DNA from: Myxococcota bacterium
GTDB lineage: Bacteria > Myxococcota_A > UBA9160 > UBA4427
Length of the DNA: 64,000 bases
Reading direction: 5' to 3'
Assembly (NCBI GenBank): GCA_030748735.1
Contig: JASMLK010000045.1
Coordinates: forward strand, 1-64,000
Shown here: positions 1 to 64,000 of the stretch, piece after piece
How positions within the stretch are numbered: the first letter of the stretch is position 1
Layout of the letters: each line of letters begins with the position of its first letter
Program-made: the position numbers and the translations under genes
Notes under the pieces: generated by a model
Seen by the model: the letters and a program-made list of their open reading frames with translations, nothing else
Database searches by the model: none
What the model was told of the DNA's origin: nothing

Positions 1-240
<240 letters not shown>

Positions 241-267
241 TCGCAAGCTAGCTTCGCGAGTCCCCCC

Positions 268-735
268 ATGAGCGAATCTGCAAGGCACGAACTCGACGCT
301 CCGCCGTGGCTCCGGGTCGAATTGACACTGATGTCGCTCGCCCGGGGCATCCGGCGCGCGTACGACCTGCGCTTCGAGGAGTTGGGTCTCAACCTCTCGG
401 AAGCGAGCGTACTCGCGTACGCGCAGGAATTCGGACCGGTGATGCAGGCGGAACTCGCCAAGCACATGGGCCTCGGCCGCGCGGCGTTGGGTTCGCTCGT
501 CGATTCCCTCGAAGACCGTGGGTTCGTCGAGCGCCGCCCCAAGCCGGGCGACCGGCGCGTATGGCTCGTTGCCGTGACCGCTGCGGGCGACGAAGTCGTG
601 AAGCAGATCAACAAGATCGACGAACGCCTGCGCGGCGAGTTGCGCGCGGGCATTTCGCGCAAGGAACGCCGCGAACTCACGGGCCTGCTCAACCGCCTGC
701 GCGAGAACGTGGGCAACGCGATCACAGAAACCTAG
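268..735 (+). CDS. MarR-family transcriptional regulator
   Basis: A 155-residue winged-helix regulator, the usual MarR size. The recognition region (about residues 60-85, AELAKHMGLGRAALGSLVDSLEDRG) and the wing with the typical DRR turn (KPGDRRVWLV, about 91-100) are clear, and long flanking helices would form the dimer interface. It sits inside a beta-oxidation gene cluster, between the thiolase and a short-chain dehydrogenase on the same strand, so it probably represses these genes in response to an acyl-CoA or aromatic ligand. That role is inferred from position only. No strong Shine-Dalgarno sequence is seen before the ATG, which could mean translation coupled to the thiolase 27 bases upstream. 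Confidence 0.9.
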   Translation: MSESARHELDAPPWLRVELTLMSLARGIRRAYDLRFEELGLNLSEASVLAYAQEFGPVMQAELAKHMGLGRAALGSLVDSLEDRGFVERRPKPGDRRVWLVAVTAAGDEVVKQINKIDERLRGELRAGISRKERRELTGLLNRLRENVGNAITET

Positions 736-819
736 CCCGCGCACGCTGCGCGCAGCGCCAAACAACCCCGGGCATCGCATTGGAATCGTTGCCACGCCCG
801 CACAAGGAGAAAGAAACAC

Positions 820-1590
820 ATGGACCTTTCCAACAGCTCCGCCATCGTGACCGGCGGCGCATCCGGCCTCGGTGAAGCGTGTGCACGCCGCCTGACGGCT
901 GCGGGTGCAAAGTGCGTGATCCTCGACATGAACGAGGACAAGGGCAAGGCCGTTGCCGCCGAACTCGGTGGTGAGTTCGTGAAGGCCGACGTCGCCGATG
1001 CCGACCAGGTGCAGGTCGCCTGCGAAACGGCCGTCGGCATGGCGCCGCTTCGCGCGTTGGTCAACGGCGCGGGTATCGGCAGCGCCGGGCGTACCGTCGA
1101 TCGCCAGGGCGAACCCTTCAAGCTCGACGTCTTCGAATTCGTGGTACGCGTGAACCTGATCGGCAGCTTCAACTGCCTGCGCCTCGCAGCGGCCATGATG
1201 GCCAAGCAGGAGCCCCTCGACGACCAGGGCCAGCGCGGCGCGATCGTGAACATGACGTCGGTCGCAGCATTCGAAGGCCAGATCGGCCAGTGTGCCTACT
1301 CGGCTTCGAAGGGCGGCGTGGTCGGCATGACGCTCCCGATCGCTCGCGATCTATCGGCGCTCGGCATTCGCGTGAACACCGTCGCCCCGGGCCTGTTCGA
1401 CACGCCGATCTACGGCGAAGGCGAGGGCAGCGAAGCCTTCAAGGCGAAGCTCGGCCAGAGCGTGCTCTTCCCGAAGCGCCTCGGCTACGCGGACGAACTC
1501 GCCTCGATGGTGATGGAGTTGATCACCAACGACTACATGAACGGTGAAGTCGTGCGGGCCGACGGCGGCGTGCGCCTTCCCCCGAAATGA
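820..1590 (+). CDS. Short-chain dehydrogenase, HSD10 / 3-hydroxyacyl-CoA dehydrogenase type II-like
   Basis: A 256-residue SDR with the cofactor motif TGGASGLG (11-18) and the catalytic set Ser147, Tyr160 and Lys164 (AYSASKGGVVGM). The insertion between the NAG motif and the catalytic serine, and the run SASKGGVVGMTLPIARDL, match the HSD10 (3-hydroxyacyl-CoA dehydrogenase type II) branch more closely than general SDRs. Enzymes of that branch oxidise 3-hydroxyacyl-CoA with NAD and can act on steroid or branched substrates. Here it would supply the third beta-oxidation step, between the hydratase downstream and the thiolase upstream. An AAGGAGAAAG ribosome-binding site precedes the ATG. Confidence 0.85.
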   Translation: MDLSNSSAIVTGGASGLGEACARRLTAAGAKCVILDMNEDKGKAVAAELGGEFVKADVADADQVQVACETAVGMAPLRALVNGAGIGSAGRTVDRQGEPFKLDVFEFVVRVNLIGSFNCLRLAAAMMAKQEPLDDQGQRGAIVNMTSVAAFEGQIGQCAYSASKGGVVGMTLPIARDLSALGIRVNTVAPGLFDTPIYGEGEGSEAFKAKLGQSVLFPKRLGYADELASMVMELITNDYMNGEVVRADGGVRLPPK

Positions 1591-1647
1591 TCTCCGGCTG
1601 ACCGCTAGCCACCAGCCACAAGAACAACAACACGAATCGGAGGCTTC

Positions 1648-2400
1648 ATGGCAGAAGAAATCCTCATAGAACGACGTGATCGCATCATGATCATCACCCT
1701 CAATCGACCCGAGGCCAAGAACTCGGTCAACGGTCCCCTGGCCGACGCCCTCAACGCGGCGATCGCCGAACTCGATGAAGACCCCGGCCTCACCGCCGGT
1801 GTCCTCACGGGTGCGGGTGGCGGCTTTTCTTCGGGGATGGACCTGAAGTGGTTCGCCACGAAGGGCCCGCCGGCGGGTTTCGGACAGTTCCTGCAGAAGG
1901 GCGCCAAGAAACCGTTGATCGCTGCGATCGAAGGTTTCGCTCTGGCAGGTGGGCTCGAGTTGGCGCTCACCTGCGACCTGCTCGTGGCCGCCGACAACGT
2001 CAAATTCGGCATCCCGGAAGCCAAGCGCGGCTTGTTCGCCGCGGGTGGGGCGCTCATGCGACTGCCGCGCGTGATCCCGCACGGGGTCGCGATGGAGATG
2101 GCGCTGACCGGCGATCCGATCACGGCCGAGCGCGCTCTCGAACTCGGCTTGATCGCGCGGCTTTCATCGCCCGGCGAAGCGCTCGGTGTCGCGATCGACC
2201 TCGCGCTCGTCATCGCGAAGAACGCACCGCTTTCGGTCGCGGTTTCGAAGAAGTTGATCGTCGACTCCTACGGCCGCACGGAAGAAGAATTCTGGTCCCA
2301 CCAGGGACCGGAGAGCGGGAAGATCTTCGCTTCGAAGGACGCCCAGGAAGGCGCCCGCGCCTTCGCGGAAAAGCGCGACCCGGAATGGACGGGTAGCTGA
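1648..2400 (+). CDS. Enoyl-CoA hydratase/isomerase (crotonase family)
   Basis: A 250-residue crotonase. The oxyanion-hole segments (FSSGMDLK near 60-67 and the GFALAGGLELAL stretch near 97-108) are present. Both catalytic glutamates of true hydratases are conserved with the canonical 20-residue spacing: Glu104 in GLELA and Glu124 in IPEAK. That supports hydration of a 2-enoyl-CoA rather than only double-bond shifting. An ATCGGAGGCTTC ribosome-binding site lies just before the ATG. The gene is between the hydroxyacyl-CoA dehydrogenase and the acyl-CoA dehydrogenase pair on the same strand, giving the expected order of beta-oxidation functions. The natural acyl substrate is not evident. Confidence 0.9.
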   Translation: MAEEILIERRDRIMIITLNRPEAKNSVNGPLADALNAAIAELDEDPGLTAGVLTGAGGGFSSGMDLKWFATKGPPAGFGQFLQKGAKKPLIAAIEGFALAGGLELALTCDLLVAADNVKFGIPEAKRGLFAAGGALMRLPRVIPHGVAMEMALTGDPITAERALELGLIARLSSPGEALGVAIDLALVIAKNAPLSVAVSKKLIVDSYGRTEEEFWSHQGPESGKIFASKDAQEGARAFAEKRDPEWTGS

Positions 2401-2446
2401 CCCGCACGACCCGGTTTTCAACACGAACCCATACGAAGGGGTAGAC

Positions 2447-3556
2447 ATGAATTTCGATTTTTCCGAGGAGCAAAAGCTGCTCCAGCAGACTGCGAAGGAG
2501 TTTCTCGAAGAGAACTCCTCCCTCGTGCACGTGCGCGAGATCTTCGAAGCCGACGCCGGCTACAGCAAGGCGCTGTGGAAGGGTGCGGCCGAACTCGGGT
2601 GGCTCGGCGTTTCGATCCCCGAGGAGTACGGCGGTGCCGGGTTCGGCTACCTCGAAGCGGCGATGATCGCCGGTGAGATCGGTGCATACCTCGCCCCCAT
2701 CCCCTTCAGCTCGACGGTCTATCTGGCCGCCGAGGCGATCAAGCGCGCCGGCGACGACGCCCAGAAGACGAAGTACCTGACGGGCATCGCGAGCGGTGAT
2801 CTGGTCGGCACGATGGCGACCACCGAGAAGGTCGGCAGCCTCACCGAGAAGTCGATCAACGCGACCTTCGACGGCAGCAAGCTCAGCGGAACCAAGCTGC
2901 CCGTCTGCGATGGCGACGAGGCCGACTTCGCAATCGTCCTGGCGAAGGAGGGCAGCGGGCTTTCGCTGGTGGTGGTCGATCTCGATGCCGCGGGTGTGGA
3001 GCGCAAGAAGTTGCAGTCCCTCGACCCGACGCGAGCCCAGGCGCAGCTCACCTTCAACGATGCGTCGGCGACACGCCTCGGCGCGGCGGGTGAAGGCTGG
3101 GACCTCGCGCAGGACGTCCTCACCCGAGCGGCCGTCCTGATGGCGTTCGAACAACTCGGTTGCGCCGATCGGGCCTTCCAGATCACGTTCGACTTCATGA
3201 TGAACCGCTACGCGTTCGGTCGCCCGATTGCCTCGTTCCAGTCGCTCAAGCATCGCATGGCGGACCTCTACGCCGACCGCGAAGTCGCCCGCAGTAACTG
3301 CTACTGGGCTGCCTGGGCGCTCGAGAACGACCACGAGGAACTGCGTGAAGCGGCGGCCAGCGCGAAGATCAGTGCCAGCGATGCGCTCGATCACACGACA
3401 GTCGAGATGATTCAGATGCACGGCGGCGTCGGCTACACGTGGGAGTACGACTGCCACCTCTTCTATCGCCGCGGCAAGGTGCTCGCTCATACGCTCGGCA
3501 CCACCGACGAATGGCGCGAGAAGCTGGTCACCAAACTCATCGAGGACGCGGCTTAA
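2447..3556 (+). CDS. Acyl-CoA dehydrogenase, first subunit of a likely heteromeric pair
   Basis: A 369-residue acyl-CoA dehydrogenase beginning with the common MNFDFSEEQ N-terminus. It has the FAD-contact motif FGRPIASFQSLKH (about residues 260-272) and the C-terminal MHGGVGYTWEYDCHLFYRR stretch. Glu333 in TWEYD sits at the position used as catalytic base in FadE-type subunits. It introduces the C2-C3 double bond into acyl-CoA and passes electrons to ETF. The mid-domain is short and glycine-poor compared with the second dehydrogenase, which begins 18 bases downstream. In actinobacterial cholesterol side-chain enzymes such adjacent unlike pairs form alpha2beta2 enzymes; the same is inferred here. 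Confidence 0.9.
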   Translation: MNFDFSEEQKLLQQTAKEFLEENSSLVHVREIFEADAGYSKALWKGAAELGWLGVSIPEEYGGAGFGYLEAAMIAGEIGAYLAPIPFSSTVYLAAEAIKRAGDDAQKTKYLTGIASGDLVGTMATTEKVGSLTEKSINATFDGSKLSGTKLPVCDGDEADFAIVLAKEGSGLSLVVVDLDAAGVERKKLQSLDPTRAQAQLTFNDASATRLGAAGEGWDLAQDVLTRAAVLMAFEQLGCADRAFQITFDFMMNRYAFGRPIASFQSLKHRMADLYADREVARSNCYWAAWALENDHEELREAAASAKISASDALDHTTVEMIQMHGGVGYTWEYDCHLFYRRGKVLAHTLGTTDEWREKLVTKLIEDAA

Positions 3557-3574
3557 GCCGCGCGGGAGAAAGAA

Positions 3575-4816
3575 ATGGACTTCAACGACTCTCCGGAAGA
3601 AGCCGCGTACCGTGCCAAGGTGCGCGAATGGCTCGACGCGAACGCCACCCTTCGCGACCCCGACGCCCCCAGGGCCAACATGCTGGACGAAGCCGAAGGC
3701 GACTACGTGCAGAAGGCCAAGGACTGGCAGCTCACGAAGCACGAGGCCGGTTGGGCCTGCCTTCGCTGGCCCAAGGAATTCGGCGGTCAGGAAGCCACGG
3801 CGATGGAATCCGTGATCTTCAACCAGGAAGAGGGCCGCTACGAGGTGCCGCCTTCGATCTACGGCATCGGTCACGGGATGCTCGGGCCAACGATCATGGC
3901 CCACGGCACGGACGACCAGAAGAAGCGCTTCCTGCCCAACATGGTGAAGGGCGACGAAGTGTGGTGTCAGCTCTTCAGTGAGCCCGACGCGGGTTCGGAC
4001 CTCGCGGGTCTCAAGACGAGCGCGGTGAAGGACGGCGACGACTGGATCATCAACGGCCAGAAGATCTGGACGACCGGCGCGCAGTTCTGCAAGTGGGGCA
4101 TGCTCGTCGCGCGCACCGATCCCAACGCGGTCAAGCACGCGGGCCTCACCTACTTCATCGTCGACATGGAAGCCGAAGGTGTCGACATTCGACCGATCAA
4201 GCAGATGAGCGGAGCGAGCGGCTTCAATGAAGTCTTCTTCAGCGACGTCCGCGTGCCCGACGCGAACCGCCTCGACGCGGTGGGCAACGGCTGGCGTGTG
4301 GCGATCACGACGCTGATGAACGAGCGCTCCTCGATCGGCGGCTCGCTGGGCGGCGGCGTGGGGATCAAGGATCTCGTCAAGCTCGCCCAGGGCGTCGAGA
4401 TCAACGACAAGCCGGCCATCGAAGACGGCGGTGTTCGACGCAAGATCGCTGACTTCGCCGTTCGCCGAAGTGGGCTCAAGTACACGGGCCAGCGCAGTCT
4501 TTCCGCCCTTTCCCAGGGCGCGACGCCGGGCCCCGAAGCTTCGATCGGCAAGCTCGTCGCCGCCATCATGGGGCTCGAGATGGGCGAATTCGGCATGGAG
4601 CTTCAGGGGGCCGGGGGCATCCTGACCTCCGATGAAGCCGGGGCCGATCCCGCCTGGCAGCACACCTACATGGCGATGCCTGGCCTGCGTCACGCCGGTG
4701 GTACCGACGAGATCCTGCGCAACATCATCGCCGAACGCGTGCTGGGCATGCCGGGCGAACCGCGCATGGACAAGGAGAAGCCCTTCAAGGACATCCCGTC
4801 CGGCACGGCGCGCTAG
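3575..4816 (+). CDS. Acyl-CoA dehydrogenase, second subunit of a likely heteromeric pair
   Basis: A 413-residue acyl-CoA dehydrogenase with a strong flavin/substrate segment WCQLFSEPDAGSDLAGL (about 130-146) and ITGQKIWTTGAQ-like sequence after it. Near the C-terminus, where homomeric medium-chain enzymes carry the YEGT glutamate, this protein has HAGGTDEILRNIIAERVLG, so the usual base is absent. That fits a subunit which supplies FAD-binding residues while the partner encoded just upstream supplies Glu333. The 18-base gap and a GGGAGAAAG ribosome-binding site suggest co-translation of the two. A strong intrinsic terminator follows the stop, so it is the last gene of this transcript. Confidence 0.9.
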   Translation: MDFNDSPEEAAYRAKVREWLDANATLRDPDAPRANMLDEAEGDYVQKAKDWQLTKHEAGWACLRWPKEFGGQEATAMESVIFNQEEGRYEVPPSIYGIGHGMLGPTIMAHGTDDQKKRFLPNMVKGDEVWCQLFSEPDAGSDLAGLKTSAVKDGDDWIINGQKIWTTGAQFCKWGMLVARTDPNAVKHAGLTYFIVDMEAEGVDIRPIKQMSGASGFNEVFFSDVRVPDANRLDAVGNGWRVAITTLMNERSSIGGSLGGGVGIKDLVKLAQGVEINDKPAIEDGGVRRKIADFAVRRSGLKYTGQRSLSALSQGATPGPEASIGKLVAAIMGLEMGEFGMELQGAGGILTSDEAGADPAWQHTYMAMPGLRHAGGTDEILRNIIAERVLGMPGEPRMDKEKPFKDIPSGTAR

Positions 4817-4849
4817 CGCGTCTTCGCGCAAGACTCCGCGTCACGATCG

Positions 4850-4883
4850 AAAGGGCGTGCGACTCCGGTCGCACGCCCTTTTT
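4850..4883 (+). terminator. Rho-independent terminator after the acyl-CoA dehydrogenase pair
   Basis: A perfect 14-base-pair stem (AAAGGGCGTGCGAC paired with GTCGCACGCCCTTT) with a TCCG loop runs directly into a T tract. It lies 33 bases after the stop codon of the second acyl-CoA dehydrogenase and separates the beta-oxidation operon from the AOR-moaD pair. Confidence 0.92.
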
Positions 4884-4943
4884 CTCGTTCGGTCCGGTAG
4901 CGCGGGCGAGGTATGCTGACGGCAATCAGACCAGGGAGCCCCG

Positions 4944-6827
4944 ATGATCAAAGGCTATGCCGGACGCGTCCTCGAGATCGACCTCGCGTCGAAGCAGTTC
5001 ACCTTCAAACCGCTCGACGAAGACATCGCGCGCGACTACATCGGCGGCAAGGGCTATGGCACGCGCTTGTTATACGATCGCACCGACGCGGGGATCGATC
5101 CGCTCGGACCGGAGAACCCGCTGATCTTTGCAACGGGGCCGCTCAACGGTTCGGTTGCGCCGCAGAGCAATCGCTTTGCGGTGGTGTGCAAGAGCCCGCT
5201 GACCGGCGGTATCGGGAACGCGACCTGTGGTGGGAACTACGCCCATGGGATGAAGCGGGCAGGGATCGACGTGATCGTCGTCTCGCATCAGTCCGAAAGC
5301 CCGGTGCGCATCGAGATCAACGGCGACCGCGACGAAGTGAACTTCATCGACGCGAGTGACCTGTGGGGCCTCGGCACCTACGAGACGCAGGAAAAGCTCG
5401 GCAAGAAGCTGGCTCACGCGGTGATCGGCCCGGCCGGCGAAAACAAGGTGCTCTACGCCGGCATCGTTTCGAACGAGCGCATCGCGGGGCGTACGGGTGT
5501 CGGTGCGGTGATGGGTTCGAAGAACCTGAAGGCGATCAGCATCACCGGTTCGCGCAAGCTCGAAATGGACGACCCCGAAGCGTTCAAGAGCTACACGAAG
5601 GAAGTACGCGAGCTCTTCAAGGACCACCCGGTGCTCGGTAGCTCGATGAAGCGCTTCGGTACCGCGGGCATCGTCAATACGACCAACGGCCGCGGCATCC
5701 TGCCGACGCGAAACTTCCAGCGTGGCCACTTCGACGGCGCGATGACGATCAGCGGCGAATGGATGGAGGACCACGAGCTCAAGGGCGTGAAGACGAGCTG
5801 CATCCACTGTCCCGTCACTTGCGGACGCGATGTCGAGATCGAAGGCAAGGGTGTCGTGAAGGGACCCGAATACGAGACGCTGGCGCTGATGGGGAGCAAT
5901 CTCGAGATCGGTGATCTCGAGGCGATCAACGTCTGGAACTACCACGCCGACGACATGGGCATGGACACCATCAGTCTCGGCGCGAGCCTCTCGTTTGCGA
6001 TGGAACTGAAGGAGCGTGGTATCTGGGACGCTGGTGTTTCCTTCGGCGACCCGGAAGGCGTGAGCGGACTCATCCTCGACATCGGTCACCGCCGCGGCGC
6101 GGGCGACGAAATCGCAAATGGCGCGAAGAAGATGAGCGAAAAGTTCGGTGGGCACGAATTCGCGATGCACGTGAAGGGCCTCGAGATGTCCGCCTACGAC
6201 CCGCGCGGTTCTTTCGCACAGGGGGTCGAGTACGCGACCACCAATCGCGGGGGTTGCCACGTGCAGGGCGCTTCGATGTACATGGAATCGGTGGGCCCAC
6301 TCACCATCAACCCGCAGAACATGAAGCTGAAGGCCGACATCCCGGTGCTGATGCAGAACAACGCCTGCGCGATCAATTCCATGGTGCTCTGCATCTTCAC
6401 CACCTACGGAATGATCCCGAAAGCGATTCACGAGATGGACCCGGACTCATTCGGTCACCGAGCGATCTCGAAGGTCTTCGAGAACCTCGGGCCGATGATG
6501 CGCCTCGCGATGGGAATGAAGGGCAAGCCCATGATGTGGTTCGAGAAGTGGCTCACCTACATCACGGGCACGACGTTCTCTTCGGGCCACCTGCAGGAGA
6601 TCGGCGGCCGCATCTTCAACCTCGAACGCATGTACAACCTGCGCGAAGGGCTCACGGGAAAGGAAGACACCCTGCCGCCGCGCATGCTGAATGAATCCAT
6701 CTTCGAGAACATGGATTCGGGCCACCCGCTCGGCGAGTTGCTGCCGCGTTACTACAAGATCCGCGGCTGGGACGCCGACGGCGTGCCGCTGCGCAGCACC
6801 CTCGACAAGCTACGGCTCGAGGTCTGA
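4944..6827 (+). CDS. Aldehyde ferredoxin oxidoreductase family (tungsten bis-pterin) protein
   Basis: At 627 residues this matches AOR-family length. The [4Fe-4S] ligands are visible as Cys286-x2-Cys289-x3-Cys293 (CIHCPVTC) and a distant Cys483 in INSMVLC, very close in spacing to Pyrococcus AOR. The pterin-binding N-domain contains GNATCGGNYAHGMKRAG (about 91-107) and GRTGVGAVMGSKNLKAI (about 182-198). Family members hold a tungsten or molybdenum bis-pterin and interconvert aldehydes and acids, or in BamB-type complexes reduce benzoyl-CoA. A MoaD-like gene starts 26 bases downstream. No ferredoxin-like partner is adjacent. An AGGGAG ribosome-binding site precedes the ATG. Substrate unknown. 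Confidence 0.92.
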   Translation: MIKGYAGRVLEIDLASKQFTFKPLDEDIARDYIGGKGYGTRLLYDRTDAGIDPLGPENPLIFATGPLNGSVAPQSNRFAVVCKSPLTGGIGNATCGGNYAHGMKRAGIDVIVVSHQSESPVRIEINGDRDEVNFIDASDLWGLGTYETQEKLGKKLAHAVIGPAGENKVLYAGIVSNERIAGRTGVGAVMGSKNLKAISITGSRKLEMDDPEAFKSYTKEVRELFKDHPVLGSSMKRFGTAGIVNTTNGRGILPTRNFQRGHFDGAMTISGEWMEDHELKGVKTSCIHCPVTCGRDVEIEGKGVVKGPEYETLALMGSNLEIGDLEAINVWNYHADDMGMDTISLGASLSFAMELKERGIWDAGVSFGDPEGVSGLILDIGHRRGAGDEIANGAKKMSEKFGGHEFAMHVKGLEMSAYDPRGSFAQGVEYATTNRGGCHVQGASMYMESVGPLTINPQNMKLKADIPVLMQNNACAINSMVLCIFTTYGMIPKAIHEMDPDSFGHRAISKVFENLGPMMRLAMGMKGKPMMWFEKWLTYITGTTFSSGHLQEIGGRIFNLERMYNLREGLTGKEDTLPPRMLNESIFENMDSGHPLGELLPRYYKIRGWDADGVPLRSTLDKLRLEV

Positions 6828-6853
6828 TCCAGCGTCCCGGAGGAGAGAAGGCG

Positions 6854-7117
6854 ATGAGTATCCAGGTCGAACTCACATACGACATGGGCAAGGCGATCGG
6901 CGAGCACCGCTTCGAAGTCGAAGCCGCGGCGACCGTGGCCGACGTGGTGGAGCAGACGCGGCAGCGCTTCAAAGAGGGGGGCGACGAGTTCGCGAAGCTC
7001 GCTCATGTGACCCGGGTTGCCGTGAATGGCGTCCTCGTCAAACACAGCAAGGGAATGAAGACCGCACTGAAAGACGGCGACCGCGTCGGCTTCGTGAAAG
7101 CCTCGGCGGGAGGCTGA
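6854..7117 (+). CDS. MoaD/ThiS-family sulfur-carrier protein
   Basis: An 87-residue beta-grasp protein ending in the double glycine (ASAGG) that is adenylated and thiocarboxylated in MoaD and ThiS, so it can carry sulfur for dithiolene formation in the pterin cofactor. The VAVNGVLVKHSKGMKTALKDGDRVGFV stretch is the usual pre-terminal strand pattern. A very strong GGAGGAGAG ribosome-binding site precedes the ATG, 26 bases after the AOR stop, so the two are co-transcribed. The natural reading is a dedicated carrier for the tungstopterin of the AOR protein; the adjacency is seen, the dedication is inferred. No MoaE or MoeB is nearby. Confidence 0.88.
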   Translation: MSIQVELTYDMGKAIGEHRFEVEAAATVADVVEQTRQRFKEGGDEFAKLAHVTRVAVNGVLVKHSKGMKTALKDGDRVGFVKASAGG

Positions 7118-7146
7118 GCAGTCCGCGGCGCAATCTCCGCCTTCGA

Positions 7147-8232
7147 TCAGCCGCCAGCGATCTCCGAGATCGCAACCTCTCTGCCTTCTGCCGCGCTCCT
7201 GGCCGCAGCCAACGCGAACGCCAGGGTGTGGCGGGCGTCGCCCGGCTGCTGCGCGCAAGTCCGTCCCTCGTGGATCGCATCCACGAAGTCCAGGCCTCCG
7301 AGCCGAAAGGACTCTCCCCAATCTGCCGGGATGTCGTGAAACGCGCGCGTTTCTCCGTCGCGGTAGAGCACGAGGGGCGGTTCGTCTAGCAGCTTCCCGG
7401 TGCAGCGATTCACCCAGATGATCCCCTCGCTGCCGTGGATTTCCAGACGATCATCGCTCGCGTAGTAGTCCGAGCGCACCTGCATGCCGAGCGATGCGAT
7501 CACCTCCCACGATCCGTATCGGGGAACGGAACCCGCGTACTTCCAGCTGATGAGGGCGGGCGCGTCGAGTCTCTGCCCATCGCCCAATTCGATCCAGTGG
7601 ATGAACGCGTGCACCCGCTCCACTTCGACGGGCATGAAGAAGCGCCCCATGTTGAAGCAGTGATAGCCGTGGTCGAAGGTGGTGGCGCCGCCACCGCACG
7701 CATCGGTGTCCATGCGCCAGGCCTGGGTACGAGGTGCGATTTCCCAGCCGTCGGTCAGTCGCCCTGCCGCCGTCTTGAGTCGAACGGAAAGGGGCTCTCC
7801 GATCGCGCCCGCATCGATCAGCTCCCTGGCCTTCTGATGCGGCGGGTAGTAGGAGAAGTTCTCGAACACGCGAAGCATGCGTCCGCTGCCTTCGGCGACT
7901 TCGATCAACCGGTCGAGCTCTTCGAGTGTGCGGGTGGGCGGTTTCTGGAGCGAGACGTGCTTACCAGCCTGCAGGGCGGCGGTCGCATGAGCTTCGTGCA
8001 GGTGGTGGGGTGTGAGGATTTCGACGGCGTCGATGTCGGAGTCCTCTACAAACTCTTCGACGTCGTGATAGATCTGCTGCGCGCCCCATTGTTCTGCGCG
8101 CTGCTTCGCCAGTGCAGGGTCGGTGTCACACACCGCATGGATCACCGCATCTGGGTGGTCGAGATATCCCAGGCACTGCAGGTCCGCGATTCTTCCGCAG
8201 CCCACGAACCCGATTCGCAGCGGCTCTGCCAT
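7147..8232 (-). CDS. Gfo/Idh/MocA-family NAD(P)-dependent oxidoreductase
   Basis: A 361-residue protein with an N-terminal Rossmann fold (IGFVGCGRIADLQ, about 7-19) and the family hinge motif, here in the form GKHVSLQKPPTRT (near residue 92) rather than the more common GKHVxxEKP. The second half, with WRMDTDACGGGATTFDHGYHC, is the alpha/beta substrate domain; the His-containing segment is where the usual catalytic His lies. Family members oxidise or epimerise sugars, inositols and related polyols with a bound nicotinamide cofactor. It converges on the moaD-like gene (29 bases apart) and has a palindromic repeat 30 bases upstream of its start. The substrate cannot be told. Confidence 0.88.
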   Translation of the reverse strand: MAEPLRIGFVGCGRIADLQCLGYLDHPDAVIHAVCDTDPALAKQRAEQWGAQQIYHDVEEFVEDSDIDAVEILTPHHLHEAHATAALQAGKHVSLQKPPTRTLEELDRLIEVAEGSGRMLRVFENFSYYPPHQKARELIDAGAIGEPLSVRLKTAAGRLTDGWEIAPRTQAWRMDTDACGGGATTFDHGYHCFNMGRFFMPVEVERVHAFIHWIELGDGQRLDAPALISWKYAGSVPRYGSWEVIASLGMQVRSDYYASDDRLEIHGSEGIIWVNRCTGKLLDEPPLVLYRDGETRAFHDIPADWGESFRLGGLDFVDAIHEGRTCAQQPGDARHTLAFALAAARSAAEGREVAISEIAGG

Positions 8233-8261
8233 GGGTTTCTCCGGAAAGCTCGATCCTCAGC

Positions 8262-8294
8262 CTAGCCCGGATGTTCATGAATAATGCGGGCTAG
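8262..8294. repeat. Palindromic REP-like element, copy 1 (33 bp)
   Basis: Outer arms of 11 bases (CTAGCCCGGAT and ATGCGGGCTAG, one mismatch) enclose a centre containing the palindrome TTCATGAA. Nearly identical copies occur at 10847-10879 and, in a longer form, at 59562-59622. It sits between the start of the Gfo/Idh/MocA gene and the end of a decayed beta-barrel gene. No T tract follows, so it is not a classical terminator. The repeated, intergenic, hairpin-forming nature suggests a REP or MITE family. Confidence 0.85.
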
Positions 8295-8322
8295 CAGCCA
8301 GAGTCGTGACGGGACGATCGGC

Positions 8323-9170
8323 TCAGAAGCCCCATCCGATGTCGATGATGAGTCGAGGCATCACTCCGTCGTCCTTTTCGTTGCACTCGAACCCGCTGGG
8401 GCAATCGTCCCTTTGGAGTACGACACCATAGCTGGCCCCAGCCCCAAGGCCCACGTTCCAGCCGCTGGGCCACAGGTAGCGCCAACCCAATACTGCTCCC
8501 GTACGAAGCACTGTGCCGTCGCGAAGTTGCTTGCGCCCACTCGTGTCGTTGGAGATGGCGTGAATGATCCCGAGATGGGGTCCGACGAAGAAGCCGTTGT
8601 GAGGCGCTCTCGACCACCAATTGCCTTCGTCGGGCATTTCCGGGGGTGTCTCGGGCGCAGCCGGCATTGGTGTCAGCACGAGGCTCGCGACGTGTTGCGA
8701 GCGTACCTCGACGGCGAGCGTTTCGAACCTCAGTTCGTGACCAGCGCCGTGACCCGAAACACGAATGAGGGAGTCGACCGGAACGCTGACTTCGTTTTCG
8801 GACTGGTTGCGGATACGCAGGGGTGTTTCCGCGAGGCCCATGATGTCTGCTTCGTCGCGCGCAATCGCATGGCCCTGGATCGAAGTCCTTCGCGTCTCAT
8901 GACCGAGAAGCGGCCGTCTGCGCACGATCGCTTCCTCGAGCATGCGACTGCGCGGGTTCCAGTTGCCGCGAAGCTGCACCCGGTGACCGCGAAGCTCGCG
9001 ATCGAAGCCCAGGCGGTCTGCGGTGCGCCCCGTACCCGACCGACATACATCGTGTCGCGGCCGACGGGGCGCGCGACGTCCATGACGTGTGCGGGAGAGC
9101 CGGTCGACCGCAGGTCGATGCGTGACGCCACGATGCCGCCGCAACCCCGCGCCGCTTCTTCTCCTCGCAC
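8323..9170 (-). pseudogene. Beta-barrel outer-membrane-like protein, probably frameshifted
   Basis: The last ~200 codons read well: a putative extracytoplasmic segment, then alternating strands such as GFFVGPHLGII, TVLRTGAVLGWRYL, WNVGLGAGASYGVVL, and a final RLIIDIGWGF ending in Phe, as expected of an outer-membrane beta-barrel (DUF3575-like in style). Upstream of about position 9018 this frame becomes arginine-rich with poor codon choice, while a neighbouring frame (containing DVARPVGRDTMYVGRVRGAPQ) takes on high third-position GC. This suggests a frameshift near 9015-9025. No signal peptide or good ribosome-binding site can be found before the FAD gene upstream. An internal ATG at 8943 could start a 206-residue form. 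The original function is not recognisable beyond 'surface or membrane protein'. Confidence 0.45.
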
Positions 9171-9204
9171 GCCCCGCCTTCAGCATCGAAGTCGCAGCTG
9201 CCGT

Positions 9205-10683
9205 TCAGTCTTTGCGGCCCGCCACCGACTTGCCCGCGACGCGTCCGAAGTACGTCGCGTCGCCGACGCTCATCCCGCTGCCATAGCCCGCGGATGTCCG
9301 CGGCACGCCGCATGCAGTACGTCCTGCAGCGTACAGCCCCGGGATCACTTCGCGCTCCATCGTCAGGACCTCGCCCGTCGGCAACGTGTCGAGCCCGCCA
9401 AAAGTGAAGTAGGGAAAGAGTGCGCCGCTGCCCGGTGTGCAGTCGAGTGCCGCGTACGGCGGTTCGATCGGCTTCAGCCAGGCTTCGTGCTTGTGGAAGA
9501 GCGGGTCGTCGCCCTTGGCCGCGTGCTTGTTGTAGAACTCGATGGTGTGGCGAAGCATGTCGGGGTCGAGGCCGATCTCTTCGGCGAGCTCTTCGATCGT
9601 CTCACCCGTGCCCGCGATGTCGGCGTTCAAGAAGGGGGGATGTTCATAGTCGTCGTGGTTGACGATCAGGTAGATCCCCTTGCCACTCTGCTTCAGGATG
9701 TGATGCGCCATGCGCGCGTGGTAGATGTCTTCGTTGATGAAGCGCTGTGCCTGGGCGTTGACGAAGATGCCGAAGGTCAGTGAGCCCGGAGGATAGAAGG
9801 GCAGGGTGATGAAGGCTTCGTTCATGTGGAGCACCGCACCCCCCGCACCCTGGCCCATCAGGATGCCGTTGCCCGTGTCGCCCGGATTGCCGACCGGGAC
9901 GTTGCCGATGCTCGCCTGCGGTACGTGCTTCTCGAGCATCTTCTGATTCATCGCGAAGCCGCCCGCGCAGAGAATCACCCCGCGGCGTGCGCGCACCGTT
10001 CGTTCCTGGTTGTCGATGCGCACGACCAGACCGTGAATGCTGCCATCCTCGTCGGCGATCAGGGTCAGCGCTCGCGCGTTGTATTCCACGCGAATCGGAC
10101 GCTTCTCGACCTGCTCGGTGAGGACGCCCATCAGCATCGGGCCGCCGTTGTCGCCTTCGACTTCGAGGTTGTGACCGCGCGGGCAGGGCTTGGCGATTTC
10201 GCGGAAGGGGTAGGACTTCTCGTTGCCCGTGTAGAGCAGGCAGTCGTCGGTGACGGCCATGATGGCGCGCTCTTTGTATTCGCTGTTCTTGTACTTCGCG
10301 CCCATCTCGACCAACCAATCGAAGTGCTCGACCGAGTTGTCGCAGTACATGCGAATCTTGTCTTCGTCGGCGAGTTCGCCCTGGGCCGCCATCAAGAAGT
10401 TGAACATGTCTTCGGTGGTGTCTTCGTAGCCACAGGCTTTTTGCACCGAGGTGCCACCGCTGCCGCCCATGTAGACCTCTGCGCTCGACAGTGCCGTGGA
10501 GCCACCACTCGCTGCGCTCACTTCGAAGATGATGACGTCGGCGCCTGCGTCACTGGCCTCGATGGCCGCGCACGAACCCGCGCCGCCAAAGCCCACGATG
10601 GCCACGTCGGTTTCCATGTCCCAGCTCTCGACGCCGGCAAGTTTCTTGGGGCGGGTGGGGGTCGATTTCGAGGTCTCGCTCAC
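9205..10683 (-). CDS. FAD-dependent oxidoreductase, fumarate reductase / 3-ketosteroid dehydrogenase-like
   Basis: A 492-residue flavoprotein with an N-terminal dinucleotide motif VAIVGFGGAGSCAAIEA (about residues 27-43) and the second FAD motif near the C-terminus (SAGYGSGMSVGDATYFGRVAGKSVA). The ARGVILCAGGF stretch and QRFINEDIYH motif are typical of the fumarate reductase/flavocytochrome c flavoprotein group that also includes 3-oxosteroid 1-dehydrogenases. Such enzymes add or remove hydrogens across an activated C=C bond. It starts with GTG after a GAAAGGAAACG ribosome-binding site. It follows TetR, OYE-remnant and SnoaL-like genes on the same strand, opposite an LLM/OYE/acyl-CoA synthetase operon, so a role in degrading a cyclic or terpenoid compound is plausible but not proven. 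Confidence 0.87.
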   Translation of the reverse strand: MSETSKSTPTRPKKLAGVESWDMETDVAIVGFGGAGSCAAIEASDAGADVIIFEVSAASGGSTALSSAEVYMGGSGGTSVQKACGYEDTTEDMFNFLMAAQGELADEDKIRMYCDNSVEHFDWLVEMGAKYKNSEYKERAIMAVTDDCLLYTGNEKSYPFREIAKPCPRGHNLEVEGDNGGPMLMGVLTEQVEKRPIRVEYNARALTLIADEDGSIHGLVVRIDNQERTVRARRGVILCAGGFAMNQKMLEKHVPQASIGNVPVGNPGDTGNGILMGQGAGGAVLHMNEAFITLPFYPPGSLTFGIFVNAQAQRFINEDIYHARMAHHILKQSGKGIYLIVNHDDYEHPPFLNADIAGTGETIEELAEEIGLDPDMLRHTIEFYNKHAAKGDDPLFHKHEAWLKPIEPPYAALDCTPGSGALFPYFTFGGLDTLPTGEVLTMEREVIPGLYAAGRTACGVPRTSAGYGSGMSVGDATYFGRVAGKSVAGRKD

Positions 10684-10735
10684 GTTCGTTTCCTTTCGAT
10701 GGGGTTCTTGCCCGTTGTTCGACGGCGCCGGTGGT

Positions 10736-10837
10736 TCAGCACTTTGCGATCACGTGTTCGGCGTAGCCGCGCAAAGCGGCGACCTTCTGCTCGAGGGTCT
10801 CGTTGTCCTGCTCGATGGTATAGGAGTTGCGGAAGCG
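10736..10837 (-). pseudogene. C-terminal remnant of a probable LLM-class oxidoreductase gene
   Basis: A 33-codon frame, closed by a stop directly upstream, encodes a tail reading ETLEQKVAALRGYAEHVIAKC. It resembles the C-terminal helix of the LLM proteins encoded across the divergent region (for example LPERLDRIKRFADEVIAKV at the end of the 16644-17513 gene). There is no start codon or N-terminal part. The palindromic repeat copy 2 begins 9 bases from its truncated end. I read it as the leftover of a deleted gene that once sat between the SnoaL-like and FAD genes. The similarity is short, so the family assignment is tentative. Confidence 0.4.
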
Positions 10838-10846
10838 TCATCGTCT

Positions 10847-10879
10847 CTAGCCCGGATGTTCATGAATAATCCGGGCTAG
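10847..10879. repeat. Palindromic REP-like element, copy 2 (33 bp)
   Basis: Perfect 11-base outer arms (CTAGCCCGGAT and ATCCGGGCTAG) around the same TTCATGAA-containing centre as copy 1; the two copies differ at a single base. It lies 43 bases beyond the stop of the SnoaL-like gene and 9 bases from the truncated end of a gene remnant. Confidence 0.88.
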
Positions 10880-10922
10880 GTAACCGAAGCGCATCGTGCT
10901 GCTCCTTCTGCGTTTCGCCGCG

Positions 10923-11333
10923 CTACGCGTCGGGCTGGTCGACGGACATGTCGGCCATCGTCCAGTAGCCGCGCAGGTTGGTGAGCAGGCCCGCGTCGTT
11001 CAGGAGGTAGGTGAAGATGCCGTGCACGTGGGTCGTGACACCATTGGCGAGCGTCGTGTGCAAGGTGAGTACGTGGGCGCTCTCGTTGCCCGCCGCGCGA
11101 GACATGTGGGTTTCGACGACGATCGATGCCGGGCCGATGAACTGGTCGTAGAACTTCGACACGGCTTCCTTGCCCTGCACGCCGAGGCCCGTGGGGTTGG
11201 TCACCGCTTCACCGATCGGGTCTTCGATGCAGATGTCGTCGGCCATCAGGCCCAGCCAGGCCTCCTTGTCGCTCGACTGAACGGCCTTCCATGAGTTCTG
11301 GGCAGCCTGTAACGCGGGATGAATTTCGCTCAT
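10923..11333 (-). CDS. SnoaL-like / nuclear transport factor 2-fold protein
   Basis: A 136-residue protein from the ATG that follows a GAAAGGAACCCCCG ribosome-binding site; the reading frame stays open further upstream but without such a site. Sequence features are those of the NTF2/SnoaL fold: an N-terminal helix (HPALQAAQNSWKAVQSSDKEAWLGLMADD), then strands beginning with ICIEDPIGEAVTNPTGLGVQGKEAVSKFYDQFI. Members include ketosteroid isomerases, polyketide cyclases and many proteins of unknown function. The Asp in ADDICIEDP is at the usual pocket position. It sits with TetR, an OYE remnant and an FAD dehydrogenase, a context like steroid or terpenoid degradation clusters. Whether it is catalytic is unknown. 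Confidence 0.75.
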   Translation of the reverse strand: MSEIHPALQAAQNSWKAVQSSDKEAWLGLMADDICIEDPIGEAVTNPTGLGVQGKEAVSKFYDQFIGPASIVVETHMSRAAGNESAHVLTLHTTLANGVTTHVHGIFTYLLNDAGLLTNLRGYWTMADMSVDQPDA

Positions 11334-11385
11334 CGGGGGTTCCTTTCGGTCGGGTTCTCGCTGAGACCCTTCATGGTGGATGGGA

Positions 11386-11910
11386 CTAGAGTGCGTTCGC
11401 AACCTGTGCGCCTTCGAGCGTCGCCTTGCGAATCAAACCGAGGCCCGTGCAATCGCCGATCGCGTGCACGTCAGGAAGGCGATCCTTCAGTTCGTCGAAC
11501 AGACGCGTGCCGGGTTCGACCTGGCCGGCGAGGATGACGTGATCGGCGGGTACGAGTTTCTCGCGCGAAGACTCTAGCAAGAGGACGACGCCTTCCGGCT
11601 TGATGCGAGCGACCGAAACGCCCACGTTTACCGCCACCTTGGCGCGGTCCAGCGTCATCATGTGCTCGTCGCTCGCGAAGTGAAGCGAATTGGGTACTTC
11701 CTTGTGCTGCGCGTCGATCGACGAGGCACCGAGGGTAATCAGTGCAACACCTCCCTTCGCGCGTGCTTCGAAGTAGTCGATCGACCGCTGGGTTGGCTTG
11801 CCGTCGGGGGTGCCGAAGCTGTTTTCCATCGGCGACATCACGAGCCGATTGCGCAGCTCCATCTGGCCGATGCGAATGGGAGAGAAGAGAATCGAAGTGT
11901 CGGGCGACAT
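11386..11910 (-). pseudogene. NADH:flavin oxidoreductase (OYE / 2,4-dienoyl-CoA reductase type) with large in-frame internal deletion
   Basis: The 174-codon frame joins two parts that are far apart in full-length relatives. Residues 1 to about 85 match the start of the FMN TIM barrel (LFSPIRIGQMELRNRLVMSPMENSFG, then a YFEARAKGGVALITLGASSID region). Residues from about 90 match the very end of the C-terminal NAD-binding domain (VSVARIKPEGVVLLLESSRE, then VHAIGDCTGLG). The intact paralogue at 14607-16574 has 655 residues, so about 480 codons are missing, including the FMN-site centre, the [4Fe-4S] cysteines and both dinucleotide motifs. The reading frame survives the junction. Catalysis as an OYE enzyme is not possible. 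An assembly collapse between similar sequences is an alternative. Confidence 0.8.
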
Positions 11911-11924
11911 ACCCTCGGCCTCAC

Positions 11925-12572
11925 TCAGGACGCCGCGGCGTCGACGCAGAATGCGCGCTTGACCTGGGCTTCGAGGGCGTCGGCGACTTCGACCGTGTCC
12001 GTCACCATGCCCCCCTCGAGCCAGTGGGCCAATTCGACCTGTTGCATCGAGACGATCGTGCGCGAGATCAGCTGGGGATCGCGCGCGACCAGCACGCCTT
12101 CTTCGATGCAGCGCTCACATGCGGCGCGCAGCCGTTCGAGGGCCTGCCGCCAGGCTTCGGTCTGGCTGCGCGCGCCGCGCGCCATGGCTTCGGTGCCCCA
12201 GGTGAGCCCACCGTGCAGACGCAGGCGCAGAAACTCGGGTTGCTCGAGGAAGTAGAGGGTGGTTGCGCGCAGGCCGGCCAACATGGCTTCGAGCGGGTCG
12301 CTGAGTCCCTGGCTCTGCTCGATGGCGAGGTGATGCAGCGCTTCGTCGCCTTCGGTCTGTACGGCCTCGTAGATGGCACCCTTGCCGGGAAAGACGGAGT
12401 AGAGCGTCTGGAGCGACACCCCCGACCCCTCGGCGATTTCGCCGATCTTGGCGTCGTCGTACCCCTTTTCGGCGAAGACCGTGCGCGCCGCTTCGAGGAT
12501 CAGCTGGCGATAGAGCTCGGCCTTGGCCTGCTTTGCGGCCTTCTTGGCCTTGCCTCGGGCTGCTGCTGCCAC
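11925..12572 (-). CDS. TetR-family transcriptional regulator
   Basis: A 215-residue TetR regulator with a lysine/alanine-rich N-terminal arm followed by the helix-turn-helix (ILEAARTVFAEKGYDDAKIGEIAEGSGVSLQTLYSVFPGKGAIYEAV, about 25-70). The C-terminal ligand domain is unlike those of well-known members. It starts with GTG after an AGGAGTAGGAG site. A good promoter lies about 75 bases upstream, in the 200-base gap divergent from the LLM/OYE operon. Control of both that operon and its own strand is the usual TetR arrangement and is inferred. Genes on its own strand downstream include an OYE remnant 14 bases away. Confidence 0.92.
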   Translation of the reverse strand: MAAAARGKAKKAAKQAKAELYRQLILEAARTVFAEKGYDDAKIGEIAEGSGVSLQTLYSVFPGKGAIYEAVQTEGDEALHHLAIEQSQGLSDPLEAMLAGLRATTLYFLEQPEFLRLRLHGGLTWGTEAMARGARSQTEAWRQALERLRAACERCIEEGVLVARDPQLISRTIVSMQQVELAHWLEGGMVTDTVEVADALEAQVKRAFCVDAAAS

Positions 12573-12656
12573 GGGCTCCTACTCCTGGTTGGGACGCCGG
12601 GGGAGGGGGACGCGATCGCCTGGTCACCGTCAGGCAAACGAATTGACGATTCTGCT

Positions 12657-12685
12657 TTTATAGACTACCGATCTGCTATTCGCAA
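12657..12685 (-). promoter_or_regulatory. Predicted sigma-70-type promoter for the TetR operon
   Basis: Reading on the minus strand, TTGCGA and TATAAA are separated by exactly 17 bases, close to the -35/-10 consensus. Transcription would begin about 75 bases before the GTG of the TetR gene. The AT-rich patch stands out in otherwise GC-rich DNA. Confidence 0.55.
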
Positions 12686-12772
12686 TCTGTTGTCTGTTCT
12701 CACCCCGAGCGACACCGACGATCACTCGCGCCAACTCGTGCCATCAGAGCGCGCCCAACCCGGAGAACCACC

Positions 12773-13645
12773 GTGAAGTTCAACCTCACCCTCACCTTCA
12801 ATCCGATGGAGCACTACATCCCCCTCGCCAAGGCGGCTGACGAACTCGGCTGGGACACGGTCAACGTGGGGGACGGGCTCTTCTTCTACGACGAAACCAG
12901 CGTCGAGTACCCCTACACCGACGACGGCGCCCGCTACTGGAGCGCGAACACGCAGTTCCTCGACCCCTTTGCGGTGATCAGCGCGATGGGCCAGCAGACC
13001 GAGAACATCCGCTTCCTCATCAACGTGTTGAAGCTGCCCGTCCGCAATCCGATGTTGGTCGCCAAGCTCTGCGGCACGACGACCTTCCTCACCAACGAGC
13101 GCCTCGATCTGGGCTGCGGTCTTTCGCCCTGGCCCGAAGACTTCGAGATCTGCGGGACCGAATGGAAGACGCGCGGTGCGCGCTGCGCCGAGAGCATCGA
13201 GATCATCCGCAAGGCGTGCTCGGGTGAGTTCTTCGAGCACAAGGGCAAGTACTACGACTTCCCGAACATGTCGATCAACCCGGTGCCGCAGCAGAAGATG
13301 CCGATCCTGATCGGTGGTACGGCGGAACCCGTGTTGAAGCGGGCTGCGCGCATCGCCGACGGCTTCGTTTCGCCCAACACCAAGGCGGACAACATCAAGG
13401 AGATGGTCGACAAGATCCACGGCTATCGAAAGGAATACGGCACCGACGATCGCGACTTCAAGATGGTTTCGGTGGCCATCGACGCCTTCGATCTCGACGG
13501 CCACAAGAAGCTGCAGGACATGGGCATCGACGAATGCTGTGACATGCCGTGGCTCTACTACGGCAGCAGCTTCAAGTCGCCGGTCGACGAGAAGATCGAG
13601 CACCTGAAGCGCTTCACCGACGAAGTGATCTCGCACTTCAAGTAG
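12773..13645 (+). CDS. LLM-class flavin/F420-dependent oxidoreductase
   Basis: A 290-residue luciferase-like TIM-barrel protein. The N-terminus (KFNLTLTFNPMEHYIPLAKAADELGWDTVNVGD) and the NERLDLGCGLSPWPEDFEICG segment are family hallmarks. So is the later MPILIGGTAEPVLKRAARIADGFV block (about 178-201), which closes around the isoalloxazine cofactor. Members use FMN or F420 for hydride transfer or Baeyer-Villiger-type chemistry. It starts with GTG after a CGGAG site and leads a five-gene operon (LLM, LLM, OYE, LLM, acyl-CoA synthetase) divergent from a TetR gene. The F420 versus FMN choice cannot be settled by eye. It closely resembles the protein from 16644. Confidence 0.88.
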   Translation: MKFNLTLTFNPMEHYIPLAKAADELGWDTVNVGDGLFFYDETSVEYPYTDDGARYWSANTQFLDPFAVISAMGQQTENIRFLINVLKLPVRNPMLVAKLCGTTTFLTNERLDLGCGLSPWPEDFEICGTEWKTRGARCAESIEIIRKACSGEFFEHKGKYYDFPNMSINPVPQQKMPILIGGTAEPVLKRAARIADGFVSPNTKADNIKEMVDKIHGYRKEYGTDDRDFKMVSVAIDAFDLDGHKKLQDMGIDECCDMPWLYYGSSFKSPVDEKIEHLKRFTDEVISHFK

Positions 13646-13667
13646 GCCGAGCAGAAGGAGTCTCCCG

Positions 13668-14570
13668 ATGAAGCACTGGATTTCTCTCGTCAACGTTCCC
13701 GAAGTCGATCAGTACATCGAGATCGCAAAGCACGCCGAGGAGCTGGGCTTCTACGGCATCACGATCGCCGACCATCTCGTGATGCCGACGGGAGAGCTCG
13801 AGTCGAAGTACCCGTACACGCCGGACGGCAAGATGTGGTGGCCCGAGGATGTCCCGTGGCCCGACCCCTGGGTCACCCTCACCGCGATGGGGGTTGCGAC
13901 GAAGGAACTCCATCTCGCGACGAACATCTACCTCGCCGCGCTTCGCGACCCCTTCACTGCGGCGCGCGCCATTTCGGCCGCTTCGGTCTTCACGAACGGG
14001 CGCGTTCACTGCGGTGTTTCGGCGGGTTGGATCAAGGAGGAGTACGACCTCCTGGGCATCGACTTCAAGAAGCGCGGCCGTCGCCTCGACGAAACGATCG
14101 AGGTGATGCGCAAGCTGTGGACGGGCAAGAGCGTCGACCACAAGGGTGAGTTCTTCGAGTTCAGCAATGCGCTCATGAGCCCGCCTCCGCCGTCGCGTAT
14201 CCCGGTGTGGAGCGGAGGTGCGAGCAAGGCCGCCTTCCGCCGCGCTGCTGAGAACGACGGATGGCTCGGCGTGCCCATGATGGCCGACCAGCTCATCGAG
14301 ACCATCGGCATGTTCAAGCAGATGCGCGAGGCGAACGGGCTGGCAAGCGAACCGTTCGACGTCTGCTGCAGTCTGATCCAGCCGTTGACCGCCGAACTCG
14401 AAGCACAACTCGACGAACTCGGCGCGCACCACAACCTGGGTCTTCCCTGGGTGGTGACACCCTGGGGTCGAGCGCCCTGGCTGAAAGACGGCGAAGATAC
14501 GAGCAAGCTCGACACCAAGAAGCTCGCCATGGAACGCTTCGCCAACAAGGTGATCCACCGGCGCGCGTAA
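13668..14570 (+). CDS. LLM-class flavin/F420-dependent oxidoreductase
   Basis: A 300-residue paralogue of the preceding protein. It has the same barrel start (KHWISLVNVPEVDQYIEIAKHAEELGFYGITIADH), the GRVHCGVSAGWIKEEYDLLGIDFKKRG loop (about 105-131) and the IPVWSGGASKAAFRRAAENDGW cofactor block (about 181-202). It begins 22 bases after the previous stop, with an AGAAGGAG ribosome-binding site. Having two to three different LLM enzymes in one catabolic operon suggests successive or alternative reductions or oxygenations of one compound class. Substrate and cofactor remain unassigned. Confidence 0.88.
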   Translation: MKHWISLVNVPEVDQYIEIAKHAEELGFYGITIADHLVMPTGELESKYPYTPDGKMWWPEDVPWPDPWVTLTAMGVATKELHLATNIYLAALRDPFTAARAISAASVFTNGRVHCGVSAGWIKEEYDLLGIDFKKRGRRLDETIEVMRKLWTGKSVDHKGEFFEFSNALMSPPPPSRIPVWSGGASKAAFRRAAENDGWLGVPMMADQLIETIGMFKQMREANGLASEPFDVCCSLIQPLTAELEAQLDELGAHHNLGLPWVVTPWGRAPWLKDGEDTSKLDTKKLAMERFANKVIHRRA

Positions 14571-14606
14571 CGTTTTCGCCGCCCATCCACTGCGCAGGAA
14601 TTCCCG

Positions 14607-16574
14607 ATGCCCGAACTCAGCTCGCTCTTCAGTCCCATCAAGATCAACCAGATGGAGCTTCCCAATCGCATCGTCATGGCGCCCATGACGGTCGACTACG
14701 CGCTCGACGACGAAACGCCTTCCGACCGCCAACTCGCGTACTACAGCGAACGTGCAGCGGGTGGGCCCGCGATGATCAACCTCGAAGTCTGCAGCGTCGA
14801 CGCGGACCATCGCTATCAGCAGCACTCGCTCGGTCTGCACAGTGACTTCCAGATCGAAAAGCACAAGAAGCTCGTCGACGTGATCCACGCCCACGGTGTG
14901 AAGTGCCAGCCCCAGCTCTCGCATCCGGGCCCGGAGTCGCTCGCTCCCTTCTACAAGCAGCTCCAGCCAATGGGCCCTTCGCCGGCGCGTGCGGAAACCA
15001 CCAGGCAGCTGTGTCGCGAGATCGCGCCCGAAGAGATCGAAGCCGTGATCGAGATGTATGGCGAAGCGGCGCGACGCTCCCGCGAAGCGGGCTACGACGG
15101 AATCGAACTCCACGCTGCGCATGGCTACATGATGTTGGGGTCGTTCCTTTCACCACTTCGCAACTTCCGCACCGACGAATATGCGGGCGGCAAGTTCGAA
15201 GGTCGCGCGAAGCTCTTGCTCGACGTACTGGCGCGGATTCGCCAGAAGGTGGGTGGCGACTATCCCATCACGCTTCGCATGTCGGGTTTCGAGCGGCAGA
15301 GCGGTGGGCGCGAGATCAACGACTCCCAACGCCTGGCGCCGCTTCTCGTCGATGCCGGCGTCGACTGTTTCCACGTGAGTGGCGGTGTGGGCGACGCCAA
15401 CATCACGCAGATCATCACGGGGCCGGAATACGGCGCCGGGTTCAATGTGTCGGCCGCTGAAGCCATCAAGCAGGTGGTCGATGTGCCGGTGCTCGTGGTC
15501 GGGCAGAACATGGATCCGGTCGCGGCGGATCGGCTCATCGAAGAGGGGCGCGTGGACATGATCGCGATGGCGCGTTCGCTGCTGTGCGATCCCGAACTCC
15601 CGAACAAGGCGAAGAGCGGTCGCCTGCGGGAGATCAACCGCTGCAACGTGTGCCAGGGCTGCACCGACATGATGACGTCCGAGTTCAATGGCGCAGCGTG
15701 TTCCCTCAACCCGCGCGCAGGCAAGGAAGCCGACTATCCCCTCGAAAAGGCCGCCGCTTCGAAGAAGGTCGTGGTCGTTGGCGGAGGCCCGGCTGGCATG
15801 GCGGCCGCGATGTACGCGAGCGACCGCGGGCACCAGGTCACCTTGCTCGAAAGAGAAGGCGAACTCGGCGGCGCGTTCCGCCTTGCTTCGACGCTCTTTC
15901 CCGGCAACCAGCTCTATCTGGACTTCCTGCGCGCCCGCATGGAAGACCTGCCGGTCGAAGTACGCCTCGAAACCGAAGCGAACGAAGCTTCGATCAAGGA
16001 ACTCGGTGCGGACGCCGTGATCGTTGCGACCGGCGGTCGTTTCACGAGCCCCGACATCGCGGGTGATGACGCCCCTAACGTGCTCAAGGGCAAGGCGGTT
16101 CTCGACCTCGTTGCACGCATGGGCGCCGACCCATCCGATGACGACCTGGGCCTCGAGGGACGCGTTGTGATCGTGGGCGCCAATCTCATCGGCATGGAAC
16201 TCGCCGAGGCGTTGGCGGCCCGGGGCAAGCAGGTGCACCTCGTCGAACCGAGCGGCCGCATGGCCATGCCCGCCGGCAAGAAGCGCCGCGCAGATCACTG
16301 CAAGCAGCTCGATCGCCTCGGCGTGCCGGTCAATACGGGTGTCGCGGTGAAGGAGATCACCGCGGAGGGCGTCGTGCTGTCCCTCGCCAAAGGCCGCGAG
16401 AGCACTGTACGCGCCGGTACGGTGATCCTCGTGGGCCACCCGGAGGCCGATTCCCTCCTCGAAGAGAAACTCGCGGGTGTGGCGGAGACCGTTCGGTCCA
16501 TCGGCGATGCCGTGAGTTTCGGTCTCACCCAGAACGCAGCGCGCGCAGCATTGGATGCAGCCTATTCGATTTAG
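14607..16574 (+). CDS. NADH:flavin oxidoreductase / 2,4-dienoyl-CoA reductase-type iron-sulfur flavoprotein
   Basis: A full-length 655-residue member. The FMN barrel (LFSPIKINQMELPNRIVMAPM, then ELHAAHGYMMLGSFLSPLRNFR) occupies about 1-340. An iron-sulfur segment follows, RCNVCQGC plus a later ACSLNP cysteine; its spacing is C-x2-C-x2-C-x12-C, slightly shifted from the C-x2-C-x3-C-x11-C of E. coli FadH. Then come FAD (VVVVGGGPAGMAAAMYA, about 390) and NADH (RVVIVGANLIGMELAEALAARG, about 520) motifs. Such enzymes reduce C=C bonds in dienoyl-CoA, enones, bile-acid steroids or terpenoids. It lies between LLM genes. The internally deleted relative at 11386 appears to be a decayed sister gene. Confidence 0.9.
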   Translation: MPELSSLFSPIKINQMELPNRIVMAPMTVDYALDDETPSDRQLAYYSERAAGGPAMINLEVCSVDADHRYQQHSLGLHSDFQIEKHKKLVDVIHAHGVKCQPQLSHPGPESLAPFYKQLQPMGPSPARAETTRQLCREIAPEEIEAVIEMYGEAARRSREAGYDGIELHAAHGYMMLGSFLSPLRNFRTDEYAGGKFEGRAKLLLDVLARIRQKVGGDYPITLRMSGFERQSGGREINDSQRLAPLLVDAGVDCFHVSGGVGDANITQIITGPEYGAGFNVSAAEAIKQVVDVPVLVVGQNMDPVAADRLIEEGRVDMIAMARSLLCDPELPNKAKSGRLREINRCNVCQGCTDMMTSEFNGAACSLNPRAGKEADYPLEKAAASKKVVVVGGGPAGMAAAMYASDRGHQVTLLEREGELGGAFRLASTLFPGNQLYLDFLRARMEDLPVEVRLETEANEASIKELGADAVIVATGGRFTSPDIAGDDAPNVLKGKAVLDLVARMGADPSDDDLGLEGRVVIVGANLIGMELAEALAARGKQVHLVEPSGRMAMPAGKKRRADHCKQLDRLGVPVNTGVAVKEITAEGVVLSLAKGRESTVRAGTVILVGHPEADSLLEEKLAGVAETVRSIGDAVSFGLTQNAARAALDAAYSI

Positions 16575-16601
16575 CTAGCCTCGCGCCTCCGCGATTCGCC
16601 A

Positions 16602-16626
16602 GACGCGTGATTTCGCATCACGCGTC
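16602..16626. other. Strong intercistronic hairpin
   Basis: A perfect 10-base-pair stem, GACGCGTGAT with ATCACGCGTC, and a TTCGC loop lie in the 69-base gap between the OYE-type gene and the third LLM gene, ending 17 bases before the next ATG and just ahead of its GGAGG ribosome-binding site. There is no T tract, so it is more likely an mRNA stability or processing element than a terminator. Confidence 0.6.
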
Positions 16627-16643
16627 GACCTCGGAGGCCCCCC

Positions 16644-17513
16644 ATGCGCTTCACCCTGAACGTCACGATGCTCGACCCTGCGCAGTACATCCCGATCGCG
16701 CAGGAGGCCGAGAAGTGCGGCTTCTACGCTGTCAGCGTACCCGACAGCATCTTCTATCCCGAAGAAGCGATCGGCGAGTATCCGTATCACGAAGGGCGGG
16801 AGTTTCTCGAAGACAAGCCGTTCATCGAACCGCTGATCGCCATCGCCTCGATGGCCGCTTCGACCTCGACGCTGCACTTCAGCACCTTCGTGATCAAGCT
16901 CGCGATTCGCGACGCACTGATCAACGCGAAGACCGCACTCTCGACGGCCGTGATGTCGAACAACCGGCTTACGCTTGGCGTCGGGATCAGCCCCTGGGTC
17001 GACGACTTCCAGTACTGCAACGTGCCCCTCGAAGGTCGCGGCCAGCGCATGGACGAGATGATCGAGATCCTGCGCGGCGTGCAGAGCGGCGAGTACTTCG
17101 AATACCACGGGGAACACTTCGACTTCACGCGTCTCAAGATGTGTCCCGTCCCGACTGAGCCGATCAAGGTCACGGTGGGTGGTCATTCGCCAGCAGCGCT
17201 CCGCCGCGCCGCGCGCCTGGGCGACGGTTGGGTGGCCGCCAACGTGACGCGCGAGCAGATGCGTGGACTGCTCGGCATGCTCGACGGCTACCGCAAGGAG
17301 TTCGGCTCCGACAAGCGCGACGACTACATCGTGCAGGGCATGTTGAGCGACATCGAAGTCTTCGACCCGGCGGGCTACCGCGAAGGCGAGGACATGGGAC
17401 TCACCGACTGCACGATTTCGCCCTGGGGCGTCTACGACACCGAACAGATCGAGCTGCCCGAGCGGCTCGATCGCATCAAGCGCTTCGCCGACGAAGTGAT
17501 CGCAAAGGTCTGA
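16644..17513 (+). CDS. LLM-class flavin/F420-dependent oxidoreductase
   Basis: A 289-residue protein most similar by eye to the one starting at 12773: it shares the RFTLNVTMLDPAQYIPIAQEAEKCGFYAVSVPDS barrel start and the NNRLTLGVGISPWVDDFQYC loop. The IKVTVGGHSPAALRRAARLGDGWV block (about 173-196) binds the flavin-type cofactor. The gene is preceded by a stable hairpin and a GGAGG site. Its stop codon lies 5 bases before the ATG of the acyl-CoA synthetase, so the two are translationally coupled. It is likely a dehydrogenase or reductase acting on a CoA-activated or pre-activated substrate; this is context inference only. Confidence 0.88.
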   Translation: MRFTLNVTMLDPAQYIPIAQEAEKCGFYAVSVPDSIFYPEEAIGEYPYHEGREFLEDKPFIEPLIAIASMAASTSTLHFSTFVIKLAIRDALINAKTALSTAVMSNNRLTLGVGISPWVDDFQYCNVPLEGRGQRMDEMIEILRGVQSGEYFEYHGEHFDFTRLKMCPVPTEPIKVTVGGHSPAALRRAARLGDGWVAANVTREQMRGLLGMLDGYRKEFGSDKRDDYIVQGMLSDIEVFDPAGYREGEDMGLTDCTISPWGVYDTEQIELPERLDRIKRFADEVIAKV

Positions 17514-17518
17514 ACGAG

Positions 17519-19201
17519 ATGACGGAAACGAACGACACTGCTGTCCCTAGCTTCGAAGAGGCGTGCGCGCCCCTGATCGCCCCGGGCGGCATCTTCGAGA
17601 TGGTCGAAGAAGACGTGCTGGGTCAGCCCATGCGCGTGTTCAAGAACCGCGCGAAGTCGCTGCGCGAATTGCTCGCACAATCGGCCAACCACGGCGACGC
17701 CGAATACGTCGTCTTCGGCGATGGGCGGCGCTGGAGCTATACCGAGCATCTCGCCGACGTCGCTTCGGTTGCACAAGCCCTTCACGAGGAGCACGGCATC
17801 GGGCCCGGCGATCGCGTCGCGATCCTCGCCGCGAACAGCCCCGAATGGATCCTCACCTTCTGGGCCACGGTATCGCTTGGCGGTGTCGTGGTGGCGATGA
17901 ACGGTTGGTGGGCCGGTGACGAAATTCGCTACGGCCTCGAGACGACGAAGCCCAAGCTCCTGATCGCCGATCGACGTCGACTCGAACGCCTCGAAGGCGA
18001 CGATCCGGGTGTTCCGGTACTCGTGATCGAGGACACGTTCGAGAAACTTCGTACCTACGCGCAGGGCGCGAGCCTGCCCGACAACCCGATCGCCGAGGAC
18101 GACCCGGCTGTGGTCCTCTTTACGTCGGGGACGACGGGGCGCCCGAAGGCCCCGGTCCTCAGCCATCGCAGCCTCATTGCCTTCGTGCTCACCAGTTTCA
18201 TCATCGGCATGGCGCGTCGCGTGATCGAACCGCAGCCCGAAGGTGCGCCCGGCGCACTGCTCGCACCCTTTCCGCTGTTTCACGTATCCGGGCTCTTCGG
18301 CTCGACGATCTCGACGCTCGTTGGAGGGCAGAAGACGGTGTGGCCCGTGGGGCGCTTCGATCCCGGCAAGGTGATCGCGTTGACCAACGAAGAGGGCATC
18401 ACCAACTGGATGGGGGCCAGCACGCACATCTATCGCCTGCTGACCCACCCCGACATCGAAACGGTCGACACCAAGCGCTTCAGCAACGTCGGGGCCGCGG
18501 GTTCGGCGACTTCACCTGAGCTCGCGCGGGCAATTCACGAGCGCTTTCCGCATCTCAGTCAGTCGGTGGGTTCGGGGTATGGCTCGACCGAGAGCGGGGC
18601 GATCATCACCTACGCATCGGGTGAGATGCTCAACGCGGCCGCGAACTGTGTTGGCCCGCCGCTCCCCGGAGTCGAGGTCAAGATCATCGATGAAGAGGGC
18701 AACGAAGTGCCTGAGGGTGAAGTCGGCATCATTTGCGCGCGCAGCCCGATGGTGATGCTCGAGTATGACAACAACCCCGAAGCGACGAAGGAAACGATCC
18801 TTCCCGGGCGTTGGCTCGACACGGGCGACTTCGGGCGCCTCGAAAACGGTCGGGTGTATCTCGAATCGCGTTTGCGCGACATGATCATCCGCGGTGGCGA
18901 GAACGTCTACCCCGCCGAAATCGAGAACCGCCTGGAGCAGCATCCCGATGTCGCCGAAGTAGCGGTGATCGGTGTCGATGACATCGAGCTTGGCCAGGAA
19001 GTGAAGGCGGTGATCGTCCCGCGCGACGCCGTCCGGCCGGATGAAGAATCGCTGCGCGACTTCGTGGCCGAAGCGCTCGCCTACTTCAAGGTGCCTCGCT
19101 ATTTCGAGTTCCGAGACGATCCGCTTCCCCGCAATGCGACGGGGAAGGTCCTGAAGCATGTCGTCGCAGGCGAGGGCGAAAACATTTTCGTCGAGGAGTG
19201 A
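17519..19201 (+). CDS. AMP-forming acyl-CoA synthetase
   Basis: A 560-residue ANL-superfamily ligase that activates a carboxylic acid with ATP and CoA. The phosphate loop VLFTSGTTGRPKAPVLSH (about 200-217) is intact. So are the GYGSTESG adenine motif (about 353-360), the WLDTGDFGRL hinge region and the RGGENVYPAEIEN motif (about 459-471). The C-terminal PRNATGKVLK carries the catalytic lysine. I chose the ATG 5 bases beyond the LLM stop because a longer open frame upstream would overlap that gene. It ends the operon, and a convergent molybdoenzyme gene lies 272 bases further. The acid substrate is unknown; fatty, terpenoid or steroid side-chain acids are candidates. Confidence 0.92.
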   Translation: MTETNDTAVPSFEEACAPLIAPGGIFEMVEEDVLGQPMRVFKNRAKSLRELLAQSANHGDAEYVVFGDGRRWSYTEHLADVASVAQALHEEHGIGPGDRVAILAANSPEWILTFWATVSLGGVVVAMNGWWAGDEIRYGLETTKPKLLIADRRRLERLEGDDPGVPVLVIEDTFEKLRTYAQGASLPDNPIAEDDPAVVLFTSGTTGRPKAPVLSHRSLIAFVLTSFIIGMARRVIEPQPEGAPGALLAPFPLFHVSGLFGSTISTLVGGQKTVWPVGRFDPGKVIALTNEEGITNWMGASTHIYRLLTHPDIETVDTKRFSNVGAAGSATSPELARAIHERFPHLSQSVGSGYGSTESGAIITYASGEMLNAAANCVGPPLPGVEVKIIDEEGNEVPEGEVGIICARSPMVMLEYDNNPEATKETILPGRWLDTGDFGRLENGRVYLESRLRDMIIRGGENVYPAEIENRLEQHPDVAEVAVIGVDDIELGQEVKAVIVPRDAVRPDEESLRDFVAEALAYFKVPRYFEFRDDPLPRNATGKVLKHVVAGEGENIFVEE

Positions 19202-19473
19202 TCTCCCCACCGGTGTTTCAGGGGGGAACGATGCAGGCGGGAGCGTTGCGACTTCATGGGAAACTCGGGGGGTAGAGGTCTCTTCCCGTTCATCGGCCGT
19301 TTCTCGAAACGCATGACGTGATTGCCGGAGAATCGAGTGCGGTGCTTCGCGAAAGTCGAGCTGGGGCAAAATCCAATGCGTCTCGCTGGATGCGCGCGTA
19401 CTGCGCAACAACGGCAAACCGGATGCATCTGCGCGGGTGCGCATCGCGTGCGCAACTTGCCCGGTTGGCGCGA

Positions 19474-21663
19474 CTACTCTGCGGCGATGATGCGCACGGG
19501 AATCGCACTCATCCGGGGAATGCCCGAGTAGCGATCGAAGTTCGATCGGGTGTCGATCAGCCGATTCGTGTTGCTGCCGATCTCGCGGAAGCGCGCGTCT
19601 TGCGCCTGGGTGTCGCCGAACGCATGGGTCATCGAGACGACGCCCGGGCGCAGATCGTCCGCGGCTTCGACCACCGCGGGAATCGATGCATGTTCCGATT
19701 CGATGCGTACCGTACTTCCCGACGCGAGCCCGAGTGCTGCGAGGTCATCGGGGTGAACGTATGCAGCGTTGTGGGTCGCCTTGCGACGAAAGTGCGGGAG
19801 GTCGCGTCCAGCCGAGTTGTAGACACCCGGGATGCGGCGGGAGATCAGGCGAAGCGGATAGGCGGCTTCCACTTCGGCGGTCTCTTCTCGAACTTCCGCA
19901 AGGTCCGCGAGCATGGATTCATCACCCAACTCGAGCCGCCCTTGCCAACCCGATTGCCTTGGCTGGACGAGCGTTGGTGGATCGTCGAATAGACCGCCTC
20001 CGGGATGCTGCTTCAGCTCACTCAACGCAACGCGCGAACCTTCGTACTGCAGTTCGATCAACTCGTCCGTCGTTGGTGGTGCTTCCATGTCGATCGCGAG
20101 TGGTTTCCTGAGTTCGCGCAGCGGTCCCGCCTCTGCACGAACGGGATACAGGGTGAGGGGGAGCCGCTGGCGTCGTGCCAGTCCGTAGAAGAACGACCAC
20201 TCTTCGACGAGGTCCGAACCCGCGGGCGGGTCGACGAGTGCGGGGGTGTACTGCCCGTACGCGCGCGAGTAGCCGATATTCGGCCACGTCTGCTCGGGAG
20301 CCTCGATACCGATGGTCGTTGCGGGAGTCTCGAAGCTGAGCTTGGGAGCAATGACGTAGTCGGCAAGCTTCGCGGTCGCCGACATCTTCATGTCGATCGT
20401 CACGAGTAGATCCAATTCGCCCAGTGCTTCGACGGTGAGGTTCTGGTCTGGCCAGGCGACCGCCGGGTTGCCTCCGATGCAAACGAGCGCTCGAATACGA
20501 CCGTCTCCCTCGAGCAGCATCTCTTCGGCGAGCGCGCCGGTGGGGAGCCCGGCCGCGCTGTTCTCGAGGTCGCGAATGCGAACCGTCTCGCCAAAGCCCC
20601 AGCCCTTGCGTGGTGGTTCGGCCTGGGCGAAAGCCTGTGCTTCGGGCATCAGGACGCCGGGGTTCGGCAGTGCCTCGCCTTCGCGCCGCCAGTTGCCGCA
20701 TACGGTGTTCATGCAGAGCAGGAGGTACTCGGTGAGCGTGCCGCGCGGTGCCATGTTGGGGCCCGTACCCGCAGTAGCGGCCGCGCGGCGTCCGGCTGCG
20801 AACAGGTGCGCGGCTTCGACGAGGTCTTCCTCGGCAACACCTGCACGGTTCGCTGCATAGGCGGGGTCGAATTGCGACACGATCGCGCGCAAGGCTGCGA
20901 AGTTCTGGGTATTGCCTTCGACGAACTCCCGATCGAAGAGCCTTTCTTCGAGGATCACGTTCAACATGCCCGCGAGCAGCGTGGGGTCTTCGCCGGGCCT
21001 TGGCTGCAGGTACAAGTCGGCGTAGCGGCTCGCTTCGGTGCGTCGCGGGTCGATGACGATGAGCTCGAGCCCTCGCTTGCGCGCGTCCGTCATGCTGCGC
21101 GCGGGGTTCGCGCACGAAACATTGCCCACCATCGAAACGATCGGATTGGTGCCGAGCAGCAGCCAGGTGTCCGCCTCGTCGTAGAGATAGCCCCCGCCAA
21201 GCCAACGCCCGTGCAGCGCGTTGGCGATGTGTTTGCCCGGTTGATCGATCGTCGCCGCCGAAAACACCATCCGCGAGCCGTTCGCGATCAACCAACCAAC
21301 GCCGGCCGCCGCAGCAGCAACGTACTGGTTCGATGAGGTCCCGATGTAGATCGCAACGGATCGCGGTCCATGGGCGTCGATGATCTCTTGCACGCGTGCA
21401 GCGATTTCGTCCATCACCTGCTCGCTGCCGATCTTGCCGTAGCGGCCATCGCGGTCGCGTTTCTGCGAATGCAGCAAACGGTCGGGATGCGCATGCTGTT
21501 CGGAAAGCGCCCGGCCGCGCGGGCACGAATAGCCCTGATAGACGGGATTGTCCGGATCGCCTTTGACACGTACCGCCCGCCCATCCTCGATGTCCACGAG
21601 GATGGGGCATGCGGAATGGCAGAACCTGCAGATCGAGTGTTTGCGAATCGCGGGGGACGGCAT
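19474..21663 (-). CDS. Molybdopterin (bis-PGD) oxidoreductase, stand-alone
   Basis: A 729-residue DMSO-reductase-superfamily protein. The N-terminal [4Fe-4S] motif is Cys12-x2-Cys15-x3-Cys19-x27-Cys47 (ICRFCHSACP and YSCPRG). Pterin-binding segments such as LLLGTNPIVSM and the C-terminal molydopterin-dinucleotide domain (HPDDLAALGLASGSTVRIESEHASI, VVSMTHAFGD) are present. The metal-ligand region reads SRMVFSAATIDQPGKH: Val occupies the place of the NapA ligand cysteine, so the ligand is unclear. No Tat signal is seen, so it is likely cytoplasmic. No Fe-S or membrane subunit is adjacent. Start chosen at the ATG before the PSPAIRKHS peptide because the cysteine motif then begins at the usual distance. 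Substrate unknown. Confidence 0.87.
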   Translation of the reverse strand: MPSPAIRKHSICRFCHSACPILVDIEDGRAVRVKGDPDNPVYQGYSCPRGRALSEQHAHPDRLLHSQKRDRDGRYGKIGSEQVMDEIAARVQEIIDAHGPRSVAIYIGTSSNQYVAAAAAGVGWLIANGSRMVFSAATIDQPGKHIANALHGRWLGGGYLYDEADTWLLLGTNPIVSMVGNVSCANPARSMTDARKRGLELIVIDPRRTEASRYADLYLQPRPGEDPTLLAGMLNVILEERLFDREFVEGNTQNFAALRAIVSQFDPAYAANRAGVAEEDLVEAAHLFAAGRRAAATAGTGPNMAPRGTLTEYLLLCMNTVCGNWRREGEALPNPGVLMPEAQAFAQAEPPRKGWGFGETVRIRDLENSAAGLPTGALAEEMLLEGDGRIRALVCIGGNPAVAWPDQNLTVEALGELDLLVTIDMKMSATAKLADYVIAPKLSFETPATTIGIEAPEQTWPNIGYSRAYGQYTPALVDPPAGSDLVEEWSFFYGLARRQRLPLTLYPVRAEAGPLRELRKPLAIDMEAPPTTDELIELQYEGSRVALSELKQHPGGGLFDDPPTLVQPRQSGWQGRLELGDESMLADLAEVREETAEVEAAYPLRLISRRIPGVYNSAGRDLPHFRRKATHNAAYVHPDDLAALGLASGSTVRIESEHASIPAVVEAADDLRPGVVSMTHAFGDTQAQDARFREIGSNTNRLIDTRSNFDRYSGIPRMSAIPVRIIAAE

Positions 21664-21754
21664 CGGGTCAGAGTCTAGAAAGCCCGCCCGCCACCGACAC
21701 GTCGAAATTCGCAACGCAAGCGTTGGCGCCCGTGTGGCGGGTTAGCATCTTGTC

Positions 21755-22141
21755 ATGATTGATTTGACTCGCGAGCAAGACGTGTTCGTCCTGCGCATGC
21801 AGGGGGGTGAGAACCGATTCAATGGTGAAGCGATCGCGGCGCGGAACGCGGCGCTCGACGAAGCCGAGACGACCGAGGGGCCCAAGGCCCTGGTCACGAC
21901 TGGCACCGGCAAGTTCTATTCGAACGGTCTGGACCTCGACTACATGCAGAGTGATGCACCGGGAGGCCCTCAGCAGTACCTGGCCGAAGGGTTCTTCAAC
22001 GGGCTGCTGGCTCGTCTCAGGGCCGCGAGAGGCTTCCCGCCGACTCGATGCATCACTGCGCTGCATGCCGGCTCCGCAGATTTAGGCAACATCGGCCGTC
22101 AACGTGACAACGCGCCGAAGCGCTGTGTGCAACGCTTCTGA
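21755..22141 (+). pseudogene. Truncated enoyl-CoA hydratase/isomerase
   Basis: The first ~90 residues are a normal crotonase N-terminus (MIDLTREQDVFVLRMQ, then ENRFN and KFYSNGLDLDYM with the first oxyanion segment). From about position 22020 the sequence turns into RAARGFPPTRCITALHAG and then runs to a stop at residue 128. The central GGG-E-A and PE catalytic regions and the C-terminal helices are lost; real members have about 220-260 residues. An internal deletion or frameshift near 22020-22060 is the likely cause. The gene is divergent from the molybdoenzyme and is followed by a DUF4336 gene 41 bases on. Confidence 0.75.
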
Positions 22142-22182
22142 CTGGCGACGCGGGCGATGCACGACGACGAGGAGGCGAGCGC

Positions 22183-22863
22183 ATGCTGCGAAAACTCGAC
22201 GACGGTCTGTGGGTCATCGATCACGAATTCAAGATGCCGGGAGGGATCCAGATCGGCACGCGCACGACTTTGATTCGACTTTCGGATGGAAGTCTGTTCG
22301 CCCACGCGTTGGGGCCAGCCGACGACGGTGATCACGGCGAGATCGCCAAGCTCGGCGACGTGACCCAGCTCGTCGCCCCGAACCTCTTCCACAACGAATT
22401 CGTGACCGAGTGGGTCGAGCGCTACGAGGGCGCCCGGTGTTACGCGCCGCCGAGCTTCGACACCAAGGTGGAGGGGCTCGAATACACGACGCTCACGAGC
22501 GTTGCCCCCGTCGCCTGGGCGAACGACCTCGAGCAGGTCTACCTGGACGGTGCCCCGCAACTCGAAGAGACCGTCTTCTTCCACCCGGCCACACGCACCC
22601 TGCTGCTCACGGACATCTGCTTCAACATGATGCATTCCGATTCGTTCGTAACGCGACTCGTAATGCGCATCATGGGTGGGTACGGGCACTTCGGTCCGAG
22701 CCGATTGGGCAAATCGTTCATGAAGGACAAGGCCGCCATGCGGAAGGGCATCGGACGGATCCTCGAGTGGGACTTCGATCGCGTCACCGTCACCCACGGC
22801 GAGGTCCTCGAAACCAACGGCCACGCGATGTTCAAGCAAGCGTACGCATGGCTGTTGGAGTGA
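22183..22863 (+). CDS. DUF4336 domain protein (metallo-beta-lactamase-like fold)
   Basis: A 226-residue protein whose N-terminal part (MLRKLDDGLWVIDHEFKMPGG, then IGTRTTLIRLSDGSLFAHA) and conserved segments match the DUF4336 family. The segments are APNLFHNEFVTEWVERYEGARCYAPP, DEV-type EETVFFHPATRTLLLTD and a final VTHGEVL. DUF4336 proteins are thought to be distant metallo-beta-lactamase relatives, and the scattered His residues (HNEF, FHPAT, THGE) would be the metal ligands. No reaction is established for the family. It follows a broken crotonase gene and converges on a sulfatase-like gene. An ACGAGGAGGCGAG ribosome-binding site precedes the ATG. Confidence 0.85.
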   Translation: MLRKLDDGLWVIDHEFKMPGGIQIGTRTTLIRLSDGSLFAHALGPADDGDHGEIAKLGDVTQLVAPNLFHNEFVTEWVERYEGARCYAPPSFDTKVEGLEYTTLTSVAPVAWANDLEQVYLDGAPQLEETVFFHPATRTLLLTDICFNMMHSDSFVTRLVMRIMGGYGHFGPSRLGKSFMKDKAAMRKGIGRILEWDFDRVTVTHGEVLETNGHAMFKQAYAWLLE

Positions 22864-22898
22864 ACGGCATGCTCGACTGAGCGGGGCGTGACACCCAG

Positions 22899-24416
22899 CT
22901 AATGCGTGTCTTCTACGGTTGCTTCACCCGCCTCGGGCTCGGCTTCGAGATAGCCGAGCGCCTCGAGCATCTTGCGGTCCTGGGCGGGAAGCGCCTCGAG
23001 GTCGACCTCGCGCCCGGGTTCGTCGCGCGTGTCGCGGGCGTGAAACGCTTCGAGTTGCTCTCGCAGGCGCGTGACGACGTCCGGGTTCCACCGGGCCACG
23101 TTGACGCCTTCGCCGGGATCGTTGCGCAGGTCGTACAACTCGTATTCGCTACCCGTGAGCGCGCTGCGTTCTTCTTCTGACTGAATGTGAACGAGCTTCC
23201 AGGGCCCGTCTCGAATGACTCGTTGCGACGCCGCGATGTCGTAGCCCGCCTCCATGAAGATCGGGCGTGCTTCGACATGGGCGCGTTCTCCCCGCACGGC
23301 TGCGGCGTGGCTTCGTCCTTCGAACGACGCCGGAGGCTCGATTCCCGCAAGCTGTACGAGCGTCGGCCCGAGGTCGATCAACGCGATCGGAGCCTCGATG
23401 CGAAGTCCGCCCTGGATCGTTTTGCGGTGGGCGATGACCAGGGGAACCCGCGCCGTGGGCTGGTAGGCGTTGAAGCCGTGTTCGAGGTAGTAGCCGTGTT
23501 CGTCGAGGCTTTCCCCATGGTCGGCCGTGACGGCGAGGAGCGTGCGGTCGTGCCCGAGCGCGTCGAGCCCCGCGAGCAGTCGCCCGAACTCGTCGTCGAA
23601 GTAGCGGATGAGGCGGTCGTATTGGGCGGTGTAGTGGACGAGGTCATCGATCACCCGCCCGTTTTCGTTCTGGTGTTGGTATTCGGGGATGCGATCCAGG
23701 GGCACGCGATGTGGTGCGGAGGTGTCGTCGAAGAGCGCGCCGTACTCGTCGGGAGGAAGGTAGGGACCATGGGGGTCCATGTAGTGGGCCCACAAGAAGA
23801 AGGGGCGTGAGCGATCTCGTTCTTCGAGCCAGGCGAGCGCCTGGTCGGTGACGATGCGTGCGTTCGTATACGCCTTCACCCGGCCGGCCGCGTTCACGAA
23901 CACGCGGTCGCCAGCTTCGTCGCGCCAGCCCTCGCTCCACGATTCGACGAAATGGTCGAAGCCCTGCTGGAAACCCATCGAACGGCCGACGTTGTAGTTG
24001 GCCACGATGGCCGCGGTTTCGAAACCGCTGTCCGCGAAGACTTCGCTCAGTACGGTGAGGGGCTCGGGAAGAACGCGCGGCCGCAGCCGCAGCCCTGTGG
24101 TGCTCGGAAAGCGGCCCGTCATGACCGACGCCATGCTGGCCCACGTCTTGGGCCATTGGACCGTGACGTCGCGAAACAGCACGCCGCGCTTCGCGAGCGC
24201 ATCGAGGTTGGGTGTCGTGTCGCGGGGGTAGCCGTAGGCGCCCACGTGGTCCGCACGAAGGGTGTCGACCGTCACCAGTACGACGCCCTGTGCCGCCGGC
24301 CCTGCGGGTTGCCCGCAGTGAAGCGCTGCCAGGAGAACGACCGCGAGACACAGCAGCCGCGTCGGGCTTCGCACACTCGTGCGAAGCGCACTCGTCGTCG
24401 GCTCGTCGGAGGTCAT
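22899..24416 (-). CDS. Sulfatase-fold (alkaline phosphatase superfamily) lipoprotein or periplasmic enzyme with Thr at the nucleophile site
   Basis: A 505-residue protein with an N-terminal export signal (LLCLAVVLLAALHCGQ, possibly a lipobox). It has the family's VTVDTLRADHVGAYGYPRDTTPNLDALAKRG start and the VTADHGESLDEHGYYLEHG metal motif (about 315-333). Where true sulfatases have C-x-P-S-R, this protein has KTWASMASVMTG, so the formylglycine cysteine is replaced by Thr. This points to phosphatase or phospho-transfer chemistry as in LtaS/EptA-type enzymes, rather than sulfate ester hydrolysis. Its ATG overlaps the stop of the TMTC-like gene by four bases. It is the last gene of a three-gene operon with a second sulfatase-fold gene at the other end. 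Confidence 0.88.
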   Translation of the reverse strand: MTSDEPTTSALRTSVRSPTRLLCLAVVLLAALHCGQPAGPAAQGVVLVTVDTLRADHVGAYGYPRDTTPNLDALAKRGVLFRDVTVQWPKTWASMASVMTGRFPSTTGLRLRPRVLPEPLTVLSEVFADSGFETAAIVANYNVGRSMGFQQGFDHFVESWSEGWRDEAGDRVFVNAAGRVKAYTNARIVTDQALAWLEERDRSRPFFLWAHYMDPHGPYLPPDEYGALFDDTSAPHRVPLDRIPEYQHQNENGRVIDDLVHYTAQYDRLIRYFDDEFGRLLAGLDALGHDRTLLAVTADHGESLDEHGYYLEHGFNAYQPTARVPLVIAHRKTIQGGLRIEAPIALIDLGPTLVQLAGIEPPASFEGRSHAAAVRGERAHVEARPIFMEAGYDIAASQRVIRDGPWKLVHIQSEEERSALTGSEYELYDLRNDPGEGVNVARWNPDVVTRLREQLEAFHARDTRDEPGREVDLEALPAQDRKMLEALGYLEAEPEAGEATVEDTH

Positions 24417-26224
24417 CGCTGTTCGTTCACCTCGCGCTGTAGCCTGGCGATCTCGCGTCGAGCCGAAGGGTGTTCGGGTTGTATCGCGAGTACGCGTTCG
24501 AAAGTGCTCACGGCCTCTGCGTGACGCCCGAGGTCCGAGAGCACCTGACCATAGCCGTAGAGAGTCGTGGGGTTGTCCGGAGCGATCTCGATGGCTCGGT
24601 TGAAATGAACCGTGGCTTCTTGCGCCTTGCCGCGTATCCGCAGCGTGGCCCCGAGGTTGGCGTGGGCCTCGGCTGCGTCGGGTTGGCTTTCGATGGCGCG
24701 CCGAAACAGGGCCTCGGCTTCAATGAGGCGCCCCTGGTTCGCCATGGTCACGCCGAGGTTCATCAGCGCGTGGGCATAGCTCGGAACGATCTCGAGTGCG
24801 TGACGGAAGTGCGCGACCGCTTCTTCGCCCCGTCCCGCGAGTTGCAGGGTGCGACCGAGATTGCTGTGTGTCTTCGGGTTGTCGGGATCGAATTGCAGCG
24901 CACGTCGGTAGTGCCGAATGGCTTCGTCGTAGCGACCGCGAGCCTGGAGTACGGTGCCCAGGTGGTTGTTCATGATGGGATTGCCGGGTGTGATCGTGGA
25001 GGCATGCCCGAGGAGTGTGAGAGAGTCCCTCCACACCGCAGTTTGTTGGCGCGCGAGGTTGAGGCACGACACGAGCGCGAGCACGAGCAGTCCAAGCGTC
25101 ACGCTGCGAACCAGGCCGTGGGTTTCGGACAAGGCCCGCGCCGCGAATGCCAGCGCGGCGAACAACCCGATGTGGGGAAGGTACGTGTAGCGGTCGGCCA
25201 TGGCCTGGCCGCCGACCTGAACGATGCCGATGACGGGCACGAGCATGCCGACGAACCAGAACCAACCGACTGCGAGGTAGGGGTAGCGGCGCCACGCGAT
25301 CACGATGGCCGAGATCGCGAGCAGCAACACCAGAGCGCCGACGATCTGGCCGGCAGACCAGGGGAGTCCGCCGGGTGCATAGGGGTGGGGGTAGAGAAGG
25401 GAGAGTTCGGTCGGCCAGAACGTCTTGCCGAGATAGCGCGCGTAACTCACGACGGCGTTTGCGAGCCGATCGGGTAACGCGATCGCATGGCCGATCTCCA
25501 TGGCCCCCCAGCTTCGTTGCACCACGAAAGTGATGATCGACGACGTGATCGCGAGGGCAAAGAACCCGGCCTTCTCGCGAAGACGCGAGACGATCGCCTG
25601 GCGTGTCGCGGCATCCGGGCGCCCGAGCGGCCAGAGGTCGATCAGCACCAGGACGAACGGCAGCGTCACCAGGATGGGTTTCGCCATCAAGCCGGCGCCG
25701 AAGCTGCATAGAGCCAGCGCGTAGTCGCGCGGCCTTCTATTCGTCACCCATTCGGCATAGAAGAGCAGGGTCCCGAGGCCGAAGAACGCGGACAACACGT
25801 CCTTGCGTTCGGAAACCCATGCGACCGACTCGACGTGGAGCGGGTGGATCCCGAAGAAGAGCGCAACGACTGCACTCGTTGCCGTATGGCCGGTCGTTCG
25901 CGCGAAGAAGAGAAAGACGAGCAGCGTGTTTGCTAGATGAAAGAGCAGGTTCGTTGCGTGGTGTGCGCCGGCGGCGAGGCCGAAGAGCGACACGTCGAGC
26001 ATGTGTGATAGCCATGTCAGTGGATGCCAGTTGGCCGCGTGGCCCGACGTGAAGGCCCAGAGGACGCCGCGTGCGCTGAGTCCCGACCGTACGACGGGGT
26101 TGTCCGTGATGTAGACGTCGTCATCGAAGTCGACGAATTCGAAACCGACGACGGGCCAGTAGATGAAGAGTGTCGCAACGACCAGCGCGGCGGCGAAGAG
26201 CGAATTGCGTCTGGTTGCGGTCAC
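24413..26224 (-). CDS. TMTC-like integral-membrane glycosyltransferase with C-terminal TPR repeats
   Basis: A 603-residue protein. The N-terminal ~400 residues form many hydrophobic segments. After the first segment comes an acidic loop, FEFVDFDDDVYITDNP, with the Asp-Asp motif of GT-C-type O-mannosyltransferase-like proteins, then HPLTWLSHMLDVSLFGLAAGAHHATNLLFH and HPLHVESVAWVSERKDVLS, which are highly typical of the TMTC/DUF1736 family. About five tetratricopeptide repeats follow (from about residue 410; for example AIRHYRRALQFDPDNPKTHSNLGRTL). It would transfer a sugar from a lipid carrier to a target outside the cytoplasmic membrane. Four-base overlaps with sulfatase-fold genes on both sides make a tightly coupled operon. 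Confidence 0.85.
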   Translation of the reverse strand: MTATRRNSLFAAALVVATLFIYWPVVGFEFVDFDDDVYITDNPVVRSGLSARGVLWAFTSGHAANWHPLTWLSHMLDVSLFGLAAGAHHATNLLFHLANTLLVFLFFARTTGHTATSAVVALFFGIHPLHVESVAWVSERKDVLSAFFGLGTLLFYAEWVTNRRPRDYALALCSFGAGLMAKPILVTLPFVLVLIDLWPLGRPDAATRQAIVSRLREKAGFFALAITSSIITFVVQRSWGAMEIGHAIALPDRLANAVVSYARYLGKTFWPTELSLLYPHPYAPGGLPWSAGQIVGALVLLLAISAIVIAWRRYPYLAVGWFWFVGMLVPVIGIVQVGGQAMADRYTYLPHIGLFAALAFAARALSETHGLVRSVTLGLLVLALVSCLNLARQQTAVWRDSLTLLGHASTITPGNPIMNNHLGTVLQARGRYDEAIRHYRRALQFDPDNPKTHSNLGRTLQLAGRGEEAVAHFRHALEIVPSYAHALMNLGVTMANQGRLIEAEALFRRAIESQPDAAEAHANLGATLRIRGKAQEATVHFNRAIEIAPDNPTTLYGYGQVLSDLGRHAEAVSTFERVLAIQPEHPSARREIARLQREVNEQR

Positions 26225-28044
26225 GGGTGCGAGTCCGTCGTTGCGGGTTCGGCCGACATGGCGTCCCCATCGTCCGGGCCGACGACATAGCCCAGGGCGC
26301 GCAAGCCGGCTTCAGCTTCTTCACTGATTTCGACGCCGAGGCGCGATTCGCCGGTTTCGAGCCGCTGTCGCAGTGCTTCGCTTTCGCGCATGCGGTCGGC
26401 CATGCGCAATTGCAGCGATGCGACGGTGTCGCGTTCCTGGCGTTCGAGGTTCGTGCGCTGCTTGGGGTCGACCGCAAGGTCGTAGTACTCGCGGACCGCA
26501 TGCTTTTGGAGTTTACGTGCACGCGAATGTTGGATCAGCGTCTTCGTGCCCGTGCGGAGCATCACGCCCCCGAACCCGTCGTCGAAGGCGAGCACGTCCT
26601 CGTCGCTCGTCGCGTGCCAGTCCGTCAGCATGGGGACGAGACTCTGGCCCTGCACTTCGCCTTCGAGTGGAACGCCAGCCAGTTCGAGAATGGTCGGGAG
26701 CAGGTCGCTCTGGCGCACCACGCCGTTGGCTCGTTTCCCCGCGATGGCGCCCTTCGCACGGATGATCAACGGAATGCGCGTAATCTCGTGATGCAGCGAA
26801 GAATGCAGTGGGTAGTCGTGTTCGAAGAACGCTTCGCCGTGATCCGATGTCACGATCACGACCGTGTCGTCGAGCATGCCGAAGTCTTCGATTGCATCGA
26901 GCAGGCGCCCGACTTCGTGATCGACGAACGCAATGCCGCCATCGTAGAGACAGCGGGCCCACTCGAGTTCTTCGCGATCGAGGGGCTTCTTCCAGCCCCG
27001 CGCGATATCGAGCAGGCGATCGGTGGCACAGACGCCGTCGTCGCAGAGATCGACTGCGTCGACATCGCCTTCGCAGAACAGTTCCCGAAACGGGGGTGGG
27101 GCTTCGTAGGGGAGTTCGGCGCCCTTGGAGTGCACGTCATAGAAATGAACGAACGCAAAGAAGGGGGCGTCGCGTTCGATCGCGATCCAGTTGATGACGC
27201 TGGTCACTTCGTCGCGCGCATTGCCGACGCCCTGCTCGACCCTCCACAACCAATCTTCGTCGAAGGTTCGTAGCAGCCACGAACTGCGAAAGCGTTTCGG
27301 GTGTGGAAAGTGCATGAAGCGATCGAAGCCCGCGTCGAAGCCATAGACCGAACCCACGAAGCCCCAGTCGCGCGTTCCCACCCACGCCGAAGTCGTGTAG
27401 CCCGCGGCGCGCAGTCGTTCGGCGAGGGTGTGGTGGTATGGCTGGATGCGGTGTTCGCGAGCGAGCACGCCGTGGGCGCCGGGGTCGAGGCCGGTGAGCA
27501 TCGAAACGTGAGCCGGCAACGTCCAGGTCGAGTGGGAGGTGGCGTCGACGAAGAGCACGCCCTCGCGGGCGAGTGCGTCGAGATTGGGGCTGGTCTCACG
27601 CGGGTAGCCGTAGGCAGACAGATGGTCTGCGCGCAGCGTATCGATCGAAACGAGCAGAACATTCGGCCCTTTCGTGGGCATTTGGCCACGAAAGGAGGCG
27701 CCGCCGGCCGCGATTGCGGTTGCGGCGATCACCGCGGCGAGGGTGAGGAGTGCCACCGGTCGCAAATACGCGGGTCGGGAGGTCGTGCCCAGCGCGGGTA
27801 GGGGGGCGATCAAGCCGATCACCGCCGCGACGAGCGAAAGCGCAACGCCATCGACGGCGAGCGTGACCAGCATCGTGCCAAGCCGATCGAATAGCGGGCC
27901 GATCGCGCGCAGGGCGAGCACCCCCTCGACGAGCCCGATGCAAGCGCCGAGCGCGAAGCCCCATTGGGCGGCACTGCGGGCGCGCGCGGCGCGCCCGGGT
28001 CTCGTGCCCGCATCCTGGTTCGACGGCGTCGATTCCGGAGTCAT
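26221..28044 (-). CDS. Membrane-anchored sulfatase-fold enzyme with Thr at the nucleophile site
   Basis: A 607-residue protein with three N-terminal hydrophobic segments (about 28-47, 55-82 and 96-117), then an extracytoplasmic catalytic domain. The domain begins NVLLVSIDTLRADHLSAYGYPRETSPNLDALAREG. The nucleophile region is STWTLPAHVSMLTG, with Thr in place of the formylglycine cysteine; the metal motif is VTSDHGEAFFEHDYPLHSSLHHE. This architecture recalls LtaS/EptA-type transferases more than secreted sulfatases. It is the first gene of the operon and overlaps the TMTC-like gene by four bases. I infer that the pair modifies a glycan or glycoprotein made by the TMTC-like enzyme; the transferred group is unknown. 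Confidence 0.88.
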   Translation of the reverse strand: MTPESTPSNQDAGTRPGRAARARSAAQWGFALGACIGLVEGVLALRAIGPLFDRLGTMLVTLAVDGVALSLVAAVIGLIAPLPALGTTSRPAYLRPVALLTLAAVIAATAIAAGGASFRGQMPTKGPNVLLVSIDTLRADHLSAYGYPRETSPNLDALAREGVLFVDATSHSTWTLPAHVSMLTGLDPGAHGVLAREHRIQPYHHTLAERLRAAGYTTSAWVGTRDWGFVGSVYGFDAGFDRFMHFPHPKRFRSSWLLRTFDEDWLWRVEQGVGNARDEVTSVINWIAIERDAPFFAFVHFYDVHSKGAELPYEAPPPFRELFCEGDVDAVDLCDDGVCATDRLLDIARGWKKPLDREELEWARCLYDGGIAFVDHEVGRLLDAIEDFGMLDDTVVIVTSDHGEAFFEHDYPLHSSLHHEITRIPLIIRAKGAIAGKRANGVVRQSDLLPTILELAGVPLEGEVQGQSLVPMLTDWHATSDEDVLAFDDGFGGVMLRTGTKTLIQHSRARKLQKHAVREYYDLAVDPKQRTNLERQERDTVASLQLRMADRMRESEALRQRLETGESRLGVEISEEAEAGLRALGYVVGPDDGDAMSAEPATTDSHP

Positions 28045-28205
28045 CGTCCGGGCATGCTAGCCCGCAAGATCGATCGCGACGCGGGCGTTCCACACCTCGC
28101 ACTTCGCCACAGCTCGATGGCGCCCACCGACCTCGCCCCGCGTTCGCCAGTGCAGCGGCATGCGCAGCGCGAACGCAACGAGCCCGCGCGCGCATTGGGA
28201 CCCGC

Positions 28206-29180
28206 TTACGATGGCACCGCCTCGTTGAAGAGTTCGCGGTAGCCGTTCGGGAAGTGGGTGTCGTCGTAGAAGCCTCGCGACTTCAAGAAGAAGTGGAAGT
28301 CCTTCAGGTGGTAACAGGGGATGCCCGCGTGGAGATGATGCTCGAGGTGGTAGTTGAGATTGAACGGTGCAACGAAGGGGCGTTCCCACCAGTTGACGAT
28401 CGTCGTGCGCGTGTTCTTGCGTGCGTCGAGGTCATAGAGATCGGGCACGACGCCGTGCTCGGCAACCTGGCGCAAGCGCGCGATCAGCATGTAGGTGGTG
28501 AGGAACGCGATCGGCCACAGCAGGTAGAGCCAGCCATTGCCCGTGGCATAGAGCACGCCCCACATCGCGCCGTTCACGATCACGTGCCCCAATAGTGCGT
28601 TGCCATTCCAGGGCGCCTTCGTGAGTTCGGTCTTGCCACGACGCCAGGTCGCCTTCAGGGCCTTCCATCCCGTCTGCCCGGTGAGATCGCGCCAGATCTT
28701 GCGCCGGAAACTCTCGCCGCTGATCGGGTAGCTCATGTAATTGGGGAGGTCGGGGTCCCGGCGGGTGCCCGCGTACTTGTGGTGCTTGCGGTGTCCCGCC
28801 GCGTAGCGCTCCATGTCCGAGAGGATCGGATAGGCGCAGAGCCACTGGCCCACGATGGAGTTTGCGAGCGGGTTCGCAAAGCAGACCCGGTGCCCGCAAT
28901 CATGCATCAATGCAGCGAAAGCGAGCTGTCGGCCGCCCAGCAGAGCCAACGCGATCAGCACCGTCAGCGGGTTCGTCCACTGCGCCACGAAGGCGAAGAC
29001 GAACCCCACCATGAGCCAGTTGAAGGCCACCATGCGCCCCGCACGCCAGCTGCTGCGCGCGGTGAAGCGGGACAGCTCGTCGGCCGTCATCCAGTCGGTG
29101 AGGCGTACGGCCGTGCCGTGGTGATCCTCGAGCTCGTCGTCGCCCGCGTCCGGGACATAGGTGCTGTTGGGCATGACCAT
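28206..29180 (-). CDS. Membrane fatty-acid desaturase
   Basis: A 324-residue di-iron desaturase with the three histidine boxes: HDCGH (about residue 94), HRKHH (about 131) and HLEHH (about 277). Hydrophobic pairs lie between them. It introduces a double bond into a membrane acyl chain or a related hydrocarbon such as a sphingolipid or carotenoid. The HDCGH first box and the short spacing resemble FADS-type and sphingolipid-like bacterial members. I placed the start at the ATG that follows GGAGAAG; the frame is open 22 codons further upstream without such a site. It stands alone on the minus strand, with the PaaX-like gene 76 bases upstream. Confidence 0.9.
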   Translation of the reverse strand: MVMPNSTYVPDAGDDELEDHHGTAVRLTDWMTADELSRFTARSSWRAGRMVAFNWLMVGFVFAFVAQWTNPLTVLIALALLGGRQLAFAALMHDCGHRVCFANPLANSIVGQWLCAYPILSDMERYAAGHRKHHKYAGTRRDPDLPNYMSYPISGESFRRKIWRDLTGQTGWKALKATWRRGKTELTKAPWNGNALLGHVIVNGAMWGVLYATGNGWLYLLWPIAFLTTYMLIARLRQVAEHGVVPDLYDLDARKNTRTTIVNWWERPFVAPFNLNYHLEHHLHAGIPCYHLKDFHFFLKSRGFYDDTHFPNGYRELFNEAVPS

Positions 29181-29256
29181 GGTGCTTCTCCACTTGGCTA
29201 TTCGCGATCGTTCGCGTTGCAGGGTTGCCTTGTCTATCCGGTACACGGTGGGTCGT

Positions 29257-30159
29257 TCAGGCCGAGCCCGCCGCTGCGTCGAGGCCGCTTGCGTCGATGG
29301 GGCTCGCCAGCAGTTCGACCGATTCCCCGGCCCAGTCGCGCCACGCTCGTCGCCCGAGTCCGTCGTAGCGCCGCATGGCTTCGATCATCTGGTGACGCGC
29401 ATCGCAATCCACGATGGCTCGGGGCAGCAGGGGGTCGAGCGCGATCTGCCTCAGCGCTTCGCCGCCGATCGAAAACGACTCGGTCATTGCAGCGTCGCGT
29501 GAAAGGTCGGGCATGCGCGCGATGGCGGCTTCGAGTTGGCCAGTGGTTTCGCGGTAGCCGTCTTCGAGCGCTTCGACGTTCCAGAGTGCGCGCGCACGGT
29601 CTTCGGTTTCCCGGTCGAGGTCTCGCAGCTCGAAGACGAGTGGAGCCACGGCGCGGGTAGACGCGTCCTTTGCACCGGCCAGGGCCAGGGAGGCAAAGCG
29701 CTCGCGGCAAGCCGAAGCGCCACCGCGCAGATTGTTGGGGCGAACGTGCAGGGCCGGCGTCAGGGGTTCGAAGCCGAGGAATCGGAAGGTGCGGTCGCGC
29801 ACGCGGCGCGCACGACGGTCGCGGGCGGGGAGGGCGGTGGTGTCGACGGCCAGGTAGCTGCCGTCCCAGTCGACGACCTTCTCTTCGACCCGCGACCACG
29901 AAACGACCTCACGGTTCACCGCCAGCGCGGCGCGGCTCAGCCGATAGAGCCCGCGACCGGCCGATTCGACCGTGCCGCCGGCTCGCAGGCGTGCGATCGC
30001 GACCCGCATGCTGTTCTCGCCCAGGCCGAAGAGTCCACCCGCGCGCACCAGGGCGCTGACGCCCACCGAATAGGGCGAGGTGATCGTCGACAGCAGGTCG
30101 ACGATCAAGCTCTTCGAGGTGACGCCTCGGCGGCGCGTTTCGTACGGATTCGTCGGCAT
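29257..30159 (-). CDS. PaaX-family transcriptional regulator
   Basis: A 300-residue protein with the PaaX layout. The N-terminal winged helix (SLIVDLLSTITSPYSVGVSALVRAGGLFGLGENSMRVAIARLRAGG, about 15-60) is followed by a strand-rich central domain and a C-terminal helical region (RAIVDCDARHQMIEAMRRYDGLGRRAW). PaaX of E. coli represses phenylacetate degradation and responds to phenylacetyl-CoA, so this protein probably senses an acyl- or aryl-CoA. A sigma-70-like promoter lies 31 bases before the chosen ATG, and the divergent phosphotransferase gene starts 170 bases away. Direct regulation of that gene pair is a reasonable guess. Confidence 0.88.
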   Translation of the reverse strand: MPTNPYETRRRGVTSKSLIVDLLSTITSPYSVGVSALVRAGGLFGLGENSMRVAIARLRAGGTVESAGRGLYRLSRAALAVNREVVSWSRVEEKVVDWDGSYLAVDTTALPARDRRARRVRDRTFRFLGFEPLTPALHVRPNNLRGGASACRERFASLALAGAKDASTRAVAPLVFELRDLDRETEDRARALWNVEALEDGYRETTGQLEAAIARMPDLSRDAAMTESFSIGGEALRQIALDPLLPRAIVDCDARHQMIEAMRRYDGLGRRAWRDWAGESVELLASPIDASGLDAAAGSA

Positions 30160-30189
30160 GGGGGATGAACCTGTTATTACAGTGCGTGT

Positions 30190-30218
30190 ACAATATCGCC
30201 ATTTGCGGAAATGACCAA
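30190..30218 (-). promoter_or_regulatory. Predicted sigma-70-type promoter for the PaaX-like gene
   Basis: On the minus strand TTGGTC and TATTGT are spaced by 17 bases, 31 bases before the ATG of the PaaX-like gene. A TGTACA-containing dyad overlaps the -10 region and could be an autoregulatory operator; that part is weak. Confidence 0.5.
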
Positions 30219-30329
30219 AGGCGACAGATGATTGCATCGTAAGTGTCCGAAAAAGCGGGGTAATTCGCCTCTATCGCGTTTAGGCATGTGCGCAGCCAAC
30301 GCCCTCGGCGTGTTCTAAGGTCCATCGCC

Positions 30330-31430
30330 ATGGCCGACCGTCCCCCTCCGCCACGAGACTGCGCCGTTCCCCTGGTCGATCACCCCGACGGCATCACCCC
30401 CGACTGGCTGACCAGGGTCATTCGGGCAAACGGTTGCGACGCCGAGGTTTCGACCGTCAGCTCGAGCCCGGTCGGCACCGGCCAGATGGCCGACAACTAC
30501 CGGTTGCACATCGACTACGCGCGACGCGACGCCGGCGCCCCGGACACGCTGGTGGTGAAGGTCCCGGCGGGCAACGAAACGAGTCGCGCGGCGGGTGCTG
30601 CGGGCGGGTACGTCACCGAGCTCCGTTTCTATCTAGAACTCGCGCACGAACTCGCCGTGCGGACGCCGCGCTGTTGGTATGCGGACATCAATGACGCGCA
30701 TGACAAGTTCATCCTGGTGCTCGAAGACCTCGCGCCTGCCGAGCAGGGTGATCAGATTCGCGGTTGTTCGGTAGTAGAGGCCGAGCTTGCGTTGATCAAC
30801 CTCGCTGGCCTCCACGGTTCGACGTGGTGTGCGACCCGGCTCGACGACCTCGGCTGGTTGAGCCGCGTCACTCCCGAAGTTGCCGCGCTCTTCAGCAACA
30901 TCCTCACGCCTCGCACCGACGATTTCATCCTGCGTTACGAAGGCCGCATGAGCAAAGAAGATGCCGAGGTGCTGCGAACCTTCGCGGCGCACGCGCCGAC
31001 CTGGTTGGTGGCACGTCCGGAGCGCTTCGCTGCACTGCATGGCGATTATCGCCTCGACAACCTTCTCTACGGAACGCAAGCCGGTGGTGCGCCGGTTGCG
31101 GCAGTGGATTGGCAGACTCTTTCCATTGCACATCCGGGTCGCGACGTCGCCTACTTCATGGGCAATGCCATGCCGCCGGAACTACGCAGAGAGCACGAAG
31201 AAGCGCTCGTGCGCGCCTATCACGAAGCGCTCCTCGGTCACGGCGTCGAGCAGTACAGCTTCGAAGCCTGCTTCGACGACTATCGCTTCGGCCACTTCCA
31301 GGGCCCGCTCGTCACCGTGCTCGGGGCCATGGCGGTGGTGCAGACCGACCGGGGCGACGACATGTTCATGGCGATGTGTTCGCGTTCGTGTCAGGCGATT
31401 CGCGATCTCGACAGCCTCGAGCTGTTGTAG
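30330..31430 (+). CDS. Aminoglycoside-phosphotransferase-fold (small-molecule) kinase
   Basis: A 366-residue APH/choline-kinase-fold protein. The Brenner motif LHGDYRLDNLLYG (catalytic Asp in HGD, metal Asn) and the DFG-equivalent AAVDWQTLSIAHPGRDVAYFMG are intact at about 237-270. The lysine-bearing strand is TLVVKVPAG, and ILVLEDLAP is the hinge. This subgroup is often annotated as an ecdysteroid-kinase-like or phosphotransferase family protein and is frequently found with lipid or CoA catabolic genes. The substrate is unknown. Start chosen at the second in-frame ATG, close to the PPPPRDCAVP peptide. A protein of unknown function starts 53 bases after it, and a PaaX-like regulator is divergent. 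Confidence 0.88.
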   Translation: MADRPPPPRDCAVPLVDHPDGITPDWLTRVIRANGCDAEVSTVSSSPVGTGQMADNYRLHIDYARRDAGAPDTLVVKVPAGNETSRAAGAAGGYVTELRFYLELAHELAVRTPRCWYADINDAHDKFILVLEDLAPAEQGDQIRGCSVVEAELALINLAGLHGSTWCATRLDDLGWLSRVTPEVAALFSNILTPRTDDFILRYEGRMSKEDAEVLRTFAAHAPTWLVARPERFAALHGDYRLDNLLYGTQAGGAPVAAVDWQTLSIAHPGRDVAYFMGNAMPPELRREHEEALVRAYHEALLGHGVEQYSFEACFDDYRFGHFQGPLVTVLGAMAVVQTDRGDDMFMAMCSRSCQAIRDLDSLELL

Positions 31431-31483
31431 CGCCAACCTTTTCGATCAACGGTTCGCTTCCGCTTTGCAATCCCGGAGACTCC

Positions 31484-32596
31484 ATGCTTTCCAAACTCGA
31501 CGACTATCCGATTCACCAGACCTCCGAACCGCTCGTCCACCCGGCGACGAGCGATCGCAACGTCTACGACCGCTACTGGTTCAACGGCTACCAGGACGAC
31601 GGTGCGTTCTACTTCGGGGTCGGCGCGGCGCTCTATCCGAACCTGGGCATCATGGATTGCGGCCTTTCGATCGTGGTCGACGGTGAGCAGCATGCCTTTC
31701 ACGGTTCGCGTCGAGCACCCGTGGAGCCGACCGAACTGCAGGTCGGCCCCTTCGAGATCGACATCCAGGAACCGATGAAGCGCTTGAAGGTGACGCTCGA
31801 CGACAACGAGACGGGCATCGCGGGTGAACTCCAGTGGATCCCGCGCACGGGCTCCATCGAAGAGGGGCATCAGCTCGCGCGTCGTCGCGTGGGGCGGATG
31901 GAGGCCACCCGTTTCAACCAGTTCGGTCATTGGGAGGGCGAAATCCGCTACGCGGGCAAGTCGGTGACGATCGACCCGAAGCGCGTCTACGGCACCAAGG
32001 ACCGCAGCTGGGGCCTGCGCCCCGTCGGTGACCCCGCGCCCCCCGGTGCGCCGCCGACCGAACCCATGGGTGTCTTCTTTCTATGGGCACCGCTCCACTG
32101 GGAAGATCGCTGCACCCACATGGGGCTCTTCGAAAACGAACACGGCGTAGCGTGGCACTTCGACGGCATGGTGTGCCCCGTGTACGACCACCCCGACAAG
32201 ATCCCGGGCACCGAAGACCCTGCGACCGAGTTCCTCGCCGGTGGTGAACACCGCCTGAGCTTTGTTCCGGGTACCCGCCGAGCGAGCGAAGCCGAAATCA
32301 CCCTGCTTACTCTCGACGGCAAACGCGAAGAGATCCAGCTCGACCCGGTGCTGTGCTTCCGGATGAAGGGCATCGGTTACATGCACCCCGAATGGGGGCA
32401 CGGCCGTTGGAAGGGCGAACTCGCCATCGGTGGCGAATCGTGGCGCTGTGACGACGTCGACGAAAACGCACTCGAGAACGTCCACATCCAGCAGGTCGTG
32501 ATGGCGACGAGCGGCGGGAAAAAGGGCGTAGGCGTCCTCGAGCAGATCCACCTCGGCCCGCACAAGCGCTACGGCTTCGAGGGCTTGCTCGGTTAG
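31484..32596 (+). CDS. Uncharacterised protein, CrtC/AttH-like beta-barrel type (DUF7064-like)
   Basis: A 370-residue protein of predominantly strand-like pattern with no signal peptide. Repeated acidic-aromatic strands (VYDRYWFNGYQDDGAFYFG, FNQFGHWEGEIRYAGK, then KDRSWGLRPVGDP and EDRCTHMGLFENEHGVAWHFDG) resemble the two-domain lipocalin-like fold of hydroxyneurosporene synthase CrtC and AttH proteins. The conserved KDRSWG and His-rich WHF segments may line a pocket. It follows the phosphotransferase gene, with a CGGAGACTCC site before the ATG; a longer frame upstream would overlap that gene, so this start is preferred. I recognise the pairing with an APH-fold kinase as recurrent but know of no assigned function. 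Confidence 0.78.
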   Translation: MLSKLDDYPIHQTSEPLVHPATSDRNVYDRYWFNGYQDDGAFYFGVGAALYPNLGIMDCGLSIVVDGEQHAFHGSRRAPVEPTELQVGPFEIDIQEPMKRLKVTLDDNETGIAGELQWIPRTGSIEEGHQLARRRVGRMEATRFNQFGHWEGEIRYAGKSVTIDPKRVYGTKDRSWGLRPVGDPAPPGAPPTEPMGVFFLWAPLHWEDRCTHMGLFENEHGVAWHFDGMVCPVYDHPDKIPGTEDPATEFLAGGEHRLSFVPGTRRASEAEITLLTLDGKREEIQLDPVLCFRMKGIGYMHPEWGHGRWKGELAIGGESWRCDDVDENALENVHIQQVVMATSGGKKGVGVLEQIHLGPHKRYGFEGLLG

Positions 32597-32968
32597 GCCG
32601 CCCGATCCAGGGGCCGCTGTGAAGTCGACGACCACGAGCGGGAGCACGAGCACAGTCGCGGAACGCCCCCCGATCTCCTCGACCGTCTTTCTTCGTTCGG
32701 GAAGAAGGGCTGAACGGAGGGCCGGATGATGGGGTGCCGAGCCCATTGTCCTGGGTAGGTAGGTTTGCGTTGCATGGGTGTCCCCCGCGCATCCTCGAAC
32801 CAATGTGCGCAATGTTGCACCACAGCGGTTTTCACTCTTCGCAACTGAGCTAAGTGAAGAGTCGCGCGACAGCCGAAGGGGCAACAGCCCGTTTCGGCTG
32901 TTCGACGAAGTCGAGCACCACCCCATCGCGCATGAAGTGAATCGCGGTCCCGATGTGTCGTTGAAGAG
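32597..32968. other. 372-base intergenic stretch with two hairpins, no gene recognised
   Basis: No coding frame with convincing codon use spans this gap. Two stem-loops stand near the end closest to the next gene. ACTCTTC (32834-32840) pairs with GAAGAGT (32856-32862), and ACAGCCGAA (32869-32877) pairs with TTCGGCTGT (32893-32901). In the first region TTCACT (32831-32836) can alternatively pair with AGTGAA (32853-32858). Neither stem is followed by a T tract. The stretch may be a leader of the PEP-CTERM-like gene; I see no clear promoter. Confidence 0.5.
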
Positions 32969-33832
32969 ATGGCCCACATCATCGCGGTTGTTGCGTTCCT
33001 CGTGTTTCTTGCGAGCGGAGGCATTGCAGGTGCCGGGGCGCTCGATGCGTCCCACAGTTTTCTCGAGCTGAAGGTCGGAACGGTTCCACCGCTTCGGACC
33101 GGAGCGCAGACCAGTCAGGTGCAACTCACCGGTGGCGCTTCGCAGATCATCGAAGATCCGCTGGTCTTCGAGATCGATGACTACGCAATCGAGTCCGCGG
33201 CCTTCACGGGGATGCCGTTTCTCCCCGGCTTCAGGATCGACCTCGGGGCTGGAGCGGCGACGTACACGGCGGGCGCTTCCTATGCGAATCCGTTCGGTGC
33301 TGGCACTGTTACGGGTTTCGGGGGCACGGCGCCGTTCACCGGCGCAGCGGTCGTCGAGATCGCGGGCTACGCCGTGCCGATACACGCGGATTCGCTCGGC
33401 GTCGGGGGGACGGAGCTCGCGGTCGTCCTCAACAACCAGATCTTCGTGACGGGCGCTCCGTTCAACACCGGCGCGGTCAACATCACCGGGATCACGTCGC
33501 CTGTGCTCTTCGCGCCTTCACTGGGTGTGACGGGTGTCGCCTTCACCCTGAACCTCACGACGGCGCAGTTGATGACCGCGATACCGCTGACCGATGGCGG
33601 GAACCCCGTTCAAGTCCACACCGTGACCGTGCAGGGCTCGAACTCGCTCACCAGCGTCGCTCAGACGGGCGAGATCAAGATGATCTCACCGATTCGCATT
33701 CGAACCGATTCCGAAAGCAAGCCAGCCGCGCTGACCAAAACGTTCCGGTTCGTTCCCGAGCCCGTCGCCGCTCTGCAACTTCTCACCTGCGCCGCGGGCC
33801 TGGCACTCCTCGCCCACGCACGCCTGCGCTGA
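32969..33832 (+). CDS. Secreted protein with PEP-CTERM-like C-terminal sorting signal
   Basis: A 287-residue protein with an N-terminal signal peptide (HIIAVVAFLVFLASGGIAGAGA) and a threonine-, glycine- and alanine-rich body of short strands without recognised catalytic motifs. The last 26 residues begin with VPEP (262-265), continue as a single hydrophobic helix and end in HARLR. This is the tripartite PEP-CTERM pattern processed by exosortases in Gram-negative bacteria that make extracellular polysaccharide. No exosortase gene is in this window. The next gene, an RHS-repeat lipoprotein, starts 20 bases downstream with an AAGGGGACC site, so they are probably co-transcribed. A role in the cell surface or matrix is inferred. 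Confidence 0.78.
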   Translation: MAHIIAVVAFLVFLASGGIAGAGALDASHSFLELKVGTVPPLRTGAQTSQVQLTGGASQIIEDPLVFEIDDYAIESAAFTGMPFLPGFRIDLGAGAATYTAGASYANPFGAGTVTGFGGTAPFTGAAVVEIAGYAVPIHADSLGVGGTELAVVLNNQIFVTGAPFNTGAVNITGITSPVLFAPSLGVTGVAFTLNLTTAQLMTAIPLTDGGNPVQVHTVTVQGSNSLTSVAQTGEIKMISPIRIRTDSESKPAALTKTFRFVPEPVAALQLLTCAAGLALLAHARLR

Positions 33833-33852
33833 CCTCGCCAAGGGGACCCACC

Positions 33853-36800
33853 ATGCTTCGAACGCTCTCGATCCTTTTCACCTGCGCGGCCCTCGTCGGC
33901 TGCAGCGCCGAATCCCTGCCCATCGCCACCAACATCAGCGGAAACATGATCCCCCCACCCCGCTCGGGTGTGGCGTCGATGTATCGGGGGTTGATGGTTT
34001 CGGTGCCGGGTGGGGCGGTGAACGCATCTGGAGGCAATCTTCACATCACGCGAAGCGACATGTCGGTCGGGACGCGAGTGCATGAGTGGGGTGTCGGCGC
34101 GGTGTGGAACTCCGCAGCGGGAGCGTGGCAATGGAACTTCGACATGAGCCTCGTTGCTCCACGTCCAGGACAACCGCCGATCTTCATCGATGCCACGGGT
34201 TATGCCGCCTTTCTGAAGGGAGTCGAGTTCGGCGAGGAGATCCCCGGAACTCGATGGTTCTATCACGATGCGGACACGATTCGGTCGGCTGGTGGATTGA
34301 TGTACCACTTCGACGCATCGGGTTGGCTCGCTTCGGTGAACTGGGCGAGTCAGCCATACCCCGCCATTCATTTCCAACGCTCGGTCGTCGGCGGTCTGTC
34401 TCGGGTTACCCGGATCGACCAATGTGTCGTTGCCGGCAGTTGCACCGCACTGTACACGATCGATCTCGATGCACGGGGCCGGGTGGACACCGTGACCGAC
34501 CTCGCGGGGAGACAGTCGTCCTATCAATACGAAGGAACCAGCGAGCGCCCTAGCGTAGTTCGAGATCCTCTGGAGCTGGCGAAGGGATGGCCCGGTACTC
34601 GCTACGAGTACGACGTGCATGGTCGGCTTGCTTCCTCGACGAACTCCCACGATGAGCGGATCGAGTACGTCTATTTCGGCAGCTCTGCTCGCACGGCCGC
34701 TGTCGCCCAGATCGGCGAGGGTGATCCGGTCTGGCGCTTCGACTATTCGGGAATGAAGGCGGATCGCATCCATGCCAGTACGACGATCACCAGTCCGCTC
34801 GGGACGCCCTCGAGGTTCGTGTTCGACTACGGGTTGAGGATCAAGAGCTTTACGAATGCCGACGGCGAGAAGTGGCACTGGTCCTGGAGCGATACCGACC
34901 TCAAGGGCGTGACCGACCCAGCGGGTGTGTACCGGGGGATCTCATGGTCCCAGAATCGGACGGTGTTGTCGCAGACCCATGCGACCGGGAACACGGTGGT
35001 GACAACCTTCGCACCATTCCCAGCCGAGAATCGAAGCAACCCGTTCGATCGCCCCATACTGCAGATCACTGACGACCTTGGCCTCATCGAGGCTCGAATG
35101 TACTCACCGGCGGGGAAGCTCGAGTCGACATCGAACGGGGAGGGCGAGTCCTGGACATATGCATTCGCTGGGAATGGGGATCTAACCGCGACGAATCCAG
35201 CAGGAGTCGTCACGGTGTACACCGACCGCGGTGATCACGGAGGGTATGCAACGGTGGCCCGGGGGACGGAGGTCGTTGCACAGACCCACGATCTCATCGG
35301 AAACCTGCTCGCCGTCGATGGTCTTCTGGAAGAAGACGTATCCCTTCACGCGCTATCGATCGGAAAGGGGGGCATGGTTGGGCGCACGTACGATGCGAAC
35401 CGAAACGTCGCTTCGATTCTGCTCGACGACAGCGGAAGGGCGACGGTGAGCGCACTGCAGGTTGAATGGCGGGCCGACGGTCAACAGTCGAAGATCACCA
35501 GGCCGTATGGTGGAGATACCGAGTTTCGGTACGACGATCTCGGACGCCTTGTCGAGGAACGAACCCGTGTAGATGGTTCGTGGGTGAGCACGAATCTCGA
35601 ATTCGACCTGGAGGGTCGAGTCACCGCTCAGCTGCGCCCGAACGGAATGGCCACGCGTTGGACCTATCGAGACTCGGGCGACGTTGCGTCGATCCGACAC
35701 GAACGCGACTGGAGTGACCCGCAGGAGTTCGACGCTGAAGTCCAGTTCGAGTATCTCGACGCGCGCCGAGTGGCGATTCGAGATCAGGTGCACGGTATGG
35801 TGCCAGAGCAGTTCGTCTACGACGGAGGTGGGCGTGTCAGCGAGATCCGATACCCCGACGGCGAGAAGGTCGATCATGCTTACGACATGCGAAATCGCCG
35901 TGTGCTGAGCACATACTCACGAGCCGATTCGACACAGCTCGTTGCCCTCGCGTACGAGCACGATCTCGCGAATCGAACGACCGCGATCGAAAGGGACGGA
36001 GCGGAGACCCTGGGCGTCGTCTTCCTGGATGGTCGCGTCGATTCCTTCAGCCTTGGGAACGGTGTCGACGTTTCGCGCAGCTATGACCCTGTCACTGGGG
36101 CGTTTTCGGGTTTCGTGGCGACGAACGCGGCCACGCAGCCGGTCGCTCAGATGAACGTCGGGGTGACCCTCTGCAGCGTTCAACTGCCCGCCGGCCGATG
36201 TGTGACCGAGCAGACGGATACCTACCATGGCCTGGCTTCGACATCGTACTCGGCCTACCAGACCGACGAGCTCGGCAGTGAGAGGTTGCTCGCCGATTCA
36301 GTCGGTATGACGAACCCGATCGACGGATCGTATGACTACGACGAACTCAGCAACCTCGAGCAATCGCCCGCCGGTAGCTTCCTCTACAACACCGAACGAA
36401 ACCGCTTGCTCGAGATTTCGAATGCTGGAGGAACCGTCGTCGACTACACCTACGACGACGCGGGGTTCGTGACTGACCGCAACGGTCAAGCCATCAGCTG
36501 GAGCGGCATGGGGCGCGTCTCGGCGCTTGGCTCCACGTCGTCGATGCAGTGGGATGGACTCGGTCGGAGGGTTTCGATCACCGAATCAGGTGGAACGACG
36601 CGTGCAAAGTACGGTGGTGTGGTCACCGAAGCTGTCACCGGTACGGCCCAGAAGATGGATCTCGGCTGGGTGATCCTCGATCTCGACACCGGAAGCAACG
36701 ACTACCGTCTGTTCGATTTCCGGGGAAACGCGAAGCTCGTTCTCGACGAAACGGGGGCAGTGACCGCTCACCAGCACTACGCGGGCTATGGCCGGGTAGC

Positions 36801-37482
36801 ACTCGATGGAATGGATCCGACCGACATGGGGTTCGCGGGGGGGACCCACATGGGCGATCTCGTGGCACTTGGCGCCCGAATCTACGATCCCATTGCGGCG
36901 AGGTTCTTGTCGCAAGACCCGATTCCCCAGATCGTGAACCAATACACCTACACGACGGGGAACCCCGTGAGATTCTGGGATCCGGGTGGCTTGAACGAGG
37001 TCGTCACGGGGAGGACGGTGACAACGACGGAACCGAGTACGGTCTTTCAGGCTGAAGGCGAGGCAGCTCTGCTCGGTTTCGGTATCAGGTTCAGTGCCTC
37101 GGTCGTGATTCATGGCAACCAGGAATCGATCCACTACGCCCCGGCCCCCCCCGCGAGCACGCTGCAGGGCGGCAATTCGAACGACGCGACTGCGGCCGCA
37201 ACGAAGAGTAAGTTGGTCAGTGGGTCGAGCGCGCCGGTGGGGGAGAGCGCAGCTTTCGGGTCGGAATCGGGTGGAAACGGTTCCGCGGGGAAGGGCCGGG
37301 ACGGCCCGAATCGTGCCAGGCAGCGAAAGCAGGAGCGAATGACCTCGAGTCCGTCCCACGACGTTCCCAACTTCCAGCCGGTCTGTGGAATCGGGTTCGA
37401 GATCGTTCCGGTCTTGCTGAGTCTGATCGCGGTGAGACGGCGCCGCGGCGATCGACATTCCGCTAGCGGGTCTCGAGCATAG
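33853..37482 (+). CDS. RHS/YD-repeat lipoprotein with C-terminal membrane tail
   Basis: A 1209-residue protein starting with a lipoprotein signal (LSILFTCAALVGCSAE; Cys17 in the lipobox). YD-type repeats run through most of it (TRYEYDVHGRLASSTNS, TEFRYDDLGRLVEERT, VDYTYDDAGFVTDRNG). The RHS core motif ARFLSQDPIPQIVNQYTYTTGNPVRFWDPGG lies near residues 1012-1042, and a variable tail of about 165 residues follows. The tail is serine/glycine/asparagine-rich and ends in PVCGIGFEIVPVLL, a hydrophobic run and RRRR, like a C-terminal sorting or anchoring signal rather than a toxin domain. No immunity-type gene follows. The 3' end overlaps the convergent esterase gene by 20 bases. Probably a surface-displayed shell protein. 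Confidence 0.88.
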   Translation: MLRTLSILFTCAALVGCSAESLPIATNISGNMIPPPRSGVASMYRGLMVSVPGGAVNASGGNLHITRSDMSVGTRVHEWGVGAVWNSAAGAWQWNFDMSLVAPRPGQPPIFIDATGYAAFLKGVEFGEEIPGTRWFYHDADTIRSAGGLMYHFDASGWLASVNWASQPYPAIHFQRSVVGGLSRVTRIDQCVVAGSCTALYTIDLDARGRVDTVTDLAGRQSSYQYEGTSERPSVVRDPLELAKGWPGTRYEYDVHGRLASSTNSHDERIEYVYFGSSARTAAVAQIGEGDPVWRFDYSGMKADRIHASTTITSPLGTPSRFVFDYGLRIKSFTNADGEKWHWSWSDTDLKGVTDPAGVYRGISWSQNRTVLSQTHATGNTVVTTFAPFPAENRSNPFDRPILQITDDLGLIEARMYSPAGKLESTSNGEGESWTYAFAGNGDLTATNPAGVVTVYTDRGDHGGYATVARGTEVVAQTHDLIGNLLAVDGLLEEDVSLHALSIGKGGMVGRTYDANRNVASILLDDSGRATVSALQVEWRADGQQSKITRPYGGDTEFRYDDLGRLVEERTRVDGSWVSTNLEFDLEGRVTAQLRPNGMATRWTYRDSGDVASIRHERDWSDPQEFDAEVQFEYLDARRVAIRDQVHGMVPEQFVYDGGGRVSEIRYPDGEKVDHAYDMRNRRVLSTYSRADSTQLVALAYEHDLANRTTAIERDGAETLGVVFLDGRVDSFSLGNGVDVSRSYDPVTGAFSGFVATNAATQPVAQMNVGVTLCSVQLPAGRCVTEQTDTYHGLASTSYSAYQTDELGSERLLADSVGMTNPIDGSYDYDELSNLEQSPAGSFLYNTERNRLLEISNAGGTVVDYTYDDAGFVTDRNGQAISWSGMGRVSALGSTSSMQWDGLGRRVSITESGGTTRAKYGGVVTEAVTGTAQKMDLGWVILDLDTGSNDYRLFDFRGNAKLVLDETGAVTAHQHYAGYGRVALDGMDPTDMGFAGGTHMGDLVALGARIYDPIAARFLSQDPIPQIVNQYTYTTGNPVRFWDPGGLNEVVTGRTVTTTEPSTVFQAEGEAALLGFGIRFSASVVIHGNQESIHYAPAPPASTLQGGNSNDATAAATKSKLVSGSSAPVGESAAFGSESGGNGSAGKGRDGPNRARQRKQERMTSSPSHDVPNFQPVCGIGFEIVPVLLSLIAVRRRRGDRHSASGSRA

Positions 37483-38086
37483 ACTGCAGCTGCCTCCAAA
37501 CCCTCTCCGCGATCAACTCGTGCCCTTTCGCCGTCGGGTGGATGCCATCCGGTTGATTGAGGTCGGGTCTGGCGGCGACGTCTTCCAGCAGGAACGGGAT
37601 CAGCCCCGCTTCGTATTCGCTGGCGAGCTTTGGGTACGCGGATTCGAAGGCCTTCATGTAGTCGCGGCCGAGGTTGGGGACGGCGCGCATGCCGGCGATG
37701 AGGAGGCGGGTATCGGGGTACTTGCTGCGCGTTCGGTCGATGATCGTGCGCAGGTTGCTTTGCATCGTGGCGGGGTCGAGGCCGCGGAGCATGTCGTTGG
37801 CGCCGAGTTCGAGTACGAGGACGGAGACCCGGGAACGCAGGAGCCAACCGATGCGGCGTAGACCGCCCGCGGAGGTGTCGCCGCTCACGCCTGCATTCAC
37901 CACGCGATAGCTGAGGCCGGCATCATCGATCTTGCGCTGGATCAGTGCCGGGAAGGCCTGTTCCGAGGGGAGCCCATAGCCGGCGGTGAGACTCGTGCCC
38001 AGGAACAGCACGACGGGGCGGCTGTCGGCCCATGCTGGTCCGACCGAAACCAGGGTGAACCACACGAGAGTCAGGGAGGCGCACAC
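37463..38086 (-). CDS. tesA: TesA-like multifunctional GDSL esterase / thioesterase
   Basis: An SGNH hydrolase with all four blocks: block I FLGTSLTAGYGL with the catalytic Ser (here GTSLT), block II VVNAGVSGDTSAGGLRRI, block III LELGANDMLRG with Asn, and block V NQPDGIHPTAKGHELIA with Asp and His. It acts in the periplasm on acyl-CoA, acyl esters or lysophospholipids. A signal peptide, CASLTLVWFTLVSVGPAWA, follows a GTG that I take as start; the frame is open to an ATG at 38173, but that would add a long arginine-rich extension and overlap the divergent ABC gene. The gene order, divergent from an ABC ATPase/permease pair, is that of E. coli tesA-ybbA-ybbP. Confidence 0.87.
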   Translation of the reverse strand: MCASLTLVWFTLVSVGPAWADSRPVVLFLGTSLTAGYGLPSEQAFPALIQRKIDDAGLSYRVVNAGVSGDTSAGGLRRIGWLLRSRVSVLVLELGANDMLRGLDPATMQSNLRTIIDRTRSKYPDTRLLIAGMRAVPNLGRDYMKAFESAYPKLASEYEAGLIPFLLEDVAARPDLNQPDGIHPTAKGHELIAERVWRQLQSMLETR

Positions 38087-38139
38087 GAATCGGGCAGTCC
38101 GCGCCGACCCGCACGATGCGGGTGCGCGACCCAGTGAGT

Positions 38140-38880
38140 ATGCTCGGCGCCATCGTCGTGTCGGAAGTTGCATCGCCCATCATCGTCGCGCGGAACCTTT
38201 GCCAACGCTACCTGCGTGCGGGCGGTGGCGAGCCGTTGACGGTGCTCGAAGGGGTGGGTCTCGAAGTCGTCGCCGGCGAACGCATCGCGGTGCTCGGCCC
38301 CTCGGGCAGCGGGAAGACCACCTTGCTCGGCCTGCTCGCGGGCCTCGACCTCGCGACCGAAGGCACGGTCGAACTCGTCGGCCACGTCCTGAACGACCTC
38401 GACGAAGATGCGCGTGCTGCACTTCGGGCCGACAAGATCGGCTTCGTGTTTCAGAGCTTTCAACTCGTCCCGACGTTGACCGCGCTCGAGAACGTGCTCG
38501 TTCCTCTCGAACTTCTCCCCGCTTCACGTGCAGTCCCACGCGCCCGGGCCGAGGAAGCGGCGCGCGCGCTCCTCGACCGCGTCGGCCTGGCCGACCGGCT
38601 CGATCACTATCCCACGCAGCTCTCGGGCGGTGAACAACAACGGGTTGGCATCGCGCGCGCGTTCGCGAACGAACCCGTGGTGCTCTTCGCCGACGAACCC
38701 ACCGGCAACCTCGACGCCGAAACGGGCGGTGGCATCGTCGACCTGCTGCTCGACATCAATCGCGAGCGCGGCACCACCCTCGCGATCGTCACCCACGACG
38801 TCGATCTCGCCCGCAAGGCGAACCGCATCGTGACCCTCGCCGGCGGACGCTTGCAGAAGATCGAAACGGTGACCTCGTGA
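38140..38880 (+). CDS. ABC transporter ATP-binding protein (LolD/YbbA type)
   Basis: A roughly 246-residue ATPase with Walker A GPSGSGKTT, Q-loop FVFQSFQLVP, signature LSGGEQQRVGIARAFA, Walker B VVLFADEPTGNLD and the H-loop THD. The DEPTGNLD and SFQLVPTLTALENV blocks are typical of the MacB/LolD/YbbA group that powers FtsX-type permeases acting on envelope lipids or lipoproteins without moving substrate through the membrane. It overlaps the permease gene by four bases. An in-frame ATG also exists at 38116, but this shorter start leaves room for promoters toward both sides. The adjacent divergent TesA-like gene supports a YbbA-type identity. Confidence 0.9.
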   Translation: MLGAIVVSEVASPIIVARNLCQRYLRAGGGEPLTVLEGVGLEVVAGERIAVLGPSGSGKTTLLGLLAGLDLATEGTVELVGHVLNDLDEDARAALRADKIGFVFQSFQLVPTLTALENVLVPLELLPASRAVPRARAEEAARALLDRVGLADRLDHYPTQLSGGEQQRVGIARAFANEPVVLFADEPTGNLDAETGGGIVDLLLDINRERGTTLAIVTHDVDLARKANRIVTLAGGRLQKIETVTS

Positions 38881-41420
38881 ACCTGCGCTTCGTCGCGGCC
38901 ATGTTGCGACGGGAAGCACGCGCCTCGCGCCGGCCATTCATTCTCTACGGCAGCTGCATGGCGCTCGGTATCGCGTCGCTGGTCGGGTTGCACGGGATGC
39001 GGGCGACCACCGAGCACGCGGTCGACACCCAGTCCAAGCGTCTCCTCGGCGGTGACCTGCGCGTCGAAAGCCGTGCGCTGATCGCGGGCGAAGGAATCGA
39101 AGCGCTTCTCGAATTCGAGTCCCGCAGCGACACGACGGCCACGCAGGTGACGCGCTTTGGTTCGATGGCGTTTGCGCGCCCGTCCGGCCGAAGCCGCCTC
39201 GTCGACATCCAGGCAGTCGAGTCCAGCTTCCCGCTCTACGGCCGGGTCGAAACCGAGCCGCCCCATCGCTTCATCGATCTGCACGCGTCGTCATCTCCTT
39301 GCGCCCTCGTCGACCCGAGCTTGCTCATTCAACTCGACACGCGGGTCGGGGCAGCGCTGAAGCTCGGTGAGGTCGAATTCGAGATCGCAGGCACGATCAA
39401 GAAGGCGCCCGGCGGCTTCGGGATGCAAACGCAGATCGCGCCGCGGGTTCTGATCGCAGAGCGCTACCTCGACGCGACGCGCCTGATCCGCCCGGGGAGT
39501 CTCGTCGAGTATCAGCACTTCGTTCGCGCCGAACCCGCGGTGCTCCAACCGTTCCTTGCCCGACATCGCAGCGAACTGCGCGATGCCCGCCTCGAACTCA
39601 CGACGGCGCACGGCTATCGCAACGAACTCAACCGAAGCTTCGGTGTGCTGACGCGCTACCTCGGCCTGGTCGGACTCGCCGCACTGGCCCTCGGCGGCGT
39701 CGGAGTCGCCGCGGGGGTACGGGTGTTCGTCGGCGAAAAACTCGAGTCGGTCGCGTTGTTGCGCTCCCTCGGTGCAAGTCGCCGCGACATCTTCCTTCTA
39801 TATGGATGCCTCGCGATGGCGCTGGGGGCAGGGGCCGGCGTGGTCGGTGCTGCGGTCGGCACGTTGATGCAGTGGGGCATGCCGCGCTTCATGGAAGGCT
39901 TGCTCCCGGTCGATGTCGAAGTGGCCGTCGAGCCCACGGCGATCTTGACGGGCATCGTGCTGGCGTTGTGGGTGACCCTCTTGTTTGCAGCGGGACCACT
40001 CATCGACCTCGTGCGAGTGCCGCCGCTGCGCGCGTTGCGCGCCGATTTCGCCGCAGAACCGGTGCCCGTTGGCGGACGGATCGCGATCGTCGTCGCGCTT
40101 ACTGTAAGTGTCTTGCTCGTGTCGGTCTGGCAAGCACCGCGCCCTCAGGTGGGCTTGTGGTTCGCCCTCGGTCTGGGGCTTGCGCTGCTTACCCTGGCCG
40201 CCGCCGCGCGTTCCTGCATGGCGTTCCTGCGTGGCGGTGCCTTCGAGCGTTTTCCGTACGCGATGCGCCAGGGCATCGCGAACCTCTTTCGGCCGCGCAA
40301 CCACACCATGGCGAGTGTGCTCACGGTGGGTTTCGGTCTGTTCCTGGTTCTGACCCTACACGGAGTGCAGAGCAATGTGCTCGAACAGATTGCGGTCGAT
40401 CGAGACCCCGACCGGCCCAACCTCGTGCTGTTCGACGTACAGCCCGACCAACGCGCGGCCGTCGAAACGGTTCTCCGCGATCGTGGCGCGTCGATCACCG
40501 ATTCTGCCCCGCTGATTTCCGCGCGCATCTCTTCGGTGCGCGGCGATCGCATCGGTGCGCTGCTCGAAGCGGAGCCCGACAGCCGCGAGCTTCGTTGGGC
40601 TTTGCAGCGCGAGTACCGTCTCACCTACGCCGAAGGCCTGCGCCCGACCGAGACGATCCTGGCGGGGAGCTGGTGGCACGGCGAAGTGCACCGCGAAACG
40701 CCGATCCCCGTGTCGATCGAAACCAGCATTCGCGATTCCCTGGGCCTCGAAGTCGGTGACGAGATCGTCTGGGATATTCAGGGCATCGAGGTAGAAGGCT
40801 TCGTGCAGAGCGTGCGCGAAGTCGACTGGGACAAGCTCGCGACCAACTTCTTCGTCGTGCTTCCTCCCGGCATGATCGAAGACGCACCGCATTCCGCTGT
40901 CTTGCTCGCCCGCATGGCTGACCCAGAGATGCGCGCACTGCTGCAGCGAGATCTCGTGCGCGAGTTCTCGAACATCAGCGTGCTCGACGCGACGCTGATC
41001 TTGACTGCCGTCGACACCATGATGGAACGCATGGCGACCGCCATCGAGCTGCTTGCGGCCTTCACGATCGCAACCGGCCTGATGATCCTCGTTGCGGCAT
41101 CGATCAGTGCCCGGCAGGAACGTCGTCGCGAAGTCGCCCTGTTGCGAACACTCGGTGCGTCGATTCGGGTGCTGCGCAACATCCTCGCGACGGAAGTCGT
41201 TGTGTTGGCCGTCCTTGCGGCGTTCGTGGGCGCGGGCATCGCGGCGGTCGCGAGTTGGTTGCTCGTCCGCTTCGTCTTCGAGCTGCCGGTGTTTCTGCCC
41301 TGGTCGGACTTCGCGGTGCTCGCGTGCGCGAGCATCGTCGTCAGCACCCTACTTGGAGCCCTCGGGGCTGGGCGAGATCACAAGACCTCGGCCCTTGCGA
41401 GATTGCGCGGTGCCGTTTGA
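38877..41420 (+). CDS. FtsX-type ABC permease (YbbP-like), two FtsX domains
   Basis: An 847-residue permease starting with GTG inside the stop region of the ATPase gene. One N-terminal transmembrane helix (FILYGSCMALGIASLVGLHG) is followed by a large periplasmic domain. The first FtsX module covers about 240-400 (YLGLVGLAALALGGVGVAAGVRVFVGEKLESVALLRSLGASRRDIFLLY). A second periplasmic domain and a second FtsX module (about 715-847, ISARQERRREVALLRTLGASIRVLRN) complete it. The duplicated layout and length fit YbbP. With the ATPase it likely extracts or moves a lipid or lipid-linked molecule; the TesA-like neighbour may process the same lipid. The gene ends 8 bases before the convergent crotonase gene. 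Confidence 0.9.
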   Translation: MNLRFVAAMLRREARASRRPFILYGSCMALGIASLVGLHGMRATTEHAVDTQSKRLLGGDLRVESRALIAGEGIEALLEFESRSDTTATQVTRFGSMAFARPSGRSRLVDIQAVESSFPLYGRVETEPPHRFIDLHASSSPCALVDPSLLIQLDTRVGAALKLGEVEFEIAGTIKKAPGGFGMQTQIAPRVLIAERYLDATRLIRPGSLVEYQHFVRAEPAVLQPFLARHRSELRDARLELTTAHGYRNELNRSFGVLTRYLGLVGLAALALGGVGVAAGVRVFVGEKLESVALLRSLGASRRDIFLLYGCLAMALGAGAGVVGAAVGTLMQWGMPRFMEGLLPVDVEVAVEPTAILTGIVLALWVTLLFAAGPLIDLVRVPPLRALRADFAAEPVPVGGRIAIVVALTVSVLLVSVWQAPRPQVGLWFALGLGLALLTLAAAARSCMAFLRGGAFERFPYAMRQGIANLFRPRNHTMASVLTVGFGLFLVLTLHGVQSNVLEQIAVDRDPDRPNLVLFDVQPDQRAAVETVLRDRGASITDSAPLISARISSVRGDRIGALLEAEPDSRELRWALQREYRLTYAEGLRPTETILAGSWWHGEVHRETPIPVSIETSIRDSLGLEVGDEIVWDIQGIEVEGFVQSVREVDWDKLATNFFVVLPPGMIEDAPHSAVLLARMADPEMRALLQRDLVREFSNISVLDATLILTAVDTMMERMATAIELLAAFTIATGLMILVAASISARQERRREVALLRTLGASIRVLRNILATEVVVLAVLAAFVGAGIAAVASWLLVRFVFELPVFLPWSDFAVLACASIVVSTLLGALGAGRDHKTSALARLRGAV

Positions 41421-41428
41421 TCGGCGGC

Positions 41429-42130
41429 TCAGCTCGCCGGGAAGGTCGCCGCCATGTCGGCTTCGAGGGTGGCTTCGATGTGGTCCAGGCCCGCGCCGCG
41501 CACGACGGCTCGTGTGCCGACATACGCCCCGCGCGGCAGCTGCCCGAGTTGTTCTGCAACGGCAGTGGCGCGCGCAAGAACCTGATCCGGTGCAACGACT
41601 TCGTCGTAGAGGCCTGCTTCGACCGCGCCTTCGGGGTCGTAGATGTGGGCCTGCACGGTGCCGCGGTAGAACTCGCGAATCGGCATGCGTTGGCGCGCCA
41701 TCTCGACGAGGAAGATCGGCGTCGTCATGCTGATCGCGACTTCGTTGAAGCCGATCTTGTACGCACCCGCTGCACCGATTCGCGTGTCGGCGGCAGCCAA
41801 CAAGACCGCCCCCATGGCGAGTGCATGCCCGGTGGATGCGGCGACGACCGGTGCAGGAAAACGCGCGATTCGCAGAGCAAGGCGCCCACCGTCCGTCACC
41901 ATCGCCTGAGCTGCGGCGGGCCCACCTTCACGCATGACGCTCAAGTCGAAGCCGGCACTGAAACGATCCGGGCGACCGGTCAGCACGACAGCATTGCCCG
42001 CTTCTTCGGCCTGGTCGAGCGCGCTGTTGATGGCCGCAAGCACATTGGGCGAAAGCGCATTGGCCTTGCCATCGTCGAGGTGGATGATCGCGACATCACC
42101 GGCGGCTTCGTAGCGGACGGAATCAGACAT
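41429..42130 (-). CDS. Crotonase-family protein with one catalytic glutamate (isomerase-like)
   Basis: A 233-residue crotonase starting at ATG after GAAAGGAAC. The oxyanion segment DRFSAGFDLSVM and the GHALAMGAVLLAAADTRIG block are present. The first hydratase glutamate (normally G-x-E-LA) is replaced by a hydrophobic residue in GAVLLAAAD, while the second is kept in GFNEVAIS. A single glutamate is typical of delta3-delta2 enoyl-CoA isomerases and some other crotonases, so simple hydration is less likely. It is convergent with the ABC permease and divergent, 143 bases apart, from an LLM gene. Confidence 0.85.
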   Translation of the reverse strand: MSDSVRYEAAGDVAIIHLDDGKANALSPNVLAAINSALDQAEEAGNAVVLTGRPDRFSAGFDLSVMREGGPAAAQAMVTDGGRLALRIARFPAPVVAASTGHALAMGAVLLAAADTRIGAAGAYKIGFNEVAISMTTPIFLVEMARQRMPIREFYRGTVQAHIYDPEGAVEAGLYDEVVAPDQVLARATAVAEQLGQLPRGAYVGTRAVVRGAGLDHIEATLEADMAATFPAS

Positions 42131-42273
42131 GAGGTTCCTTTCAGGTGGGTTCGCGGGCGCGGCGGCAGTTTATCACGCTGTTCGGAGCCGGTCGCTGGCG
42201 GAGAAGCGTCGGTGTACGATCGACCCCCGGTATTCGAGCTACGTGGGCGCACCAGGAAGTGCAGAGGGAAGCG

Positions 42274-43347
42274 ATGGACATCGGCGTCTGCGTGGCCTCA
42301 CACATCGGCGACATCGACTACGTCGTGCAAGCCGAGCGGTTCGGCTATTCGCACGCCTGGCTTGCCGACAGCCAGATGATCTGGTCGGATTGCTACGCGA
42401 CGCTCGCACTCGCCGCCCAGGCGACCCAATCGATTCGCCTGGGCACGGGGGTCGCAGTGGCGGGAACGCGACCACCCGCAGTCAATGCGGCGGGGATCGC
42501 GACCATCAACGCGCTGGCACCCGCCCGGACCTTCATGGGCATTGGTGCCGGCAACACGGCGATGCGCATCATGGGCGAGCCTCCGCAACGCATCGCTGCA
42601 TTCGATCGCTACCTCGCGAGCCTACGTCCTCTGCTTCGCGGTGAAGAGTCCCTCGTCGATGTTGCGGGCGAGCCGCGCCCCATCGTGCATGGGATGCCGG
42701 ACCGCGGTTTCGTGAATTTCGAAGACCCCATCCCGCTCTACGTAAGCGGCTTTGGTCCGCGCTCACTCGGGCTGGCGGGGCAGCACGGTGACGGTGCGGT
42801 GCTCGCCATGCCTCCACACCCGAACGTGATGGCACACTTCTGGAAGTCGATCGAAGCCGGCGCCGCACGCGCGGGGCGGTCGCTCGATCGCTCTTCCTTC
42901 TATATGTCTGCGCTCACGACGATTTCGCTTCTCGACGATGGTGAAACCCTGGATTCCCCGCGCATCCGCGAGGAATGTGGCGCCTTTGCGATGGCCACCG
43001 TGCACTTCGCCTACGACCAATGGCGGCAGTTCGGTCACGCCCCGCCGGCGTTCCTCGAAGAGATCTGGGACGAGTACTGCGCGATGCTCGTTGGCGTCCC
43101 CGACGATCGGCTCCATCAGCGAATCCATGCGGGGCACAACTGCTGGGTGCTTCCCGAAGAGGAACGCTTCGTGACACCCGAGATCATCGACGCGACCTGT
43201 GTGGTGGGCAGGCGAGACGACGTTGTTTCGAGGCTACGCGCGCTGGAAGAAGCCGGCCTCGATCAGGTGATGATCCTGCCCGCCTTCGAGCCGCGCCACA
43301 GCGTGCTCGAGCGCGTTGGAAACGAGTTGATTCCGCAGCTCGCATGA
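42274..43347 (+). CDS. LLM-class flavin/F420-dependent oxidoreductase
   Basis: A 357-residue luciferase-like protein starting at the ATG after AGGGAAGCG. It begins DIGVCVASHIGDIDYVVQAERFGYSHAWLADSQMIWSDCY, and IRLGTGVAVAGTRPPAVNAAGIATINALAPARTFMGIGAGNTAMR (about 60-105) is the strand 3-4 region of MER/MsnO3-type F420 enzymes. The PLYVSGFGPRSLGLAGQHGDGAVL block binds the cofactor. It belongs to a different subgroup from the three LLM proteins of the 12.7-17.5 kb operon. An amidase gene follows 34 bases downstream, so the two may work on the same nitrogen-containing or amide substrate; this is inference. Confidence 0.88.
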   Translation: MDIGVCVASHIGDIDYVVQAERFGYSHAWLADSQMIWSDCYATLALAAQATQSIRLGTGVAVAGTRPPAVNAAGIATINALAPARTFMGIGAGNTAMRIMGEPPQRIAAFDRYLASLRPLLRGEESLVDVAGEPRPIVHGMPDRGFVNFEDPIPLYVSGFGPRSLGLAGQHGDGAVLAMPPHPNVMAHFWKSIEAGAARAGRSLDRSSFYMSALTTISLLDDGETLDSPRIREECGAFAMATVHFAYDQWRQFGHAPPAFLEEIWDEYCAMLVGVPDDRLHQRIHAGHNCWVLPEEERFVTPEIIDATCVVGRRDDVVSRLRALEEAGLDQVMILPAFEPRHSVLERVGNELIPQLA

Positions 43348-43381
43348 CACGATGCCCATGACTCCCGAAGGAGGAGCCCCC

Positions 43382-44836
43382 GTGAGTGAATACGCCTTCA
43401 AGACTGCCGGTGAGATCGCCCAGGCGATTCGCAGCGGTGAGATCAGCTCGCTCGAACTCACCGACCACTTCATCGACCGGATCGAGCGGTACGACGAAGA
43501 CATCAATGCGATCGTCGTGCGTGACTTCGACCGCGCGCGGGACGCAGCGAAGCAGGCCGACGAGGTGCAGGCCAGTGGCAAAGCTCGCGGTCCACTCCAC
43601 GGTGTCCCGATGACGATCAAGGAGTCCTACGACATCGAAGGGCTGCCCACGACCTGGGGCTTCCCGGAGTTCAAGGAGAACATCGCGACTTCGGACGCGT
43701 ACGTGGTCGAGCGCTACAAGGAGGCCGGCGCGCTCTTCATGGGCAAGACCAACGTGCCGGTCGCGCTTGGCGACTTCCAGAGCTTCAACCCGATCTACGG
43801 GACGACGGGAAACCCCTGGGATCTCGGCCGCACCCCCGGCGGCTCTTCCGGGGGATCGTCGGCCGCACTCGCAGCGGGGTTGACGTCACTCGATACCGGT
43901 TCCGACATCGGTGGGTCGATCCGCAACCCCGCGCACTTCTGTGGTGTGTACGGACACAAACCCACCTGGCAGATCGTTCCGCCGCAGGGTCATGCCTTGC
44001 CGGGACAGGTTGCGGGGCCGGACATCGCGGTCTGTGGCCCGCTTGCTCGTAGCGCGGACGACATCGCGCTTGCGCTCGGCCTGATCAGCGGTCCCGAGCC
44101 CCTCGAAGCCGACGGTTGGGCGCTGCAACTGCCGAAGCCACGCCACGCTCGACTGTCGGACTTTCGTGTTGCGATCTGGGCGAACGACGACATCGCCCCG
44201 GTGGACAGCGAAGTCGAAGCGCGAGCGCTTCACGTCGGCGAAGTCCTTCGCAAGCTCGGTGCGACGGTTTCGGAAACCGCGCGACCCTCGTTCGACCTGG
44301 CGCTCGCACACGCGACCTATCTGAGTCTCTTGAACGCGATCATGGGTGCGTCGCTCCCGAAGGAGCAGCGCGAGCGCTTCGAAGCGATCGCACGCGAAAC
44401 GTCTTCAGACGATCTCTCGTACGAAGCGGTTTCCGCACGAGGTATGGTGTTGAGTCACGCGCAGTGGCTGGGCGCAAACAACCACCGCGAACGTCTTCGC
44501 TACGCCTGGCGCGACTTCTTCGACGACTGGGACATCTTGATCTGCCCACAGACCGCGACCCACGCGTTCCCGCACGATCATCGTCCGTTCCCCGAGCGTA
44601 CGATCGAGGTCAACGGCGAACCGCAGGTCTACTTCGATCAGCTCTTCTGGGCGGGTGTGATCACCGAGGCGTATCTCCCGAGTACGGTGTTCCCGACTCG
44701 CCCCTCGAAGGTGGGGCTACCGATCGGCCTGCAGGCGGCCAGCGGCGAATACCACGACTACACCACGATCGAGTTCGCCCGGCTCATGGCCAACGAGGTC
44801 GGAGGCTTCGCAGCGCCGGACGGATACGCGGAATAG
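43382..44836 (+). CDS. Amidase (amidase-signature family)
   Basis: A 484-residue amidase starting with GTG after GAAGGAGGAGCCCC; a weaker ATG start lies 10 codons upstream. The Ser-cisSer-Lys triad is present: Lys in VPMTIKESYD (about residue 81), the cis-Ser in the glycine/serine loop TPGGSSGGSSAALAAG (about 148-163), and the nucleophile in DTGSDIGGSIRNPA (about 169-182). It hydrolyses a carboxamide to acid and ammonia. The family also contains GatA, but the absence of GatB/C and the divergent C-terminus argue for a catabolic amidase. It follows an LLM gene and converges on a TauD-type dioxygenase gene 15 bases away. Confidence 0.93.
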   Translation: MSEYAFKTAGEIAQAIRSGEISSLELTDHFIDRIERYDEDINAIVVRDFDRARDAAKQADEVQASGKARGPLHGVPMTIKESYDIEGLPTTWGFPEFKENIATSDAYVVERYKEAGALFMGKTNVPVALGDFQSFNPIYGTTGNPWDLGRTPGGSSGGSSAALAAGLTSLDTGSDIGGSIRNPAHFCGVYGHKPTWQIVPPQGHALPGQVAGPDIAVCGPLARSADDIALALGLISGPEPLEADGWALQLPKPRHARLSDFRVAIWANDDIAPVDSEVEARALHVGEVLRKLGATVSETARPSFDLALAHATYLSLLNAIMGASLPKEQRERFEAIARETSSDDLSYEAVSARGMVLSHAQWLGANNHRERLRYAWRDFFDDWDILICPQTATHAFPHDHRPFPERTIEVNGEPQVYFDQLFWAGVITEAYLPSTVFPTRPSKVGLPIGLQAASGEYHDYTTIEFARLMANEVGGFAAPDGYAE

Positions 44837-44851
44837 AAGGCCGGTTGCCGG

Positions 44852-45760
44852 CTAGTCGTTGCTGTCTTCGAGGCGCCGGTTCGATTCGAGGAGTACGGCC
44901 TTGCGGTCGAATACGCGATTGAGCTCGCGGTCGTGCCGACTCGATGCTCCGGCAGGCGCTGTGCGGTTGTAGGGCTCCCAGCGCGGCTTGCAGGCCGCTT
45001 CGGGAACGTCACCCATGATCGTGCAGCGCTGGATGATCCGCTGCTCGTCGAAATCATTGATGACGAAGTGCTGCGTGCATCGGTTGTCCCACATCGCGGC
45101 GGTACCCTTGTTCCAGCGATAACGCATCGTGAAGCGCGGGTTCGAAACCCACTGTGTGAGATAATCGAGGAGCATGCGGCTTTCTTCGGCGCTCATCTCG
45201 ACGATGCGCGAAGTGAAGTGCTCGTTGACGAAGAGCGAGCGGCGTCCGGTCAGCGGGTGGACGCGGACGACAGGGTGCACGGTCTTCAGCTCGCGTTTGC
45301 CGTGGGGGTCGGCGTTGTGAATCGCTGACAGGCCGTCGCACAGATCGCGCAGCGGCGCCGAAAGCTCTTCGTAGGCCTTGTACATGTTCGCCCACATCGT
45401 GTCGCCGCCGACCCGCGGACAGCGAATCATGTTCAGGATCGCGAACATCGAGGGTTCGTCTTCGAAGGTGATGTCGCTGTGCCATTCGTCGGCGATCCCG
45501 CCGTGGCTCGCTGCGAGTTCGAAGATCTCGGGCGCGTTCGAGTAGGGATTCTCGAGGTTCGGATGCCCCTCGAGTTCACCGAACAGCCGCCCGAAGGCGA
45601 CGTGATCCTCAGGTGTGAGAAACTGCTCGGGAAAGAAGAGGACGAGGTGCTCGGTCAAGAGCTCCATCACGCGGTCGCGCAGCGCGTCGGAGGGGTTCTC
45701 GAGATCGATGCCGCGAACTTCTGCACCGAGCGATCCGGAAAGACGGGTGACTTCTTCCAT
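44852..45760 (-). CDS. TauD/TfdA-family Fe(II)/2-oxoglutarate dioxygenase
   Basis: A 302-residue dioxygenase starting at the ATG after CAGGAGATTGGAGCC; the frame is open further upstream without such a site. The metal triad is visible: His and Asp in EWHSDITF (about 95-102) and the distal His in MWDNRCTQHFVINDF (about 246-260), with the 2-oxoglutarate Arg in RIIQRCTIMGD. It oxidises its substrate with loss of CO2 from 2-oxoglutarate; relatives attack taurine, 2,4-D, alkyl sulfates and other small acids. The C-terminal extension past KPRWEPYNRTAP is longer than in TauD. A large dyad lies in its upstream region, shared with the divergent DUF3604 gene. Confidence 0.92.
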   Translation of the reverse strand: MEEVTRLSGSLGAEVRGIDLENPSDALRDRVMELLTEHLVLFFPEQFLTPEDHVAFGRLFGELEGHPNLENPYSNAPEIFELAASHGGIADEWHSDITFEDEPSMFAILNMIRCPRVGGDTMWANMYKAYEELSAPLRDLCDGLSAIHNADPHGKRELKTVHPVVRVHPLTGRRSLFVNEHFTSRIVEMSAEESRMLLDYLTQWVSNPRFTMRYRWNKGTAAMWDNRCTQHFVINDFDEQRIIQRCTIMGDVPEAACKPRWEPYNRTAPAGASSRHDRELNRVFDRKAVLLESNRRLEDSND

Positions 45761-45796
45761 GAGGGGGCTCCAATCTCCTGGGGGCTCGAAGCGACG

Positions 45797-45830
45797 GGGT
45801 TCGGAAACGCTGCAAGCAGCGTACGAACCC
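45797..45830. promoter_or_regulatory. Large inverted repeat between divergent genes
   Basis: A nested dyad: outer arms GGGTTCG and CGAACCC, inner arms CGCTGC and GCAGCG around AA. It sits 36 bases upstream of the TauD-type ATG and about 115 bases from the DUF3604 start, the right place for an operator controlling either gene. No matching regulator gene is adjacent, so its function is a guess. Confidence 0.45.
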
Positions 45831-45945
45831 TTTGTTCCGTGTGAACCGATCGATCGACGAGCCGATAGAGTGCCGAGCTGATCGCGTTGCGCAACGGTCG
45901 CTCCGAGCGGAGGCTCGGCCCTGTCGCTTCTTGTATCGTGACGGG

Positions 45946-48201
45946 ATGATTCGGCGTCTCTTGCTGGCCATTCTGGCCATCTTGCTTCTTCTATTGGGCT
46001 TTCTCTTCGTCGCGGGGAAGGGCTGGCTCGGGTCCGACCTCGGCGCGGGGACTCCCGTCGCAACGTCCCGACCTGCATCGCATCACGCGGCGACGGCGGC
46101 CGCGCAGGCGAGCAGCGCCGCTGACATCGGCTCTCATCGCGCGAAGCAGATCCTGTTCGGTGACTTCCATGTGCATTCGGGTTTTTCGCAGGACGCGTTC
46201 GCGCTCAGCATGCCGCTGTCCGGAGGTGAAGGGGCCTACAACGTGGCCGACGCGTGCGACTTCGCCCGCTATTGCTCGGACCTCGACTTCTGGTCGATCA
46301 ACGACCACGCCGAAAGCTCGACCCCGCGCCGTTGGCGGGAAACGATCGATGCCATGCGCCAGTGCGATGCGGCGGGTGAAAGCAACGAGCCTGGTGCATC
46401 CGATCTGGTGTCGTTTCTCGGTTGGGAATGGTCCCATATGGGAACGACGGCCGAGAACCACTTCGGTCATCGAAACGTGATCTTCCGTGACCTCGAGGAC
46501 GGCGCGATTCCGAGCCGTCCCATCGCCAGCGATTCCCCCGCCAGGTACATGCAGGTCCCGGGCACCGCTGCACTGAGTGCCATGGTCGCGCTGACTCGCG
46601 ATTCCAGGTACTTCGATTACGCGACCTACCAGCAAGAGATGGCGGCCACGCCGCGTTGTCCGGACGGCGTGCCGGTGCGCGACCTGTCCGATGATTGTCA
46701 GGAGTTCGCCGCAACCCCCGCCGACCTGTTCCGCAAACTCGATGACTGGGGACATGCCTCCCTCGTCATCCCGCACGGGACGACCTGGGGCATGTACACA
46801 CCTCAGGGTTCCAACTACGCGAAGCAACTCACGCCGGAGTACCACGACCCGGTTCGCCAGCGCCTGGTCGAGATCTATTCCGGTCACGGCAACATCGAGG
46901 AGTATCGCGGTTGGCGAGAGGTCTTGATCGATGAAGAGGGCAGTCGCCACTGTCCGATGCCGCGAGACGATTTCCTGCCAGGCTGTTGGCAAGCCGGCGA
47001 GATCATCCGCAGTCGCTGCCTCGCAGCGGGTGAATCCGAAGCCGAATGCGAGACTCGGGCGGCTGAAACACGTCAGCACTACGCCGACGCCGACGCGGGG
47101 CTCGGGCACCTGAGCGTGCCGGGGTTTCGCGCGTGGGAGTGGCTCGACTCCGCACAGTGCCGCGACTGTTTTCTCCCCGCACTCAGCTATCGGGTTGGGA
47201 ACAGTGTGCAGTCCATGCTCGCACTGTCGCGCGAAGCCGAAGACGTTTCGCCGCTTCGCTTCCGTTTCGGCTTCATCGGCTCCAGTGACATCCATTCCTC
47301 GCGTCCGGGTGCGGGATACAAAGAAGTCCATCGCAACAAGATGACCGACTTCCGCAACGCGCAGATCCGCATCCCCGGAATGTCGCGGGAGGAAGAGCCC
47401 GCGCCACGCGGGCGCGTGTCGGACCCGACGGGTGTCATGCCGTCGGACTGGCTGGAGCGCGACCGTGCGGGTTCGTACTTCTATTCCGGTGGCCTGGTGG
47501 CCGTTCACGCAGCTTCGCGTGATCGTCAGGCCATCTGGGACGGACTCGAAAGCCGCGAAACCTACGCGACCAGCGGTCCCCGCATCCTGCTCTGGTTCGA
47601 CCTGTTGAATCCGCCGACGGGTTCCGGTGCCCGCCCCGGTGCCGTGGCACCGATGGGAAGCGAGGTCGAACTCGTTGAAGCGCCGATCTTCCAGGTGCGC
47701 GCGACGGGTTCGCGCAAGCAGCAGCCCGGCTGTCCCGACGAAAGCGCGCAGGCACTCGGGCCCGAAAGGCTCGAACGCCTCTGCGGCGGCGAATGCTTCT
47801 TTCCTTCGGACGAGCGCCGGGTGATCACGCGCATCGAGGTCGTTCGCATCCGTCCGCAGCAACATCCCGCGCAGGCCCTCGACGACCTGATCGAGGATCC
47901 GTGGCGGGTGTTCGAGTGTGAGCCCGACCAGGCCGGGTGCGCGGTCACGTTCAGCGACCCGGAATTCGTTTCGGGCGAGCGCGACGTGACCTACTATGCG
48001 CGGGCCATCGAAGAGCCAAGTGAGGCCATCAACGGCGGGCAGCTTCGCTGTGAACGCAACGAAGCCGGAAATTGCATCCGCATTCGGCCGTGCGAACCAT
48101 GGTCGTCACCGGACGACGCCTGTCTCGGTACCATCGAAGAACGCGCCTGGTCTTCTCCCATCTTCGTCGACTACGCCGCTGCGACGCGCAGCGGGGATTG
48201 A
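45946..48201 (+). CDS. DUF3604 protein, PHP-like metallohydrolase fold, membrane anchored
   Basis: A 751-residue protein. The N-terminal hydrophobic helix (LLLAILAILLLLLGFLFVAG) anchors or exports it. The catalytic-looking segment ILFGDFHVHSGFSQDA (about 69-84) has the HxH of PHP-type phosphoesterases. FWSINDHAESST, LGWEWSHMGTTAENHFGHRNVIF and GFIGSSDIHSSRPG supply further metal-type His and Asp residues. These are the hallmarks of DUF3604, a family with no settled substrate. The start is the ATG before the hydrophobic helix; no strong ribosome-binding site is seen. It runs divergent from the TauD-type gene, and a GST-like gene follows 66 bases downstream. Confidence 0.9.
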   Translation: MIRRLLLAILAILLLLLGFLFVAGKGWLGSDLGAGTPVATSRPASHHAATAAAQASSAADIGSHRAKQILFGDFHVHSGFSQDAFALSMPLSGGEGAYNVADACDFARYCSDLDFWSINDHAESSTPRRWRETIDAMRQCDAAGESNEPGASDLVSFLGWEWSHMGTTAENHFGHRNVIFRDLEDGAIPSRPIASDSPARYMQVPGTAALSAMVALTRDSRYFDYATYQQEMAATPRCPDGVPVRDLSDDCQEFAATPADLFRKLDDWGHASLVIPHGTTWGMYTPQGSNYAKQLTPEYHDPVRQRLVEIYSGHGNIEEYRGWREVLIDEEGSRHCPMPRDDFLPGCWQAGEIIRSRCLAAGESEAECETRAAETRQHYADADAGLGHLSVPGFRAWEWLDSAQCRDCFLPALSYRVGNSVQSMLALSREAEDVSPLRFRFGFIGSSDIHSSRPGAGYKEVHRNKMTDFRNAQIRIPGMSREEEPAPRGRVSDPTGVMPSDWLERDRAGSYFYSGGLVAVHAASRDRQAIWDGLESRETYATSGPRILLWFDLLNPPTGSGARPGAVAPMGSEVELVEAPIFQVRATGSRKQQPGCPDESAQALGPERLERLCGGECFFPSDERRVITRIEVVRIRPQQHPAQALDDLIEDPWRVFECEPDQAGCAVTFSDPEFVSGERDVTYYARAIEEPSEAINGGQLRCERNEAGNCIRIRPCEPWSSPDDACLGTIEERAWSSPIFVDYAAATRSGD

Positions 48202-48267
48202 AACGGAGCAGGAGATCGCGAGCACCCGACCCGCTGGCGGTGCGAAGCGAAAGGAGCAAGAAGGGTC

Positions 48268-49038
48268 ATGCCTGTGAACTACGTCGATTTCGAAACCGCA
48301 CGCGATGCATCTGGCTTCCGCATGGTCGTGGTCCGCGGCGTGCCAAGCCCGTGGACCCAGGCGGCTGTGGGCATCCTTCATGTGAAGAACATCCCCTGGC
48401 AGGCGGTGGCCCTCGATCAGGGAAACGATGAGTTGGCCGCCTGGGCGGGTGAACGAAAAGGCCCCGTTGCGATCTACAACGACGAAGAGCCCCGCTCGGG
48501 CTGGGATCAGATCCTGCTCCTCGCCGAACGGCTCGCGCCCGAGCCGCGCTTGATCCCCGAAGACGCCGCGGATCGCGCGCTGCTCTTCGGCCTGTCGCAC
48601 GAGATCTGCAGCGAAAGCGGGCTCGGTTGGGCGCGTCGTCTGCAGGGAGTCCACGCCGGTCTCAACGGTGGCGAGGGGTTCCCGGCTGGTGTCGCGCAAT
48701 ACCTTGCGGGCAAGTACGGCTATCGCGCCGAAGAGGCCGAAGCCAACCAGCGCCGTGTGATCGACGTGCTGGAAATGCTCTCGGCGCGGCTTCACGCGCA
48801 AAAGCGCGATGGGAGCCGCTTCTATATTGGCTCGTCGCTCACGGCCCTCGACATCTACAGTGCTGCGTTCACCGCGCTCTTGAAGCCTCTGCCGCAAGAG
48901 CAGTGTCCGATGCCCGACGCGATGCGTGTTGGCTTCGAGGCGATGGACGAAGACACACGCAAGGCTTGCGACCCGATCCTCGTCGAGCATCGCGACTACA
49001 TCTACGAAGAGTATCTCGAGCTTCCGCTAAGCCTCTAG
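48268..49038 (+). CDS. Glutathione S-transferase-like protein
   Basis: A 256-residue protein with an N-terminal thioredoxin-fold part (FRMVVVRGVPSPWTQAAVGILHVKNIPWQAVAL) and a C-terminal all-helical domain containing the N-capping GSSLTALDIYSAAFTALLKPL motif of GSTs (about 190-210). The usual GST catalytic Ser/Tyr/Cys would be around SPWTQ; Ser or Thr there is plausible. The middle, including PVAIYNDEEPRSGWDQILLLAERL, is the glutathione SNAIL-like region. An AAAGGAGCAAGAAGG site precedes the ATG. An alpha/beta hydrolase gene starts 36 bases later, so a small detoxification or lyase unit is possible. Confidence 0.82.
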   Translation: MPVNYVDFETARDASGFRMVVVRGVPSPWTQAAVGILHVKNIPWQAVALDQGNDELAAWAGERKGPVAIYNDEEPRSGWDQILLLAERLAPEPRLIPEDAADRALLFGLSHEICSESGLGWARRLQGVHAGLNGGEGFPAGVAQYLAGKYGYRAEEAEANQRRVIDVLEMLSARLHAQKRDGSRFYIGSSLTALDIYSAAFTALLKPLPQEQCPMPDAMRVGFEAMDEDTRKACDPILVEHRDYIYEEYLELPLSL

Positions 49039-49073
49039 ATGCACCTGCCGCCGCGCCTGGAGAACTGGCTCCC

Positions 49074-49985
49074 ATGACCGCCGAACCCGCTACGACCGGA
49101 CCTCAACTCCACTTCCGAAAGATCAACGGTGTCGAACTCGCCGCCTTCGAGTGGAACCCCGAGCTTCGTGGCCGGGCCCCGACGCTCTTTCTCGCGCACG
49201 CAACCGGCTTTCATGGCCGCGTGTTCGACCAGGTGCTCGCGCGACTCGGGCCGCGCCACGTGATTTCCACCGAGTGTCGCGGCCACGGACGCAGCGAAGA
49301 CGTCATCATCGACGACTGGACCGACTTCGAACTCGATCTCGCCGGTTGGATCGACACCTTCGAGGTCGAGGGCGCGATCGGCATGGGTCACTCCGCGGGG
49401 GGGCACGGGATGGTCGGTGCGGCCGCGCTTCGCCCATCCGCGTTCGAACGCCTGCTCTTGATCGATCCGGTGATCAAAGCGCCCGACACCTATGGCAAGC
49501 GGGGCTGGAACTACGACAGCGAAGCGGGCGGCGATCATCCCACCGCCAAACGCAAGAACGAGTTCGTGAGCCCCGAAGCGATGTTCGAGCGCTTTCGCGA
49601 CCGGCAGCCCTACAGACTCTTCGACCCGCTGGCGCTGCGCGACTACTGCGACTGGGGCTTGGTTCCGTCGACAGGAGGGGAGGGCTACGTCCTCGCCTGT
49701 CCGCCACGAACCGAAGCCAGCATCTACATGACGGGCGGCACCCATCCCGAGGTGCACGACAACGTACGAGCGGTCGATGTGCCGGTCATGATCCTTCGCG
49801 CGAAACCTCCGAGTCCCGATCGTGACATGATGGACTTTTCGGCGTCACCCACCTGGCCGGGGCTCGCAGGCGAGTTTTCGAACGGTCGCGAGAAACACCT
49901 CGCGAACCACACGCACTTCGTACCGATGGAAGCCCCGGGACTGGTCGCGAAGTACCTGGAGGCTTTCGACCCCGAAGCGGAGTGA
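49074..49985 (+). CDS. Alpha/beta-hydrolase-fold enzyme
   Basis: A 303-residue hydrolase. The strand-3 HGFH-type region reads FLAHATGFHGRVFDQV, the nucleophile elbow is GMGHSAGGHGMVGAAAL (Ser of GHSAG near residue 105), and the His is expected in KHLANHTHFVPME near the C-terminus. Acid candidates include the Asp in RAVDVPVMIL. These give a complete Ser-Asp/Glu-His triad. Relatives include epoxide hydrolases, haloalkane-type enzymes and meta-cleavage hydrolases; the GHSAG form suggests an esterase or C-C hydrolase. The start is the ATG after the TGGAGAAC site; an open frame extends upstream inside the GST gene but is not used. The neighbour order GST then hydrolase suggests one operon. Confidence 0.88.
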   Translation: MTAEPATTGPQLHFRKINGVELAAFEWNPELRGRAPTLFLAHATGFHGRVFDQVLARLGPRHVISTECRGHGRSEDVIIDDWTDFELDLAGWIDTFEVEGAIGMGHSAGGHGMVGAAALRPSAFERLLLIDPVIKAPDTYGKRGWNYDSEAGGDHPTAKRKNEFVSPEAMFERFRDRQPYRLFDPLALRDYCDWGLVPSTGGEGYVLACPPRTEASIYMTGGTHPEVHDNVRAVDVPVMILRAKPPSPDRDMMDFSASPTWPGLAGEFSNGREKHLANHTHFVPMEAPGLVAKYLEAFDPEAE

Positions 49986-49989
49986 CCGG

Positions 49990-50817
49990 CTAGCGGCTCG
50001 CCTCGATGCAGGACTGCGTCGCTTCGTAGGCCTGCCGTGCGACTGCGGCCGCGGGCTGCTGCTTCAGGCTCTCGGCAAAGACCTCGACACCAAGCGGTGC
50101 GGGTGAGCCACCTTCCCGGAGTGCGCGCAGGATATCGGCAACCCCCGCGTCGCCTTCACCGGGCAGCAGGCGCGCCGTCGTGGTTTCGAACATGAGGTTC
50201 TCTGCCGGTTCGGTCGGTGCGTCGTCCAGCTGGACCCCGTAGATGCGCGGTGCGACCGCGGCGATGTCGGCCGCCGACCCGCCCGAGCGAAACAGATGCC
50301 AGACGTCGAGCATCACGCCGCCGTTCGGATGGCCGGCGGCTTCGACGAGATCGATCGCGTCGGCGAGGTTTGCAACCGGGGTGAACGGTATGAACTCGAT
50401 GTGAACCTGAACGCCGACATTCGTCCCACGTTCACAGAGGTTCGCGAAGTTCTCTACGAGTTCGTCGCGAGAAGGCGGCGTAGCGGGGAACACGACGGCC
50501 GTGACGGAACGCGCGCCGAGGGTTTCGGCATGGCGAAGTGCGTCGTCGGCGTCCATGGCGAGTAGCCCCCCGCCATCCATCGCGCTCGGAAACCACTTTG
50601 CGATCGGATCGAACTCGCCGATCGCCAGCCCTTCACCCTCGATTCGCTTTCTGAGTTCGCGTGCGGAGTGACCGGCTTGCAGAGCCGTCGACACGTCACT
50701 CGTAAACACCGAAACGCCGTCGAACCCGGCGGCGCGTGCGGGGGCAAGTCGTTCGAGTAGCGGGGTGGATTCGAGTGTGCCGGCGCACAGCACGAGGTCT
50801 CCGGCAGCGAGGGTCAA
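49990..50817 (-). CDS. Sugar-phosphate isomerase/epimerase-like TIM-barrel protein
   Basis: A 275-residue xylose-isomerase-like TIM barrel (AP endonuclease family 2 fold). The metal-binding set is visible: Glu in VHIEFIPF, Asp and His in VMLDVWHLFRSGG, Asp in YGVQLDDAP and Glu in GVEVFAES. Such enzymes isomerise or epimerise sugars, keto-acids such as hydroxypyruvate, or inosose, using a divalent metal. The residues are well conserved, so it is probably active, but the substrate is not identifiable. It is convergent with the alpha/beta hydrolase (4 bases apart) and divergent from an HExxH lipoprotein gene. Confidence 0.87.
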   Translation of the reverse strand: MTLAAGDLVLCAGTLESTPLLERLAPARAAGFDGVSVFTSDVSTALQAGHSARELRKRIEGEGLAIGEFDPIAKWFPSAMDGGGLLAMDADDALRHAETLGARSVTAVVFPATPPSRDELVENFANLCERGTNVGVQVHIEFIPFTPVANLADAIDLVEAAGHPNGGVMLDVWHLFRSGGSAADIAAVAPRIYGVQLDDAPTEPAENLMFETTTARLLPGEGDAGVADILRALREGGSPAPLGVEVFAESLKQQPAAAVARQAYEATQSCIEASR

Positions 50818-50993
50818 CGTCCTCTCCTTTTGTACGTCGATTGGAACTGCTCGTTCCTTTCCAGTGGGCTTCGTAGTCCGCGCACACGCACGGGTGTGCA
50901 GCTCGCTTCCAAGGCTGCCGAACTCTCATGCACTATTCCGGCAAGCCGCTCGCGAAAAACTTGTAATCCCTTGAATTCTCAAGAAGAAAGCGC

Positions 50994-51036
50994 GCCGGTC
51001 GTCAAGAGGAAGCAACTCCTCGAGGAGACGACCGGC
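50994..51036 (+). promoter_or_regulatory. Leader stem-loop enclosing the ribosome-binding site of the HExxH lipoprotein gene
   Basis: A 10-base-pair stem (GCCGGTCGTC with GACGACCGGC) ends one base before the GTG start codon. Inside it, GAGG and CCTC can pair, and the likely Shine-Dalgarno GAGGAG (51022-51027) lies against the CTCCTC just before it. A CTTGA-N4-TCAAG dyad is 11 bases further upstream. The structure could limit translation. Confidence 0.5.
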
Positions 51037-51037
51037 A

Positions 51038-51787
51038 GTGAGAAGAGCAACCGGAAAACTGCGCCACGTGTGCGTTCTCGCATTGGTTGCGCTGCTGCCC
51101 GGTTGCGCGCACATCGATCAGTCCGACGAATTTTTCACGCGTTGGGGTGTACGCGGTGCCGGTGCGCTTGCCTCCTTCGCGCTGCACGAGTTGTGTCACA
51201 TCGCGATGGGACAGGCCATGGGGGCCCACATCGACGCGAGTTGGCAGGGAACGGGACCCTACCTCGAGTTCGAAGGACTCTCGCGAAAAGAGCACCAGAC
51301 GATCTCGATCATGGGCAATGCGTGCACGGGACTCGCGGCCGAACTCATCGTCGACACTGGCAAACACAAGACGAGCAACCTCGCCTGGGGAGCGGCGGCG
51401 TTTCACGCGGTGAATGCTTTCGGTTACGCGTTCAGCAACGAGGGCGACGCGAAGTACTGGGAAGACTCGGGTGGCACGCGTGAGAGTTGGCAGCTCATCA
51501 ACGCCGGGCATTCGTCGCGAATCGCGGCGCACCTCGCGTGGGATTCACCGGCTGGGGAGTATCTGCGCGAGCGTTGGCGCTTCGGCAAGCCCGAGTTCGA
51601 CGGACCACTCGATCAGCCTGATCCGCTCGACTTCACGAGCGGCGAGCAGGAAGACACGCCGGTGGTGTTGCTCGGCGATCCCGAAATGGAGCGCATAGGT
51701 GAGCTGCCCCCGGTGTCGCTGCAGGTGGATCTAGACGAAGAGCTGCCGCCGGTCTCACTCCCCGCAGCGATCGATCCGGGCCTCTAG
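51038..51787 (+). CDS. HExxH-containing putative lipoprotein, metalloprotease-like
   Basis: A 249-residue protein, GTG start, with a lipoprotein signal (VCVLALVALLPGC; Cys23 would be lipidated). A helix ASFALHELCHIAMGQAMGAH follows, with HExxH at His50, Glu51 and His54. A second hydrophobic segment, SIMGNACTGLAAELIVDTG (about 88-106), contains Glu and Asp that could complete a zinc site. An AAAFHAVNAFGYAFSNEGD helix follows, as in site-2-protease-like or DUF-type gluzincins. The last ~45 residues carry two copies of ELPPVSL, perhaps a linker. I do not recognise a named family. It stands alone on its strand behind a structured leader. Confidence 0.7.
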   Translation: MRRATGKLRHVCVLALVALLPGCAHIDQSDEFFTRWGVRGAGALASFALHELCHIAMGQAMGAHIDASWQGTGPYLEFEGLSRKEHQTISIMGNACTGLAAELIVDTGKHKTSNLAWGAAAFHAVNAFGYAFSNEGDAKYWEDSGGTRESWQLINAGHSSRIAAHLAWDSPAGEYLRERWRFGKPEFDGPLDQPDPLDFTSGEQEDTPVVLLGDPEMERIGELPPVSLQVDLDEELPPVSLPAAIDPGL

Positions 51788-51792
51788 AGGCC

Positions 51793-52626
51793 CTACGGCA
51801 TCCACGCGCCGCCGCTCACACTGACCATCTGGCCCGTGATGTAGCTGGCTTTGTTGGAGCAGAGGAAGAGCGAGAGGTTCGCGATGTCTTCCGGCCGGCC
51901 GAGGCGCGGGATCGGAAGGCCGCTCATGTTGTAGAGCGTCCCGTCCTCCATCGCCTTCTGCATGTCTTCCGGGCGTCCCATCTGTTCGTAGCCGAAGCGG
52001 TTCCAGAAGCTGCCTTCGCCCGGGTCGTCGGCCGAATGGGGCACGATCCATCCCGGGCAGATGTTGTTGACCCGAACGCCACGCTTGGCCCATTCCCAGG
52101 CGAGGGCCTTGGTGAACGAGTTCACGAAGCCCTTGAGCCCGCCGTAATGAGCAACGTTCATGGCGGCTTCACCGAGCAGGGACGAGTTGGACGAGATGTT
52201 CACGATCGCCCCGCTCTCACGCTCGAGCATGTCCTTCGAAACCGCCTGGCAGCAATTGACGACGCCGTTGACGTTGAGGTCGATTTCCCAGTTTCGCGAA
52301 TCGTCGTCGATGTCTTCGAACGGCGATGGCGTCGCTACGCCACCGGCGTTGTTGACCAACATGTCGACCGGACCGAATTCGTCGTGGCACTGCTCGATCA
52401 TGGCATCGACACTTGCCCGGTCGGTGATGTCGGTGGCGACCGGCAGCACCGGTCCCGCGAGCCCCTGTGCCCTGGCGTCGTCCGCAATCTTCTTCCCGGT
52501 TTCGACGTCGCGCGATGCGCTGATCACCTTGCAGCCTTCGCGCGCGTACTCCATCACGAGCCCACGTCCGATCCCCCCACTACCACCGGTGATGATCGCC
52601 ACTTTGCCTTCGAGTCCGAGATCCAT
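51793..52626 (-). CDS. Short-chain dehydrogenase/reductase (SDR)
   Basis: A 277-residue classical SDR with TGGSGGIGRGL (about 13-23), the NNAGG motif near 92, the catalytic Ser in VNISSNSSLL and Tyr-x3-Lys in AHYGGLKGFV (about 160-169). It catalyses NAD(P)-linked oxidation or reduction of an alcohol or ketone. The C-terminal SGGAWMP end and FLCSNKASYITGQMVSVSG run are standard. It begins 32 bases after the stop of the sulfotransferase gene on the same strand with a GAAAGGAAG site, so the two are likely co-transcribed. Substrate not predictable. Confidence 0.9.
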   Translation of the reverse strand: MDLGLEGKVAIITGGSGGIGRGLVMEYAREGCKVISASRDVETGKKIADDARAQGLAGPVLPVATDITDRASVDAMIEQCHDEFGPVDMLVNNAGGVATPSPFEDIDDDSRNWEIDLNVNGVVNCCQAVSKDMLERESGAIVNISSNSSLLGEAAMNVAHYGGLKGFVNSFTKALAWEWAKRGVRVNNICPGWIVPHSADDPGEGSFWNRFGYEQMGRPEDMQKAMEDGTLYNMSGLPIPRLGRPEDIANLSLFLCSNKASYITGQMVSVSGGAWMP

Positions 52627-52658
52627 GGAGCTTCCTTTCGTCTTGATGTTTCGACGGG

Positions 52659-53930
52659 CTAGACCTCGTCGGGGACGCCGTACTTGTCCTGATAGGCGCG
52701 GAAGAGCTTGCGTTCTTCGAGTTCTTCGACGCCCACCTGGTACTTGTGCGCACCAAATTTGTCCTTCGGCTTATTGGCGAGGTACTGCGTCATGCGGGTG
52801 CGTGCTTCGTCGCTGAGCTTCCAGTCGAAGTGGGCGTAGATTTTCTCCACGCAGGCCAGCGGATCGTCCATCAGGTCCTGGAAGCGCGAATCGCAGATGC
52901 GCGCTTCGGGGATCACGCCGCTTTCGCGTTGTGACATCACGTGCTCGAGCCGTGCGGAGGTCGCCTCACCCTTCATGATGTCCTCGAACGCGTCGGAATC
53001 GAAGGGCAGGTCACTGCGCATGTAGTAGAGGCAGCCCATCAGGCTGGTGGTCGACGCCATGCACTTGATCGGGTCGCGATGTGTCTGGATGATGCGTGCG
53101 TCGGGATAGGTTTCGAGCAGGATGTCGAGGTGGTTCTGATGGGCGGGCGCCTTCAAGAGCCAATAGCCGCGTGGGTTCTTCCACTGCAGAATCTTCAGGA
53201 TCGTCTCGTGATCGCGATAGGCGGGGCGCATGTCCGCCGTGGCGTAGAGCCCGCCGTATTCGTGGGCCTGGCTGAGCGATGCGACGTGATCGCTGATGAA
53301 GCTGTTCGCCATGATGAGCCCGCATTCGGCCGGAATTCGACCGCCCATCTCGTGCATCGTGGCGAACTCGGGCACCACGCGATTCCACTGGGTGACGAGT
53401 TCGTGGGCCTGCTCGATGCGCGGGTCGGTCGCGTAGCCCTCGGCTGTCGGCGGCGGACAGGGGAAGAGCGCTTCCCAGGTTTCGGGGACGCCGCAAGCCG
53501 GGTCTCGTGACAGGACCTCGAACAGGATCGAGGTGCCCGATCGCGGCAAGCCGACGATGAAGACCGGGTTCTCGATCTTCTCGTCGTGGATCTCCGGGTG
53601 CTGCTTCAGCAGTTCCGCGATCCGGAGCCGGTTCTCGAGCCAGATCAGCAGATCGCTGCGCATCATGAGCCGGCCCATCAGCGTGAGCTCGGCCGGGCCA
53701 CTGATGTCGCGGCACAGGGTTTCGAAGGGCGCGCGCCAATGGTCTTCGCCGAAGTCCGAAAGCCCCGTCTTGCGCTTTGCGGTGTCGATCAGGTTGTCGG
53801 TGTCGAGCGGGACGACGGTCGAAAGGTCGAGGTGTTCGCCTTCGCGATTGAGCGCAGCGAGCCAGGCGGGGCGCTCGGGGGCTTGCCAGGAGGCCTGGCG
53901 ATCGATGTCGGTAGGGGAGTTGTCGCCCAT
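52659..53930 (-). CDS. Sulfotransferase family protein
   Basis: A 423-residue sulfotransferase-fold protein starting at ATG; the frame is open upstream, but that extension overlaps the divergent gene. The phosphosulfate loop PVFIVGLPRSGTSILFEVLSRDP (about 134-156) and the 3'-phosphate motif DARIIQTHRDPIKCMAST (about 279-296) are clear. It would move sulfate from PAPS to a hydroxyl of a lipid, sugar or small molecule. This type (with N-terminal helical region, GGLYATADMRPAYRDHETILKILQW) is common in actinobacteria and marine proteobacteria, sometimes annotated without a substrate. An SDR gene is directly downstream. Confidence 0.9.
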   Translation of the reverse strand: MGDNSPTDIDRQASWQAPERPAWLAALNREGEHLDLSTVVPLDTDNLIDTAKRKTGLSDFGEDHWRAPFETLCRDISGPAELTLMGRLMMRSDLLIWLENRLRIAELLKQHPEIHDEKIENPVFIVGLPRSGTSILFEVLSRDPACGVPETWEALFPCPPPTAEGYATDPRIEQAHELVTQWNRVVPEFATMHEMGGRIPAECGLIMANSFISDHVASLSQAHEYGGLYATADMRPAYRDHETILKILQWKNPRGYWLLKAPAHQNHLDILLETYPDARIIQTHRDPIKCMASTTSLMGCLYYMRSDLPFDSDAFEDIMKGEATSARLEHVMSQRESGVIPEARICDSRFQDLMDDPLACVEKIYAHFDWKLSDEARTRMTQYLANKPKDKFGAHKYQVGVEELEERKLFRAYQDKYGVPDEV

Positions 53931-54027
53931 GGCTGCTTCCCGAATGGCGTGACGATGCGTTACAAGGAAAGGGGCTTCGTATAATACGTGACCGCTCACG
54001 AATAACCGCAAACGCGAGGTGGCAAGG

Positions 54028-55215
54028 ATGTATGGCGACGGGCCCGACGACCAGGAGTTACGCGACGGCTGGCACGACTTCTGCGAGAAACTGAAGCAGG
54101 CTGGCGATGTGGTGTTTCGCGATACGGCGCCCAGCAACGCGGTGACGCGTGCCACCGGGATGCGTCAGCTCGCGCGCAACATCTCGCTCGCGCTGCAGCT
54201 CGAATTCGAGAATCGCGACCCCCGCTATCCAGAAATCCTCCACTATTTCGACCCGTTGCGGAAGCAGGGCGGCGACAACACCGACGCCCTCTACGTGGGG
54301 GCACCCGTGAACGGGACCGACACGTACAGGGTGAGCGGCTATCGCGGCACCGCGGCCTACTTCGCCGTCACCGTGCTCGAAGACGGAAACACGCCCTGGG
54401 GCGGCGCCGTCGTCGGCACCCTGATCGACGACGATCTCCACGTCGAAGAAGACGGCAGCTTCGAACTCGTGATCAGTCCCAGAGAGCACCCCGGCAATTG
54501 GATCCGCTCGAGCCCCGGGACCTACCGGCTCACGTTCCGTCAGTTCTTTGCAGACTGGGAAAGCGAAGACCCCATGGTCGCGGTGATCGAACGCGAGGGC
54601 GCCTTCGAAGCCCCCGCACCCCTCACCGCGCAGGCCCTCGGCGACGGGCTGCGGCGGGCGGCCGATTGGATCGACACCTCCGTCACCTATTGGGCGGATA
54701 TGTTGGACAAGTGGCAAGCGCAGCCGGGTGAGTTCGTCGCCTACGGTGAGTTCGAAGACAACGCGATCGACTTCACGCCGGGCGGTGCACCGCTGATCGC
54801 CTGGTGGGACGTGCCTCGTGACGAAGTCATGCTGATTCGCGTGACACCGCCGAAGGCATCCTACTGGGCGGTCGAGTTCGGAAGCTATTGGTGGGAATCG
54901 ATGGACTACCGCCGAAGGCTCTGCAGCTTGAATCATCACCACGGTGTACTCGAAGAAGACGGTTCGCTCCTCATGGTGATCGCACACGAGGACCCCGGGC
55001 TTCCCAACTGGCTCGACCCGAGTGGCCACGAGCAGGGCTATGTGACGGTGCGCTGGATCAAGGCGGACGGTTACCCGCGTCCCGTGGCTGAGCGTGTGCC
55101 GATCGAAGAACTCGAATCGCACCTGCCTCCCGACGTTCGGCGCATCACGGAGGCCGAACGGGAAGCGCAGTTGCGGGCGCGCCGGCGCGGGGTCATCAAG
55201 CGCTTCGGGACCTGA
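54028..55215 (+). CDS. DUF1214 domain protein
   Basis: A 395-residue protein with no signal peptide. The C-terminal half contains the DUF1214 pattern: RVTPPKASYWAVEFGSYWWESMDY, then SLNHHHGVLEEDGSLLMVIAHEDPGLPNWLDPSGHEQGYVTVRW (about 300-345). The family is common in proteins of unknown function, often near lipid or xenobiotic catabolic genes and other DUF1214/DUF1254 proteins. A GTG three codons upstream would also fit; the ATG after GAGGTGGCAAGG is preferred. It is divergent from the sulfotransferase gene (97 bases) and followed by an isomerase gene 120 bases on. No reaction is known. Confidence 0.78.
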   Translation: MYGDGPDDQELRDGWHDFCEKLKQAGDVVFRDTAPSNAVTRATGMRQLARNISLALQLEFENRDPRYPEILHYFDPLRKQGGDNTDALYVGAPVNGTDTYRVSGYRGTAAYFAVTVLEDGNTPWGGAVVGTLIDDDLHVEEDGSFELVISPREHPGNWIRSSPGTYRLTFRQFFADWESEDPMVAVIEREGAFEAPAPLTAQALGDGLRRAADWIDTSVTYWADMLDKWQAQPGEFVAYGEFEDNAIDFTPGGAPLIAWWDVPRDEVMLIRVTPPKASYWAVEFGSYWWESMDYRRRLCSLNHHHGVLEEDGSLLMVIAHEDPGLPNWLDPSGHEQGYVTVRWIKADGYPRPVAERVPIEELESHLPPDVRRITEAEREAQLRARRRGVIKRFGT

Positions 55216-55335
55216 AGCGGGCCACGCGCTCACTCCGCCCGACTCGGATCACGTTCGAGGGCCCCGGTTGCGTCTTCGCGCCCGCGGTGGTTTCGTTGCC
55301 TGCCTGCAGCTTTCCTAGCGCCCTGAGGTCCAGCC

Positions 55336-55944
55336 ATGTCCCGCATCGAGTTCTTCTACGACTACGGAAGCCCGTTCAGCTTCCTCGCCAACGAGATCAT
55401 TCCCGGAATCGCGCAGCGCCACCGGGCCGAACTCGTCTACCGACCGATGTTGTTGGGCGGGGTCTTCAAGGCGACCGGCAACCAGTCCCCCGCGATGGAG
55501 CCCATCGAGGCGAAGCGAAACTACGGTGGCCGCGTGATGCAACGCACTGCGGCGATCAACGGGATCGAGATCAGCTTCAACCCGCACTTTCCCATCAACA
55601 CCATCGGCGTGATGCGGCTCGCGGTTGCGGCACAGCGCGAAGGGGTGTTCGACGCTTATCACGCGGCGCTCTATCCGGCCTTCTGGCAGCAGGGGCTCGA
55701 CCTTGGCAAGCCGGAAGTGCAGGCCGACGTGATGGCGCGCGCCGGCCTCGACGCCGAAAAGCTCCTGGCCCGCGCCGGTGACGACGACGTCAAGGCGGCA
55801 CTGCGCGCCACGACCGAAGAAGCCGTCGAACGCGGCGCTTTCGGCGCGCCGACCTTCTTCGTCGGTGACGAGCTGTTCTTCGGCGTCGACCATCTGCCCC
55901 ACTTGATCGCTCACCTCGAAAGCCTGCAGGGCGAAACGCAATGA
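55336..55944 (+). CDS. 2-hydroxychromene-2-carboxylate isomerase-like (DsbA/GST-kappa fold) protein
   Basis: A 202-residue DsbA-family protein beginning IEFFYDYGSPFSFLANE, where a Ser replaces the CxxC redox cysteine. This is typical of HCCA isomerase (NahD) and GST kappa rather than DsbA. The cis-Pro loop is GAFGAPTFFVGDELFFGVDHL near 174-194. Known members isomerise a naphthalene-degradation intermediate using glutathione; others have unknown substrates. The stop overlaps the ATG of an LLM gene by four bases, so the two are translated together and may act on the same aromatic or cyclic compound (inference). Confidence 0.88.
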   Translation: MSRIEFFYDYGSPFSFLANEIIPGIAQRHRAELVYRPMLLGGVFKATGNQSPAMEPIEAKRNYGGRVMQRTAAINGIEISFNPHFPINTIGVMRLAVAAQREGVFDAYHAALYPAFWQQGLDLGKPEVQADVMARAGLDAEKLLARAGDDDVKAALRATTEEAVERGAFGAPTFFVGDELFFGVDHLPHLIAHLESLQGETQ

Positions 55945-56984
55945 AGGTCGCCGTCGGTCTGGGCAGTGCCTATTCGGGAAAGAAACGCGACTTCGACAAG
56001 GTCGTGTCGTTTGCGGTCGAAGTCGAAAAGGTCGGCGTCGATCAAGGCTGGACCGCCGAGGCGTGGGGCTACGACGCCGTTTCGACTCTCGCGTTCATCG
56101 CGGCCCGCACCGAGACGCTCGAGCTCGGCACGGGCATCATGCAGATCAGCGCGCGCACACCCAGCATGACGGCGATGACCGCCATGACGCTGGCGACGAT
56201 TTCGGGCGATCGCTTCATGCTCGGTCTCGGCGCATCCGGCCCGCAGGTGGTGGAAGGACTGCAGGGGCAGCCGTTCGCCAAGCCCCTCGGTCGCATGCGC
56301 GAGACCCTCGAAATCCTGCGTCAGGCTTTCAGCGGCGAGAAGCTCGCCTACCAGGGCGAACACTTCGTGCTGCCGCGACCCGGTGGCGAAGGCAAGGCGC
56401 TACGTCTCTCGCAGCCTCCAAACCCCGACCTGCCGATCTACCTCGCGACGCTTTCGCCCAGGGGTCTCGAACTCACGGGGGAGTACGCGAATGGATGGCT
56501 CGGCGCGTCGTTCACTCCCGAAGCCTCGGAAGCCCATCTCGCCTACCTGCGACGCGGTACCGAAAAGGCCGGGCGCTCCCTTTCGGACATCACCCTCTGC
56601 GTGGGCGGCGCGATCGCGTTCACCGACGACCCCGAGCCCTTGATCCAACGGATGAAGCCCAACATGGCGTTCCAACTCGGCGCCATGGGCTCGGCCAGGA
56701 CCAACTTCTACAACGACGCCTACAAGCGCAGCGGTTTCGAAGATGCGTCGATCGAAGTGCAACGGTTGTGGATCGAAGGCCGTCGCGATGAAGCCGCCGC
56801 GCGAGTGCCCGACGAGATGATTGAGCGCACCACCTTCTTCGGCAACGAAGCACAGATCGCCGAACGCATGAAGAAGTACCGCGAAGTCGGGATCGAAGTC
56901 CTCCGCCTCGAACCGATTGCCGAAGAGCCGAGCGACCGGCTCGACGTATTGGGGCGAGCGGTCGAGCTGGCGCGATCGATCTAG
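55941..56984 (+). CDS. LLM-class flavin/F420-dependent oxidoreductase
   Basis: A 347-residue luciferase-like protein, the fifth in this window. It starts KVAVGLGSAYSGKKRDFDKVVSFAVEVEKVGVDQGWTAEAWGYDAVSTLAFIA and continues TETLELGTGIMQISARTPSMTAMTAMTLATISGDRFMLGLGASGPQVVEG. The latter (about 62-112) is the F420-dependent subgroup pattern found in mycobacterial enzymes. The IYLATLSPRGLELTGEYANGWLGASF block (about 168-193) closes the cofactor pocket. It overlaps the HCCA-isomerase-like gene by four bases and ends 45 bases before the convergent GH4 gene. It probably oxidises or reduces a cyclic intermediate in that isomerase's pathway. Confidence 0.9.
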   Translation: MKVAVGLGSAYSGKKRDFDKVVSFAVEVEKVGVDQGWTAEAWGYDAVSTLAFIAARTETLELGTGIMQISARTPSMTAMTAMTLATISGDRFMLGLGASGPQVVEGLQGQPFAKPLGRMRETLEILRQAFSGEKLAYQGEHFVLPRPGGEGKALRLSQPPNPDLPIYLATLSPRGLELTGEYANGWLGASFTPEASEAHLAYLRRGTEKAGRSLSDITLCVGGAIAFTDDPEPLIQRMKPNMAFQLGAMGSARTNFYNDAYKRSGFEDASIEVQRLWIEGRRDEAAARVPDEMIERTTFFGNEAQIAERMKKYREVGIEVLRLEPIAEEPSDRLDVLGRAVELARSI

Positions 56985-57029
56985 CGCAGCCGTCCGAGCA
57001 TCAGATTCGCGCCATCGTTCGGCTCCGCC

Positions 57030-58373
57030 TCAGCTGAGATAGCCGAGGTAGTCCGACTGCAGCTCCACCATGGCTTCGATCAACGGTTCGACGGCGCCTG
57101 CGCGGTCGACCACAGGATCGACGAGCAGCGCCTGCGCTGCTAGGTCCTTCGACCCTTCGATGACCGCTTGCGCCGTGAGATCATGCACCGCTACCTGGTT
57201 GGTGAGCAGCCCTGCGAAGCCGCGCGGCATGGCGTCGAGGCGAATGCCGTTGACGCCTTTGCCGTCGATCCATCCGGGCACTTCGACGACGATCCAGTCG
57301 GGCAGGGCTTCGATGAGCCCCGCATTCGGCACGTTGACCGCGGCTTCTTCGTAGCGTTCGTCGTTCACGATGCCGCTTGCAATTTCGACGAAGCGCTCGC
57401 TTCGAGTCGTCTTGATCTCCGGATTGCCGCGCAACGTCCACTTCTTGTAGTAGGTGTAGAACTCGTGCACGGCGCGCTGGTCCGCAGCGTCGGTTCCCCA
57501 CTGCAGGTATTCGCCGATGTGGCTGTCCGTCGTAATGGGCAGGCAGTGGAACTTCTCGAGCAGTACGCGGAAGGCTCCACGCTCGGCCCATGGGTTGTTG
57601 GGCGTCGGCGGGCTGAGTCCTTCACCTTCGCCGGCCTGTACCGCCACGATGTGCTTCAGGATCGTCCCGTAGTCCGGGAGGTTCTCGAAGTAGGCGGGCG
57701 CGTTGGCGAGCACCTTCGGGTACGCGTCTTCGCCGCTGTCCCGATAGCGCGCTTCGACGAGCACGCTGAAGTGATTGAGCCCGCCCGCGCGAAACTCGAT
57801 GTTCTCGATCGGCGTGTCGAGCAAAGCCGGAAGGTGTTGGTAGAGCGACGCGATCTCGTGACACAAGCCCACGAACTCGAGTTCGGGATGTGCGCGGTGC
57901 ACCGTCGTGCAGATGCGGCTCATCGGATTGCTGTAGTTGAACACCCAGGCGTCGGGGCAGATCTTCGCGATGTCGTCGCAGATCTCGATGATCGGCGGGA
58001 TCACCCGAAGACAGTGGAACAAGCCACCCGGGCCCCCGTTCTCGCCGAAGACCTGCCGGAAGCCGAACTCGCGTGGGATGCGCTGGTCGAGTTCCCACAA
58101 GGCGAAGCGATCCCCGACTTCGATCGCGATCACGACGAAGTTGGCCCCCGCGAGCGCTTCCGGACGCGAAAGGGTCGCCTCGATCTCGACCTTCACGTCA
58201 TTGGCCGCAACGTGTTCTCGAGCGGCGTCGTGCACCCGTTTCAGTGCGGCTTCGTTGATGTCGTGAAGCACGACGGTTGCACCCGCGAGCGCCTCACTCT
58301 GGAAGATGTCTCCCAGCATGTCGAAGCCGAACTGCGCGCTGCCCGCGCCGATCAACACGATTCGCTGTCCCAT
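57030..58373 (-). CDS. Glycoside hydrolase family 4 (alpha-glucosidase/galactosidase-like)
   Basis: A 447-residue GH4 protein. The NAD-binding start is RIVLIGAGSAQFGFDMLGDI, followed by VVLHDINEAALKRV. GH4 landmarks are VFNYSNPMSRICTTVHRAHPELEFVGLCHE with its metal-binding Cys (in CHE, about residue 177) and GGLNHFSVLVEARY with the metal His (about 206). This family uses NAD, Mn2+ and a redox elimination-addition mechanism on alpha- or beta-linked glycosides or glucuronides. No phosphotransferase system is nearby, so a non-phosphorylated sugar or glycoside is more likely. It is 48 bases downstream of the quinone-oxidoreductase-like gene. Confidence 0.88.
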   Translation of the reverse strand: MGQRIVLIGAGSAQFGFDMLGDIFQSEALAGATVVLHDINEAALKRVHDAAREHVAANDVKVEIEATLSRPEALAGANFVVIAIEVGDRFALWELDQRIPREFGFRQVFGENGGPGGLFHCLRVIPPIIEICDDIAKICPDAWVFNYSNPMSRICTTVHRAHPELEFVGLCHEIASLYQHLPALLDTPIENIEFRAGGLNHFSVLVEARYRDSGEDAYPKVLANAPAYFENLPDYGTILKHIVAVQAGEGEGLSPPTPNNPWAERGAFRVLLEKFHCLPITTDSHIGEYLQWGTDAADQRAVHEFYTYYKKWTLRGNPEIKTTRSERFVEIASGIVNDERYEEAAVNVPNAGLIEALPDWIVVEVPGWIDGKGVNGIRLDAMPRGFAGLLTNQVAVHDLTAQAVIEGSKDLAAQALLVDPVVDRAGAVEPLIEAMVELQSDYLGYLS

Positions 58374-58421
58374 GCTCCGGTCTCCTTGCGCGCTCCCGAG
58401 AGGATGGCCTGCGATACCTCG

Positions 58422-59501
58422 TCAATCTAGCCCCGTCGTTACGACGGTGCGACCCGTCGTCTTGCGATCTCGCATGGCTTCGAGACAGGCGGGCAGGGCT
58501 TCGAAGTCCGCAACGGTTCCGATCACGGGGCGAACGCGCTTGCTGAGCACGCGCTCGACGATCTCGCGTTGCACCTCGATACCGCGCTCACCCGGCACGA
58601 AGTTCCAGCCCATCGCCTTCTTCATCATGGGGCCCATGGCGGCATCCGCGTATGCCAGGAGCACGCCGCACAGATGCAGGTTCCCAGTCGCAACGCGTCG
58701 CGGCACGATGAACTTCTCGTCGGCCACCGACTTGTCGGACGCGAATCCCATCATGAGGTAGCGGCCATTGTAGGCCGTGCAGTGGAGCGACTTCTCCATC
58801 ACGGCTTCACCCACGTTGTCGAAGACGACGTCGACACCGCGGTTGCCCGTCGCTTCGAGCACCACCTCGCAGAAGTCTTCGCTGCTCGTGTCGATCACGT
58901 GGTCGGCACCGAGTTCGCGGCAGAGTTCGACCTTGTTACTCGATCCCACCGCCGCGAAGACGGTCGCCCCCTTGTCCTTGGCGAGTTGGATCGCAGCGCT
59001 TCCAGAGCCCCCGGCTGCGGCGTGGATGAGCACGCTTTCGCCGGCCTCGAGTCCGCCCCGGTCGAACAAGCCCAGCCAGGCGAGATGAAACGGAAAGTAG
59101 ATCGCAGCCGCGTCGGGCAGCGGGATTTCGGCGGGGACGTCGAAGGCCGACACGGCCGGACAGATGGCGTATTGCGCAAAGCCGCCAACCGCCTGCTTCG
59201 GCATCGCGGCAACCCGCCGGCCAACCGCCTGTTCGAAGCCGTCTCCGGCTGCAACGACGGTCCCCATCACTTCCATGCCGGGCGTGCTCGGTAACTCGGG
59301 ACGCACCATCATGTTGCGGCCGTTCACGCGCTCCATGTCGTTCAGGTTGAGCGGGATTGCGGCCACGCGCACGAGCAGTTCGCCGGGCCCGGGTTCGGGC
59401 ACCGCAATGGATTCGAGCTGAAGAACCTGCGTCGGATCTACCCCGTATTCGTGAACGCGAAACGCACGCATGGTGTCGGGGACGAGATGGTCTTGGTTCA
59501 T
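58422..59501 (-). CDS. Zinc-independent MDR quinone oxidoreductase-like protein
   Basis: A 359-residue medium-chain dehydrogenase/reductase. The nucleotide-binding loop is VLIHAAAGGSGSAAIQLAKDKGATVFAAVGS (about 160-190), of the quinone-oxidoreductase type. No zinc-binding GHE or four-Cys structural lobe is seen. It likely reduces an alpha,beta-unsaturated carbonyl or quinone with NADPH. The ribosome-binding site and start codon region are duplicated in tandem: 17 bases carrying AGGAG and the ATG are repeated, the outer copy ending in ATC. Start taken at the inner copy. It precedes the GH4 gene on the same strand. Confidence 0.9.
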   Translation of the reverse strand: MNQDHLVPDTMRAFRVHEYGVDPTQVLQLESIAVPEPGPGELLVRVAAIPLNLNDMERVNGRNMMVRPELPSTPGMEVMGTVVAAGDGFEQAVGRRVAAMPKQAVGGFAQYAICPAVSAFDVPAEIPLPDAAAIYFPFHLAWLGLFDRGGLEAGESVLIHAAAGGSGSAAIQLAKDKGATVFAAVGSSNKVELCRELGADHVIDTSSEDFCEVVLEATGNRGVDVVFDNVGEAVMEKSLHCTAYNGRYLMMGFASDKSVADEKFIVPRRVATGNLHLCGVLLAYADAAMGPMMKKAMGWNFVPGERGIEVQREIVERVLSKRVRPVIGTVADFEALPACLEAMRDRKTTGRTVVTTGLD

Positions 59502-59533
59502 GGTGCTGAACTCCTGATGGTGCTGAACTCCTG
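59500..59533. repeat. 17-bp tandem duplication of a ribosome-binding/start site
   Basis: The unit ATGGTGCTGAACTCCTG occurs twice back to back. On the minus strand each copy reads CAGGAGTTCAGCACCAT; the inner copy ends in the ATG start of the quinone-oxidoreductase-like gene, the outer one in ATC. Confidence 0.85.
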
Positions 59534-59561
59534 GACGGTCGTTGAAGGTTGGTGACGCCGG

Positions 59562-59622
59562 CTAGCCCGCATGATTCATGAACATCCTACTGCGACGGAT
59601 GTTCATGAATCATCCGGGCTAG
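59562..59622. repeat. Palindromic REP-like element, long copy 3 (61 bp)
   Basis: Two 26-base arms (left starting CTAGCCCGCATGATTCATGA, right ending ATGAATCATCCGGGCTAG) are inverted with one mismatch around TACTGCGAC. Each arm carries the TTCATGAA core of copies 1 and 2; those 33-bp copies look like this element with 28 internal bases removed. The right end supplies the TAG stop of the outer-membrane protein gene read on the minus strand. Confidence 0.88.
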
Positions 59623-60941
59623 AGGTTCAGGCGCACGCGGGCGGATAGGAGATACGAGAGCTCTCCCGCTTCGGGTTCGAATGCGGCCCCCGGCCGAAAC
59701 AGGGCGCCGATGAGTTTGAACTCGACCCGCTCCCACTCCTCGATTCCGACGATCACGTCCCACTCTTCGCCGAGGCTACGGTTTACACCGTCTGGGTCAC
59801 GATTGATATCCGTGTCGCGAAGGAATGGTGCCGCTTCGTTCTGTCGGTATCGGTGATACATGAAGTCGAAGGAACTCTTTCGTAGGAAGCGGAAACCGAA
59901 GCCCAGCGACCAGATCGATAGATTCGAGAGTTCGGGGTCGAGGAGTTCGCCGTAGTAACCGAGACTGACCACGCCGTCTAGCCGTTCGCTGTTGTCTTGA
60001 AGACCGGTCTGTCGGAAACCCGTATCGTGTTCTTCGGTCATCTCGGGGTCGCCCGAGCCCGTAGCGAAGTTGAACGAGATGTAGGGCGTTGCCGGTAGGT
60101 CGAACCGGAAGGCACCACCGACTTCGAGCCCCCACCCGGACACGTCGTGTCGATCGACCGAGCCGACCCTGCGGCTACCGGTGGGCCCCGAGTAGTCCGT
60201 ATAGCGCTCGCGGCCGAAGACCCCCGCAGTCTGCAGCCAGTATCGAACGCGTCCGTACCGCGGAATCGCGTGTCGGCCGGAAAGGGTGCCCCCCAGCCAG
60301 GTGAGGGTTGCGTCGCTGTCATCTTCGAGGTTCACGATGGGAGGTGGATCAGGACAGCCACTCCGATAAAACTCGTGGCCCGACGGGGGAAGATTCGGCG
60401 GGATGTCCTCTTCGGGAAGGCAGGGAAGTGTCGGGTGGGGTTCATTGATCACCAGGGGTTGGTGACTCGAGCGATCGTGCTGATGCAGTGCAAAGAGCGC
60501 CACTTCGTGATCTCGCCACCAGCGCCAGCGCGCGGAACCAAGGACGAATAGGACGTCCTCGAGTTCGGGATCGATCTCGCCCTGGTTCAGGACCACGGGT
60601 AGGAGTTCCTCGGCGACGCCGAGATCCGCGTGGAAACGGTCCAGGTCGAAGCGCAGGCGAACCGAATCGAGATCCTCTTCCCACCACCACTCGCGATCGT
60701 CGAAGTAGCGCTGACGCCCCACCTGTAGCGCGAAAGGCGAATCGAACAGATCGTCCACGTAGAGCCAGAATTCGCCCCGCTCGAAAAGCCACTCGTTCGG
60801 TTCATTGCTGTTTCGTGCCCAGACGACGTCTCGTCGGGCCGCCTTCAACTCGGTGTACACGGCGATGTCGGATGTCGCGGGATAGAAGAGATCGAGTTGC
60901 CACGTGTGGTTGACACGCGACTGGTCATCTCTCGGCGCCAA
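59619..60941 (-). CDS. Alginate-export-like outer-membrane beta-barrel protein
   Basis: A 440-residue protein with dense alternating aromatic strands: TWQLDLFYPATSDIAVYTELKAARRDVVW near the start, then FWLYVDDLFDSPFALQVGRQRYFDDREWWW, PYISFNFATGSGDPE and SLGYYGELLDPELSN, ending SARVRLNL. The layout and the VGRQRYFDDREW stretch resemble the AlgE/alginate-export (DUF1302-like) porin family. No signal peptide is visible: in frame upstream the sequence is acidic (DDDLDEDELEDEARG) and runs without a start codon to the stop of the hemerythrin gene. The TTG used here is therefore doubtful, and the N-terminus may be lost. The TAG stop lies inside the long palindromic repeat. Confidence 0.75.
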   Translation of the reverse strand: MAPRDDQSRVNHTWQLDLFYPATSDIAVYTELKAARRDVVWARNSNEPNEWLFERGEFWLYVDDLFDSPFALQVGRQRYFDDREWWWEEDLDSVRLRFDLDRFHADLGVAEELLPVVLNQGEIDPELEDVLFVLGSARWRWWRDHEVALFALHQHDRSSHQPLVINEPHPTLPCLPEEDIPPNLPPSGHEFYRSGCPDPPPIVNLEDDSDATLTWLGGTLSGRHAIPRYGRVRYWLQTAGVFGRERYTDYSGPTGSRRVGSVDRHDVSGWGLEVGGAFRFDLPATPYISFNFATGSGDPEMTEEHDTGFRQTGLQDNSERLDGVVSLGYYGELLDPELSNLSIWSLGFGFRFLRKSSFDFMYHRYRQNEAAPFLRDTDINRDPDGVNRSLGEEWDVIVGIEEWERVEFKLIGALFRPGAAFEPEAGELSYLLSARVRLNL

Positions 60942-61007
60942 TCCGCGGGCTTCGTCCTCGAGTTCGTCTTCGTCCAGGTCGTCGTCGGTCTTTCGCGTAA
61001 GTCCTGG

Positions 61008-61472
61008 TCAGGTTTCGAGCTTGCTGTCGAGGCGAGCCAGGATCTCTTCCTCTACCTGCTCGTGGGCCCGGAGCGATGCATCGAGGTTTCGAAGAGACCT
61101 GGTGGCGCCTTCGATGTCTTCGTGAGCGAGGTGATCTGCGACCTGCCGCAGTTGGTCGGTGAAGGCCGAATGGTCGACGCTGAGTGCTTCGAGTGATGCT
61201 TTGAGGTCTGGGCTGAGGGCACCGATCGCCGGGAAGTAGAGCCGGTCTTCTTGTTCGATGTGAGATTCGAGATCCAATGCGAACTGCTCGAATGGTTCCC
61301 ACAGACCGCGTACCGTGGCCCCGCTCTTCGAGAACGTGCGGATGAGTGCGTCGAGAAGATCTTCGAGGTGACTGTGTTCGCGAGTGATCCGATGCTTCAC
61401 GTCCATCTTCCTCCGGCGCACGACTCGGCTGGGTTTTTGCGGCGCCTGTTCGCGTGTTGACATCACAGGCAT
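61008..61472 (-). CDS. Hemerythrin-like (HHE domain) protein
   Basis: A 154-residue protein with a four-helix HHE pattern. A His-rich first helix contains REHSHLEDLLDALI (about 31-44). LDLESHIEQEDRLYFPAIGAL holds the His-x3-Glu pair (about 68-88). VDHSAFTDQLRQVADHLAHED and LRAHEQVEEEILARL (about 138-152) provide further His and Glu ligands. These bind a di-iron centre that reversibly carries O2 or NO; RIC/YtfE-type relatives repair iron-sulfur clusters. It is divergent, across two dyads, from a Tat-exported molybdoenzyme gene and in tandem with the outer-membrane protein gene. Either ATG at its start (three codons apart) is possible. A role in oxygen or nitrosative stress is inferred. Confidence 0.85.
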   Translation of the reverse strand: MPVMSTREQAPQKPSRVVRRRKMDVKHRITREHSHLEDLLDALIRTFSKSGATVRGLWEPFEQFALDLESHIEQEDRLYFPAIGALSPDLKASLEALSVDHSAFTDQLRQVADHLAHEDIEGATRSLRNLDASLRAHEQVEEEILARLDSKLET

Positions 61473-61506
61473 TCATACCCTGGTGACGTTGGCCTGTTAC
61501 GACATA

Positions 61507-61549
61507 GTGAACCCGTTCACGAATCCGACGGGCTATGACGGTCGTCATA
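61507..61549. promoter_or_regulatory. Two inverted repeats between hemerythrin and molybdoenzyme genes
   Basis: GTGAAC-CC-GTTCAC (61507-61520) and TATGAC-GGTC-GTCATA (61534-61549) are perfect dyads 28 bases apart, centre to centre. They sit in the 134-base divergent region, 35 and 62 bases from the hemerythrin start, and are likely operators. The sequences do not match the FNR box closely. Confidence 0.5.
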
Positions 61550-61606
61550 CCACATGCGGTGTCCATTCTGGACTCTTCGCTCTGGAGTGCAGCGAAGGGA
61601 GAGTCG

Positions 61607-64000
61607 GTGCCGTTTCTGTCGCGACGCCAGTTTCTTCGGGCCGGCGCCGCAGGCGCTGTGGCGTTGAGCCTCGATCGCCTGGTGTGGCAGGTGCCGGCAA
61701 GAGGTGAGGCTGGCGAACCGACCAGCACCCAGCGCTACCGCGACTGGCGCGACCTCTACCGAGACAAGTGGCGCTGGGACCGCGTCGTGCGTGGTACACA
61801 CACCAACGTCAACTGCGTCTCGTCGTGTGCCTGGAATCTCTATGTCCGTGAGGGTGTGGTCTTTCGCGAAGAACAGTCGGCTCCCTACGTGGCCTCGAGC
61901 GCCGACGTTCCCGACTTCAATCCGCGCGGCTGTCAGAAGGGGGCCAGTTGCAGCGACTTGCTCATGGGCAAGACCCGTTTGCGCCATCCCATGCGTCGGG
62001 TGGGACCGCGCGGAGGTGGTGGTTGGAAGCGCATCTCCTGGGACGAAGCGCTCGGTGAGATCGCGGACACGCTGGTCGACACCCTGCAGCGGCGGGGAGG
62101 GGAGGGGGTGCTGTGCGAACTCGGCCCCAACATCGACTTCGGTCCCAACTCCGCGGCGGCGCTTCGCTTCTTCAGGCAGATCGGTGCACCCCTTACCGAT
62201 TCGATGGCCCAGATCGGTGACCTGCCCGTAGGCGGAACCATTACGCTTGGCACCCCCCACACCGACGGCAGCTCGGACGATTGGTTTCGCTCGCGCTACC
62301 TCGTCTTGTGGGCGTGCAACCCGGGTACGACGCGCATTCCGGATGCCCACTACCTGCAAGAAGCGCGTTACGCCGGAGCGCAAGTGGTCAGCATCGCGCC
62401 CGACTACAATCAAAGTGCGATTCACGCCGATCTCTGGATCTCACCTCGCCCGGGAACCGACGCCGCACTCGCCATGGCGAGCTGCCAGGTCGTGATCGAC
62501 GAGGGCTTGTTCGACGCCGCATACGTGCGGGAACAGACGGATCTCCCTTTTCTACTGCGCGCAGACAACGCACGGTTCCTGCGCGAATCGGACATCCTCG
62601 CCGGAGGGCGCGAAGACGTCTTCGCGATCTGGGACGAGAAGACGGACAGGCTTCTCTGGGCTCCGGGTAGCCAGGGCAGCTCGAAGGCGTCGCTGGCGCT
62701 ACCCGAAGGCGTTCAGCCGGCCCTCGAGATCAGCCGCGAGGTCGAGCTTCTCGACGGGCGGCCCGTCGAAGTCCACACGGTGTTTTCGACGCTTCGCGAG
62801 CGCCTCGACAAGGAGCATCGTCCGAGCCAGGCCAGTGCGGTCACCGGTGTCAGCGCGGATCTCATTCGCCAGTTCGCGCGAGATTTCGCCAATGCGCCGA
62901 GCGCGCTGGTGATGTCGCAATGGGGTGCATGCAAGCACTACCACTCCGACCTCCTGCAGCGATCGCAAATTCTACTGGCGTCGCTCACTGGCAACCTCGG
63001 TCGTGCGGGTGGAGGTTGGCGCTCGGGTGCGTTCATTGGCCTCGACGGGATGGCACTCGTCGCGATCGAAGACAATCTGGACATCCTGTCGGTCGCGTGG
63101 CTCGCTGCGCGCTCGTTCATGAAGCCAGAGTCGGTCCGAAGAGAATTCGAGACCATGTACGTCCCCAGCACGATTCTCCACGCGGTACACGGCGGTCTTG
63201 CCGAAGTTTCGACGGCGCCCGAACACGGCGACCCCATGCTTCCAGAGGGGGCGCGGCCGTACCTCGCCAAAGCGCTGGAAGCAGGACATTTCCCGGTCGT
63301 GCCCGCACCCGGAGAGAAGACCGCGGAAGTGATCGTGTCGCTCTGCGGCAATGTGCTGAGGCACACGCGGCGTGGAGAGCGCGTTCGCGACACGCTCTTC
63401 AAGAACGCGAAGCTCGTCGTGGACATCGACTTCCGCATGAGCCAGACGGGTCGCTACGCAGACATCCTGCTCCCGGCGGCGGGCTGGTACGAGAAGATGG
63501 GCATCAAGTACATCTCTTCGTTCGTGCCTTACGTGACGCTCGGCGATCGCGCGACGGAGCCCTTCGCGTCGTCCAAGCCCGAGTGGGAGATCTTCGCTCG
63601 CCTCGCGGAGCACGTGGCGACCAGGGCGCGGGCTCGGGGCGTCGAAGGCACGCGTGGCTTCCGCGGTGAGACCTGCTCACTACAGGACCTTGGCGAGCGG
63701 TTTACGGACGACGGGCGCTTTCCGGCCGACGGCCAGGAAGCCGTGCTCGAGTTCATCTTGAGCGTCTCGAGCGCCTCGCGCGGGGTCAGCATCGAGGATC
63801 TGCGTCGGGAAGGCGGTGCGGTGCGGATTCAGAGCCTCGGTCCCGAAGGAGGAACGTCCGGGATCTATTCCCCCTATTCCAAGGATGAACCCGTGGTTCC
63901 GCTGCGCGAGTTCGTCGAGGACAAACGCAGCTATCCGACGCTCACGGGTCGGCAGCAGTTCTACATCGACCACGACTGGTTCTTGAAGCTCGGAGAAGAA
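61607..64000 (+). CDS. Tat-exported type II DMSO-reductase-family catalytic subunit (partial)
   Basis: 798 residues from a GTG start (GGGAGAG site upstream); the gene continues past the window. SRRQFLR (Arg6-Arg7) and a hydrophobic stretch form a twin-arginine signal. The [4Fe-4S] ligands are Cys70, Cys74 and Cys109 in VNCVSSC and RGCQKGAS; His65 lies five residues before Cys70 (H-x4-C, one more than NarG's H-x3-C). Asp205 in IGDLPVG aligns with the NarG Mo ligand Asp222, followed by a clearly NarG-like IPDAHYLQEARYAG block. Such enzymes include nitrate, selenate and chlorate reductases, dimethylsulfide and ethylbenzene dehydrogenases. Expected beta and gamma subunits would lie beyond 64000. 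Confidence 0.9.
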   Translation, partial: MPFLSRRQFLRAGAAGAVALSLDRLVWQVPARGEAGEPTSTQRYRDWRDLYRDKWRWDRVVRGTHTNVNCVSSCAWNLYVREGVVFREEQSAPYVASSADVPDFNPRGCQKGASCSDLLMGKTRLRHPMRRVGPRGGGGWKRISWDEALGEIADTLVDTLQRRGGEGVLCELGPNIDFGPNSAAALRFFRQIGAPLTDSMAQIGDLPVGGTITLGTPHTDGSSDDWFRSRYLVLWACNPGTTRIPDAHYLQEARYAGAQVVSIAPDYNQSAIHADLWISPRPGTDAALAMASCQVVIDEGLFDAAYVREQTDLPFLLRADNARFLRESDILAGGREDVFAIWDEKTDRLLWAPGSQGSSKASLALPEGVQPALEISREVELLDGRPVEVHTVFSTLRERLDKEHRPSQASAVTGVSADLIRQFARDFANAPSALVMSQWGACKHYHSDLLQRSQILLASLTGNLGRAGGGWRSGAFIGLDGMALVAIEDNLDILSVAWLAARSFMKPESVRREFETMYVPSTILHAVHGGLAEVSTAPEHGDPMLPEGARPYLAKALEAGHFPVVPAPGEKTAEVIVSLCGNVLRHTRRGERVRDTLFKNAKLVVDIDFRMSQTGRYADILLPAAGWYEKMGIKYISSFVPYVTLGDRATEPFASSKPEWEIFARLAEHVATRARARGVEGTRGFRGETCSLQDLGERFTDDGRFPADGQEAVLEFILSVSSASRGVSIEDLRREGGAVRIQSLGPEGGTSGIYSPYSKDEPVVPLREFVEDKRSYPTLTGRQQFYIDHDWFLKLGEE

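Follow-up and report, generated by a model that had tools for sequence, protein, structure and literature searches.

Is the short open frame at positions 11386-11910 of the window (the whole 64,000-nucleotide stretch of Myxococcota DNA that was analysed) a small gene in its own right or the residue of a large one? This 174-codon frame on the reverse strand has an ATG start and joins the two ends of an OYE-type reductase gene, called here OYE-A. Judged from its sequence, it is very probably a recent deletion pseudogene of an OYE/BaiCD-type gene, left by a non-polar deletion in a pathway arm that is being discarded. It is most likely one of two broken genes in the same operon and a case of ordinary genome decay. 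An earlier note on this DNA was right that two reductase ends are joined in frame behind a good start, but the ends measure 80 and 94 codons and not about 85 each. The features of the remnant and its intact paralogue are as follows.

11386..11910 (-): OYE-A remnant, an in-frame fusion of 174 codons (codons 1-80 and the last 94) plus stop
11671..11910 (-): N-terminal piece, codons 1-80, the start of the Oxidored_FMN barrel
11386..11670 (-): C-terminal piece, 94 codons plus stop, the end of the pyridine-nucleotide/FAD domain
11666..11672 (-): junction word GCGACGA, 7 bp, which in the G002 orthologue flanks the lost segment on either side
14607..16574 (+): paralogous full-length OYE, 655 aa, also found in three other genomes of the genus

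The search for the parent gene covered 60 genomes, the bacterium's own (G000) and 59 relatives. Both pieces of the remnant match opposite ends of one long frame, the parent-type gene, in G002, the MAG “Myxococcota bacterium isolate PL23a_bin.25”. G002 and G001 are two further species of the genus to which this Myxococcota bacterium belongs. Full-length OYE-A has 687 aa in G002 and 686 aa in G001, more than the 650 residues first given for the parent, and lies at the same locus position as the remnant; the intact same-locus orthologue that marks a deletion pseudogene is present in both of these close relatives. In tblastn the remnant is 81% identical to G002 over query residues 1-106, a match that runs past the junction, and 83% over residues 81-174. 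The corresponding values for G001 are 67% (residues 4-106) and 72% (residues 81-174).

The gene at 14607 had been taken for the intact sister of the remnant. It is indeed an intact full-length OYE, but a paralogue and not the parent, with 47% and 41% identity to the two ends of the remnant and 44% to OYE-A of G002. In trees built for each end, the remnant clusters with OYE-A orthologues, and the 14607 gene stands on the other side with six orthologues of its own; the separating branch has a support of 100/99 in both trees, for alignments of only 85 and 97 columns. Recombination with the paralogue as a source of the remnant is ruled out, since both ends group with OYE-A.

Compared with G002, the remnant is missing 1539 bp, or 513 codons (codons 81-593), which replaces the earlier figure of 480 codons. 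The remnant tracks OYE-A of G002 codon by codon through TTC GCG AGC GAC GA and, past the junction, continues as the far-end G002 codons GAC GAG CAC ATG. The join is located near 11670, within the word GCGACGA at 11666-11672, rather than near 11660. The G002 gene has two copies of this word, 1539 bp apart and in the same codon register, while the corresponding two places in G001 have only GACGA (5 bp) in common, and the 7-bp repeat relies on G002 standing in for the ancestor. Random breakpoints in the G002 gene share at least 7 bp with a frequency of about 0.0011 and at least 5 bp with a frequency of 0.011. The reading frame is intact because both copies are in the same register, which makes an in-frame loss unremarkable, where the earlier note had found it unusual.

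A slip or annealing between the two copies of the short word, GCGACGA in G002, would have cut the 1539 bp out of OYE-A. The shared register would have kept the frame and made the deletion non-polar, with the TetR, SnoaL-like and FADox frames of the operon spared. As in other bacterial pseudogenes formed by deletion between short repeats, the loss is bounded by a short repeat of which one copy is retained; in contrast to these, the remnant happens to keep its frame. Illegitimate recombination is argued, in PMC2884548, to produce much of the small-scale diversity of bacteria. The farther apart two short repeats lie, the rarer are deletions between them, according to the title of a reference cited there, and 1539 bp, seen in one genome, is long for a 7-bp repeat, which counts against the slip. 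No account of the locus of the remnant was found among the papers listed in a literature search.

The lost codons 81-593 contain, in G002 numbering, HAAHGYM (170), CISCENC (347), ALECAVNP (362), GGGPGG (392) and GADLAA (556). The remnant is hence devoid of the FMN active-site region, the Fe-S cysteines (347-365) and both Rossmann GxGxxG-like motifs (392 and 556). Enzymes of the OYE/BaiCD-type family cannot work without these elements, and the remnant has probably lost the parts required for the ancestral function. The C-terminal piece retains IGDCTG, the counterpart of VGDCTG in G002. In Pfam the remnant matches only positions 2-84 of the 342 of PF00724 (residues 8-89, 55.1 bits), the first quarter of Oxidored_FMN, which falls short of a complete TIM barrel domain.

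The intact G002 orthologue, as BaiCD/FadH-type OYE Fe-S flavoenzymes do, matches Oxidored_FMN and Pyr_redox_2, and it aligns to these enzymes; intact OYE-A resembles mycofactocin OYE-2, BaiCD, NCR (6qkg) and 2,4-dienoyl-CoA reductase (1ps9). The first ~90 residues of the remnant match the N-terminus of BaiCD/FadH-type enzymes, but unlike them it is missing the greater part of the barrel, the Fe-S cysteines and both GxGxxG-like motifs. It scores 58.1 of the 825 bits of the curated cut-off for BaiCD (NF041087) and 67.6 of 793 for TIGR03997, and intact OYE-A of G002 is also below both cut-offs, with 381.1 and 415.3 bits. The nearest family of a neighbouring AMP-ligase is the steroid-24-oyl-CoA synthetase CasG, again below the cut-off (620.5 of 750). 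Because the family scores lie below the curated cut-offs, a role of the operon in the catabolism of steroid-like compounds is only a guess.

The operon around the remnant contains three further genes with intact frames and a second relic, LLMx, which carries an inserted palindrome.

11925..12572 (-): TetR-family regulator, upstream of the remnant, intact
10923..11330 (-): SnoaL/NTF2-like gene, downstream of the remnant, intact frame
10736..10894 (-): LLMx relic (LLM-class oxidoreductase), two genes downstream of OYE-A, with palindrome and deletion
10847..10879 (.): 33-nt CTAG-bounded palindrome in LLMx after codon 5, which brings an in-frame TAG
9205..10683 (-): FAD_binding_2 flavoprotein (FADox), last gene of the operon, intact

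The gene order in G002 and G001 is TetR, OYE-A, SnoaL-like, LLMx and FADox, with the 14607 group divergent. G011 and G017 have TetR, OYE-A, LLMx and FADox together, with no SnoaL match at the OYE-A/LLMx locus. The locus of G003, a fourth species, is otherwise collinear and gave no match to TetR, OYE-A or LLMx (E 1e-10, rows above 38% identity). The best LLMx match in that genome, at 46%, is orthologous to the gene at 16644 of the window, and an LLMx orthologue was not found anywhere in it. Four of the six compared genomes with the locus have both OYE-A and LLMx intact, and in the other two both are gone or broken; the six (G000-G003, G011 and G017) were chosen for a FADox more than 75% identical, and the tally leaves out the OYE-like genes of G006, G007, G012, G016, G029 and G044, which lie in other or unread contexts. 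This distribution might indicate that OYE-A and LLMx served one step or branch. The operon arm would be in the course of being shed, with LLMx also destroyed here and both genes absent at the G003 locus. G000 retains an LLMx-like gene (57%) on another contig, and matches of about this identity exist in many relatives; some redundancy may therefore remain.

LLMx, which is intact in G002, G001, G011 and G017, is plainly dead in the window. What is left of it are the first codons, the 33-nt palindrome, about a dozen nucleotides and the last 32 codons in a different frame. After SnoaL the sequence reads ATG CGC TTC GGT TAC, then the palindrome CTAGCCCGGATTATTCATGAACATCCGGGCTAG with its in-frame TAG, and then AGACGATGACG. 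The loss relative to G002 amounts to about 743 nt, which is not divisible by three and thus out of frame. The tail differs from G002 with a pS of 0.74 and a pN of 0.14, compared with 0.39 and 0.05 for the OYE-A remnant; these values would allow an older lesion in LLMx, 32 codons being too short for dating.

The palindrome belongs to a family of 33-34 nt with the consensus CTAG-CCCG(G/C)AT..TTCATGAA..AT(G/C)CGGG-CTAG, which occupies three sites in the window (8262-8294, 10847-10879 and about 59562-59622). Its minimal form has 13 copies in G000, none in three genus mates and a single copy, in G014, in the other 26 of the 30 genomes searched. The half-site CCCGGATN{0,4}TTCATGAA gave 64 matches in G000 and none for the reversed control. 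A stricter version of the palindrome end occurs in seven of the 60 genomes, including its own, and the closed forms measure about 37-184 nt. The site is uninterrupted in G002 and G001, where LLMx reads MRFGYLETM. The insert shows the marks of a MITE or palindromic repeat: it is multi-copy, relatives have the site without it, and its target is repeated. CTAG stands on either side of the insert in the window, where G002 and G001 have CTCGAA. The ancestral site in LLMx would have had a CTAG target, or CTAG may equally belong to the element.

The small non-autonomous palindromic repeats and MITEs of bacteria described in PMC2229807 are likewise multi-copy palindromes with the same tetranucleotide on each side; as compared with these, the LLMx insert has only 33-34 nt in its shortest form and no recognised transposase partner. 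Inspection by eye of the long frames that flank 10 distinct copies (11 loci, two of which are the same site) did not reveal one. Relatives of the palindrome were absent from viral contigs, and plasmids gave five weak matches (E 0.2 or worse), which lie inside one longer copy and leave its end uncovered. Rfam found nothing at gathering scores in the window, and a literature search on four palindrome words found no match. Among mobile palindromes, this family may rank with the smallest. Several contigs of G000 (such as C31:120-140, C66, C75, C158) start about 120-140 bases inside a repeat copy, a pattern to be expected where a repeat interrupts assembly. The frame at 8323-9186 on the reverse strand ends, by eye, in an outer-membrane-protein-like C-terminus (...PRLIIDIGWGF), which is preceded by an arginine-rich, unnatural-looking stretch. 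A copy of the palindrome lies just downstream, and by eye the frame is possibly another frameshifted relic.

Selection on the remnant was estimated against G002. The N-terminal piece has a dN of 0.011 and a dS of 0.60 (ratio 0.018), and the C-terminal piece a dN of 0.095 and a dS of 0.52 (ratio 0.183). Eight intact neighbours have a dS of 0.52-0.96 and ratios of 0.056-0.173, which places the C-terminal piece slightly above every neighbour and the N-terminal piece below. On the window branch, with G001 as outgroup, the remnant has eight changes at codon positions 1 and 2 and 22 at position 3. This does not differ from the 157:378 of the eight pooled neighbours (p 0.84) and departs from neutrality (p about 9e-6), and an excess of non-synonymous change in the remnant was not found on this branch. 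So few non-synonymous changes are unlike a long-dead gene, and the pseudogene reading therefore needs the event to be young.

If the 7-8 changes on the branch are all neutral and later than the deletion, the time since the deletion comes to about 6-7% of the branch, with an upper 95% bound of 11-12%; this is a low estimate because sites where G001 differs from both are excluded. If all 20.7 non-synonymous differences from G002 are assigned to the dead gene, the figure is 18% (upper bound 25%); the age estimates assume a branch dS of 0.30. A young deletion is the plain reading, and constraint on the fused product is less likely. Among the neighbours, SnoaL has 17 changes at positions 1 and 2 to 10 at position 3 on the window branch, against 7:26 on the branch of G002 (p 0.001 in one of nine tests). 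This is no more than a hint that constraint has relaxed, with silent sites to the outgroup near saturation. The 14607 paralogue has the opposite pattern (p 0.002), while TetR and FADox have no difference.

The same constraint could be put down to a 174-aa product that is retained under selection in a new role, for example in binding a partner or a nucleotide of the former enzyme. The frame is open from its ATG, it has changed little at non-synonymous sites and the regulator and the downstream genes are intact. Such a role is nevertheless very unlikely, as the purifying signal can predate the deletion entirely, no complete domain is left and LLMx of the same operon is dead. The earlier note had proposed a small folded product put to a new use, and had named the same chimaera in relatives as the check on conservation. 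The matches listed for the 59 relatives do not include this fusion, so conservation cannot be shown, and the proposal gained no positive support. Single-sequence AlphaFold gave the remnant a mean pLDDT of 35, which leans against a fold in a weak test, as the control, the ordinary 135-aa neighbour SnoaL, reached just 50. That a selected mini-protein with a new fold arose in a single short-repeat slip, from the opening segment of the barrel and the terminal part of the FAD/NAD(P)H domain, is highly improbable.

The join might also come from the assembler, through distant parts being put together or a full-length allele being missed. The genome assembly (94.84% complete) is in 160 contigs and is probably a metagenome assembly. 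Against this, the two sides share just 7 bp, or 5 bp in G001, and overlaps of 7 bp are too short for k-mer joining; with so few bases in common, an assembly collapse is unlikely. A high-identity intact copy of OYE-A was not found by protein in the own assembly (18 of 18 candidates scored), and the missing middle, with G002 DNA as query, had no match on another contig, the best being the 14607 paralogue at 66% (40 of 197 candidates scored). A biological cause also fits the second lesion in the operon and the lack of both genes in G003, and an artefact is very doubtful. It is finally conceivable, and extremely unlikely, that the in-frame form was itself selected as non-polar, since it takes away the enzyme and leaves SnoaL and the FAD flavoprotein unharmed. 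FADox has kept its frame and its constraint, and the operon order is common to G002 and G001. However, a single event has a 1 in 3 chance of an in-frame outcome, the out-of-frame break in LLMx still has not led to the loss of FADox, and SnoaL has its own AAAGGA upstream of the start and itself carries signs of relaxed constraint.

The recent deletion pseudogene, which the earlier note had offered as its other option (a pseudogene just formed), is favoured because of the intact orthologues at the same position, the little non-synonymous change and the second gutted gene of the operon. The retained start codon and open frame, the few non-synonymous changes and the 5-bp word of G001 count against it. 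The remnant does not touch on any open question of long standing. Automated annotation may call the relic a normal 174-aa gene, given its open frame. For the biology of the genus, the locus would be a snapshot of pathway loss, with the operon arm intact in two species, half destroyed in this bacterium and missing from a third species.

Follow-up and report, generated by a model that had tools for sequence, protein, structure and literature searches.

Does a lipoprotein built on an RHS shell also end in a genuine sorting signal, and to which class would such a tail belong? The locus that raises this question lies in a 64,000-nucleotide stretch of DNA from a Myxococcota bacterium (hereafter the window), in which two genes occupy positions 32969–37482 exactly as the original prediction had placed them. 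Gene 1 (32969..33832, +) encodes a 287-aa secreted protein of the PEP-CTERM family, as indicated by a 68% identical orthologue (L087) and a 49% identical paralogue (L075). Gene 2 (33853..37482, +), which follows on the same strand after a gap of 20 nt, encodes a 1209-aa RHS/YD-repeat lipoprotein with a C-terminal Cys tail, as judged by its sequence, domain matches and homologues. At its 3′ end the RHS gene overlaps the 3′ end of a convergent gene for a TesA-like hydrolase (37463–38173, minus strand) by 20 bp (37463–37482), and an ABC transporter ATPase and permease pair lies beyond the hydrolase gene in the window.

The N-terminus of the gene 2 protein, MLRTLSILFTCAALVGC17, comprises by inspection a signal peptide and the lipobox LVGC17 (33853..33903, +), a lipobox being taken as a signal peptide with [LVI][ASTVI][GAS]C. 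RHS homologues are present in 31 of 61 related genomes, and a signal peptide followed by Cys is conserved at their N-terminus across the order, in support of the lipobox proposed at Cys17. Residues 36–1047 (33958..36993, +) form the YD-repeat/RHS shell, which is defined by Pfam and NCBIfam matches and by a beta-rich AlphaFold model. Six RHS/YD repeat matches were found in the protein, with scores of 88.5 bits for RHS_repeat (PF05593; cut-off 22) and 54.3 bits for YD_repeat_2x, and the RHS core (TIGR03696) covers residues 976–1047 at 50.1 bits (cut-off 32.5), bearing out the YD repeats and RHS core that had been read from the sequence. In the AlphaFold model (seven sequences; mean pLDDT 61) the shell is beta-rich with moderate confidence, and Foldseek searches with it retrieved T6SS Rhs effectors and teneurins with E down to 6e-44 and a TM-score of 0.54 for Tse5. 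The shell ends in PVRFWDPGGL (36964..36993, +), an exact instance of the Rhs cleavage-site motif PxxxxDPxGL, and Asp1022 and Asp1043 are invariant in the columns of alignment A8. This motif is the Rhs boundary at which aspartyl autocleavage occurs (PMC8636562).

In the toxin's place lies a variable extension of about 160 aa (36994..37383, +) between the RHS shell and the Cys tail, which is 16–35% identical to the corresponding region of genus mates, compared with 55–65% for the core. The last ~190 residues of the model are unstructured, and the extension has a pLDDT of about 20–30 with no folded domain. No toxin family or domain was found in the gene 2 protein with Pfam and NCBIfam, which agrees with the earlier observation that no toxin follows the RHS core. 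The window protein thus resembles T6SS Rhs effectors (RhsA, Tse5, Tse15) and teneurins in its YD-repeat shell and PxxxxDPxGL site, but it differs from them in having no PAAR, VgrG or toxin domain and in carrying a lipobox and a putative C-terminal sorting tail.

The C-terminus reads VC1178GIGFEIVPVLLSLIAVRRRRGDRHSASGSRA. Its signature C1178-G-I-G-F-E (37384..37401, +) matches tail profile A6 with E = 1.1e-11 and is followed by the hydrophobic stretch IVPVLLSLIAV and RRRR (37402..37446, +). We refer to tails of this kind, with C-G-[IL]-G-x-E, a short hydrophobic stretch and an Arg cluster, as CGxGxE. The hydrophobic stretch between the Glu and RRRR is only 11 residues long; other sorting tails likewise have a short hydrophobic stretch. 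Within the genus, CG[IL]G[FY]EI is kept although the preceding linker has diverged to 16–35% identity. The Cys-containing tail ending in RRRR is therefore present as first described, and both ends of the protein recur across the RHS homologues of the order.

The class of the tail is another matter, because its description as MYXO-CTERM- or GlyGly-CTERM-like was not upheld by a match to either class above cut-off. No NCBIfam or Pfam model recognised the window tail above cut-off, and none of the CGxGxE tails tested exceeded any NCBIfam cut-off or matched anything in Pfam. The nearest NCBIfam scores were 15.0 of 15.85 bits for GC_trans_RRR and 20.6 of 24 bits for Heimdall-CTERM (in a single relative, the window tail reaching 13.9 bits). 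MYXO-CTERM, GC_trans_RRR and GlyGly-CTERM were thus rejected as names for the tail, none of them matching above cut-off and GlyGly-CTERM (NCBIfam) giving no match to it at E ≤ 10. In layout, the window tail is of the MYXO-CTERM type, with C1178, IVPVLLSLIAV and RRRR in order. It shares with MYXO-CTERM (TIGR03901/TIGR03382; MrtX/MrtC/MrtP) an invariant Cys, a hydrophobic helix, an Arg cluster and an occurrence on secreted proteins, and the CGxGxE class likewise has many clients per genome in related bacteria (several records are labelled Myxococcota or Deltaproteobacteria). However, CGxGxE differs in its C-G-[IL]-G-x-E signature, in tested tails that fall below TIGR03901 and TIGR03382, and in a myxosortase search that stayed below cut-off. 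Synerg-CTERM and Heimdall-CTERM are also short and tripartite, but the similarity is weak and all tested CGxGxE tails score below their cut-offs.

The CGxGxE tail is not a peculiarity of RHS proteins. Profile A5, made from six RHS homologues ending in CG[IL]..GxE, was run over 61 genomes, which are incomplete MAGs whose genes were called with a simple GC-frame script, and revealed many further proteins with such a tail. The carriers are unrelated in their domains and include subtilases, M12B and M1 peptidases, an alpha/beta hydrolase and LVIVD-repeat, SdrD-B and adhesin-like proteins. In nearly all of the tailed proteins that were inspected, 0–37 aa separate the tail from the stop codon, and a crude test detected a Sec-like signal peptide in 14 or more of 19 full frames. 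Single genomes held up to 25 matches at E ≤ 1 and up to 14 at E ≤ 1e-4, E-values of such 28–30-residue profiles being approximate. When profile A6 (26 sequences) was run over 113 genomes of the phylum, matches at E ≤ 1e-4 were confined to the window's order, with 14 of its 22 genomes positive and 0 of the 91 others. CGxGxE is thus widespread, C-terminal and, within this phylum sample, restricted to the window's order. Given its C-terminal position on unrelated secreted proteins, it behaves as a C-terminal sorting signal.

The match of the RHS protein itself exceeds chance, since the window protein reaches 40 bits with the tail profile, whereas in control loci (1.7 Mb) scores above 8 bits were seen only in the same protein of three relatives and in L325, and reversed and shuffled ORFs gave zero matches. 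In L220 and L325 the CGxGxE matches lie far from the stop codon, that of L220 beside a run of N, and these genes are possibly fused or frameshifted. The expectation that other proteins would carry such tails was borne out in numbers across the order but not in the window's own genome, where the RHS protein was the sole CGxGxE match in profile searches; a DNA pattern search of that genome gave 15 motif matches, and only in the RHS gene was the motif followed by a helix and an Arg cluster. The genus mate G002 encodes at least one further CGxGxE protein (L394).

The protein encoded upstream points to a different sorting pathway. The gene 1 product ends in FRFVPEP-VAALQLLTCAAGLALLAHARLR, a degenerate PEP-CTERM tail of VPEP, hydrophobic helix and short basic end (HARLR; 33752..33829, +), which gave no match to the PEP-CTERM model TIGR02595 at E ≤ 10. 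Its paralogue in the same genome, L075, is 49% identical over the whole length and ends in FLPEPGTALLLLTGAAGLAVVGRARMRK, a canonical PEP-CTERM above the TIGR02595 cut-off. Gene 1 therefore encodes a secreted protein with VPEP, helix and basic end and a canonical PEP-CTERM homologue; its description as PEP-CTERM-like is supported by these features and by the paralogue, but not by TIGR02595. The genome contains 22 PEP-CTERM matches above cut-off and six exosortase-family genes, three above the TIGR02602 cut-off and three weaker, with one of the latter passing XrtT NF033770, so that a plausible enzyme for the first protein, as the original prediction had sought, is at hand. The XrtT exosortase (416 bits) is encoded at G000:C157:46436-47074 (L006), and some of the other five exosortase-family genes have an EpsI-like C-terminal part. 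Compared with known PEP-CTERM/exosortase systems, the gene 1 protein has the VPEP, the helix and the basic end, and exosortases are present in the genome, but its tail scores below TIGR02595 and the RHS tail is not a PEP-CTERM.

The proposed coupling of a PEP-CTERM-like gene to the RHS gene is real yet patchy, because it is kept in one genus mate and missing in another. In G002 the gene 1 orthologue (L087, 68% identical) lies directly upstream of the RHS gene with the 20-nt gap preserved, whereas the pairing is absent from G003; in G035, from another family, an RHS gene with a CGLTGIE tail is immediately preceded by a gene whose product ends in VPEP and a helix, although its similarity to gene 1 is weak. 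The gene 1 product is probably an independent surface protein and exosortase client, which some species of the genus encode together with the RHS protein. A PEP-CTERM protein (TPEPGTLALVGLGVLALGLRGAAGRAR; L094:13416-14150, −) is also encoded near the RHS gene of a distant relative, and homology between it and the window's PEP-CTERM protein was not detectable.

We searched for an enzyme that could process the CGxGxE tail. The myxosortase core model NF040914 exceeded its cut-off in 0 of 61 genomes, the best score in the window's genome being 30.5 bits against a cut-off of 100, and the myxosortase that might have been expected there was accordingly not found. CPBP clades were rejected as the source of the enzyme, as none separated 12 tail-bearing from 11 tail-free genomes in a test on 92 proteins from these 23 genomes that used crude clustering (single linkage on core segments). 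In two relatives (G006 and G014), rhomboid-type protease genes overlap or abut the RHS gene (L093:11798-13762, +; L096:2892-4844, −).

Most of the other RHS homologues, which belong to sister lineages, end in a second kind of Cys tail, in which C[SA]P and 10–15 residues are followed by a helix with PxQ and by Arg residues. Two neighbours, A1 and A2, recur in the 10-kb surroundings of these C[SA]P-tailed RHS genes. A1 is a CPBP/Rce1-like protease (PF02517, 60–68 bits) that falls below all named Mrt models, A1-type CPBP proteins scoring 27–39 bits against MrtJ (cut-off 75). A2 is a polytopic membrane protein of ~330 aa with invariant GYGHL, H..EN and several His residues, found by the neighbourhood search at, for example, L107:6641-7678 (+), L114:11372-12436 (−) and L095:13255-14238 (+). 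It has no match in Pfam or NCBIfam, and an attempt to name it by its predicted fold (pLDDT 86.6, pTM 0.84) failed, with no PDB match at E ≤ 0.001 and no sequence match either.

Strong matches to A1 and to A2 occur in 15 of the 61 genomes each, 13 of them in common, and all of these genomes bear an RHS gene. A1 or A2 is present in 13 of 14 genomes with a C[SA]P-tailed RHS protein compared with 0 of 11 with other RHS ends (Fisher p 2.7e-6, uncorrected for phylogeny), a count that covers interpretable RHS C-termini, with G032 and G039 (both with A1) omitted as ambiguous and truncated genes left uncounted. A1 and/or A2 lies within a few genes of the RHS gene in about a dozen genomes. In named genomes A2 was located at 13 loci, for the most part under a Deltaproteobacteria or Myxococcota label; 10 of these loci have A1 beside A2, and 8 include an RHS gene with a C[SA]P tail. 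In a phylogeny of the shells, the C[SA]P tail accounts for about five changes and CGxGxE for three; well-supported branches force only two and one of these, respectively. The C[SA]P-tailed relatives resemble the two-gene JDVT-CTERM/MrtJ system in that a Cys-tailed protein is encoded beside a CPBP protease, but differ in the tail sequence, in a CPBP protein below the MrtJ cut-off and in a third, undescribed membrane protein (A2). The cassette was ruled out for the window's own genome, where A2 is absent and the sole A1 match is a generic CPBP protein (52.8 bits).

We consider it likely that the gene 2 product, a lipoprotein with an RHS shell, is displayed in the envelope or on the surface and that its tail is a genuine C-terminal sorting signal of an unmodelled Cys class, CGxGxE. 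The same tail could instead be a plain membrane anchor that is never processed, with the RHS lipoprotein held at both ends. A hydrophobic stretch followed by RRRR fits the positive-inside rule, the myxosortase and CPBP clade searches found no processing enzyme for CGxGxE, and no second such tail was found in the same genome. Such an anchor, however, needs no conserved C-G-x-G-x-E ahead of an 11-residue stretch, whereas the motif is invariant on unrelated proteins, and C[SA]P-tailed RHS shells co-occur with the A1/A2 pair; a plain anchor therefore appears unlikely.

Autocleavage at PVRFWDPGGL would suit a polymorphic RHS toxin that frees a small membrane-active effector from its C-terminus, as the PxxxxDPxGL motif is exact, both aspartates are conserved and the extension varies between relatives in a toxin-like manner. 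We regard such a toxin as very improbable, given that no toxin domain was found, that the extension is predicted to be unstructured, that the type of tail at the very end is conserved and recurs on proteases and hydrolases, and that the window has no small immunity-type gene downstream, the next gene being that of the convergent TesA-like hydrolase. There is as little room for a divergent PEP-CTERM-like signal processed by one of the genome's exosortases, even in a genome rich in PEP-CTERM proteins and with six exosortase-family genes, some of them without a named class: CGxGxE has an invariant Cys in place of the proline-based exosortase signature, the Cys of known Cys-type signals goes with CPBP proteases (PMC11980579), and a single such tail was found in this genome, compared with 22 PEP-CTERM matches. 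We judge this reading highly improbable.

If CGxGxE is a sorting signal, the RHS lipoprotein would be exported by Sec, and Cys17 would be lipidated and the signal peptide cleaved by the ordinary lipoprotein pathway (Lgt/LspA). The tail would then be arrested in the inner membrane and cleaved beside Cys1178 by a putative membrane protease, possibly after lipidation of Cys1178 as proposed for MYXO-CTERM, and the protein would finally reach the outer surface, where the RHS shell would be the portion on display. The MYXO-CTERM route comprises the corresponding steps of export, tail arrest, Cys modification, cleavage and surface display (PMC11980579). Because the lipobox suggests lipidation of Cys17, the RHS protein may be anchored at its two ends, provided that the shell is not parted from the tail by autocleavage at DPGGL; the conserved PxxxxDPxGL site could indeed allow autocleavage before the tail, leaving the tail attached to the extension only. 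A lipobox and a C-terminal sorting tail on one protein are redundant, which counts against the sorting-signal reading. Of the unusual display design that had been proposed, with a lipidated N-terminus and a Cys tail on one RHS shell, both signals are present in the sequence; no second such tail was found in the genome.

The proteins that a bacterium exposes on its surface can be predicted from their sorting tails. The CGxGxE class is found on proteases, hydrolases and adhesin-like proteins and is missing from the curated libraries searched, so much of the order's surface proteome is unannotated. More tentatively, and with less confidence than we would need to favour it, the order may use at least two undescribed Cys-type sorting systems: CGxGxE, whose clients number dozens in some genomes, and C[SA]P...PxQ...RRR, served by A1 and A2, in which A2 would modify, perhaps lipidate, the tail Cys before cleavage. 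The Cys-modifying step of the MYXO-CTERM system is without an assigned enzyme in the myxosortase work. If the two-system proposal is true, A2 would be the enzyme for that step, and the two-gene cassette beside C[SA]P-tailed RHS genes supplies a specific candidate for the enzyme that modifies the Cys in Cys-type sorting systems.
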